From a virus: a stretch of 32,264 bases of DNA. How positions within the stretch are numbered: position 1 is the stretch's first letter; each line of letters starts with the position of its first letter. The notes below the pieces were generated by a model. The model saw only the letters and a program-made list of their open reading frames with translations, was not told the DNA's origin and made no database searches. Below are positions 1 to 32,264 of the stretch, one piece after another. The stretch is from positions 1-32,264 of IMG/VR virus record IMGVR_UViG_3300050821_006384; one strand, written 5' to 3'. The position numbers and the translations under genes are program-made.

Positions 1-324
1 GAAGGACCGGATTTGATCGAAGCTATCCGTGAATCTGGGGGCACCGGGCACACGGAAGCACCACAGCAAAGAGAGCACGACGCCAAGATCAGGCGGGAAG
101 CGCAAGAAGAGTACGCCGAGAAGCACGCCGAAGCTCACAGGCAGCAAATCCTTCTGCTGATGGGCGACAAGGACAAGCTCAAGGAGAAATTGCATGTGGC
201 TAGGCGGGAAGCGTATCTGCGATGCGCCCACGAGGCAGCACTGAATCTCTACAACTGTTGCGACGAGCCTTCAGCGGAAATATTGCGAGAGAAGTTCGAC
301 AAGTGGGCCAACGAGGATAAGTGA
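1..324 (+). CDS. Hypothetical protein, 5'-truncated by window edge
   Basis: The frame is open from the first base of the window, so the true start probably lies upstream; a TTG at 13 is the first possible start inside. About 107 residues are visible. They are highly charged and rich in Glu, Lys, Arg and Ala, as expected of a continuous helix or coiled coil over most of the length. There is a Cys pair (NCCDE) near the C-terminus. The stop overlaps the GTG start of the next gene by four bases (GTGA, 321-324), so it belongs to the coupled array that follows. I do not recognise a family. Confidence 0.65.
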   Translation, partial: EGPDLIEAIRESGGTGHTEAPQQREHDAKIRREAQEEYAEKHAEAHRQQILLLMGDKDKLKEKLHVARREAYLRCAHEAALNLYNCCDEPSAEILREKFDKWANEDK

Positions 325-617
325 GCTTCAAGGTCGTCGGTAATGTCCTGGAAATGGACGGCATTGTGCGTGATGCTGAAATCTGTTCTGGCGCACCGCG
401 CGTGGCAGGATGCAGCATCCCTGTGGGAGTCCTGGCTGGGCGCTTTTGGGCCGGCGAATCAGTGAAGGAAATTTCCAAAGATTACGCTGTTACGGTATCT
501 CAGGTAGAGACGGCGATTCGCTTTGAGTTGATCCGCAGCGGCAAAAGGCTGAGTTGGAAAAGCCAGTATGCAATGAGGGCCGCGCCCAAGCCCGAAGCAG
601 ACGGAGGGGGAAAGTGA
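321..617 (+). CDS. DUF433-family protein
   Basis: This 98-residue protein starts at GTG 321, overlapping the previous stop. Residues about 18-72 match the DUF433 pattern: a D-x-E-I-C-x-G-x-P-R segment, then G-x-x-I-P-V-x-V-L-A-G, then W-A-G-E-S-V-x-E-I and D-Y-x-V-T. This is a small winged/HTH-like fold found in antitoxin-type proteins and in many phages. It is probably a DNA-binding or antitoxin-like protein, but no partner toxin is seen next to it. The end of the gene carries a 16-nt stretch (580-595) that recurs near the end of the next gene (996-1011), so both proteins end with an APKPE-type tail. Confidence 0.75.
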   Translation: MSFKVVGNVLEMDGIVRDAEICSGAPRVAGCSIPVGVLAGRFWAGESVKEISKDYAVTVSQVETAIRFELIRSGKRLSWKSQYAMRAAPKPEADGGGK

Positions 618-1024
618 GCGAGCTAATTTATCCGGTTCTTTCACTGTGGCAACCCTGGGCTTCTCTGATGGCCGATAATCGCAAGCCCATTGAAACGAGG
701 CACTGGCCTGCACCTGCTTGGCTGATCGGCCAGGAGTTCGCCATCCACGCCGCCATGCGCATAGACGCCAACGCCTGTATTTACTTCGGTTACGACCCGC
801 TGACCATTCCGCGCGGCTGTATCCTCTCGATTCACAAGCTTACTAAGTGCGAAAAGTTCACAGAGAGAAGCCGCGACGAGATTGGCGATGAGTATGGGGA
901 CTTTGAGATGGGCCGTTACGGTTGGTTTGCGCCCCTTCTGCGGAAGCTTAACCCGCCCATTGCGGCAAAGGGGCATCAGGGAATCTGGAAATGGCCCGCG
1001 CCCAAGCCCGAGGGAAAGGAGTAG
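614..1024 (+). CDS. ASCH-domain protein
   Basis: The 136-residue product starts at GTG 614 inside a GTGA overlap, with a purine-rich GGAGGGGG ribosome-binding site at 603-610. The N-terminal LSLWQPWASLM, followed by ETRHWPAP and AIHAA, is the signature of the ASCH domain, a PUA-like beta barrel that binds RNA or nucleosides. The C-terminal part (GRYGWFAPLL ... PPIAAKGHQGIWKW) also fits the family, including the final Gly-x-Trp-x-Trp element. ASCH proteins are common in phages and are suspected to act on RNA or modified nucleosides; the exact substrate here is unknown. Its last residues, GKE, are encoded by the repeated junction cassette. Confidence 0.85.
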   Translation: MSELIYPVLSLWQPWASLMADNRKPIETRHWPAPAWLIGQEFAIHAAMRIDANACIYFGYDPLTIPRGCILSIHKLTKCEKFTERSRDEIGDEYGDFEMGRYGWFAPLLRKLNPPIAAKGHQGIWKWPAPKPEGKE

Positions 1025-1028
1025 AGCG
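1012..1028 (+). repeat. Junction cassette copy 1 (17 nt)
   Basis: GGGAAAGGAGTAGAGCG. It encodes the last residues (GKE), the stop codon of the ASCH gene and the Shine-Dalgarno AAAGGAG for the next gene in one unit. Identical copies occur at 1267, 1593 and 1786. Confidence 0.9.
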
Positions 1029-1030
1029 TG

Positions 1031-1279
1031 ATGTGCTTCGAGTGCGCGATCAATGAAGGCGATAAGCGGGCGGAGAGGCATGGAGGCACGTTTGCTAAGT
1101 ACCTGCGAGATATTCTTGCCGAACATCCGGAGTGGAACACGAAACCCAATGTGGCGGCACTATGTAAGGAGGCCCTCCGCGAACGCGGCGCGATTATCCG
1201 TAAGGCGTTGGGAGTAAAGACCAACGAAGAAGCGCTGGCCATTATCGACGAGATGCAGAAAAAGGCGGGAAAGGAGTAG
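1031..1279 (+). CDS. Hypothetical protein
   Basis: The product is 82 residues from ATG 1031. A GTG three bases earlier is also possible, but the ATG has the same 8-9 base spacing from AAAGGAG as the downstream copies of this junction. The N-terminus has a C-x-x-C pair (MCFECA). The rest is helical and basic-acidic (AEHPEWNTKP ... LCKEALRERGAIIRKALG). I do not recognise a family. It ends in AGKE, the C-terminal tail shared with its neighbours because the repeated 17-nt cassette encodes it. Confidence 0.65.
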   Translation: MCFECAINEGDKRAERHGGTFAKYLRDILAEHPEWNTKPNVAALCKEALRERGAIIRKALGVKTNEEALAIIDEMQKKAGKE

Positions 1280-1283
1280 AGCG
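1267..1283 (+). repeat. Junction cassette copy 2 (part of a 29-nt repeat)
   Basis: This is the second identical copy of the 17-nt gene-junction sequence. The identity with copy 3 extends to 29 nt (1266-1294 versus 1592-1620) and includes the start codon and first codons (MAE) of the next gene. Confidence 0.9.
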
Positions 1284-1284
1284 A

Positions 1285-1605
1285 ATGGCTGAACCTAAGA
1301 GCTTCCCGGCGCTGACCTTCGCGCTAGATTGTGCCAGAAGTCATCCATTGTGGACTGGCGAGGACGATGCGCAAGCCCTCGCAGAGCTTGAGAAGGCAAG
1401 GGAGCTACAGAAGCATTTGCGTTGGGCGATGTATGCCCTCAATGAGCGGGCCGTATTCTCTGATGAGGACGCTGAGAAGATTTGCTGCCAGTTCTGTCCC
1501 ATGCAAGCGGACGAACTCGGGCCAAATGATTACTTCCCTCACAGTGAAGAGTGCCAATTTTGGTTGGCAGCTAAGGCCGCTGGAATAGCGCCGGGAAAGG
1601 AGTAG
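1285..1605 (+). CDS. Hypothetical Cys-rich small protein
   Basis: The product is 106 residues with ATG at 1285, eight bases after AAAGGAG. The N-terminal half is helical (ALAELEKARELQKHLRWAM). The C-terminal half has ICCQFC, then HSEEC about 20 residues later, a plausible C-x-x-C ... H-x3-C zinc site. I do not recognise a family. It begins MAEPKS, echoing MAERKP of the next gene, because both starts lie in a copied junction; the two proteins are otherwise unrelated. It ends in APGKE from the same cassette. Confidence 0.65.
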   Translation: MAEPKSFPALTFALDCARSHPLWTGEDDAQALAELEKARELQKHLRWAMYALNERAVFSDEDAEKICCQFCPMQADELGPNDYFPHSEECQFWLAAKAAGIAPGKE

Positions 1606-1609
1606 AGCG
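1593..1609 (+). repeat. Junction cassette copy 3 (part of a 29-nt repeat)
   Basis: This is the third identical copy. With its flanks (1592-1620) it matches copy 2 over 29 consecutive bases. It spans the stop of the upstream gene and the Shine-Dalgarno of the downstream gene, and its extension covers the start codon. Confidence 0.9.
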
Positions 1610-1610
1610 A

Positions 1611-1808
1611 ATGGCTGAACGTAAGCCGGATATTTTCAGGACCATTAGCCTGGAGCGGCTGTGGGCGATTCTGGACGATGAGTACCTCTACTCGCTTTTA
1701 CCTGGTGATGGGCAGGATGATTATATTCTCTCTTGGCTAAAGCAGAGAATCGTGGAAGAGGCAAAGCGTGAAGCCCTACCCAGCCGGGAAAGGAGTAGAG
1801 CGAAGTGA
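1611..1808 (+). CDS. Hypothetical small acidic protein
   Basis: The product is 65 residues from ATG 1611, after the AAAGGAG in the repeated junction. The protein (ISLERLWAILDDEYLYSLL ... YILSWLKQRIVEEAKRE) looks all-helical and acidic. No family is recognised. The fourth copy of the junction cassette lies inside its 3' end, but in a different frame: it is read through as SRERSRAK rather than terminating at the cassette's TAG. The gene stops 5' of, and overlapping, the GTG of the next gene (GTGA, 1805-1808). This suggests the cassette was pasted in without respect for frame. Confidence 0.6.
   Translation: MAERKPDIFRTISLERLWAILDDEYLYSLLPGDGQDDYILSWLKQRIVEEAKREALPSRERSRAK
1786..1802 (+). repeat. 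Junction cassette copy 4, out of frame with host gene
   Basis: This is the fourth identical copy of the 17-nt sequence. Here its TAG is not used as a stop by the upstream gene, but its AAAGGAG still serves the GTG start at 1805. The start context that follows (AAGTGAGCGAGCT) repeats the one at 613. Confidence 0.9.
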
Positions 1809-2032
1809 GCGAGCTTGAAGCGCAGATTAAAGTATTTGAAAGCATGTATGGTCAACGGTTCTACACCCAGCGCGAACTCGACCTCGCGGTGCTGGAGGCG
1901 AGGGAGAAGGAAGCGATATACATTCTCGACTCAATCCAAACTGCTCGGAGGTCCAGCACGGTGCGACTAATTATTGGTGCACGGCTGGCCGATCTGCAGA
2001 AGCTGAAGGCGGAGCGGGAGAAGGTAACATAA
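1805..2032 (+). CDS. Hypothetical coiled-coil protein
   Basis: The product is 75 residues starting at GTG 1805, four-base overlap with the previous stop. The composition is strongly helical (LEAQIKVFESMY ... ELDLAVLEAREKEAIYILDSIQ ... LADLQKLKAEREK), consistent with a coiled coil. No family is recognised. The last codons lie in an 8-nt direct repeat (GTAACATA at 2024 and 2037), so the gene end appears locally duplicated. It is the last gene of the first coupled array; about 130 non-coding bases follow. Confidence 0.6.
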   Translation: MSELEAQIKVFESMYGQRFYTQRELDLAVLEAREKEAIYILDSIQTARRSSTVRLIIGARLADLQKLKAEREKVT

Positions 2033-2125
2033 GAACGTAACATATGACAAATTATCAGGCCAGCCTAGAACGAAAAAGTTGACCGTTTGGGCACAGGATT
2101 TGCACAGTCAGGATCCGATTGAACC

Positions 2126-2154
2126 TTGACAGACTTTTAACGGAGGCATAGGTT
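2126..2154 (+). promoter_or_regulatory. Weak sigma70-like promoter candidate
   Basis: A perfect -35 TTGACA at 2126-2131 is followed, 17 bases later, by TAGGTT, which matches only three of six -10 positions. Transcription from it would start within a few bases of the ATG at 2163, so it would give an almost leaderless message. The GGAGG at 2142-2146 would then not be transcribed. Treat this as a candidate only. Confidence 0.25.
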
Positions 2155-2162
2155 TCCACGCC

Positions 2163-2306
2163 ATGCGAACTATTACCATTTCCACAAAAGTCACCAAAGA
2201 GCAGAACCAAGCCCTTTTGCGCATCGCAGCCCAGAAGGAATGGTCTCTCTCTAAAACCGCCAACAAGGCGATCGAAGTTTTCATCAAGCAAGAGAAAGCA
2301 GCCTGA
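2163..2306 (+). CDS. Small ribbon-helix-helix (CopG/Arc-like) protein
   Basis: This is a 47-residue protein from ATG 2163. The N-terminal beta strand RTITISTKVT is followed by helix A (KEQNQALLRIAAQKE) and helix B beginning with WSLSKTANKAIEVFIKQ. That is the arrangement of a minimal ribbon-helix-helix repressor, which works as a dimer inserting the strand pair into the DNA major groove. The length is close to that of Arc or CopG. It is preceded by one of the few real intergenic gaps in this region (2033-2162), so it may autoregulate there. GGAGG at 2142 is rather distant (about 16 bases) for a ribosome-binding site. Confidence 0.7.
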   Translation: MRTITISTKVTKEQNQALLRIAAQKEWSLSKTANKAIEVFIKQEKAA

Positions 2307-2310
2307 TCCC

Positions 2311-2505
2311 ATGCGAACCGAGCCCAGAGACGAAGCCGTACTAGAACGCAAAAATATATATATGATGGGCGCGTCCAATTCTGGACTCCTCGGCTTTTTC
2401 CTCTCACGTTCCTGGCATGACAAAGCGCTGATCCTAGCCTGCGGTGTTCCGGCTTACTTCTTCCTGCATGTGTTCGTAGTGGTGTGCTTCGGGGTGGCGT
2501 GGTGA
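2311..2505 (+). CDS. Small membrane protein
   Basis: This is a 64-residue protein with ATG at 2311, four bases after the preceding stop. An internal ATG at 2362 would give a 47-residue form. Residues about 38-63 form a hydrophobic segment (ALILACGVPAYFFLHVFVVVCFGVAW), long enough for one transmembrane helix running to the C-terminus. The N-terminal part is polar and charged. No family is recognised; a single-pass inner-membrane protein is the most that can be said. Confidence 0.5.
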   Translation: MRTEPRDEAVLERKNIYMMGASNSGLLGFFLSRSWHDKALILACGVPAYFFLHVFVVVCFGVAW

Positions 2506-2588
2506 GCGTCTCCCATATTATCTTGCCGTCACGTATCTCTATTGGTACTGTCCCCTACCCTAATCTACCGCGAGGGGGCTTGCACGAT

Positions 2589-2825
2589 ATGTCTAACCAC
2601 TTCACACCCAACCGTGAAGATGTCGATCTGATGCACTACATGCGCGATCACTCTTCGTCACTCGACCGCGACAACCTGCTCCTGCAATGGATGGGGCGCC
2701 TGAGCGACAGCCGCAAAAAGGCCGAGGACGCGCTCGAAGAGTACGGCCGCGCCTGCGGAGTCGTGTATGCGATGCAGCTCATAAGAGCTTACGGCCCTCT
2801 GGCAATGGGAAAGGCGAAGCGATGA
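2589..2825 (+). CDS. Hypothetical small helical protein
   Basis: The product is 78 residues from ATG 2589, with GAGGGGG about 12 bases upstream. A GTG at 2502 overlapping the previous stop would add 29 residues. That extension (SVSHIILPSRISIGTV...) does not look like coding sequence, so I prefer the ATG. The protein is helical and amphipathic (LMHYMRDHSSSLDRDNLLLQ ... KKAEDALEEYGRACGVVYAMQ). The stop overlaps the next ATG (ATGA). No family is recognised. Confidence 0.6.
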   Translation: MSNHFTPNREDVDLMHYMRDHSSSLDRDNLLLQWMGRLSDSRKKAEDALEEYGRACGVVYAMQLIRAYGPLAMGKAKR

Positions 2826-3148
2826 GCGCCCTTTTGGGTCTAAGACCATTGTTTCTGGTAAAACCTGGAAGTGTCAGCAAGAAGGATATTCGCAGAGTTG
2901 AGAAGCTCTGCGGAATCTGCATGGTCGAGTGCTCCGATCCGGACGCAGCGCGATATAGCGAACCACCATTGGGAGCCGATCTGAACGAGCAAGCTAGGGC
3001 CGCTCTTTCGCTGATGCGCAGAGTAATGTCTATGCCTGGGAATTTTTCAAAAGCTGATTTGATGCAATGGTTCATCAATGAACTCATCACTTGGAAGACT
3101 CCAGAAAAGGTCCCGCCGGTTCCGCAGGGAAAGAGGGCGACGGCATGA
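2822..3148 (+). CDS. Hypothetical protein
   Basis: The product is 108 residues, ATG 2822 in an ATGA overlap. The middle contains LCGICMVEC (Cys at about 30, 33 and 37), a possible metal site. It is followed by an acidic stretch and helices (LNEQARAALSLMRRVMSM ... ADLMQWFINELITW). No family is recognised. The gene is coupled on both sides by four-base overlaps, so it belongs to the 2589-3512 unit. Confidence 0.6.
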   Translation: MSALLGLRPLFLVKPGSVSKKDIRRVEKLCGICMVECSDPDAARYSEPPLGADLNEQARAALSLMRRVMSMPGNFSKADLMQWFINELITWKTPEKVPPVPQGKRATA

Positions 3149-3324
3149 CCCGCAAGCCCCATCTGCCGCCCCCAGGCGTTCACGCGCTGACTCTTTGCGT
3201 GTGCGGGCACCCGCGGCGACAGCATCACAGCGGCGGCGATTGCTGCTTCTGGATGGATGGCGAGAAACCGAGCTTTTGCAAGTGCAAAGCTTTTCAGTTG
3301 CCGGAAGCGAAGAGGAAGGCATGA
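3145..3324 (+). CDS. Cys/His-rich mini zinc-binding protein
   Basis: The product is 59 residues, ATG 3145 in an ATGA overlap. It has the compact pattern C-x-C-G-H-x5-H-H ... CC ... C-x-C-x-x-F, that is CVCGH, then RQHHSGGDCC, then FCKCKAF. I recognise this layout from many small phage and actinobacterial proteins that are assumed to bind zinc; their function is not established. The gene is shorter than most size thresholds but is supported by motif and by tight coupling on both sides. Confidence 0.7.
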   Translation: MTRKPHLPPPGVHALTLCVCGHPRRQHHSGGDCCFWMDGEKPSFCKCKAFQLPEAKRKA

Positions 3325-3512
3325 AAGATTTACGAAGTCCCTTGGCGAAAGCTCGGGACGATTTCTTTGAGACCGAGCAGGGCAAGCGGCTAATAGAGCA
3401 GCCAGGCGCGTTCGGGCGATACCTCCACAATCGCCTTGAGGCTGCGTTCATCGCGGGATGGACTGCCGCCGATGAACACCTCTCATATCCAGAAATCAAA
3501 AAAGGAGCCTAA
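3321..3512 (+). CDS. Hypothetical small protein
   Basis: The product is 63 residues, ATG 3321 in an ATGA overlap with the preceding mini zinc protein. The sequence (SPLAKARDDFFETEQGKRLI ... YLHNRLEAAFIAGWTAADEH) is helical. The end, FIAGWTAADEHL, resembles the short C-terminal motif of many small phage proteins of unknown role. No enzymatic motif is visible. Confidence 0.6.
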   Translation: MKDLRSPLAKARDDFFETEQGKRLIEQPGAFGRYLHNRLEAAFIAGWTAADEHLSYPEIKKGA

Positions 3513-3514
3513 CG

Positions 3515-3703
3515 ATGCGTCCCCGCGACTTGTTAGTGGCCTTAGAGGAAAGAATCACCCGCAACACCAATAGCACTTTGGTTTGGCAGAACAAGAATCT
3601 AACCCTCGCGCAGATTCGCAAGATCAGCGCCGAGATCGAGGACTTCCTCTACCTCTTGGAGTCGGAAGCGCTAGAGGCGGAGACGGGCGGAGTCACGGTA
3701 TGA
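3515..3703 (+). CDS. Hypothetical small helical protein
   Basis: The product is 62 residues, ATG 3515 preceded by a good AAAGGAG at 3501-3507 that overlaps the end of the upstream gene. The protein has a basic N-terminal helix (RDLLVALEERITRNT) and an acidic C-terminal helix (AEIEDFLYLLESEALEAE). No family is recognised. It overlaps the next gene by four bases. Confidence 0.6.
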   Translation: MRPRDLLVALEERITRNTNSTLVWQNKNLTLAQIRKISAEIEDFLYLLESEALEAETGGVTV

Positions 3704-3918
3704 ATCTTCCTAAGCCGCCTACTGAGGGCAGAGAATATGATTTTTGCGCCGCGGCCTACGAATCTCCCCGCGTGTCTGCCTACTACAGAGCGGAAACTTA
3801 TGTGATCTATACGAAGAGTGTTAGCGGTATCACATCTCTCGTCTACACCGGACCTGATTGGCAACGCGCATATGAGACAGGACGAGAGATAGCCAAAACT
3901 TTAAGGATGGGCGAATGA
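3700..3918 (+). CDS. Hypothetical protein
   Basis: The product is 72 residues, ATG 3700 overlapping the previous stop (ATGA). The core looks like a small beta-sheet protein (VSAYYRAETYVIYTKSVS ... TSLVYTG), followed by a helix (WQRAYETGREIAKTLRM). No family is recognised. It overlaps the following zinc-ribbon membrane gene by four bases, so all genes from 3515 to 4154 are probably one translational unit. Confidence 0.55.
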   Translation: MNLPKPPTEGREYDFCAAAYESPRVSAYYRAETYVIYTKSVSGITSLVYTGPDWQRAYETGREIAKTLRMGE

Positions 3919-4154
3919 ATCTCTACCTGTGCATGAATTGCAACTGCGTGGGACCGCTCAACCGCGCCTTACGCTGCTCGACCTGCGACTCGGATCAGGT
4001 TCTGCGCTGCGATCTGCCGGCCCGCGAATACTACGTCACGACCGAGGAAATCCTGCGAGAGGCGGAACGAGCCGAGCGGTTCTATAACGGCGTCGTGATC
4101 GGGACGATTGGAGCCTTCGCGGTATTGGCAACGATCTTGGGATTTAGGTGGTAA
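3915..4154 (+). CDS. Zinc-ribbon protein with C-terminal membrane helix
   Basis: The product is 79 residues, ATG 3915. The N-terminus has two C-x-x-C knuckles (CMNC at 6-9 and CSTC at about 22-25), giving a rubredoxin-like zinc ribbon. A charged linker (EEILREAERAERFYNG) leads to a hydrophobic helix (VVIGTIGAFAVLATILGF) at the very end. The topology predicts a cytoplasmic zinc ribbon tethered to the inner membrane. Its role is unknown. It is the last gene before a 400-base non-coding gap. Confidence 0.65.
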   Translation: MNLYLCMNCNCVGPLNRALRCSTCDSDQVLRCDLPAREYYVTTEEILREAERAERFYNGVVIGTIGAFAVLATILGFRW

Positions 4155-4372
4155 CGATCTTCGCGGCAATCTGAGCACGTAGAGGCGGCACGGGGCGCTT
4201 GCGACTGGCGCACGGACACCGTGACCGATTCGATGGGTTGTCGCGATGTGATTTTGGGTCGTACGTGAGTTTTCCCGGCAGCAGTCGTAAAGCACGCGAC
4301 GCTTGGACTCGCAAGGGCAACCTGCCGTCCAGGGTGCGACCCAAACAGTAGTACCCGGGATCTAGACCCGGA

Positions 4373-4423
4373 CACACAAACAGAAAATAACCGGCCGCGC
4401 AGCGGTGAATGCGGATTTGTGTG
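4373..4423 (+). repeat. Nested stem-loop
   Basis: CACACAAA (4373-4380) pairs perfectly with TTTGTGTG (4416-4423), and the enclosed segment itself contains CCGC-GCA-GCGG. A further GTGTGTTTG lies just downstream and could compete with the outer stem. No U-run follows, so it is not a standard terminator. Confidence 0.45.
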
Positions 4424-4485
4424 CGCGTGTGTTTGGCGGCGCAATGGCTTCTTAAAGCAGTACACCATAACTAGAGTTGGAAGAT

Positions 4486-4540
4486 GGTTTTGGTTGGTTG
4501 GCTTCAATTTCTAAAATTAAAGAGGTTGACCAACCAAACC
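4486..4540 (+). promoter_or_regulatory. Long inverted repeat upstream of gene 4557
   Basis: TTTGGTTGGT (4489-4498) pairs with ACCAACCAAA (4529-4538). The stem extends outwards as GG/CC with one bulged T, and inwards through wobble pairs, around an AT-rich loop. The right arm ends a few bases before the AGGGGAGGG ribosome-binding site (4545-4553). It could act as an operator or as an RNA element controlling the gene at 4557. Confidence 0.5.
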
Positions 4541-4556
4541 AAGAAGGGGAGGGACT

Positions 4557-5021
4557 ATGAAAGAAAAAAATGTCACCTTAGATCTATGGCATAAATTCAC
4601 ACCCGAAGAGCTGGACTCAACAGCGCAATTCCTGGCCTCTGAAACGATACGACATTCGGAGGTTGAGATTGAGAAGAAGACCATCACTGATGCTTTCAAA
4701 GAAAGATTGGCAGCGATAGAAGCAACGGTTTGGATGCTTTCGAGGCAGGTTCGCGAGCGCGGCATGACTCGTGCGGTTGAGTGTCTGGTCCATTTTCATA
4801 CGCCCGCCGTAGGTAAGAAGCAAATCATTCGCTTAGATACGGGAGAAATCTGCAAAGAAGAGGCCATGACTCCGATGGAGTGTCAGGTAAATCTATTCTC
4901 GACCGAGCCAATAGGCGAGCAGGTGATGAATCATATAGCCCAAAACGCGGAATCCATCGGTGAGCAATTGAGCACGAAAGATACAAAAGTGTCAGTGTCG
5001 GTTAAAAAGTCAGGAGCATAG
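4557..5021 (+). CDS. Hypothetical coiled-coil protein
   Basis: The product is 154 residues, ATG 4557 after a very strong AGGGGAGGG. Residues about 30-75 form a long charged helix (SEVEIEKKTITDAFKERLAA ...), likely a coiled coil. The middle has a beta-like stretch followed by DTGEICKEEAMTPMECQVNL, a short element that I associate with uncharacterised phage proteins. The Thr/Ser/Lys-rich C-terminus looks disordered. Its position directly after a structured leader suggests it heads a separately controlled operon (4557-5602). No function is known. Confidence 0.65.
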   Translation: MKEKNVTLDLWHKFTPEELDSTAQFLASETIRHSEVEIEKKTITDAFKERLAAIEATVWMLSRQVRERGMTRAVECLVHFHTPAVGKKQIIRLDTGEICKEEAMTPMECQVNLFSTEPIGEQVMNHIAQNAESIGEQLSTKDTKVSVSVKKSGA

Positions 5022-5033
5022 CTCGTAGAGGCA

Positions 5034-5375
5034 ATGAGCTTGCAATCCATCCTCGAAATCGTGCTCGAATCGTTGACTTCGGAAGAGCGGCGCGGCTTCG
5101 CGGTCGCCGAGGAAATCTACAAACTCCAAAAGTCCCCCACAGAGATCAGCCAGCTTCACGAAACGATGAAGCTGATCATCGGTGAATGCACCAAGCGCCA
5201 TCTCCGCTACGGCAAGGCGTTCCTGTTGCGCTTCAAGCAAATCGAGCGCGGCGAGTGGCCATCCAAGGCAATTCCCTTCCCCCGCAAACAGCCCGTCCCC
5301 AGCGATTACGGCGTGCGCGCCAATCCCGCAGCCATGGAGCGTTACTGGGCACGGCAAAGGAAGATCGGGGCATGA
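5034..5375 (+). CDS. Hypothetical protein
   Basis: The product is 113 residues, ATG 5034, with a modest AGAGG upstream. It is mainly helical (SILEIVLESLTSEERRGFAV ... EISQLHETMKLIIGECTKRH). The C-terminus is basic with aromatic residues (ERYWARQRKIGA). No family is recognised. The stop overlaps the ATG of the following gene (ATGA). Confidence 0.6.
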   Translation: MSLQSILEIVLESLTSEERRGFAVAEEIYKLQKSPTEISQLHETMKLIIGECTKRHLRYGKAFLLRFKQIERGEWPSKAIPFPRKQPVPSDYGVRANPAAMERYWARQRKIGA

Positions 5376-5602
5376 TCCCCCGCCTCCACAACCGCCTCCG
5401 CCCTCCCTCGCTGGGCGCAACCTTTGTGGCCCGGGAGTATGCCGAGCGCACGGTTGAGATGCTGGCGGCGTGCCCCGCGAAGATCGTCTCGGAAGTCGTA
5501 AAGGATGGGAAGTGGTGGCGGGTGATAATTCACTCAAACGAAGGCGTATATGAGGTTACGTCTCGCCCCTGTACGCCCTCTACCTTGACACCAAAGTTAT
5601 AA
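5372..5602 (+). CDS. Hypothetical small protein
   Basis: The product is 76 residues, ATG 5372 in an ATGA overlap. After a basic N-terminus the body (LAACPAKIVSEVVKDGKWWR ... VIIHSNEGVYEVTSR) looks like a small beta-rich domain. No family is recognised. The stop codon sits inside a perfect TATAAT (5598-5603), which may or may not be a functional -10 element for the next gene. Confidence 0.5.
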   Translation: MIPRLHNRLRPPSLGATFVAREYAERTVEMLAACPAKIVSEVVKDGKWWRVIIHSNEGVYEVTSRPCTPSTLTPKL

Positions 5603-5603
5603 T
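5585..5603 (+). promoter_or_regulatory. TATAAT -10-like element
   Basis: A consensus TATAAT lies at 5598-5603, 15 bases before the ATG at 5618. A TTGACA occurs at 5585-5590, but only seven bases away, not the usual 17. No good -35 is found at the right distance. It is recorded as a weak candidate for a promoter serving the 5618-6224 gene pair. Confidence 0.25.
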
Positions 5604-5617
5604 GCCCTGAATACCCT

Positions 5618-6085
5618 ATGACGACCGACTCCCAGCCCTCGCCAAGCCCCATGCCTGCCCATACCGAAGTCTCTACCGATGCGCAGTTTCGCATCGTGCA
5701 GGCCGCGATCCGCTTCTGCATGATCCATCCGGCGAGTGCGGGCGCGCCGCGGGAACTGGTCGACCTCTACCGGGCCGTGGACGACATTAAGGCGGAGTTA
5801 AGGTCCAGGCCCCCGTGCTCGGAACTTGAGCAGTTACGCTCGCTCGACGCACGCCTCGGCCAAGTGGCCGCATCCCTCACGGACGGAATCGCCCGGTGCC
5901 ATGCTATTTTGCAGGCTCCCAATACCGATTCTCTGACGCCTGTAGTAGAATCTCGGGCCAGGAGGGCCACCCCATATGGAAGGAATCGGAGTAACAGCAA
6001 CCTCAGCCCGCGGAGTGACGCAGCACGATCTCGACAACTGGTTCCAGTACCACACGCCGACCTCAGAGCAACTGCCGAAGTATGA
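5618..6085 (+). CDS. Hypothetical protein overlapping the Acb2-like gene
   Basis: The product is 155 residues from ATG 5618. The first ~115 residues look like a genuine helical protein (AQFRIVQAAIRFCMIHP ... LVDLYRAVDDIKAELRS ... DARLGQVAASLTDGIARCHA). The last ~36 residues are Arg/Ser-rich and lie within a 110-base overlap with the next gene in another frame, so they may be incidental. A frameshift that joins or truncates the frames cannot be excluded. No family is recognised. Its coupling to the next gene suggests a related, possibly counter-defence, role, but this is inference. Confidence 0.5.
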   Translation: MTTDSQPSPSPMPAHTEVSTDAQFRIVQAAIRFCMIHPASAGAPRELVDLYRAVDDIKAELRSRPPCSELEQLRSLDARLGQVAASLTDGIARCHAILQAPNTDSLTPVVESRARRATPYGRNRSNSNLSPRSDAARSRQLVPVPHADLRATAEV

Positions 6086-6224
6086 AGCTATCCGTGGCGC
6101 TGGCAAGCAATTCGCGCTGGCGATCCTGAAAAACACGCCGCCGGGCCCAGACCAAACCGCCGCCATCCGTCAGGTGCGAGAAGCGGTGATGACCGCCAAC
6201 CAGTGCATCGCCTGCGAAACCTGA
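5976..6224 (+). CDS. Acb2/Tad1-like cyclic-nucleotide sponge (anti-CBASS)
   Basis: The product is 82 residues, ATG 5976 with a strong AGGAGGG at 5959-5965. The pattern fits the Acb2/Tad1 small helical family. It has F-x-Y-H-x-P at 23-28, E-Q-x-x-K-Y-E-A-I-R around 31-40, and G-K-x-F-A. Then come N-T-P-P and A-A-I-R-x-V-R-E-A-V-M-T-A-N-x-x-I-A at 62-79. Proteins of this family form compact oligomers that bind and sequester cyclic oligonucleotide signals, so CBASS (and for Tad1, Thoeris) effectors are not activated. The length is typical. Which nucleotide is bound cannot be read from the sequence. Confidence 0.75.
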   Translation: MEGIGVTATSARGVTQHDLDNWFQYHTPTSEQLPKYEAIRGAGKQFALAILKNTPPGPDQTAAIRQVREAVMTANQCIACET

Positions 6225-6238
6225 CTCTACTGCCCTCT

Positions 6239-6499
6239 TTAATCTGACTCGCCCCTCGCCGCCCTGCCCTCTTCGGCTGAGCGCGGGGTGATTCTTTCCT
6301 CGGTTGTAAATCGATGTTCCGGTCCGTAACGCGGGCAGTCGGGATTGCTGCATTCGTGACGTCGGGTCGCGGTGAGACCGGCGTCGTCTTCGTATTTGTC
6401 CACGATCTTCGTGGGCAGATGGCACGCCTGGCACTTCACGACCTGCAAATTATTCCACAGAAAGGGGTTGAATTGTCTCATTAGGGACATGACCCCCAT
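6239..6499 (-). CDS. NrdR-like zinc-ribbon protein, isolated minus-strand gene
   Basis: This is an 86-residue protein on the minus strand with ATG at 6499; a second ATG at 6490 is also possible. It has a zinc ribbon: C-x-x-C at 23-26 (CQAC), V-D-K-Y, then R-R-H-E-C at about 46-50, and a further Cys at 55. The characteristic R-F-T-T-E-E follows at 63-68. This combination resembles the N-terminal ribbon of NrdR and of phage Ogr/Com-type regulators, but the ATP-cone of NrdR is absent. A nucleic-acid-binding regulator is likely. It converges on the Acb2-like gene with a 14-base gap. No clear Shine-Dalgarno is seen. Confidence 0.6.
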   Translation of the reverse strand: MGVMSLMRQFNPFLWNNLQVVKCQACHLPTKIVDKYEDDAGLTATRRHECSNPDCPRYGPEHRFTTEERITPRSAEEGRAARGESD

Positions 6500-6640
6500 T
6501 AGTGGCGGTATATCTTATCCCCGCAACCTGAAAACCTTGTAAAAAGCGTCCCCGCGCTTCAGCATCGTTGTGCCCGTTTTCCCTTATCCCCTCTGCGCCT
6601 CGGGAATCTTTGGCGCCCGCTTCCACGCCCTAAAACCCAC

Positions 6641-6871
6641 GTGTGCGTAACCCGCATATCCTTCACTTCGCCGCAAGGCCATACCTGCTTCATCTCCCCG
6701 GCGGATGCAAAAAAGCGCCTGGATACCAAGCGCGCGGAGTGGATCGAGGAAGGCGTGTCGATGCGGGCCGTCGTGAGACAGAATTACGTGGACTATAGTG
6801 CCGTGCAGACTGACCGGTGCCGCTGGGAGCCGTGGGACTCGGATGGCGCCACCGTGATGCAGCTCTTATGA
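6641..6871 (+). CDS. Hypothetical protein
   Basis: The product is 76 residues from a GTG at 6641; there is no obvious ribosome-binding site. The composition looks coding (FISPADAKKRLDTKRAEWIE ... WEPWDSDGATVMQLL), and the stop overlaps the ATG of the signal-peptide protein by four bases (ATGA, 6868-6871). That supports a real gene. No family is recognised. The 141 bases before it (6500-6640) hold no other feature that I can support, apart from possible promoter sequence for the divergent minus-strand gene. Confidence 0.5.
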   Translation: MCVTRISFTSPQGHTCFISPADAKKRLDTKRAEWIEEGVSMRAVVRQNYVDYSAVQTDRCRWEPWDSDGATVMQLL

Positions 6872-7902
6872 CGAAATATCTCATTTTTGCGATACTCGCA
6901 CTGTCCGCGGCCGCCCTTGCCCAAACGACCGTGCAAGTCCCCTATTCCGGAACGGTGCCGATTACCATTCCGGCTGGCTGCACGCTCAACAGCACCAGCA
7001 CCACCGGGGGAACGCTTAGTGCAACGGTGAGCTGCCCAGTTGTGGCTCCCGTGACTCCCCCGCTCGCCGGCCGCACCAAACTTGTTCCCAGCGGAGGCAC
7101 TGACAATGCTGCAATCTATGCGGCTGCGGCCAAGGGGCCGATCGAGCTGGGCTGTCCTCTGGCGATTCCCTGCGCCTTCGCGCTCCATGCGCTCTCGCTT
7201 CCGGCGAATACGAATCTCTGGTGCGATGATGGCGTGACGATCAGCGATGTGGCGGGGTATCTAACCTATGACCAGATGATCGCCGTGGCCGTGAATAACG
7301 TGACACTTGCTGGCAGCGGTTCTGCCAATGCCTGCCTGTTCACGATGGTCTATTCCTACCGCAAGAATGCAGTGCTGACCGACAAGAACGTGAACCAATA
7401 CAACAACTGCATCTGGATCAAGGGCGCATCGAACGTCACGGTCACGGGGCTGCGCTTCAATCAGTGCGGCGGGGATTCGATCTATGTTTCGACTTCCAGC
7501 AACGTGACGGTGAGTCACAATACTTCTTCCGATCCCATTCGCAACGGCTGTTCCGCCACGGACAATTTGACGAGCGTCGTCTTCGATTCGAACGACTTCT
7601 CGGGCGCGCATAATGCGCTTGCGGGCATCTCGGACGGCTGTGACGTGGAGCCAAATACATCGACAGGTGTCATAAAGGGCTTGGCACTCACGAATAATTA
7701 TTGGCATGATAATGCTGGTGACGGGGTCTGCTTGTGCTTCTTCTTCACCCGCTCAACGACCCCCATTGATGTCACCGTCACAGGAAACCGTTCCGACCGC
7801 AACGGCAAAGCGGCCTTCGACAAGAGCAACTGGCCCGTACCGATGACTGGCGCGGTGAAGTTCAGCGGGAATACCGTGAACGGCGCGGCGGTGAATCCAT
7901 GA
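6868..7902 (+). CDS. Secreted parallel beta-helix protein
   Basis: The product is 344 residues, ATG 6868. The N-terminus (MTKYLIFAILALSAAALAQ) is a textbook Sec signal peptide, with cleavage likely after ALA or ALAQ. After a beta-rich linker, repeated short strands of the type NVTVTG, NVTVSHN, VVFDSNDF, LALTNNYW, DVTVTGNRSDR and VKFSGNTVNG recur roughly every 20-45 residues between about 143 and 335. That is the signature of a pectate-lyase-like right-handed beta-helix. Such folds bind or cleave polysaccharide. I see no identifiable catalytic set. A signal peptide is unusual for a phage tailspike, so a secreted or periplasmic enzyme or adhesin is more likely. Confidence 0.7.
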   Translation: MTKYLIFAILALSAAALAQTTVQVPYSGTVPITIPAGCTLNSTSTTGGTLSATVSCPVVAPVTPPLAGRTKLVPSGGTDNAAIYAAAAKGPIELGCPLAIPCAFALHALSLPANTNLWCDDGVTISDVAGYLTYDQMIAVAVNNVTLAGSGSANACLFTMVYSYRKNAVLTDKNVNQYNNCIWIKGASNVTVTGLRFNQCGGDSIYVSTSSNVTVSHNTSSDPIRNGCSATDNLTSVVFDSNDFSGAHNALAGISDGCDVEPNTSTGVIKGLALTNNYWHDNAGDGVCLCFFFTRSTTPIDVTVTGNRSDRNGKAAFDKSNWPVPMTGAVKFSGNTVNGAAVNP

Positions 7903-8072
7903 TCATTCTCATCATTCTGCTGGTGATCCTGTTTGCGGGAGGCGGCGGGTACTACTACCGCGAGAGTCCCAGCGGAGGCATCGGCCTATTGGGCCTGGTG
8001 CTGATCATCCTGCTCATCTGCTGGCTGCTCGGGGTCTTTGGCGACGCACCGCACTTTGGACACATACGATGA
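7899..8072 (+). CDS. DUF3309-like small membrane protein
   Basis: The product is 57 residues, ATG 7899, with four-base overlaps at both ends. Two hydrophobic helices (MIILIILLVILFAGGGG and GLLGLVLIILLICWLLGVF) flank a short polar turn (YYYRESPSGG). The layout resembles the DUF3309 family of tiny hydrophobic membrane proteins with a Gly/Tyr/Ser-Pro loop. It is too short for common gene-size cut-offs. In this position, just before another membrane protein, it could contribute to lysis. Confidence 0.65.
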   Translation: MIILIILLVILFAGGGGYYYRESPSGGIGLLGLVLIILLICWLLGVFGDAPHFGHIR

Positions 8073-8320
8073 GCGGCTGGAAATCAGTAATCACCTCGAA
8101 GACTTATTGGGGCATCGTGATCGCTACCATTGCGCACTATAAACCCGGATGGATTGGCGATGCCTTAACAGTGTTCCATGTGACCGACCAGACGATGCTG
8201 GTTGCGGCGATTATCTTTGGTATCGGCGCCCTGCTCGCGGCTTATGGACGATGGGTCGCCAAGAAACAACTCACCCTCACCGGGAAACCGCCATCGGGCG
8301 AACCTCTACAACGCTATTAA
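8069..8320 (+). CDS. Putative holin
   Basis: The product is 83 residues, ATG 8069 in an ATGA overlap. It begins MSGWKSVITSKTYWGIVIATIA, continues with an amphipathic stretch, then a hydrophobic helix (MLVAAIIFGIGALLAAYGRW), and ends in a basic/polar tail (KKQLTLTGKPPSGEP). The size and the K-T-x-W-G-I start are typical of phage holins with two hydrophobic segments. Its position inside a run of membrane and envelope genes supports a lysis role. A second candidate holin lies at 9216. Confidence 0.6.
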   Translation: MSGWKSVITSKTYWGIVIATIAHYKPGWIGDALTVFHVTDQTMLVAAIIFGIGALLAAYGRWVAKKQLTLTGKPPSGEPLQRY

Positions 8321-8330
8321 CGGAGAGTAA

Positions 8331-8867
8331 ATGCGAAACAAAAAGATTCTGGCAGTCGTGCTCGTGTGTACGCTGGCCATCGGCTGCAATACCTTAGCTT
8401 CGATTCAGAAGTGGGAACCAGTCGCCCTGCAGGCGTTCAGCTACATCATCTCGATCCTGCAATCGAACGGCGTCATCACTGCGGGAACGCAGACTGTTCT
8501 AGCGACCGATGCCGCTACGGCCAATGCCGACTTCGGCGACCTGGCGAGCGACATCACGGCCGCGCAGGCGTCGAGCGCTCTTGCAACCGGCTCGCTCAAT
8601 AAGACTATTGCCGTGCTGGGGTCCCTGCAGAAAGACCTCGGGCAGATCATTACCGACACACACCTGCCTGCCAAGGATCAGACTGCGGTAAGCGAAGGAC
8701 TGCAGGGGTTGATCGTGGTGCTGGCATCGTTCCAAACCCAGCTCACTCCCGTTGCGGCTGGACGTGCGAAGCTATCGAGCGTGAAGCCTCCCGATCTCGC
8801 CGGCTTCAAAGCCAGATTTAATTTGACGATGGTGACCGCAGGACACCCTGATAAAATCCTCCGCTAA
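8331..8867 (+). CDS. Putative lipoprotein
   Basis: The product is 178 residues, ATG 8331 after GGAGAG (8322-8327). The N-terminus (MRNKKILAVVLVCTLAIGC) is a lipoprotein signal with Cys19 preceded by A-I-G. The mature part is Ala/Thr/Ser-rich and helical (DLASDITAAQASSALATGS ... LQGLIVVLASFQTQL). The location among lysis genes would suit an outer-membrane spanin, but the protein lacks the Pro-rich character usual for spanins. A general envelope lipoprotein is the safer call. Confidence 0.6.
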   Translation: MRNKKILAVVLVCTLAIGCNTLASIQKWEPVALQAFSYIISILQSNGVITAGTQTVLATDAATANADFGDLASDITAAQASSALATGSLNKTIAVLGSLQKDLGQIITDTHLPAKDQTAVSEGLQGLIVVLASFQTQLTPVAAGRAKLSSVKPPDLAGFKARFNLTMVTAGHPDKILR

Positions 8868-8880
8868 GGAGGAATCACCA

Positions 8881-9216
8881 ATGCCCCCAATGGACAGTTA
8901 TCTACCAGCAGCACAGGCCCACTATCCAGAAGCCGGATCAATCGGCGGACTGCAACAGCGCGAACAAAGCCCCATCGGCTCTCAGATGAACGCGAGGGCC
9001 AAGTTGCAGGCCACGCTCCATGAATCCATCTCCAGATTAGAAGCGCGGCTGCAACCTGTTCTCAGTCCACGCAATGATCCACCGCAGCCAGTAAACGGAA
9101 TAGACAAGGCCGCAGTCCGCAATCTTAATCTTGCGCAGGAAATGAACTCAGCCAATGCGGACCTTGAGAACATGATCTCCTGGCTTAATAACATCACGGG
9201 GCGAATCGAGTTGTAG
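8881..9216 (+). CDS. Hypothetical protein
   Basis: The product is 111 residues, ATG 8881, with an excellent TAAGGAGG (8865-8872) that includes the stop of the upstream gene. After a Pro/Gln-rich start, residues about 40-60 (KLQATLHESISRLEARLQPV) and 83-107 form two helices separated by a Pro-rich linker. This suggests a small helical hairpin or coiled coil. No family is recognised. The stop shares one base with the next GTG (TAGTG). Confidence 0.65.
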   Translation: MPPMDSYLPAAQAHYPEAGSIGGLQQREQSPIGSQMNARAKLQATLHESISRLEARLQPVLSPRNDPPQPVNGIDKAAVRNLNLAQEMNSANADLENMISWLNNITGRIEL

Positions 9217-9419
9217 TGATCGCCTGGCCCGGCACCCCGCTTGACCGCGCGCTGTGGGGCTTGTGGGTCGTGATGTTCGTCGTCCTTGAGACCGTGGGCA
9301 TCGTGCAGAAGTGGGGCAGCACATCACTCACGCGATTGACTCTCGCGGTTGTGCCGAAATGGATACTGGCGATGGGCATTGGTTGGTTGGCATTTCACTT
9401 CTTGATACAGTACCGATGA
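9216..9419 (+). CDS. Small two-helix membrane protein (holin-like)
   Basis: The product is 67 residues, GTG 9216, sharing one base with the preceding stop. It has two transmembrane segments (ALWGLWVVMFVVLETVGIV and WILAMGIGWLAFHFLIQ) with a short basic connector. The end is a short basic tail (QYR). The size and topology match class II holins and other small phage membrane proteins. It ends six bases before a structured tRNA-like locus. Confidence 0.6.
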   Translation: MIAWPGTPLDRALWGLWVVMFVVLETVGIVQKWGSTSLTRLTLAVVPKWILAMGIGWLAFHFLIQYR

Positions 9420-9424
9420 AATGT

Positions 9425-9605
9425 GCCGGGGTAGCTTAAAAGCAGATGCGTGATGCCCGGGTAACGCAGGCCATGGATACTGCGGAGCCGTGCGGACAGA
9501 GAACGGCGGCTAGAGCCTGACAGCGCCAAGTAAATAGACGGAGGGCACTCCGTAAAGCAGCGGATTCGTAATCCGTGCATGCGGGTGAATGTCCCGCCCC
9601 CGGCT
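9425..9605 (+). tRNA. tRNA-like structured RNA with 115-nt insertion (Thr-CGU-like)
   Basis: GCCGGGG (9425-9431) is perfectly complementary to CCCCGGC (9598-9604), 166 bases downstream, as in an acceptor stem. The 3' part has a clear anticodon arm (GCGGA-TTCGTAA-TCCGT, 9560-9576; anticodon CGT, which reads Thr ACG). A 4-base variable region and a T-arm (GCGGG-TGAATGT-CCCGC, 9581-9597) follow; its loop is degenerate. A 7-nt direct repeat AAAGCAG (9439-9445 and 9554-9560) bounds an extra ~115 nt. Removing that gives a 66-nt cloverleaf with a reduced D-arm. The insert itself folds into several hairpins. It may be an interrupted or degenerate tRNA or another structured RNA. Confidence 0.4.
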
Positions 9606-9615
9606 CCCAATTGTG

Positions 9616-10191
9616 ATGTTCGCTCTACTTCTCATCTCGACCAGCAACATTCTGCTGATTATTTCTATCTGCCTGAACTTCGCCACTCCGTTCATCGCTA
9701 GGCCGGTGGCGGCCAAGACGGTGCAAGTCGCGCATAAGGTCACGCACAGGAAGCCTGCCACGGAGATCGACATAGCTGCGGTTGCAGTGCCAAACCCGAC
9801 GCTCAGCCCTGGAGCCATCCGTACCACCGACGCCCACGAAATCTGTGCCAAGAACTTCCGCACCAAGCCGTTTCGTAAGACCACGCCCGAGATGAAGAAG
9901 CACGTCTGCACCGAATATCACGTCACGGATTGCCCGCACGAAGGCAAGGAAGAGTTGGATCACATTGTGCCTCTTGAATTAGGGGGGCTCGACAGCGAAG
10001 CAAACCTGTGGGTGCAGATGGCCCCGGAATATCACTGGAAGGACGCCCTGGAGAATCGCTTGAGGCAACTGGTTTGTATGCAGCCCACGGTAGAGCTTCA
10101 GAATGCCGATCTCGCGCAGGCTCAGCACGAGATTATGACGAACTGGCCCAAGGCATATCTCGATTACATCGGGCCGCTGCCGACGAAATGA
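9616..10191 (+). CDS. Membrane-anchored or secreted HNH nuclease
   Basis: The product is 191 residues from ATG 9616; GTG 9613 is an alternative. The N-terminus (MFALLLISTSNILLIISICL) is a signal anchor or uncleaved signal. The C-terminal domain has a metal-dependent HNH core: D-H-I-V-P-L-E-L-G-G at 115-124, then E-A-N-L-W at 128-132. A downstream K-D-x-L-E-x-x-L and a Cys match a family of small secreted HNH nucleases. Other Cys residues (77, 98, 106) may form disulfides or a zinc site. An exported nuclease in a phage is unusual. It lacks a visible ribosome-binding site and starts 11 bases after the tRNA-like locus. Confidence 0.7.
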   Translation: MFALLLISTSNILLIISICLNFATPFIARPVAAKTVQVAHKVTHRKPATEIDIAAVAVPNPTLSPGAIRTTDAHEICAKNFRTKPFRKTTPEMKKHVCTEYHVTDCPHEGKEELDHIVPLELGGLDSEANLWVQMAPEYHWKDALENRLRQLVCMQPTVELQNADLAQAQHEIMTNWPKAYLDYIGPLPTK

Positions 10192-10337
10192 GCGTGCCTA
10201 AATGCGAATGCCACAAACTCTGCTTTCGAATCGCATTATTGTTCGCAACTAAACCTTTGCGAGTTGCAAAGATGAGGGCACGGCCTATTTTTCTACAACT
10301 GAACCGCTGCAGGAAGCGTCACAGATCAATCGATTAA
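10188..10337 (+). CDS. Doubtful small basic protein
   Basis: The frame is 49 residues with ATG 10188 overlapping the previous stop (ATGA). The product (SVPKCECHKLCFRIALLFAT ...) is basic with a C-x-C-x-x-x-C cluster. A perfect stem-loop (CTTTGC-GAGTT-GCAAAG, 10255-10271) falls inside it. The codon pattern is less convincing than its neighbours, and this is the most AT-rich stretch in the area. It may be non-coding. Confidence 0.25.
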   Translation: MSVPKCECHKLCFRIALLFATKPLRVAKMRARPIFLQLNRCRKRHRSID

Positions 10338-10345
10338 GTATTCCA

Positions 10346-10357
10346 TTATTGTAATAA
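10346..10357 (+). promoter_or_regulatory. AT-rich palindrome before gene 10362
   Basis: TTATT-GT-AATAA is an exact palindrome five bases before the ATG at 10362, where a Shine-Dalgarno would be expected but is absent. It could be a -10 region or an operator for a message with a very short leader. This is a candidate only. Confidence 0.25.
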
Positions 10358-10361
10358 CCGA

Positions 10362-11111
10362 ATGAAACCCGATCTCAAGTTCGGCAAACTCGCTCCGAAG
10401 GAACATCCTTCCACTCTCGCGCTCGATAAGTACGTGACGCCGCGAACGCTGCCGATGCCGGAAGAGCACCGCAACTGGCAGAATGCGGTCGGCTCTAAAT
10501 TCTGGGGAATGCTTGGCAATGACCAACTTGGCGATTGCGTCATCGCCGCTACCCTGCATTGGATTCAAGCGGCCAATTTTGCAAACGACAGGCCCATCCT
10601 ATTCAATAAGCAACAGGCGGTCGACCTCTATTCTGCCGTCACCGGCTATGACCCCGAAGATCCCGCAACCGACCAGGGCACGGCCTGGACCGACATGCTG
10701 GCCTACTGGCAGAAGTATGGAGTTTACGGCCACTTCATCTCCGCATGGGCCTCGATCGATTACACCGACCTGAACGCGCTGCGTCAGGCTATCGACATCT
10801 TCGGCGGCATCCTCATCGGCACGCAAGTTACGGGGTCCATGCAGAAGCAATTTGCCGACGGCAAGCCGTGGAACAAGCCCTTCAAGGGCGGGGTCAAGGG
10901 GCTGCATGGAATCCCCTGGCTTGGCTATGGGCGCGAAGGGCAGACCTGTATCACGTGGGGCCAAGCGCAGCCGATGGACCTCACGGCCAATTCAATCTGT
11001 GATGAGGCTTACGCGGTCGTGACGGAGGATTTCCTCGACGCCGCACAGAAGACGCCGCTCGGGATTAACGCTGAGCAGCTCGCCGCCGACATCAAAGCAC
11101 TGCAAGTCTAG
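10362..11111 (+). CDS. Papain/C39-like cysteine peptidase candidate
   Basis: The product is 249 residues from ATG 10362. The segment GMLGNDQLGDCVIAATLH places Cys59 at the start of a helix, as in papain-like folds (Q/D-x-G-x-C at 55-59). H181 (LHGIPWLGYG) and a following ITWGQAQ with W198 and Q200 sit where the catalytic His and the Trp-Gly element occur in the family. The C-terminal EAYAVVTEDFL also fits. Similar proteins are scattered in phages and soil bacteria with no proven substrate. Peptidoglycan, a host protein or a structural role are all possible. The active site is inferred from spacing only. Confidence 0.55.
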   Translation: MKPDLKFGKLAPKEHPSTLALDKYVTPRTLPMPEEHRNWQNAVGSKFWGMLGNDQLGDCVIAATLHWIQAANFANDRPILFNKQQAVDLYSAVTGYDPEDPATDQGTAWTDMLAYWQKYGVYGHFISAWASIDYTDLNALRQAIDIFGGILIGTQVTGSMQKQFADGKPWNKPFKGGVKGLHGIPWLGYGREGQTCITWGQAQPMDLTANSICDEAYAVVTEDFLDAAQKTPLGINAEQLAADIKALQV

Positions 11112-11599
11112 TGTCCCAGCCAGAAAATGCCAGGACTTCCGATCCTGACCTGAAAGAGATCGTGGCCGCGATGAACGGCCTGCGCGAGTTCTTCATCGAA
11201 AAGACCGCGCACATCCTGAAGATGATGGACGAGCGGGACATCCGCTACGAACAGCGCTTCGAGGCCATGGATGAAAAGACCTCTCTTGCCCTCACGTCGA
11301 GCGAAAAAGCCGTCACTAAGGCCGAAACAGCTACGGAAAAGCGATTCGATGCCGTCAACGAGTTCCGCGGAAGCCTGAAAGACCAAGCCAGCACGCTCAT
11401 GCCGAGAGCCGAAGCCGAAACCAAATTCAAGGCTTACGATGATCGCCTCGAATCCATGAAGAAGGATTTCGAGGCCAAGCAAAACGACATGAAAACGGAA
11501 TCCCGCGGCCAGGGCAACTGGCGCACCACGCTGATACTCACGGCATTACTGAGCGGAGCCGGACTCATCATTGCGCTGCTCACTTTGGTAAGAAAATGA
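11111..11599 (+). CDS. Coiled-coil protein with C-terminal membrane anchor
   Basis: The product is 162 residues from GTG 11111, sharing one base with the upstream stop. A long heptad-like region spans about 25-130, with a TEKRFDAVNEFRGSLKDQA block and a MPRAEAETKF block. It leads to a single C-terminal transmembrane helix (TLILTALLSGAGLIIALLTL) and a short basic end. I recognise this as a widespread phage protein type that sits next to endolysin genes. It may be a holin- or spanin-like partner in lysis. Neighbouring DUF5675 supports that. Confidence 0.65.
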   Translation: MSQPENARTSDPDLKEIVAAMNGLREFFIEKTAHILKMMDERDIRYEQRFEAMDEKTSLALTSSEKAVTKAETATEKRFDAVNEFRGSLKDQASTLMPRAEAETKFKAYDDRLESMKKDFEAKQNDMKTESRGQGNWRTTLILTALLSGAGLIIALLTLVRK

Positions 11600-11600
11600 C

Positions 11601-12020
11601 ATGCTCAAATTGTGCGTAACGCGTTTATGGTTCACCGACAAAAGCACGATTGGGATGCTGGACATATCCGGAATTCGGCAGTGTTACACGCTCGAGCCGG
11701 TTACTCGCGAAGACAATCTGAAACCCAGAGCCATTCCCGTTGGAATCTACAGGTTATGCTTGCTGCCATCGGCACGCTTTGAGACCTATACTCCACACGT
11801 GATGGACGTGCCTGAATTCTCGGGTATAGAGATTCATCCCGGCAACGATCCCAAAGACACTTCAGGCTGCACATTAGTTGGACAGACCCGTGGCACAGAA
11901 GAAACCCCGAACGATTGGATCGGCAACTCAGATGAGGCTTTTAATGACCTCATCGCCAAGCTCGATTCCAACGCCGATATGTCCATCGAATACCGGGAAG
12001 AACGCGCCCTCGCGGCTTGA
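11601..12020 (+). CDS. DUF5675-family protein (lysis-associated)
   Basis: The product is 139 residues from ATG 11601, one base after the previous gene. It follows the DUF5675 pattern. TDKSTIGMLDISG and CYTLEPVTRED are followed by AIPVGIYRL, DVPEFSGIEIHPGNDPKDT and SGCTLVGQ. The G-I-E-I-H-x-G-N and S-G-C-x-L-V-G segments resemble the His and Cys motifs of L,D-transpeptidase-type folds that act on peptidoglycan, although catalytic activity has not been established for the family as far as I know. It is the best endolysin-like candidate in the window. Confidence 0.75.
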   Translation: MLKLCVTRLWFTDKSTIGMLDISGIRQCYTLEPVTREDNLKPRAIPVGIYRLCLLPSARFETYTPHVMDVPEFSGIEIHPGNDPKDTSGCTLVGQTRGTEETPNDWIGNSDEAFNDLIAKLDSNADMSIEYREERALAA

Positions 12021-12045
12021 GCGCGAGATCATCTTCCTGGCCCTG

Positions 12046-12144
12046 ATGCACACCTTGCGAGAGCAGTATTTGCAGAGCATCCCGTGGAACCGGCAGAGCT
12101 TGCTGAATCTGGCGCTGCTGGCGGTAGAATTGGCGAATGAGTAA
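12046..12144 (+). CDS. Doubtful tiny helical protein
   Basis: The frame is 32 residues from ATG 12046 (HTLREQYLQSIPWNRQSLLN ...). The same frame remains coding-like back to about 12016, just at the stop of the DUF5675 gene, but no standard start exists there. It overlaps the next gene by eight bases. It may be a short gene, or a +1-frame extension of the DUF5675 protein. Confidence 0.3.
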   Translation: MHTLREQYLQSIPWNRQSLLNLALLAVELANE

Positions 12145-12388
12145 GAAGCCCAAGGAATCGGTCGCCGATAAGGTCGCTAGCTACCTGCGCGCCCATGACG
12201 CGGGCAAGCGCAACTATGCCAAGGCCGATCGCTTGCTGAAAGAGATCGCCGAAGAGGCGGGCGTGGGCGAAGAGATTGCCCTGGGCGAGAACGGCAAGAA
12301 AGCCGTGGTGATCGACAGGTTCAAGGACAAAGACATCGTTTTCCAGCCGTGTGCGGCACGCAAGTTTGAGTTAAAAATCACACCGTAA
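12137..12388 (+). CDS. Hypothetical protein
   Basis: The product is 83 residues from ATG 12137. The N-terminal half is Lys/Ala-rich and helical (VADKVASYLRAHDAGKRNYA ...). The C-terminal half is a small beta-hairpin-like region (KKAVVIDRFKDKDIVFQP). Similar charge patterns occur in small phage DNA-associated proteins, but no family can be named. Confidence 0.55.
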   Translation: MSKKPKESVADKVASYLRAHDAGKRNYAKADRLLKEIAEEAGVGEEIALGENGKKAVVIDRFKDKDIVFQPCAARKFELKITP

Positions 12389-12398
12389 TTCCCTTCCC

Positions 12399-12611
12399 AT
12401 GTTGGCCTCAATCCTGACTGCCCAAGCACGCGCACGTGTGCGGCTTGTCCCTGAGCGCGCGGAACTCGGCGTCTGGCGCTTCTCCTGTGGGTGCCGGTCA
12501 ATCGAAGAAGTTGTGTCGCTCGGTCCGTTTGTGGAGTATTGGCGCGGCCGGTACGTGGTGATGTGCCAGCACGGGGTATTGATGACCTTTATGCCGCTAG
12601 GAGATTGCTGA
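12399..12611 (+). CDS. Hypothetical small protein
   Basis: The product is 70 residues from ATG 12399. It contains WRFSCGCRSIEEVVSLGP and MCQHG; C-x-C and C-x-H may bind metal. The stop and the next start overlap as TGATG. No family is recognised. Confidence 0.5.
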   Translation: MLASILTAQARARVRLVPERAELGVWRFSCGCRSIEEVVSLGPFVEYWRGRYVVMCQHGVLMTFMPLGDC

Positions 12612-13078
12612 TGCCCCCATTCCCAGGCGCACCCGGAAGCGCGGTAGTACAGCCCGCCCTGTGCTCGCTCGGGCCGGGAGATTTCGCCTACGTGTTTGGG
12701 ATTCCGCCGACAGCGCAAGGCTCCTCGAATGCGATCGATGACACGAACGTAGTGCTCGAAACCATTCTTGCCGGCATCGCGAGCGGCTCGGTCGCATTCA
12801 GCATCAAGGGCGGCGGCACGCCTCCGATGGTATGCGTGGAGCTAACCTTCAGCGCGGCGCCAGGCGCGTTCGAACTGGATATCCAGGAAGCCGACACCAA
12901 TTCCGATGCGTCGTTTATCCTGCCCACGAATGCCAACTACACCGTCAATACGGTCAATGCCCTGACGCAGAAGTTCAGGATCGATCTCTCACCCACGGGC
13001 GGAAAGTTCATGCGCGTCTACATGAAGACGCTCACCAATGCGGTCAAGTGCAGCGTGAAGATTACGCGGCTTGCGTAA
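12611..13078 (+). CDS. Beta-rich putative structural protein
   Basis: The product is 155 residues from ATG 12611, coupled by TGATG. After a Gly/Pro-rich start, alternating strands (SVAFSIKGGGTPPMVCVELT ... AFELDIQEADTNSDASFIL ... FRIDLSPTGGKFMRVYMKTL) suggest a jelly-roll or immunoglobulin-like fold. It could be a minor virion, decoration or fibre protein. A similar small beta protein is encoded at 26158, though the two share no clear sequence match. The gene ends in a 7-nt inverted repeat element. Confidence 0.5.
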   Translation: MPPFPGAPGSAVVQPALCSLGPGDFAYVFGIPPTAQGSSNAIDDTNVVLETILAGIASGSVAFSIKGGGTPPMVCVELTFSAAPGAFELDIQEADTNSDASFILPTNANYTVNTVNALTQKFRIDLSPTGGKFMRVYMKTLTNAVKCSVKITRLA

Positions 13079-13125
13079 GGTAAATGCAACAGTATCACGC
13101 TCAGTAGCACTCATTTGATTACCTT
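13077..13125 (+). repeat. Inverted repeat flanking the recombinase leader
   Basis: AAGGTAA (13077-13083) and TTACCTT (13119-13125) are exact inverted copies. The similarity continues imperfectly inwards (AAATG against CATTT). They bracket the whole short gap before the tyrosine recombinase, ending at its start codon. It is a candidate recombinase-binding or attachment site, or an operator for autoregulation. Confidence 0.4.
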
Positions 13126-13674
13126 GTGGCCATCCAAGCGCTCTCCAGGACCGAGCTTCTCGCCCTGCTTCGTGTCGCCCGCGCACATTCGGAGATGCAC
13201 TTCCTGATGATCCTCGTGGCCTTCAGTCACGGATTAAGAGCCTCGGAAGTCTGCAATCTGCTGGTAGGCGACCTGCGCGGCGGATTCCTGACGGTGCAGA
13301 GACTCAAGGGCTCGAATAGAACGACTCAACCACTCGTTCAGCATCCAGATCCGCTGCTCAACGAGAAAGCCGCGCTCCTCAAGTACACCAGCAATCAGAG
13401 CGCAGATCAGCGGGTATTCGACCGTTCGCGTTATACGTTCTGGCGCATCATGCAGCGACACGGAAGGACCGCGGGACTCCCTGCCCACAAGCTTCATCCT
13501 CACGCGCTCAAGCACTCGATCGCCATGCAGATCATCAGCACCGCTGGTATTGAGAACACCAGGCAGTACCTTGGGCACAAAAGTTTGAGCAGCACTGGAT
13601 TTTATTTGATGAAGACGGACGAAGAGGCTTCGGTTGCCGTAGGGAGAGCCCTGCGTTCGCGCTCCAGGGCTTGA
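13126..13674 (+). CDS. Minimal tyrosine recombinase (catalytic domain only)
   Basis: The product is 182 residues from GTG 13126 (TTG 13124 is out of frame). The catalytic residues of the integrase/XerD family are visible: R38 in HGLRASEV, K61 in RLKGS, H126 in HPHALKH, H151 in YLGHKS and nucleophile Y160 in STGFYLM. The usual H-x-L-R is H-x-L-K here, so the second catalytic Arg is K129. The N-terminal core-binding (SAM-like) domain is missing, giving FimB-like dimensions rather than the 300-400 residues of phage integrases. Its place between structural genes and the terminase is unusual. Confidence 0.8.
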   Translation: MAIQALSRTELLALLRVARAHSEMHFLMILVAFSHGLRASEVCNLLVGDLRGGFLTVQRLKGSNRTTQPLVQHPDPLLNEKAALLKYTSNQSADQRVFDRSRYTFWRIMQRHGRTAGLPAHKLHPHALKHSIAMQIISTAGIENTRQYLGHKSLSSTGFYLMKTDEEASVAVGRALRSRSRA

Positions 13675-13691
13675 ATCTTTCACGTATTCAA

Positions 13692-14036
13692 ATGCCGGGA
13701 ATCAAAGGAAAAAGCGGCGGGGTAAGACAAGGGGCAGGACGGCCACCGACCAAGAGCATTCCACTATTGGCGATTGAGCCCGGAGGACCGGACCTTGTGC
13801 GGCGCATCTTCGCACGCATTCCGGAGCTTAGGCGGCCAGGCGTCAAGAATATCGAGGATTACATCCTGTTCGTGCTCATGGGCGCGAAAGACGTGAGGGT
13901 CAACAAGGAAGTAGTTTTGGCCATGTTCTGGACCCTATTCGGCAAGCCGGCGCAGAACGTGCAGCTCAGCACCGCCGAAGGCAAACCCCTTGAACTCGTC
14001 GTGAGAAACATTGGCAACTTCAGTAAGCCAGTATGA
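13692..14036 (+). CDS. terS: Terminase small subunit
   Basis: The product is 114 residues from ATG 13692; a TTG at 13671 overlapping the recombinase stop would add seven residues. The basic N-terminus GKSGGVRQGAGRPP is the hallmark of many phage small terminase subunits. The helical remainder (NIEDYILFVLMGAKDVRVNK ...) is compatible. The next gene, the large terminase, overlaps by 26 bases. The subunit recognises packaging sites and loads the motor. The cos or pac site itself cannot be located by eye. Confidence 0.75.
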   Translation: MPGIKGKSGGVRQGAGRPPTKSIPLLAIEPGGPDLVRRIFARIPELRRPGVKNIEDYILFVLMGAKDVRVNKEVVLAMFWTLFGKPAQNVQLSTAEGKPLELVVRNIGNFSKPV

Positions 14037-15597
14037 CGCGCTTGCGCAGATCGTTCTCTTCCCCAAGCAGCAGCTCTTGCGCTGGTACGTCGAAGAGAGC
14101 GACAAGAAAGTCATTGTCCTCGGTGGCAGTCGCGGCGGAACAAAGTCTTCCGGTCTCCAGCGAATTGAGCTTATCACCTGCTTCCGCTGGCCCAACGTCC
14201 GCACGCTCATCCTTCGCCGCAGATACAAGGAACTCAAAGAGAATCACATTGACCCGTTCTTTAACGACTTTCCCAAGCTGCGGCCTTTCTACAACGTCTC
14301 TGACAAAACGCTCACCCTCCCAAACAAATCAGCTCTGGTCTTCTGGCACGCCGAGACTTTCGCCGATCTCAAGGCCCTGCAGGGTTCCGGCTTCATGGTT
14401 GTGGGGGTTGACGAAGCGACGCACTTCTCGCAGCAAGAACTCGAATGGCTTATCGGCATCAACCGGCAGAAGGGCGTCCCGAAAGGCCGCGTCAAGACCA
14501 TCTATACCTGCAATCCTGGCGACATCGGTCACGCCTATATCCAGCGCATTGCGGTCGATGGCACTAAAGACCGCACGCTCTACCGCGAGAACGAGAACCC
14601 GGACGACTACGCTTTCATTCCCACCTATGGCTGGGATAACGCCTTCTGGGCCGAGGATTACCTTCGAGAGCGCGGACTGACCTTTGAGAACTACTACGCC
14701 TTCACGGAAGAAAAACAGTTTGAAATCTTTACCAAAGAGACCGATTACGGCCAGAAACTCATGGCCCTACCTGAATCACTCCGTCCCGGTTGGCTCTTTG
14801 GGCGATGGGACAAGTTCGCAGGACAGTACTTCTCGAACTTCAATCGAAAGCGCCATGTCGGCCATCTCTCTGGCGCAGAAATTGTTTGCGAGGCTGATGG
14901 AAAGCGCTATCACATCGAGCCATGGTGGCCGAAATGGCTAAGCCTAGACTGGGGATTCGCCGATGATGCCGCTGCTCACTGGCACACCACAGCCCCAGAC
15001 GGGCGCCACATCACCTATCGCGAATGGGTCGTCAACAACGTCACGCCTAGAATGCTCGGTACCGGGCTTCTCGAGCGATCTCGCGGCGACCAGATTCAGC
15101 AGTTCTTCCTCAGTCCCGATGCCTTCGAGGACCGCACCGGAGACTCCACGATCGCAGAGCAGATCCGCGAATCGGCCTGCACCGCGAAGAACGGGTTGCC
15201 GTATCCGGCCCAGGCCAGCAATGCCCGTGTTAGCGGCTGGCAGTTGCTCTACGACCTGTTCGAAAAGGACGGGCTGCTCATCTCGGAAGCGTGCCCTGTC
15301 CTCATTGCTGCGCTTCCCACGCTGGTACGTTTCGGCTATGGCGAGCCCGGCGATGTTGAGGACATCAAGCCTTCTCCTGTCGACCATGCACCGGATTCGG
15401 AGCGGTACGGCATGTTCTCAAGGCTCGGCGCGGCAAGGGCGCCCGTCGAAGTCAGGGCAGCGGAAGTCGTCAAAGACGTGACCGACCCCACTCTCAGAGT
15501 TATGAAGCTGGACCGCTTTTACGAACAAGAAGCCCAGAAGAACCAGCCGGTTCCTATCGCAAGACGCCATCCGGTAAAGCGCAAGTTTGGATTTTGA
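14011..15597 (+). CDS. terL: Terminase large subunit
   Basis: The product is 528 residues from TTG 14011, overlapping terS. The ATPase domain has a Walker A variant GGSRGGTKSS (38-47), Walker B MVVGVDEATH with D134-E135, and a coupling motif TCNPG (166-170). The C-terminal RNase-H-like nuclease begins with SLDWGFADD, where D313 is a likely metal ligand. The length is typical. It forms the DNA-translocating motor that docks to the portal and cuts concatemers. The architecture supports head-full or cos packaging, but the type cannot be told from the motifs alone. Confidence 0.9.
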   Translation: MATSVSQYDALAQIVLFPKQQLLRWYVEESDKKVIVLGGSRGGTKSSGLQRIELITCFRWPNVRTLILRRRYKELKENHIDPFFNDFPKLRPFYNVSDKTLTLPNKSALVFWHAETFADLKALQGSGFMVVGVDEATHFSQQELEWLIGINRQKGVPKGRVKTIYTCNPGDIGHAYIQRIAVDGTKDRTLYRENENPDDYAFIPTYGWDNAFWAEDYLRERGLTFENYYAFTEEKQFEIFTKETDYGQKLMALPESLRPGWLFGRWDKFAGQYFSNFNRKRHVGHLSGAEIVCEADGKRYHIEPWWPKWLSLDWGFADDAAAHWHTTAPDGRHITYREWVVNNVTPRMLGTGLLERSRGDQIQQFFLSPDAFEDRTGDSTIAEQIRESACTAKNGLPYPAQASNARVSGWQLLYDLFEKDGLLISEACPVLIAALPTLVRFGYGEPGDVEDIKPSPVDHAPDSERYGMFSRLGAARAPVEVRAAEVVKDVTDPTLRVMKLDRFYEQEAQKNQPVPIARRHPVKRKFGF

Positions 15598-15620
15598 CAT
15601 CCTTTAAGGAGTATTCCGAA

Positions 15621-17366
15621 ATGAACACCTTTTTCGCACGAGTCTGTTTAGTCGCCTCGCTGGTCTTGGCCGCGGCGGGCATCGGTCACGCCCAGGCCAA
15701 TACGTCTTACGAGCTCGGCGAGCGCGATGCCACGCAATTCGCCTACGGTTACGGCGGAGTCGCGGGCGCCCATATCGCCATCGGGTTCACTGGTACTGGT
15801 ACGCAAACCGCTTTGGTCTGCCCTGCCATTCGAACGACGGCCGATGGCCGCTCGGTCGCCCTATTCTCATACCCGCTCGGTCCCATTTCGTTCGATACAG
15901 GCACAACTGTCGCCGAAACCGTTACACCCACATCGGTGAGCATCGTGGGGGCTCCTTCGGGCGTCGAAGCACAGCAACCCTGCGCGCAAGTCACCGGAAG
16001 TTTTACGAACGCCCATGCTGCAAGCGAGAACCTCTACCAGGTGCGCAGCGGGTCATTCGGATTGCAGGAAGCGATCAACGACGCAGCGCAACTGGGAGCG
16101 AATGCCGGCGCAGTTGTGATCGGCCCGAACTGGGGCGGCACCAACGCGATTCTCACCGCAGCGACCGTGCTTCCTGGCGTGGCCATAATCGACAAGCGAA
16201 CTGCACCCCCGCGGTACTGGAACCCCACGGCCACAGGCGCGTTCCTGGCCCCTCCGACACTTCCCGCCATTAACATCGCCGGCCAAGCGGCCTGCGATAC
16301 CACCCACCAGATGTGCTCCGACGCCACGGTGGCAGGTTCGGCATCTTGGGGCGGCACGGTATTCGCGTGCTGGGCTTATGTGGACATCGAGGGCAACGAA
16401 GGGCCGTGCTCCGCTACTACGAGTTGGACCTCGGTAGCCAGCAAAGCAATCGACATGGGCATCCCCGCAGCTTCGCCGGGCGCGGTTGGCGCGGTTCCGT
16501 ATCTGTCTCTTTCGGGCGGCACCTACATCCTCGCTTATCAGATTCCCGTGACTGCGACCGTCTGCACCATGACTAAACTGGAGACCATTACGCCGGCCTG
16601 CGCTGTCACCAATACCACGTATAACCAAATTGGTTCGACCTTCGGCGCGGGCGGCCTCTTTACCACCGGCGGCGCGCAGATCACCACGTTTCCGGTCAAC
16701 ACGGCGCAGTTGTATACCGATCTAGCCACGACAGCGCAAACTCTTGCCGGTCAACATGCCCTGACTAACTCCTCTGTAAGCTATTCATACGCTCCGGGCA
16801 GCCGGCTTGGCGCGTGCGGTGGGGTCTCTTCCTCCAATATCGTTGGCCTTGCTTCTGCCTCAGCTATCTCAGGATCGAGCGCAACGACGGTCCCGCAGCC
16901 AGTCGCCAGTTGGACAATTCCCGCAAACTGCTTCAACTATATCGGCGCGGAGTTCCGCGTCAGCGGCAAGTTCGTCTACACCGATGGCGGCTCGGGCACG
17001 AGCACCATTGTTGCGGTGGGATGGGACGCTAACGGAACCAACGTCGCAAGCGTCGCCAAGCCCCTCTGCAACATCAACGATACGTTCACGAGCGTAGGCG
17101 GTGCGGATACCGTGAACTACACCTGCACCGTCAGAATCCTCACCACCGGCGCGACCGGAACGGCAGAAGTGAACGGGATGTCGGCTGGAGCCATTTCGGC
17201 TGGTGCCACGACTCTCCAGCGTGTCAGCGTCGATAACGGCATCGCTGCGACCGGCACACTCAACCTAACCACCAACGCCAGAATCACGGTATTCTTCGAA
17301 GCCGTGGGCGCAACCAGCAACCCTGGCGCGCAGGGACTGGAATCGACCCTCGAAGTCCTCAACTAA
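15621..17366 (+). CDS. Secreted beta-rich protein of unknown function
   Basis: The product is 581 residues, ATG 15621 after TAAGGAG (15605-15611). MNTFFARVCLVASLVLAAAGIGHAQ is a strong Sec signal peptide with cleavage after HAQ or GHA. The mature protein is rich in Gly, Ala, Thr and Ser with many short strands and several Cys. The last ~160 residues (IPANCFNYIGAEFRVSGKFV ... NARITVFFEAVG) look like a jelly-roll/lectin-type domain of the kind found at phage receptor-binding tips. A signal peptide on a virion-like protein between terL and portal is odd. It could be a host-surface protein, a captured host gene, or a fibre-like protein exported by the lysogen. Confidence 0.6.
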   Translation: MNTFFARVCLVASLVLAAAGIGHAQANTSYELGERDATQFAYGYGGVAGAHIAIGFTGTGTQTALVCPAIRTTADGRSVALFSYPLGPISFDTGTTVAETVTPTSVSIVGAPSGVEAQQPCAQVTGSFTNAHAASENLYQVRSGSFGLQEAINDAAQLGANAGAVVIGPNWGGTNAILTAATVLPGVAIIDKRTAPPRYWNPTATGAFLAPPTLPAINIAGQAACDTTHQMCSDATVAGSASWGGTVFACWAYVDIEGNEGPCSATTSWTSVASKAIDMGIPAASPGAVGAVPYLSLSGGTYILAYQIPVTATVCTMTKLETITPACAVTNTTYNQIGSTFGAGGLFTTGGAQITTFPVNTAQLYTDLATTAQTLAGQHALTNSSVSYSYAPGSRLGACGGVSSSNIVGLASASAISGSSATTVPQPVASWTIPANCFNYIGAEFRVSGKFVYTDGGSGTSTIVAVGWDANGTNVASVAKPLCNINDTFTSVGGADTVNYTCTVRILTTGATGTAEVNGMSAGAISAGATTLQRVSVDNGIAATGTLNLTTNARITVFFEAVGATSNPGAQGLESTLEVLN

Positions 17367-17391
17367 TCGAATCGCTTAAGGAGACATCGCA

Positions 17392-17721
17392 ATGCTCATT
17401 TCGAAATCGACAGGCAGTTGGGGAGACGGCGCCGACGAGGCTACCTTCAACCTCGAAGTGGTGGGCCATTCGCCGGATGAAGTCGAGAACCTGAAGAAGC
17501 TGGTCGACCACAAAGACCCGTGCGTTACCGTGGTTTCGTTCGAAAACGGCACGCTGAAACTGGAACTGAAGTTCACGCGCAAGGTTCCGCTCGAAACCCA
17601 GCGCAAGCAGAAGGCCGAAGCCGAGGCAAAGGAAAACGCCAAGCACGCCCCCAAGCCCCCGCGTCACAAGGCGCATCCCAAGAAACATGCGAAAGTGGCT
17701 AAGAAACCTCCTCACAAGTAA
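17392..17721 (+). CDS. Hypothetical protein with Lys/Pro/His-rich tail
   Basis: The product is 109 residues, ATG 17392 after TAAGGAG (17377-17383). The first ~65 residues look like a small mixed fold (ATFNLEVVGHSPDEVENLKK ... VSFENGTLKLELKF). The remainder is a basic, disordered tail of K, A, P and H (KHAPKPPRHKAHPKKH...). Such tails bind nucleic acid. The next gene starts inside this tail in another frame. Confidence 0.6.
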   Translation: MLISKSTGSWGDGADEATFNLEVVGHSPDEVENLKKLVDHKDPCVTVVSFENGTLKLELKFTRKVPLETQRKQKAEAEAKENAKHAPKPPRHKAHPKKHAKVAKKPPHK

Positions 17722-18016
17722 GCGCACCGCCCTGCTCGAAGCGGAGAACATGCGGCTCCGCGAGACCAACCTCGCGCTCGAAGCCGAGCTTGAGCAATCG
17801 CGCAAGGAAACACGCGCCGCGGTGAACACGCTTCTGTCTCAGGCCGGTGTCACACCGCTGCCGCCAGCCGAAGAAGTCAAGACATACCCGGAGCGCATGA
17901 GGCGGCTTACGTGGCAGCAGAGACAGCGGTTGCACGCGTTGGAAACCGCATCGAAAGCAAAGATCGCGGCCGAGGCCGTCGAAGAAGCTCAGAGAAACTT
18001 GCAGAAGGAGTCATAA
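17687..18016 (+). CDS. Coiled-coil protein
   Basis: The product is 109 residues, ATG 17687, overlapping the previous gene by 35 bases. A long helix (LLEAENMRLRETNLALEAEL...) with leucines at regular spacing predicts a coiled coil. A Pro-rich hinge (TPLPPAEEVKTYPERM) and a second basic helix (WQQRQRLHALETASKAKIAA) follow. No family is recognised; it may be a small internal or scaffold-associated protein. Confidence 0.55.
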   Translation: MRKWLRNLLTSKRTALLEAENMRLRETNLALEAELEQSRKETRAAVNTLLSQAGVTPLPPAEEVKTYPERMRRLTWQQRQRLHALETASKAKIAAEAVEEAQRNLQKES

Positions 18017-18017
18017 C

Positions 18018-18281
18018 ATGGATGGACTAGGCGAAGCAGTGGACCGATGGAAGGGATCGCAGAGCGAGCCATCCGAAGAGGCTCCTCCGCCGGCAGACGA
18101 AGGCTCGGGCGATGGCGGCGGGAAAGGCCATACGTTTCACGTCCACCACGCCAAAGACGGCAAGCACCACTTGACCGTGCATGGCGATAACGGCCAGCTT
18201 GTTCACCACTCCGAGCATGGCAGTCTCGAAGAAGCCGCCGAGGAGATGAAGAAGCACGGCGAGCACACGACAGTCGATTAG
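18018..18281 (+). CDS. His-rich protein
   Basis: The product is 87 residues, ATG 18018 after AAGGAG. An acidic, Pro/Gly-rich N-terminus leads to HTFHVHHAKDGKHHLTVHGD and GQLVHHSEHGSLEEAAEEM. There are 14 His in about 60 residues, arranged in a regular H-x-H and beta-turn pattern. I have seen similar short His-rich proteins near capsid genes of phages; their role is unknown. Metal binding is an inference from composition. Confidence 0.6.
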   Translation: MDGLGEAVDRWKGSQSEPSEEAPPPADEGSGDGGGKGHTFHVHHAKDGKHHLTVHGDNGQLVHHSEHGSLEEAAEEMKKHGEHTTVD

Positions 18282-18289
18282 GAGGATAC

Positions 18290-18616
18290 ATGCGAAGGCG
18301 AGAACTGCTTGCGGCATTGCCAGGCTTGGCGCTAATGCCAACCCTAACGGTTGACGGCAAAGCGAATAAGGCTTTGGCTTATCTTCCGAAGGGCCATTAC
18401 ATGGTTTTCGCGGATGTGCGCGCGGTTGATCTTGAAGGGTTGATGAACACGCCGTCTCCCGAAGGCATTACGATGGATTTAATTCCGGTGCGCCTTGGTC
18501 AAGATCAGACGATTCACGATGTCGTGGCGATCTACAAAACGGATCGGGAGCCAACCATTGGTGAAGTGACGGACTCAGCCGCACAAGCAGAGGATCGCGC
18601 ATTACTCGGACACTAG
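18290..18616 (+). CDS. Putative Tat-leader protein
   Basis: The product is 108 residues, ATG 18290 after AGGAGG (18280-18285). The N-terminus (MRRRELLAALPGLALMPTLT) has a twin-arginine followed by a short hydrophobic core, as in small Tat substrates. The mature part (YMVFADVRAVDLEGLMNTPS ... TIHDVVAIYKTD) is a small mixed fold. No family is recognised. A second small gene with a better Tat motif occurs on the minus strand at 27292-27570. Confidence 0.55.
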   Translation: MRRRELLAALPGLALMPTLTVDGKANKALAYLPKGHYMVFADVRAVDLEGLMNTPSPEGITMDLIPVRLGQDQTIHDVVAIYKTDREPTIGEVTDSAAQAEDRALLGH

Positions 18617-18623
18617 AATCCTC

Positions 18624-18660
18624 CCGCCGCAAGAACCGGCCGAGCAGGCGCGGACGGCGG
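18624..18660 (+). repeat. GC-rich inverted repeat in intergenic gap
   Basis: CCGCCG (18624-18629) pairs with CGGCGG (18655-18660) around a GC-rich loop shortly after the stop at 18616. A second CCGGG/CCCGG pair follows. There is no U-run. It may mark transcript processing or a weak terminator in the 148-base gap before 18765. Confidence 0.3.
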
Positions 18661-18764
18661 AACCGGGAAATCGGACCCGGATGGAGTCGCCCTCAACTTC
18701 ATCTTCCTAACCTTGACGATCCCCAAGGCCAGAAGTGCTCGGCGGGTTGGATCGCCTGCATCAT

Positions 18765-18950
18765 ATGAACATGATTACAGAGGCGGTGGATCACGCCACC
18801 TTCGGCGTCAGACAACGAAGGCGCGCTGCGGCTAGGAAGTTGGCCTTTCAGGACGTGAACCAGAGATTCGGTCCAGAGCCAAGAGCGAATCGGCGCCGCA
18901 TGGCGCTGCGTATCGCCACCAAGTCAATCCGCGATGCCTTCGGAAAGTAA
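18765..18950 (+). CDS. Hypothetical small basic protein
   Basis: The product is 61 residues from ATG 18765; a TTG at 18735 would add ten. The protein is strongly basic (VRQRRRAAARKLAFQDVNQR ... RANRRRMALRIATKSIRDAF). It may bind nucleic acid. It overlaps the following gene by 17 bases in another frame. No family is recognised. Confidence 0.45.
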   Translation: MNMITEAVDHATFGVRQRRRAAARKLAFQDVNQRFGPEPRANRRRMALRIATKSIRDAFGK

Positions 18951-19098
18951 AGCGCAGCAAGCCGCGACGGCCATCGCTGAGCATGACCCTTCGAAGCTCT
19001 ACAAGCGCAATCGGAAATTGCTCCAGATGACTCACCGGCAGCTACACGATTTTGCTTCGACCTCGACCAGAGACTTGCCGGACAAAAAGAAGAAATAA
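18934..19098 (+). CDS. DUF3008-like small protein
   Basis: The product is 54 residues, ATG 18934, overlapping the previous gene by 17 bases. It starts M-P-x-x-S-K-A-Q-Q-A-A and ends M-T-H-R-Q-L-H-D-F-A-S-T-S-x-x-x-L-P-D-K-K-K-K. That is the layout of DUF3008-type proteins, in which an SKAQQ start precedes a D/E-F-A-S-T-x-x-x-G-L-P-x-K end. These short proteins are common just upstream of structural genes in phages, with no known role. It is below usual gene-size cut-offs, but the motif match is good. Confidence 0.65.
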   Translation: MPSESKAQQAATAIAEHDPSKLYKRNRKLLQMTHRQLHDFASTSTRDLPDKKKK

Positions 19099-19101
19099 CC
19101 C

Positions 19102-21609
19102 TTGGCCATTAAGGAAATGCTCGGCGGCGTCGCCCAGAAGATAGCGGATAAGCTCGGGCGGAATGGCGACGCGCCTGTTAAGCCATCCGAGCAGGACGGC
19201 AACGCGAACCCTTCCGGCGAACTGACAGCGAATCAGCAAAAGTACGGTCCTAATTTCGAGCACCTCAAGGAACAGAATCCCCGCATCGCCAATGCGCTCC
19301 AGACTCTTTGCCTTGAGTATCGCGTGGAAGGCCAGTACGCGCAGAGACACCGCATTCTCCGGACCAAGTACGCGCGTCTGTTCTGGCAGAACATTCACTA
19401 TGCGTTGCCCAACAGCCGAACCGGAGATTACGACGACTATGCCACGCCCGGACACGGACCGGAATCCAGTTCGTTTGGGGGCGCCGATCCTGCCGGTCAA
19501 CGGTTCCAGCGCTCGATTGGGATTTATCAAGCTTACGGACTGACCTTCGTGCAACTGATGAGCCAGGACATCCCTTCATGGATCTGCTACCCGAAGTCGC
19601 GCGAGAGCCAGGAAGACATCACGGCCGCGAAAGTTGGTTACGACGTCGGCGACCTGATCGAGCGGAACAATAACCCCTACGACGCCCTGCAGACCATCGG
19701 CCGCTATCTGTGGACCGATGGGGTTTGTTACGCCTATACGAGGTATGTAGTAGACGGCGACCGCTTCGGCTTCAAGGAAATGCCGATTCAAGGCACGCGC
19801 GACACCATGCTCAATGGCCAGCGCATGACGGTTCCGGAGGACTCGGGCACTGAGAAGATTCCGAACGGCCAGGAAGTGATCTCCTACATGGGCGGCCTAG
19901 AAGTAATTGGCCCCATCTACCCCGACGAGTTCGCCGACTATCCCTACCTGCAATGGAACTGCGAGCCGCACAAAGCCAAGCTCAAGGCCATGTTCCCTCA
20001 CGCCGCTAAGGGAATCGAGGGCAGTTACGGAATGAGCGCGGAACAGCTTTACGAGCGCGTGGCTCGGTTAGGCGTCAAGCAGAACCTCGGTTTCCTAACG
20101 ATGTCGGACGTGTTCGAGTTTTTGCCGACGTTTTCACGTACCTGGCTCCGCAAATGGGCCTTTAAGAAGCTCGAAGACGACGACCTGGTGGCGGAACTCG
20201 AAGAACTGTTCCCCGATGGCGCTTATGTGGCCTTTGCCGGGCTTGAGTATTGCGAAGCCCGCAACGAGACCATGAACGACCACTGGAAAGTCGTTCACGC
20301 CATCCCCGGAGATGGCCAGGCAAGACCGGCCGCAGGCGATACGCTTATCGACATCAACGAGCAGTACGACTCCTTGAGCAACATGCGCGAGGAGACCTAC
20401 GAATACGGCATCCCGCCCATCTACGCCGACCCGCAAGTGCTCGATTTCGATGCATTGAGAACGCAGACGGCCGAACCGGCAGTGCATTATCCCGCCCGAG
20501 CACGTCCCGGCATGGCCCTGCAGGATGGTTTCTATAGCCCCGACCCCGCAAAGGAGCCGGTTTCGCTTGGAACGACCATGCAGGAGCTAATCGGTCCTGT
20601 GGCGCAGTTTCTGACTGGATTATTCAACGCGGCAGGCGGCGGCCCGATGGAAGGCGTCGCCGGAAAGACTGCCGCAGGTTACGAAATCGCCCGCGACCAG
20701 AGTTTAGGGCGAATCGGGATGATCATCCGTCGCGTGGCGGAGTTTTACGCCGACAATATCGCGCTGGGCCTTGAAGTTTTCAAGAAGAACCGGCCCGAAG
20801 ACGTGGAAGTTCCCTTCCCCGGCGAGCATGACGAGGAAAAAGCAAAATGGATTCGCTTGGCGGACTTTCGCGGCAACGTAATGGTCGAATGCGAAGCCGA
20901 TGCTTCCTATCCGCGCCTCAAGAGCCAGCAGCGCGAAGTGATTCTGGCGCTTCTCGAACAAGCCGGGAGCATTCCCGGCCTCCTGCAACTATTCGACAAC
21001 CCGGCCAGCATCAGTTTCATGAAGAGCATCCTGGGCGTGACCGAACTGCAGGACTCAAACGAAGATGCGCGGCTAAAAGCCCTGCGTTCGATTCAGAAAT
21101 GTCTGCAGAGCGGCCCATTTCAGCCTGGTCCGAAGCCGGTCCCACAGATGGATCCGCAGACCGGCCAAGTGGCCGTTACGATGCAGCCGCAACCGCCCCA
21201 ATCTACGGTGCAAGTCCATCCCATTTTGGACCGGCCCGACGTAATCCTTGAAACGTGCATCGACTGGGCTAATTCCGACGCCGGTCAGGACGAAGCGCAG
21301 AAGAATCCGCTAGGAGTTCAGAACGTTGCGCTACTCGCCGACCAAGCGCAGAAGATCGTGGCCCAACGCGCCCAGCAGGCGCAGCAAAAGATTCCGCCCA
21401 AGCCGCCCAGCATGAGCGTGCAGATCGACAAGTTGCCTCCAGGGCCGATGGCCGAAGCGCTTGCGCAGGACAACATTCACGCGGATCCGAACGAACTGCA
21501 GGCCAACAAAGACCAGCAACGCGAGGACAAGGCCAACGAATTGAAGGCGAAATTAGCAGCGAAACCGTCAGGGCAGGGCGGTTTTGGGGAGGGGAACGCA
21601 AATGCCTGA
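19102..21609 (+). CDS. Portal protein
   Basis: The product is 835 residues from TTG 19102; ATG 19117 is an alternative. It lies downstream of terL and upstream of scaffold and capsid, as portals do. The sequence (SQDIPSWICYPKSRESQEDI ... YDALQTIGRYLWTDGVCYAY) is like P22-type portals, which are long compared with siphoviral portals of 400-500 residues. The C-terminus is Gln/Pro/Ala-rich and helical (QKIVAQRAQQAQQKIPPKPP), consistent with the barrel region of P22 gp1. Twelve copies form the DNA entry vertex. It overlaps the scaffold gene by eight bases. Confidence 0.8.
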   Translation: MAIKEMLGGVAQKIADKLGRNGDAPVKPSEQDGNANPSGELTANQQKYGPNFEHLKEQNPRIANALQTLCLEYRVEGQYAQRHRILRTKYARLFWQNIHYALPNSRTGDYDDYATPGHGPESSSFGGADPAGQRFQRSIGIYQAYGLTFVQLMSQDIPSWICYPKSRESQEDITAAKVGYDVGDLIERNNNPYDALQTIGRYLWTDGVCYAYTRYVVDGDRFGFKEMPIQGTRDTMLNGQRMTVPEDSGTEKIPNGQEVISYMGGLEVIGPIYPDEFADYPYLQWNCEPHKAKLKAMFPHAAKGIEGSYGMSAEQLYERVARLGVKQNLGFLTMSDVFEFLPTFSRTWLRKWAFKKLEDDDLVAELEELFPDGAYVAFAGLEYCEARNETMNDHWKVVHAIPGDGQARPAAGDTLIDINEQYDSLSNMREETYEYGIPPIYADPQVLDFDALRTQTAEPAVHYPARARPGMALQDGFYSPDPAKEPVSLGTTMQELIGPVAQFLTGLFNAAGGGPMEGVAGKTAAGYEIARDQSLGRIGMIIRRVAEFYADNIALGLEVFKKNRPEDVEVPFPGEHDEEKAKWIRLADFRGNVMVECEADASYPRLKSQQREVILALLEQAGSIPGLLQLFDNPASISFMKSILGVTELQDSNEDARLKALRSIQKCLQSGPFQPGPKPVPQMDPQTGQVAVTMQPQPPQSTVQVHPILDRPDVILETCIDWANSDAGQDEAQKNPLGVQNVALLADQAQKIVAQRAQQAQQKIPPKPPSMSVQIDKLPPGPMAEALAQDNIHADPNELQANKDQQREDKANELKAKLAAKPSGQGGFGEGNANA

Positions 21610-22972
21610 TGAACCGATCGCAGCACCGGCAGGTGGAGCAGGTGGCGGAGATGGCGGCGGAAGTTCCGCTCCCTCAGTTCCGGCAGCCCCCGCGGCTAAT
21701 GTCAGCGATACCGAATTTCTGAATCAGCCGGACACGTCGACTACGGATCAGGCAGGCGTCGACGCTGCCGCCAAGACCGGAGAACCCAAACCAGCAGAAC
21801 CAGCAGCACCGGAAGAGATTAACCTATCGGCGCTCGAAGAGGGCCAGCCGGAATGGCTCGCCAAGGTCACCGATCCAGCAGCCAGGACCGAAGTCGAGAA
21901 GCTTCTGGCTGTGCAGAAGGCATTCTCCGACAAGTTCAAGGATGCCGCGGACCTCGATGCGTTTTTCAAGGATTTACCAGGGGGCCGAGAGCAGGTCACG
22001 GCCCTCCAAACCCTCTCCAAGGAAGTTGGCGAACTGGACTCTGCCCTAGAGGCTAACGAACCGGGAGGATTGGCCACCGTCGCCGAACGCTACCTTTCCA
22101 TGACTCCGGACGGCGGCGTCAATCTGATGCGCGCCGCGGCGCAACACATGGCCAAGGCCAGCCCGGAGTCGTGGAATCAGATCAGCGCTGAACTGGTTAA
22201 TTCGACCCTTAAAGCATCGGGAATCGGCACTGACCTGCAGGGCATCGTGTCGGCCATCGCCGAGATGCGCGCCGCCGCACAGGCCGAGAAATGGGAAGAC
22301 TTCGGCAATGCGGCCTCGAAGCTCATGGGCCAGCCGAAGGCCGAACCCAAAGCCGATGCCAACCTGACCAAGTTGGCCGAACGCGAAAATGCCGCACGGG
22401 CAAGCGAGCAGAAAGCCCAGACCGAGACATGGAATTTCCGGCGCGATGCTCGCGCAACGAAGATCAACACGCACGTTCGCACCGAGGCGGGCAAAGTGCT
22501 CGCAAACGTTTTGCCCAAATCGATCGGCGAAAAGGACCGCGCGAAACTGCTGGACGATATTTCAGCCGAAGTATCGGCGCAGGTTGGCTCGAATGCGTGG
22601 CTTCTTTCGCGCGTAACGGCACTAATCGGCCAGCGACACGCTGACGGCAAGGGTGGCTACACCTTCGACAAGATCAACCGCAGCGCCGACCAAAAAGCTT
22701 TCGATGAGTCGAGTCAACTGATGATTGACGCCGCAACTCCCAAGATCATCACCACTGCGGTTGCGAAAGTCGTATCGGCATGGTCTAAGGAACGCGCGTC
22801 TACGAATCTCGAAGCGCGCAACAAGGCCAAAGGCGCGGCTACCCGCACAGATGTCGGCGGCGGCAAGCCGGGCGCGACCAATACCCGCAAACCAATTTCT
22901 GCAGAAGCATTGAGAGAGCGGAATCCCGATGGCTCCCTCAAGATCAGCGATCGGGATTTTCTCAATCTCTAA
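21602..22972 (+). CDS. Scaffold-like protein
   Basis: The product is 456 residues, ATG 21602 after a GGGGAGGGG. It opens with a disordered Gly/Ala/Pro region of about 80 residues. The rest is acidic and helical (LAVQKAFSDKFKDAADLDAF ... RAAAQHMAKASPESWNQISA). The extreme C-terminus is ISAEALRERNPDGSLKISDR, a short polar helix of the type that binds coat protein. Position directly between portal and capsid, length and composition fit a scaffolding protein, although sequence alone does not prove it. Confidence 0.7.
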   Translation: MPDEPIAAPAGGAGGGDGGGSSAPSVPAAPAANVSDTEFLNQPDTSTTDQAGVDAAAKTGEPKPAEPAAPEEINLSALEEGQPEWLAKVTDPAARTEVEKLLAVQKAFSDKFKDAADLDAFFKDLPGGREQVTALQTLSKEVGELDSALEANEPGGLATVAERYLSMTPDGGVNLMRAAAQHMAKASPESWNQISAELVNSTLKASGIGTDLQGIVSAIAEMRAAAQAEKWEDFGNAASKLMGQPKAEPKADANLTKLAERENAARASEQKAQTETWNFRRDARATKINTHVRTEAGKVLANVLPKSIGEKDRAKLLDDISAEVSAQVGSNAWLLSRVTALIGQRHADGKGGYTFDKINRSADQKAFDESSQLMIDAATPKIITTAVAKVVSAWSKERASTNLEARNKAKGAATRTDVGGGKPGATNTRKPISAEALRERNPDGSLKISDRDFLNL

Positions 22973-23002
22973 AATTTCCGTTAAACACAAAGGAGAACTT
23001 GT

Positions 23003-24286
23003 ATGGCTCAGCAATCTGCTGCACAGGTCGCCGCGACTGAGTACGAGCGCGTAGAGGACAAGATAGAGGTATTATACGAGCGCGGCGACGAAACGATTCA
23101 AATGATAAGCAAGGCAACGGACGCCGTTCCGGTGTCTGACCGCGCCATGCGCGTGCCGATGCAAGTGACCGCCGGCGGCAAGGGCGGATATGTCAATCTG
23201 GACGGCGGAGATTACGGGCTGGGCTCTGGCGAGTCGTACGACGTCGGAACCTTGACCGTAGTGCCGCTGAAGATGAGTTTCTTGCAGACCTTCCTCGCGC
23301 AATATGCGACCGATTCCCGCAAGAAAGCCATCATCGACGCGACTCAGAGAATTGTTACCGAAGGTTTGAAGCAGTTCCGGTCGTTCGTGGACAAGAACGT
23401 GAACGCCACGGCGACGGGATCGCTCGGCACCATCGGTACGGTTACGGGCACGACCCTGACCATGAACGTGCCGACCGGCGCGCAACTGGTGTACGAGAAC
23501 CAGACCATCCAGATTTACGACGCGACCGGCACCATCAACCGCAGCGCGGCTGCGGGCATGACGACTACGGTTCTCGCTGTCGATCCCGTGACGGCGCAGA
23601 CCATCGTTGTCGATCAACTGCCTCCTGGAACGGTTGCGACCGATCAAATCTTCTCCGATGGCCTCGCAGGGCCGACTCCGGTCACGCTCTTTACGATCAA
23701 GTATCACAGCAACAACGCCACGACCGGCGTGTGGCAGAACCTCAACCGCGCGACGTATCCGGTCAAGCTGGCGACTCCGCGGGTTAACGGCAACTCCGGC
23801 GCTCTGGCTCCGATGATGCCGGAACTGTGCATCAACAAAATCCGCAAGAGTCTAGGTCTCAACGAAGTCGGGAATCTCGTAGCGCATCTCCCGCTTGAGC
23901 AGAAGCACGCCTGGGACCAGCTCTCGACCACCGTGCAGATCATCGACCGCGCAAAGCACGACACGGGCGAATCGGTCGACATGAACCCCACAAGCTACAA
24001 GAACTACAACACGGGGAACATGCACGGCGTCCGTATCAAGATCGCGCAGAACGCCGATCAGACGCGCGTCGATTTCCTCGACCTGACCGTGTTTGGCCGC
24101 TGCGAGCTGTACCCGATGGGCTTCGTCAAATTCGCTAACGGCAAGAACTGGTATCAGTCCTACGGCGCATCCGGCGGACCCGCCGCAAGCATGGGCTTTG
24201 TATATCAGCACGTGCTCCAAATCTTCAATCGCAATCCTCGACGGAGCGGCTTCATTGATAGCCTTGCTCGCCCCAGTGGCTATTAA
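23003..24286 (+). CDS. Major capsid protein
   Basis: The product is 427 residues, ATG 23003 with a strong AAAGGAG at 22989-22995. The length matches P22-type coat protein (430). The N-terminal helix (EYERVEDKIEVLYERGDETI) and the following VSDRAMRVPMQVTAGGKGGY suit the HK97-fold N-arm and E-loop. An inserted, Thr/Gly-rich beta domain (ATGSLGTIGTVTGTTLTMNV) occupies about 130-210, as in P22-like coats. The strong ribosome-binding site and position after the scaffold support this call. Confidence 0.85.
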   Translation: MAQQSAAQVAATEYERVEDKIEVLYERGDETIQMISKATDAVPVSDRAMRVPMQVTAGGKGGYVNLDGGDYGLGSGESYDVGTLTVVPLKMSFLQTFLAQYATDSRKKAIIDATQRIVTEGLKQFRSFVDKNVNATATGSLGTIGTVTGTTLTMNVPTGAQLVYENQTIQIYDATGTINRSAAAGMTTTVLAVDPVTAQTIVVDQLPPGTVATDQIFSDGLAGPTPVTLFTIKYHSNNATTGVWQNLNRATYPVKLATPRVNGNSGALAPMMPELCINKIRKSLGLNEVGNLVAHLPLEQKHAWDQLSTTVQIIDRAKHDTGESVDMNPTSYKNYNTGNMHGVRIKIAQNADQTRVDFLDLTVFGRCELYPMGFVKFANGKNWYQSYGASGGPAASMGFVYQHVLQIFNRNPRRSGFIDSLARPSGY

Positions 24287-24326
24287 ATAGATAGCTTTTG
24301 TAGCGTTGTTGTCATAGGATTAGATT

Positions 24327-24854
24327 ATGACGACAACACGGAACTACCCGAGGCCCGAAAACCCAGTAGTTGACGGAGAAAAGAAGTGCCGTCGTTGCGA
24401 TCAAGTTCTTCCACTTACCGCGTTTCGTTCTAGGAAGCGTAAGAGCGGGAATGTTTATCCGAGTTCTTATTGCAGCGAATGCCACAGGAAAATATCCGCA
24501 GCTTGGGATGCGGCCCATCCGAGAGAAGTTAAAGATAGAAGCGAAAGTTGGCATCGAAGCAATAGGACATACCACTTATTCCTAAACTGGCGTTATCACT
24601 TAATGGCCAAGTACAAGCTCACGCCAGAGAAATACCTTGAACTAGCCGGAGATCCACCGCGCTGCGGCATTTGTGGATTAGAACGGTCGCAGAAAAACAG
24701 GCTTCACGTCGATCATTGCCACATAACTAAAGAGATTCGCGGAATCCTCTGCGCTTCATGCAACCACGCATTAGAACGGATGACCACCATTCCCAACTGG
24801 GCGGCAAAGGCGAAGTTATACCTCCAGCGGGCGGCGAAGGCAGCACCAGCATAA
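24327..24854 (+). CDS. Endonuclease VII-like HNH protein
   Basis: The product is 175 residues, ATG 24327. It has C21-x-x-C24 and C49-x-x-C52 in an N-terminal zinc ribbon. The C-terminal recombination-endonuclease-VII motif is CGICG (113-117), then LHVDHCHITKEIRG with D129-H130 and H132, then LCASCNHALE (141-150). A zinc site by four Cys and a beta-beta-alpha metal active site are predicted. It is a free-standing nuclease inserted between capsid and connector genes, with more AT than its neighbours, typical of mobile (homing-type) genes. It could instead debranch DNA before packaging. Confidence 0.85.
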   Translation: MTTTRNYPRPENPVVDGEKKCRRCDQVLPLTAFRSRKRKSGNVYPSSYCSECHRKISAAWDAAHPREVKDRSESWHRSNRTYHLFLNWRYHLMAKYKLTPEKYLELAGDPPRCGICGLERSQKNRLHVDHCHITKEIRGILCASCNHALERMTTIPNWAAKAKLYLQRAAKAAPA

Positions 24855-24855
24855 A

Positions 24856-25419
24856 ATGAATCGTGAGACGCCGGCCTGGGCTCAACGCGAGCTCAGGCTT
24901 GCCGGAGGTAATAATCGCTTCGGCGAGCCTAATTTCCGCCTCACCTGGGGCTGGAATCTGTTCGACTGGATCGGCGGGAAGTGGGAAGACCGCGACGACG
25001 CCGGGCATCTCATCCGCGAAGTTCTCGCACTCCGCTGGGTCCAGAAGTACCCAATGTTTCTCAATAGGTGGATCGTCGAGAAATGGGTCGCTCCAGAAAA
25101 ATACGGGACGCCGGAAAGCTGGTACAGGCAGACTCGGGAATGGGGCGAGGAAGGCAACATCCCGCAACTCGGCCCCTATCCTGAGCGCGGGCGCTATCAA
25201 CTCTGTTGCGTCATCGAGCTAAACGGCCACTTCGTTCAGCTCACGCCCACGATCCTTTACGACGTAATCCAAGCCGTGATCTACAAGGAACAGCACGTTC
25301 CCTCGCTCGCCGAACTGAAGCAAGCACAAGCGGAAAAAGACAAGCGCTGGATGCAGGAAGCCAGGGACTACCTCGAAAGACCGGCATTCGATGCAAACGA
25401 GTTTGTGACCGTCGCCTGA
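24856..25419 (+). CDS. Conserved phage protein of unknown function
   Basis: The product is 187 residues, ATG 24856, one base after the previous stop. It has many aromatic residues (FRLTWGWNLFDWIGGKWEDR ... MFLNRWIVEKWVAPEKYGTP). A C-terminal helix follows (ELKQAQAEKDKRWMQEARDY). The position after the capsid suggests a head-completion or accessory role, but I cannot assign a family. Confidence 0.6.
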   Translation: MNRETPAWAQRELRLAGGNNRFGEPNFRLTWGWNLFDWIGGKWEDRDDAGHLIREVLALRWVQKYPMFLNRWIVEKWVAPEKYGTPESWYRQTREWGEEGNIPQLGPYPERGRYQLCCVIELNGHFVQLTPTILYDVIQAVIYKEQHVPSLAELKQAQAEKDKRWMQEARDYLERPAFDANEFVTVA

Positions 25420-25429
25420 AAGGACAACC

Positions 25430-26158
25430 ATGAAAACTGGCGGAGTAGTACCGACATTCGTTCCTTCGGCGCCTATCGCGCTGCCTACCGAACAAGCGGT
25501 AATCGTCAACATCGCGCAGATACCGTTTGCGGCCGAGCGAACCTATGGCTGCTACCGCATCGAGGGCTGCACGAAGGGCGAGCCTTTCGTGTCGCTTGCG
25601 ATCTCTGCGGCGCGCGGCATCATCCATCGCGGAGATTTAACCATGGGCAAGAATCCCGTTGTCGAGCAGTTCCCCATCAAGGCCGAAGACATCGCCGTCG
25701 ATCTAGTTCGCCAGTGGAACTCCGACCTCTGGGGCATTGGCTCTACTGTGACGGGCGTTGTGGCCGAGGAGCAGGTGCGCGGGTTTGCTGGAGTGTTCGT
25801 CGCCGAAGGCATGACACCCACTGCCGAAGAACTCGCACAGGCTCACGAAATCCTTGCGCTATCCGACAAGGCGCTATTCGAGCGCGCGCAGTCGGAATGG
25901 GACCAGTTTCATCGCCCCGACATGATTCATGCGGGTTGGAAGCGCTCGGCCCGACGGCTGGGCGTGGATGTCGATTGGCTCTACGTCATCAGCAACATGG
26001 CCGCGCTGCCCGATTGCCAATTCTGCGGTTCGAAGATGAAGACCATGACGGCGACAGTGTGCGCGACGTGTCACCGCGAGCAGAATCCAGCAGTTACACA
26101 ACCGATTCCAGCAGTACCGCGCGCGAAGAAGCAGCGCGAACAAAGGAAGGCACTCTAA
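25430..26158 (+). CDS. Hypothetical protein with C-terminal zinc ribbon
   Basis: The product is 242 residues, ATG 25430 after AAAGGA. The first ~85 residues look beta-rich. The middle is helical (EELAQAHEILALSDKALFER). The end has a C-x-x-C (CQFC) and, 13 residues on, C-x-x-C-H (CATCH), forming a zinc ribbon. A basic tail (PRAKKQREQRKAL) closes it. No family name can be given. Its place among connector genes suggests a head/tail joining role. Confidence 0.6.
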   Translation: MKTGGVVPTFVPSAPIALPTEQAVIVNIAQIPFAAERTYGCYRIEGCTKGEPFVSLAISAARGIIHRGDLTMGKNPVVEQFPIKAEDIAVDLVRQWNSDLWGIGSTVTGVVAEEQVRGFAGVFVAEGMTPTAEELAQAHEILALSDKALFERAQSEWDQFHRPDMIHAGWKRSARRLGVDVDWLYVISNMAALPDCQFCGSKMKTMTATVCATCHREQNPAVTQPIPAVPRAKKQREQRKAL

Positions 26159-26520
26159 TGGCCGTAAAAGTCACTCCAACATTCGTTATCGAAGACCTCG
26201 ACGCCATCGAACTCTATGGCAACTTAACACTCACGGGCAATTATCCGGCCGGCGGCGATACAGTGGACTTCACCGGCTCAGTCGGTTATCAGAGCCCCAA
26301 TGGCCGCATCTTCGCGCCAGCGGGACCGCCCATCGCTGGTAGTGGCTCGGTCGTCGGGAGTTGTGGCGATAGCTTTGCGCTCGTCGCTGGCAACGCGCTC
26401 AATAACAGCAAACTCATCATCAACACTGCCAGCAACACGCCGGAGGGTACAGGCGCCTATGGAGCCGAGCTTCTCGCCGACGCCAACATCAACTTCTCCA
26501 TCATCTTCCCCAAGGGATAG
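26158..26520 (+). CDS. Small beta-rich putative decoration protein
   Basis: The product is 120 residues, ATG 26158 sharing the last two bases region of the previous stop (TAATG). It consists of short strands with Gly/Asn turns (AIELYGNLTLTGNYPAGGDT ... SGSVVGSCGDSFALVAGN ...). The size and composition suit a capsid decoration or minor structural protein. The call is based on composition and position. Confidence 0.55.
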   Translation: MAVKVTPTFVIEDLDAIELYGNLTLTGNYPAGGDTVDFTGSVGYQSPNGRIFAPAGPPIAGSGSVVGSCGDSFALVAGNALNNSKLIINTASNTPEGTGAYGAELLADANINFSIIFPKG

Positions 26521-26523
26521 CGC

Positions 26524-27297
26524 GTGGCCATCGCGCAACCCTCCGGCGCAGGGCAAACCGCCTACGCCACCCTCAGTACCGTCTTCACTCTGGTCCGCTC
26601 CCTCGTCAACGATGCGCTGGGAAGCTGGGCCACCGATGCGGTCCTCCTGCCTTACGCGAACTCGGCCTACCGGCACGTCAACTCCGAACTCGGCAATGTC
26701 CAGGCGCCGTCCTACATCAAGGACGACGTCTTGATGGTTCTGCCCGCAGTAGCGGGACAGGATGCAAGCGTTCAAGCCGTGCTGAACAACGCCGGATTCA
26801 ACAACGGCACTTCTAACTTCACCACGTACTCCGGGGTAGTTCTTCAGCTCCCCGTCGATCTCATGGTTCCGCTGAGAATCGAGGAGCGCACCGCAGGCTC
26901 GACCGAAGAGTGGATCGAGATCACCGACATGACCGACGCCGGCGGCTTGCCCGAACAGTTGCAAGGCTCGCGTCTCTGCTACTGGGAATGGAGAACGGAC
27001 GGAATCTACCTTCTCGGAGCCACACAAGACGAGCAGATCAAGTTGAGATATGAAGCGGCTTTCCTCGACATGACGGACGGCACGAGTCCGTTGGAGATCA
27101 GGGACGGGCAGAACGCCGTAGCGTTCAAGACTGCGGAACTGGTAGCTCTCGCCCGTGGCGGCGCAATGGCTCCGCTGATGAAACCGCAGTATGACGATGC
27201 AATCGAGCTTCTCAAGAACCGTGTCGCGCAACGGGAACAGCACGTCGGCAGACGGCGGAAAGCGTACACGTCACGGCATGGAAGAAGTTGGCTATGA
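26524..27297 (+). CDS. Head-tail adaptor
   Basis: The product is 257 residues from GTG 26524. It begins with a helical bundle pattern seen in P22 gp4-type connectors (VRSLVNDALGSWATDAVLLP, then YANSAYRHVNSEL). A beta-rich middle follows (WEWRTDGIYLLGATQDEQIK). The last part is basic and helical (KNRVAQREQHVGRRRKAY). The position before the large tail protein agrees. Its 3' end overlaps the convergent minus-strand gene by six bases. Confidence 0.65.
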   Translation: MAIAQPSGAGQTAYATLSTVFTLVRSLVNDALGSWATDAVLLPYANSAYRHVNSELGNVQAPSYIKDDVLMVLPAVAGQDASVQAVLNNAGFNNGTSNFTTYSGVVLQLPVDLMVPLRIEERTAGSTEEWIEITDMTDAGGLPEQLQGSRLCYWEWRTDGIYLLGATQDEQIKLRYEAAFLDMTDGTSPLEIRDGQNAVAFKTAELVALARGGAMAPLMKPQYDDAIELLKNRVAQREQHVGRRRKAYTSRHGRSWL

Positions 27298-27570
27298 GTC
27301 CCAAGGAAAGCGCACATCTTCAAGACGCGGCACAACTCCAGGGGGCAGCAGCATCTCGATACGATCCAGTCCTGCGCCCTGAGTTATTTCAAATGCGCGT
27401 GCGCTTTTTCCGATGTAGGTCCCATCGAAATTAAGTGAACCGCTGATCGTGAACCATTCCGGCTCTGGCAGAAACAACTTCCTTCCGAAGTCAAAGACCA
27501 GTCGATTTGGACTGAAAGCGACGAACGCTCCCACGCGAATTAGCCCGGAAATGAAAGAGCGGCGGTTCAT
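27292..27570 (-). CDS. Small Tat-leader protein on minus strand
   Basis: The product is 92 residues on the minus strand, ATG at 27570. MNRRSFISGLIRVGAFVAFS is a clear twin-arginine leader (N-R-R-S-F-I-S), of the kind seen in small genes that phages of soil bacteria carry near tail genes. The mature part is beta-rich (WFTISGSLNFDGTYIGKSAR) and ends with a Pro-rich element (MLLPPGVVPRLEDVRFPW). It is translationally coupled by TGATG to the upstream minus-strand gene. It lies antisense within the late module and overlaps the adaptor gene end by six bases. The function is unknown. Confidence 0.6.
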   Translation of the reverse strand: MNRRSFISGLIRVGAFVAFSPNRLVFDFGRKLFLPEPEWFTISGSLNFDGTYIGKSARAFEITQGAGLDRIEMLLPPGVVPRLEDVRFPWDS

Positions 27571-27749
27571 CAGGATGCCACGGCTACCGGCCGAGGCTCT
27601 TGCAGAATACGATCCAGTGCATCGGCGATTCTCAAACGTTCCAGGCATTGAGGGCACTTCTCACCATCTTCTCTTGGGCGTTCACACACAGCAGAGTCCG
27701 CGCGTAGCCTTTCAACGTAATTCTGGATGTCGAGTCGCAGCGTAGTCAC
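27570..27749 (-). CDS. Small Cys-pair protein heading minus-strand operon
   Basis: The product is 59 residues on the minus strand from GTG 27749, with TTAGGA about ten bases upstream. The product (TLRLDIQNYVERLRADSAVC ... EKCPQCLERLRIADALDRIL) is helical with C-x-x-C (CPQC) and an extra Cys, possibly a zinc or redox site. It ends by sharing its final A with the ATG of the Tat-leader gene (TGATG), which is good evidence that both are real. Only 14 bases separate it from the divergent large tail gene, so its promoter must lie within that gene. Confidence 0.55.
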   Translation of the reverse strand: MTTLRLDIQNYVERLRADSAVCERPREDGEKCPQCLERLRIADALDRILQEPRPVAVAS

Positions 27750-27763
27750 TCCGAAATCCTAAC

Positions 27764-30700
27764 ATGAGCGTCACCGGAACCGTTGACATCAGTTTGGACA
27801 GTATGGGCGGCCTTGTCTTAGACATGGCTCCGTCTGATCTACCGGATGGAGTTTCGCCCGATTGCCAGGATGTCGCGTTCAAGCCTGGCGCGGTATTCAC
27901 TCGCCCTGGCCTCGCTTCTCTGTTCGCTGCAATCGCGGGCAATCCCACGCTGACTTATCTGAAAACTTACACTCAGCCGAACCTCACCGAAGTTCTGTTG
28001 GCCCTAGATTCATTGGGCTCGCTTTGGTCAGCGCAGACGGTCGCACTCGCACAGATCAATGCGGGAGTTGGCCAAGCCATCGTTGCGGGCGCGCGCGGCA
28101 AATCCACCACGCTATTTGGCAGGGAATATCTCGCGTTAGGGGACGGTAAGTTCGGCATCGACATCCCGCGGCAGTATGACGGCACGTTTTTTGACCGCGT
28201 GAGCCAAGTGGGACCGGGTGAGCCGGGAATTATCGGCGACGCTCCCGGTGCGGCAGTGAATATCGCGGCATCCGCCACTGGACTAATCCCACTGACCGAC
28301 AATATAGCTACAAGTTTTAGCAACGGCGCTGGATACATCTTCGTCCTTGTGACGGCTCCGAATCCGCCGGCAGGAACGGTACAGGTCGGCGACAAAATGA
28401 AGCTAGCCGGCACGACGAACGGCCTGGACGGGGAATGGGCTGTCTCGGCCATCGGCGCTTATGGTTACACCTACACGCTTGCATCTCCGCTTAAGAACGC
28501 CGCAGTCGCTCATGCCGGAACAATCACCTACAACCTAACGAAAACTACTACAACGACCGCCAACACCATGTTTTTAGGGGGCACGGGAACCATAGCTGGC
28601 GCCGGAGTTGCTGGCTATAACGGCACCTGGAACGTCCGCAGCATAACCAGCAACACGGTTTGCATTCTGTACATCACCGGAGCCGATGCCTTGGCGAACT
28701 CCGGCGGTGGAACATTAGCTGGGGGCGGCTCGATCTCAGCCGGAGTGCATGGGTTCGGTGTCCTGTTCGTGACGCGGCAGGGATACATCACTAAGCCTTC
28801 ATCAACGATTAACTGGAATGCGGCCGGGAACATGGGAGCGGCGGCGGGACAAATCCCCATCGGCCCATCGAACATTAAGCAGCGGATTCTGATCTTCACC
28901 GTCGCGGCCGGAGCGAATTTCTTCTACCTGCCCTCATTCATCATCAACGACAACACCACGACATCCTTTACGGTCAGTTTCACCGATGCGGCTCTAGCGG
29001 CCGGAACTCCGGTCAATGCTCCCGGCCAGAACCTCTTCATTCAGGTCGAGCTTGGCGAATCTTTAGGCTCTATTGGCTATGCGGGCCGCGTGTTCTGGTG
29101 GGGCGAGCGCAACCACATCAACAATTTCCAAAACCTTACCTTCGATGGCGGCTGGGACTTGGCTGGTGGGACGGGCGGATCGGACGTGCCTCTCGGCTGG
29201 GCGTCTGACGCCACGTATGGCGCGGGCGGCTCGAAAGATAGCGTCAATGTGGTGTGGGGCGACGCCTACCGGATCACCGGCAACGGCAATGCGAACGTGG
29301 GGATGATTACGCAGTCGGTCTTTCAGGATTTCCTGAGCGCGCGCATCCTGCAGGACCAGACGGCCTATTCGGTGCGCGTGAAGGCCAAGAAGGGCGGCGG
29401 CATAACCCAGGGCAATCTGACCATCGACATATACTCCCCATCGCTCGCCATGACGCTCGGCACGTTGTCAATCCCGGTTGCGGCTATCGGAACCACCGTT
29501 TTCTCGGAGACCATTTCGGCGCTCATTACCGCGCAGAACATCGCCGCCGACGCGGTTTTGCGGGTTTATCTGACGGGAACTCCGACCAATGGCGGCTGGA
29601 TCGTAATCGACAACATCGAGCTATACCCCACCGCGACGCCCTACCTTGCGACTCAGGTGCGCGCAAGTTCCATCTTTGCGAACTTCGGCGGTGCATTGCC
29701 GGAAGGATTCGACGGCGTTTCCGGCGTGCTGCAGATGAACCAGAACGCGCAGCCGGTCAGGGCCGCTTTCGTCATCACCGACAGATCATCGCTAACCGCC
29801 AATGACCATCTTCACTTCGTCAAGGAAGGCTCGCTCTATCGCACGCAGGACAATGGCGGATTGCCTTCCACCTGGTCGATCACGCAGGTGTCCGGAGTCG
29901 TCGGGACGCCTTCGGTGCATGGCGTGGATGTCGGAGAAGACTGGGTGGTGATCGCGCATCCTAGCGGCTTGTATCTCTACTACTTCGGCTCAGAACCCAA
30001 CAAGATCAGCCAGGAGATTCAACCGCTTTGGGATCAAATCAACTGGTCTCAAGCGGGTCATACGGTCTGGGTACGAGTGGATACGCTCAACAAGCGCATC
30101 CTCGTGGGCGCTCCATTCAACGGGGCGCTCACGCCCAACAAGATACTCGCGCTCGACTATCGCGGCCTCATCTCCGCCTCGCAGATCATCGAGACGCCGC
30201 CGGTACATTTCTCGGCCTACTCGGGGAAGATACTCAGCTTAGGACTCGGCCGGAAATGGTCGCCCTGGACGATCTCAGCTAATTGCGCGTGGTTTGAGGC
30301 GCCGAACGAAGAACTTGGAGTCGGCCAGGCGGGCATGTTCTTCGGGAACTCGGCTGGCAACGGCAAGATCTACAACCTGCAGAATAGCCAGCTCTCCGAC
30401 GACGGCGTGGCCATCCCGAGTTACTACCAGACCTACTACTTCCCCTCGCAGATTCAGGAGCCGATGCTGAAACTGAGGACGCATCGCAAACTATTCTCGT
30501 ATCTCACCGGCTTCATCGAAGGATCGGGGAGTCTAAGCCTTTCCGCTTTCCTCGACGGCAATCAATTCTCGAATCCCCTGCCTTCATTGAACCTGATCAA
30601 CACCGCAGCGCCCTCGGCAATCACCACCATCACGCGAAAGAACGGCCTCGTCACCGTTACGTGTGCGCTGGGGCATGGGCTCACTCAGGGAATAGACCTC

Positions 30701-30991
30701 GCCGTAGTGATCGGCGGAGTGGCGGACAACTCCATGAACGGAGTTTTCCCTATCCAGCAAATACTGAGCGCGACCGCCTTCACGGTGTCGCAGATCGGCC
30801 TCGCCGACAGCTATCAACTCTTCGGAAACGTGGGCCGACTGCTGCGAGATTTCGAATTAACCACGAATCTAGAGGGCGAACGCTGCTCCTACAAGTTCGC
30901 AACGAACGGATTAAATGCTTGGTTCAGACTCCAGAAGCTGTCGCCTTCGCTGCAAAACTCAGCATGGGCGCCTGTGCGCGGTGGTATGTGA
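27764..30991 (+). CDS. Large tail protein with carbohydrate-binding-like domain
   Basis: The product is 1075 residues, ATG 27764. The N-terminus (GGLVLDMAPSDLPDGVSPDC and KPGAVFTRPGL, about 15-50) is one I associate with large phage tail or stabilisation proteins. Small barrel-like repeats recur near 199-256, 272-320 and 952-1012 (each with a Gly-x-Asn/Asp-Gly-x-W/F element). Residues about 450-622 (LGWASDATYGAGGSKDSVNV ... GGWIVIDNIELYP) look like a CBM/CenC-type jelly-roll that binds carbohydrate. It could be a receptor-contacting tail hub component. It is coupled to the next gene by TGATG. Confidence 0.65.
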   Translation: MSVTGTVDISLDSMGGLVLDMAPSDLPDGVSPDCQDVAFKPGAVFTRPGLASLFAAIAGNPTLTYLKTYTQPNLTEVLLALDSLGSLWSAQTVALAQINAGVGQAIVAGARGKSTTLFGREYLALGDGKFGIDIPRQYDGTFFDRVSQVGPGEPGIIGDAPGAAVNIAASATGLIPLTDNIATSFSNGAGYIFVLVTAPNPPAGTVQVGDKMKLAGTTNGLDGEWAVSAIGAYGYTYTLASPLKNAAVAHAGTITYNLTKTTTTTANTMFLGGTGTIAGAGVAGYNGTWNVRSITSNTVCILYITGADALANSGGGTLAGGGSISAGVHGFGVLFVTRQGYITKPSSTINWNAAGNMGAAAGQIPIGPSNIKQRILIFTVAAGANFFYLPSFIINDNTTTSFTVSFTDAALAAGTPVNAPGQNLFIQVELGESLGSIGYAGRVFWWGERNHINNFQNLTFDGGWDLAGGTGGSDVPLGWASDATYGAGGSKDSVNVVWGDAYRITGNGNANVGMITQSVFQDFLSARILQDQTAYSVRVKAKKGGGITQGNLTIDIYSPSLAMTLGTLSIPVAAIGTTVFSETISALITAQNIAADAVLRVYLTGTPTNGGWIVIDNIELYPTATPYLATQVRASSIFANFGGALPEGFDGVSGVLQMNQNAQPVRAAFVITDRSSLTANDHLHFVKEGSLYRTQDNGGLPSTWSITQVSGVVGTPSVHGVDVGEDWVVIAHPSGLYLYYFGSEPNKISQEIQPLWDQINWSQAGHTVWVRVDTLNKRILVGAPFNGALTPNKILALDYRGLISASQIIETPPVHFSAYSGKILSLGLGRKWSPWTISANCAWFEAPNEELGVGQAGMFFGNSAGNGKIYNLQNSQLSDDGVAIPSYYQTYYFPSQIQEPMLKLRTHRKLFSYLTGFIEGSGSLSLSAFLDGNQFSNPLPSLNLINTAAPSAITTITRKNGLVTVTCALGHGLTQGIDLAVVIGGVADNSMNGVFPIQQILSATAFTVSQIGLADSYQLFGNVGRLLRDFELTTNLEGERCSYKFATNGLNAWFRLQKLSPSLQNSAWAPVRGGM

Positions 30992-31392
30992 TGAATTTCC
31001 GCGAAGGCACCGAAAAAGATTTCGCCGAGATAACCGAACTGCACGCACAGCAGAATCTCGGCTATTTGCTTCCCCCGCTCGCTGATCGCTCGATAGTCGT
31101 GAAACTCATTGCAGAGAAGCGCGGCTCGATTCGGTTCGCAGCATTGCTCCGCGTGACCTCGGAGGCTTATCTGATTGGCAGTCCTGACGGAAGCCCGCGC
31201 AAACGCTGGCAGGCGCTTCTCGAAGGCAACGACCACCTGATGCGCGCAGCATGGAAAGCCGGACTAAGCGATATCAACTGCTTCATCCCGCCGAAACTCG
31301 AAGTCTTTGGGAAGCGGCTCGTGCAACTCGGATGGGAAAAGAATAGCTGGCCCTCTTATAGCATTTGGCCGGGAAACGTGATCGCCACATGA
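30991..31392 (+). CDS. GNAT-like protein
   Basis: The product is 133 residues, ATG 30991 sharing one base with the preceding stop (TGATG). The order of elements fits a GNAT fold: an N-terminal MNFREGTEKDFAEITELHAQ helix-strand, then FAALLRVTSEAYLI strands, a helix (GNDHLMRAAWKAGLSDINCF) and a final VFGKRLVQLGWEKNSW. The acetyl-CoA P-loop (Q/R-x-x-G-x-G/A) is not evident, so catalysis is uncertain. Such proteins occur beside tail genes of several phages. Confidence 0.55.
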   Translation: MNFREGTEKDFAEITELHAQQNLGYLLPPLADRSIVVKLIAEKRGSIRFAALLRVTSEAYLIGSPDGSPRKRWQALLEGNDHLMRAAWKAGLSDINCFIPPKLEVFGKRLVQLGWEKNSWPSYSIWPGNVIAT

Positions 31393-31949
31393 GCAGAGCC
31401 CAGTCCAATCAAGTTTTCAACACCGCGACCGGCAATTCGGCCACCGACCAGGGGAATGCGGTCGGTTCCTTCGGCACCGCGAGTAACGCGAATAACGCAC
31501 GGCTCGCCAATCCCGGTTTCGACCCGGCCACAAAGACCGCCATCACGTCATCTGGGCAGGACGCGAACAACGCCGCGTTTGATTCTCTGGCCCAAACCGC
31601 ACAGGCCCGTGAAGCGCGAACCCGAAACGATGCTGGCTCAAACGAACTGGCAGATTCACTCGCCATGCAGAAGGGCCAAGGTTCGGCCGACGCCGCGATG
31701 GCGGCGCAGAAGGCCATAGGAACCGCAGCGCTGCAGGACAGGAGCGCTGGCATCAGCGAGGCAGGGCAACTGTATGGCACATCGCTCGGCGGCGCGAATA
31801 CGGCCCTCAAGACGGGCGAGGAATCGGCATCGGCTAATCCCAGCTTCGGCGACACGTTCGGGACGCAGTTCGCCAGCGGTTTCGGCAACGCTCTCGGCAG
31901 AGGCATAGTGCCCAGCTTCCAGAAAGGGGGATTCGGCATTGGCGGGTGA
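31389..31949 (+). CDS. Ala/Gly/Asn-rich putative internal virion protein
   Basis: The product is 186 residues, ATG 31389 in an ATGA overlap. The composition is rich in Ala, Gly, Ser, Asn and Gln with few hydrophobic blocks (FNTATGNSATDQGNAVGSFG ... GDTFGTQFASGFGNALGRG), and it ends in Gly-Gly. This matches small ejection or internal proteins found after the tail hub in podoviruses. The function is inferred from composition and position only. Confidence 0.5.
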   Translation: MSRAQSNQVFNTATGNSATDQGNAVGSFGTASNANNARLANPGFDPATKTAITSSGQDANNAAFDSLAQTAQAREARTRNDAGSNELADSLAMQKGQGSADAAMAAQKAIGTAALQDRSAGISEAGQLYGTSLGGANTALKTGEESASANPSFGDTFGTQFASGFGNALGRGIVPSFQKGGFGIGG

Positions 31950-32264
31950 AGACGTACTCACGATGCCGCCCGCGGGCCTCGATGAAACCGAAGAGCAGCG
32001 ACGGCTGCGCCTTGGGGCACCATCTCCGGCAACGATGCCGCCCGCCGCTATCCCTTCAGGGCAACCGCCCGTTACCCCAAGGGCAACAATGCCTCCGGCT
32101 CCGGTTTCCTCTCCGGGCCCAACGCCGCAACCTGCGGCACCTACAATGCCAGCCGCACCGCCGCCGGGAACTGCGGGAACTCCGGTTCCGTGGAGCGTCA
32201 AACCGGAATCTTCCCCGAATGGCCCTGCCGCCCTGATGCCACCAGCAAAGATTGAAGCCCCCGA
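31939..32264 (+). CDS. Pro/Ala-rich protein, 3'-truncated by window edge
   Basis: The gene starts at TTG 31939, overlapping the previous gene by 11 bases, and stays open to the end of the window (about 108 residues). It has a repeated motif T-M-P-P-A: LTMPPAG, ATMPPAA, ATMPPAP, then TMPAAP and LMPPAK, spaced 14-27 residues apart in a Pro/Ala-rich sequence. The linker is probably extended. The complete protein lies beyond the window and may be an internal virion protein. Confidence 0.6.
   Translation, partial: MAGEDVLTMPPAGLDETEEQRRLRLGAPSPATMPPAAIPSGQPPVTPRATMPPAPVSSPGPTPQPAAPTMPAAPPPGTAGTPVPWSVKPESSPNGPAALMPPAKIEAP

What the first reader, a model, noticed from the sequence alone, without database searches (positions are those of the whole stretch)
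27292..27749. Two-gene minus-strand operon with Tat leader inside the late module
Two small genes with exact TGATG coupling run against the structural operon. Only 14 bases separate them from the divergent 1075-residue tail gene, and the last codons overlap the adaptor gene. The second carries a textbook twin-arginine leader, which exports folded proteins; the first has a C-x-x-C pair. A promoter would have to lie inside the tail gene. This suggests expression at a different time from virion genes (lysogeny or early). It is a candidate for an undescribed envelope-protection or exclusion system.
Basis: partly seen in the sequence, partly recalled or inferred. Interest (0 to 1): 0.6.

Follow-up and report, generated by a model that had tools for sequence, protein, structure and literature searches.

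The report
Antisense cargo genes beside tail gene
A virus of soil Acidobacteria appears to carry two tiny extra genes, written backwards between two of its particle-building genes, one of which looks built to be shipped out of the bacterial cell; relatives carry different extra genes, or none, at the same spot, so this is probably exchangeable cargo whose job is still unknown.

Summary
Two minus-strand ORFs (59 and 92 aa) overlap as TGATG, end 6 nt inside the adaptor gene and start 14 nt from the divergent 1075-aa tail gene. A coupled pair with a twin-arginine leader never arose in 40,000 simulated 466-bp junctions, although the scoring pattern was shaped on this ORF. The leader is good, not textbook: Arg12 breaks the hydrophobic stretch and no clear A-x-A site follows.

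I recovered the phage family (51 distinct adaptor-tail junctions). Prophage relatives lie in Acidobacteriota MAGs. The pair has no homolog in them or in any other collection searched. The junction is instead a cargo hotspot: fused, short non-coding, a structural gene only, antisense HNH genes, an antisense exported NHL-repeat gene under protein-level constraint, or up to 7 kb of sense cargo. Near relatives carry other antisense Sec-leader genes between virion genes; L072 has another antisense RR-leader ORF.

Best reading: a lineage-specific moron, analogous to the P22 "ant moron", probably acting at the envelope. Superinfection exclusion is a reasonable but untested guess.

The parts
27570..27749 (-). 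P0002: first ORF of the pair, 59 aa, GTG start, C22 and C32-x2-C35; predicted helical hairpin (helices 3-20 and 33-50)
   Evidence: AF2 single-sequence mean pLDDT 82.7; no homolog; codon test inconclusive
27292..27570 (-). P0001: second ORF, 92 aa, twin-arginine leader MNRRSFISGLIRVGAFVAFS, about 70-aa downstream part without cysteine
   Evidence: chance of RR-leader ORF 20/40,000, coupled 0/40,000; codon score above 97% of shadows; AF2 mean pLDDT 55, low confidence; no homolog
27568..27572 (-). TGATG stop-start overlap coupling P0002 to P0001
   Evidence: sequence
27757..27760 (-). Shine-Dalgarno-like AGGA, 7 nt upstream of the GTG of P0002
   Evidence: sequence
27298..27763 (.). Adaptor-tail junction (466 bp), the cargo site; its length varies from -4 bp to 7 kb in relatives
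26524..27297 (+). Adaptor-like gene upstream of the junction (257 aa)
   Evidence: homologs at 25-50% identity in 58 loci of the family
27764..30991 (+). Large tail gene (1075 aa), divergent from the pair
   Evidence: alignment A1, 43 viral and 4 genomic loci
26158..26520 (+). Small structural-type gene; in L064, L078 and L079 its homolog lies inside the adaptor-tail junction, here it lies 5' of the adaptor

Best explanation
The pair is a lineage-specific cargo module (a moron) inserted antisense in a hotspot between the adaptor and tail genes of an acidobacterial phage. Proposed working: being antisense, it is not translated from the late transcript, so it must have its own minus-strand promoter inside the 5' part of the tail gene and be expressed at another time, most plausibly from the prophage. 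P0002, a helical hairpin with three cysteines that could bind a metal, is made first and stays in the cytoplasm. P0001 is translated by coupling. Its RR leader delivers its small domain to the Tat translocase, so that it ends up in, or facing outward from, the cytoplasmic membrane. There it would change the envelope of the lysogen, for example by blocking entry of related phages, as P22 SieA does. Shown: position, overlap, absence from relatives, cargo turnover at the site, and other antisense exported genes in the family. Inferred: that the ORFs are expressed, Tat export, timing, and envelope function. My estimates: real genes 0.8; independently expressed moron 0.65; Tat or membrane export 0.6; superinfection exclusion specifically 0.2.
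For: Exact geometry, AGGA and TGATG. Chance test 0/40,000 for the coupled RR-leader pair. P0002 folds confidently from its single sequence as a helical hairpin. 51 distinct junctions in related phages show strong turnover at this site: fused in L072, 160-245 bp non-coding in L043, L048 and L067, a structural gene only in many, antisense HNH genes in L044 (PF01844, E = 6e-11) and L023 (HNH-like by eye), an antisense ~670-aa exported NHL-repeat gene in L017, L019, L022 and L024 (aa identity 40-58%, third codon position most variable in its own frame), and sense cargo up to 7 kb. In relatives close in tail sequence, another antisense Sec-leader family sits between virion genes: L064 twice, L067 once, L078 three times. 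In prophage L094 the same family is in sense orientation, as expected of cargo. L072 has a separate antisense RR-leader ORF of 94 aa converging on the end of the tail gene. Relatives lie in four Acidobacteriota MAGs and the window has an integrase, so lysogeny is plausible.
Against: No homolog of either ORF anywhere, so no dN/dS test was possible. P0002's codon use is like shadow frames. No promoter-like site upstream. The h-region of P0001 is broken by Arg12 and lacks a clear cleavage site. Some relatives have simple non-coding spacers at this junction, so a spacer with chance ORFs is not absurd. The integrase found is only 182 aa, and lysogeny of this phage itself is not shown. P0001's downstream part is not predicted with confidence.
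Confidence: 0.55

Rival explanations
1. Not genes: the 466-bp junction is a non-coding spacer and both ORFs are chance open frames.
For: No homologs anywhere. P0002 codon use is not above shadow frames, and a 98-aa + strand ORF scores about as well on amino-acid composition. Relatives L031, L043, L048, L067 and L077 have apparently non-coding spacers of 160-393 bp here.
Against: Coupled RR-leader pair 0/40,000 in simulation. Ribosome-binding site and exact overlap. P0001 codon score above 97% of shadows. P0002 predicted with pLDDT 83 from a single sequence. A genuine cargo gene of the same phage also fails the codon test.
Confidence: 0.2
2. Lysis-control cargo: P0001 is a small exported regulator of lysis (antiholin-like, such as T4 RI, from general knowledge) rather than an exclusion protein.
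For: In L072 the antisense RR-leader ORF lies directly beside a gene for a hydrophobic, holin-like protein and near a cell-wall-hydrolase-like gene (my reading of the ORFs). Size (92-94 aa) and a leader plus small domain resemble RI.
Against: No sequence similarity beyond the leader between P0001 and the L072 ORF. P0001 is not next to lysis genes in the window. Antisense orientation would separate it from late lysis timing. P0001 has no cysteine downstream of its leader.
Confidence: 0.1
3. Regulatory role: antisense transcription from this module, rather than its proteins, tunes expression of the tail gene.
For: A promoter for the pair would have to lie in the tail gene's 5' part. [quoted passage not shown]
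Against: Most relatives lack any antisense gene here. The RR leader and coupling are unexplained by a pure RNA role.
Confidence: 0.07
4. Remnant of an antisense HNH homing-type endonuclease gene like those in L023 and L044, the CxxC of P0002 being a leftover zinc knuckle.
For: L023 has an antisense HNH-like gene starting 18 nt from its tail gene, and L044 one overlapping its tail start by its first codons.
Against: No similarity of P0001 or P0002 to those proteins or to any HNH family. P0001's leader is not part of such enzymes.
Confidence: 0.04

Closest known systems
P22 'ant moron' (region between gene 16 and the tailspike gene 9, including sieA; PMC2629481, PMC10883804)
   Same: A region of variable length and content just 5' of a tail gene in the late operon of short-tailed phages, absent in some relatives, carrying genes not needed for virion assembly; [quoted passage not shown]
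   Different: No sequence relation. P22 SieA has three predicted transmembrane segments and no obvious signal sequence; here a twin-arginine leader and a small downstream domain, coupled to a cytoplasmic hairpin. In the acidobacterial family cargo also occurs at other virion-gene junctions.
HK97 gp15 moron and Ltp-type lipoproteins (superinfection exclusion; titles and abstracts)
   Same: Small phage proteins at the host membrane or surface, described as excluding other phages.
   Different: Ltp is a lipoprotein. Neither is described there as Tat-dependent or as an antisense coupled pair; no homology found to P0001.
Antisense exported cargo of the same phage family: NHL-repeat gene (L017, L019, L022, L024) and Sec-leader CYWT family (L064, L067, L078)
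   Same: Minus-strand genes with export-type leaders at junctions between late genes of the same phage family.
   Different: Unrelated sequences, Sec-type leaders, larger proteins; these are shared by several relatives and, for the NHL gene, show protein-level constraint.
Small MNRRSF-leader ORFs of other viral contigs (L004, L007, L010, L012 etc.)
   Same: Short phage-contig ORFs with RR leaders, some coupled by overlap to a small upstream gene (for example L010).
   Different: No similarity beyond the leader; mostly on the same strand as their neighbours.

Membership tests
Moron (independently expressed cargo in a phage operon) | Present in one phage and absent at the same junction of relatives | tested here: met
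   0 of 51 distinct related junctions hold the pair; the junction is fused or short in some
Moron (independently expressed cargo in a phage operon) | Composition differs from flanking virion genes | tested here: met
   GC3 0.54 and 0.51 against 0.73 and 0.70 in adaptor and tail
Moron (independently expressed cargo in a phage operon) | Own promoter and terminator | tested here: inconclusive
   No sigma-70-like promoter upstream; two weak terminator-like sites, about as many as in shuffles; promoters of Acidobacteriota may not fit this consensus
Moron (independently expressed cargo in a phage operon) | Expressed from the prophage | not testable with these tools
   needs RNA-seq of a lysogen
Tat substrate | Twin-arginine motif Z-R-R-x-hydrophobic-hydrophobic near the N-terminus | tested here: met
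   N-R-R-S-F-I at residues 2-7
Tat substrate | Moderately hydrophobic uninterrupted h-region and A-x-A cleavage site | tested here: inconclusive
   Arg12 interrupts the h-region; best 17-mer 1.41; no clear A-x-A
Tat substrate | Match to curated Tat-signal or Tat-protein families | tested here: not met
   no match in NCBIfam or Pfam at the thresholds used; short leader models often miss
Known superinfection-exclusion or defence families | Sequence match to such a family | tested here: not met
   no match in PADLOC, PHROGs, Pfam or NCBIfam
Superinfection exclusion function | Expression of the pair alone blocks related phages | not testable with these tools
   needs cultured host and phage

The most novel reading that the evidence does not exclude
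Acidobacterial short-tailed phages keep an exchangeable set of antisense, exported single genes or gene pairs at the seams between their virion genes (Tat-leader pair, Sec-leader CYWT family, NHL-repeat protein), a distributed prophage-expressed envelope-modification system of which this pair is the first Tat-routed example.
Probability: 0.25. Interest if true: 0.65.

Novelty: new member of a known kind. Interest (0 to 1): 0.4.

Why it matters
Little is known about acidobacterial phages, although their hosts are abundant in soils. The finding marks a cargo site at a fixed address (just 5' of the tail gene) in a phage family found in many public viral contigs, and shows that exported genes written against the late genes recur there. 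That gives a concrete list of small envelope-targeted proteins to test for lysogenic conversion or exclusion. If Tat export is confirmed, it would add a route not described for exclusion proteins in the papers I could search.

Tried and rejected
Direct homology searches for P0001 and P0002 (viral contigs, phage records, Acidobacteriota genomes, PHROGs, Pfam, NCBIfam, PADLOC; PDB for P0001) gave nothing. The marginal hits in host genomes were checked and rejected: they are as many as expected by chance over 396 genomes, and the one whose context I listed (L085) is the antisense of a tryptophan-synthase-like gene.

Single-protein scans with the adaptor, capsid-position gene and terminase found no relatives; the motif F-x-PG-x-V-x-TRPG of the tail N-terminus did.

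A DNA scan for MNRRSF leaders gave 15 contigs with unrelated proteins. I considered the L072 RR-leader ORF as a homolog and rejected it: similarity ends after the leader.

Codon and amino-acid classifiers cannot decide for cargo genes, since the endonuclease VII control fails too. The fold comparison of P0002 gave no significant match. Literature searches for phage-encoded Tat-routed exclusion proteins found none.

Full report
WHAT IS THERE. P0002 (27570-27749, GTG, 59 aa, MTTLRLDIQNYVERLRADSAVCERPREDGEKCPQCLERLRIADALDRILQEPRPVAVAS) stops with a TGA whose A begins the ATG of P0001 (27292-27570, 92 aa, MNRRSFISGLIRVGAFVAFSPNRLVFDFGRKLFLPEPEWFTISGSLNFDGTYIGKSARAFEITQGAGLDRIEMLLPPGVVPRLEDVRFPWDS). 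P0001 ends 6 nt inside the adaptor gene. P0002 starts 14 nt from the divergent tail gene, whose start is firm because tails of relatives align from residue 1. An AGGA lies 7 nt before the GTG.

IS IT MORE THAN CHANCE. In 40,000 first-order Markov versions of the 466-bp junction, 20 had a strict RR-leader ORF of 60 aa or more on either strand, and none had one coupled to an upstream ORF of 50 aa or more. The pattern was shaped on P0001, so this is somewhat optimistic. Among 3,299 tiles of the same size from relatives, two had an RR-leader ORF, one of them the likely real L072 ORF, and none had a coupled pair. Codon statistics trained on the family's long genes put P0001 above about 97% of shadow frames and leave P0002 undecided; the phage's own endonuclease VII gene (24327-24854), a clear gene by homology, also fails this test, so cargo cannot be judged by it. 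P0002 alone is predicted as a helical hairpin with mean pLDDT 82.7. P0001 is poorly predicted (55).

THE LEADER. N-R-R-S-F-I is a good twin-arginine motif, but Arg12 interrupts the hydrophobic region, the best 17-residue mean hydropathy is 1.41, and there is no clear A-x-A. Low hydrophobicity fits Tat better than Sec (general knowledge; the theme of PMC5539426, seen only as title and abstract). I call it a probable, not a textbook, Tat leader.

FINDING RELATIVES. Neither protein has a detectable homolog. Searches with whole neighbouring proteins also failed. A degenerate DNA motif for the tail N-terminus recovered 19 contigs. An alignment of their tails recovered 43 viral loci and four loci in Acidobacteriota MAGs, two labelled Terriglobia. 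L077/L094 lies within a 127-kb MAG contig with terminase, portal-position, capsid-position and tail homologs in order. The host of this family is therefore most likely Acidobacteriota, and integration probably occurs in it; binning errors in MAGs are the caveat.

THE JUNCTION IS A CARGO SITE. In 51 distinct related junctions the adaptor-to-tail distance runs from an overlap of 4 nt (L072) to 7 kb. Contents: non-coding 160-245 bp (L043, L048, L067); one small structural-type gene (many), which in the window lies 5' of the adaptor instead; an antisense HNH gene in L044 (PF01844, E = 6e-11) and an antisense HNH-like gene in L023 starting 18 nt from the tail gene; an antisense gene of about 670 aa with an export leader and NHL repeats in L017, L019, L022 and L024; a sense helicase-like gene in L074; and a sense 1.1-1.3-kaa gene with an N-terminal leader in about twelve phages. 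The antisense NHL gene is certainly a gene: its four copies are 40-58% identical and the third position of its own codons varies most. None of the junctions has P0001 or P0002.

ANTISENSE EXPORTED GENES RECUR. In relatives close in tail sequence (tail N-terminus 62-67% identical) another family with a Sec-type leader and a conserved C-[YF]-W-T-x-G-R core is antisense between late genes: twice in L064 (5' and 3' of the capsid-position gene), once in L067, three times in L078. In prophage L094 two copies are in sense orientation between terminase and portal positions, and further relatives exist in other Acidobacteriota genomes outside such a context. L072 has a 94-aa antisense RR-leader ORF (MERRSFFGILFGG...) whose last 4 nt overlap the end of its tail gene, beside holin-like and cell-wall-hydrolase-like genes. 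It shares only the leader with P0001.

INTERPRETATION. The pair is best read as lineage-specific cargo: a moron placed antisense in a hotspot. Because it opposes the late genes it needs its own promoter, which must lie in the tail gene, and it is likely expressed apart from virion production, for example in the lysogen. P0001 would be delivered to or across the membrane by Tat; P0002 would stay inside. [quoted passage not shown] PMC10883804). This is 'works like', not membership: there is no sequence relation, and SieA has no obvious signal sequence. Promoter, expression, export and function are all untested; the promoter scan was negative.

VERDICT. Observation confirmed; interpretation partly supported. 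The wider pattern, recurring antisense exported genes at seams of the late region of acidobacterial phages, is the more interesting result.

Noticed in passing
window 18290-18616 (+): Second RR-leader ORF in the same phage, MRRRELLAALPGLALMPTLTVDG..., 108 aa, with gene-like codon and amino-acid scores and no homologs in the libraries searched.
   Followed up: partly
L064 1421-1870(-) and 4320-4745(-); L067 1328-1741(-); L078 2141-2590, 6004-6444, 6529-6939(-); L094 5365-5766 and 6138-6527(+): Multi-copy family of Sec-leader proteins (core KTPE.A..CYWT.GR, C-terminal GDFEVCPLEPER...CIESAKN), antisense between late genes of phages close to this one, sense in a prophage; no family-library match except a sub-threshold one.
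   Followed up: partly
L017, L019, L022, L024, adaptor-tail junction (-): Antisense ~670-aa exported NHL-repeat gene with an ASH/Cep192-like Ig domain and a C-terminal hydrophobic stretch plus a GC motif, ending 4-20 nt from the adaptor stop; under protein-level constraint.
   Followed up: partly
L072 10463-10747 (-): 94-aa antisense RR-leader ORF converging on the tail gene's end, next to holin-like and cell-wall-hydrolase-like genes.
   Followed up: partly
adaptor-tail junctions of L038, L040-L042, L045, L053, L054, L058, L065, L066, L071, L076: A 1.1-1.3-kaa sense gene beginning MIRSK..GILW..AL.L.PG...GQGSRKDDIVFN with a Sec-like N-terminal leader, unusual for what by position and size could be a tail fibre; one copy has no Pfam match.
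   Followed up: partly
window 27359-27370 and 27607-27618: Exact 12-nt direct repeat ATACGATCCAGT that encodes LDRI in frame in both P0001 and P0002; origin unexplained.
   Followed up: no
window 24327-24854 (+): Endonuclease VII-type gene between the capsid-position gene and the 24856 gene, the same seam where L064 and L078 carry the antisense CYWT family; a second cargo seam.
   Followed up: partly
window 13126-13674 (+): Tyrosine-integrase catalytic domain of only 182 aa, without the usual N-terminal part.
   Followed up: no
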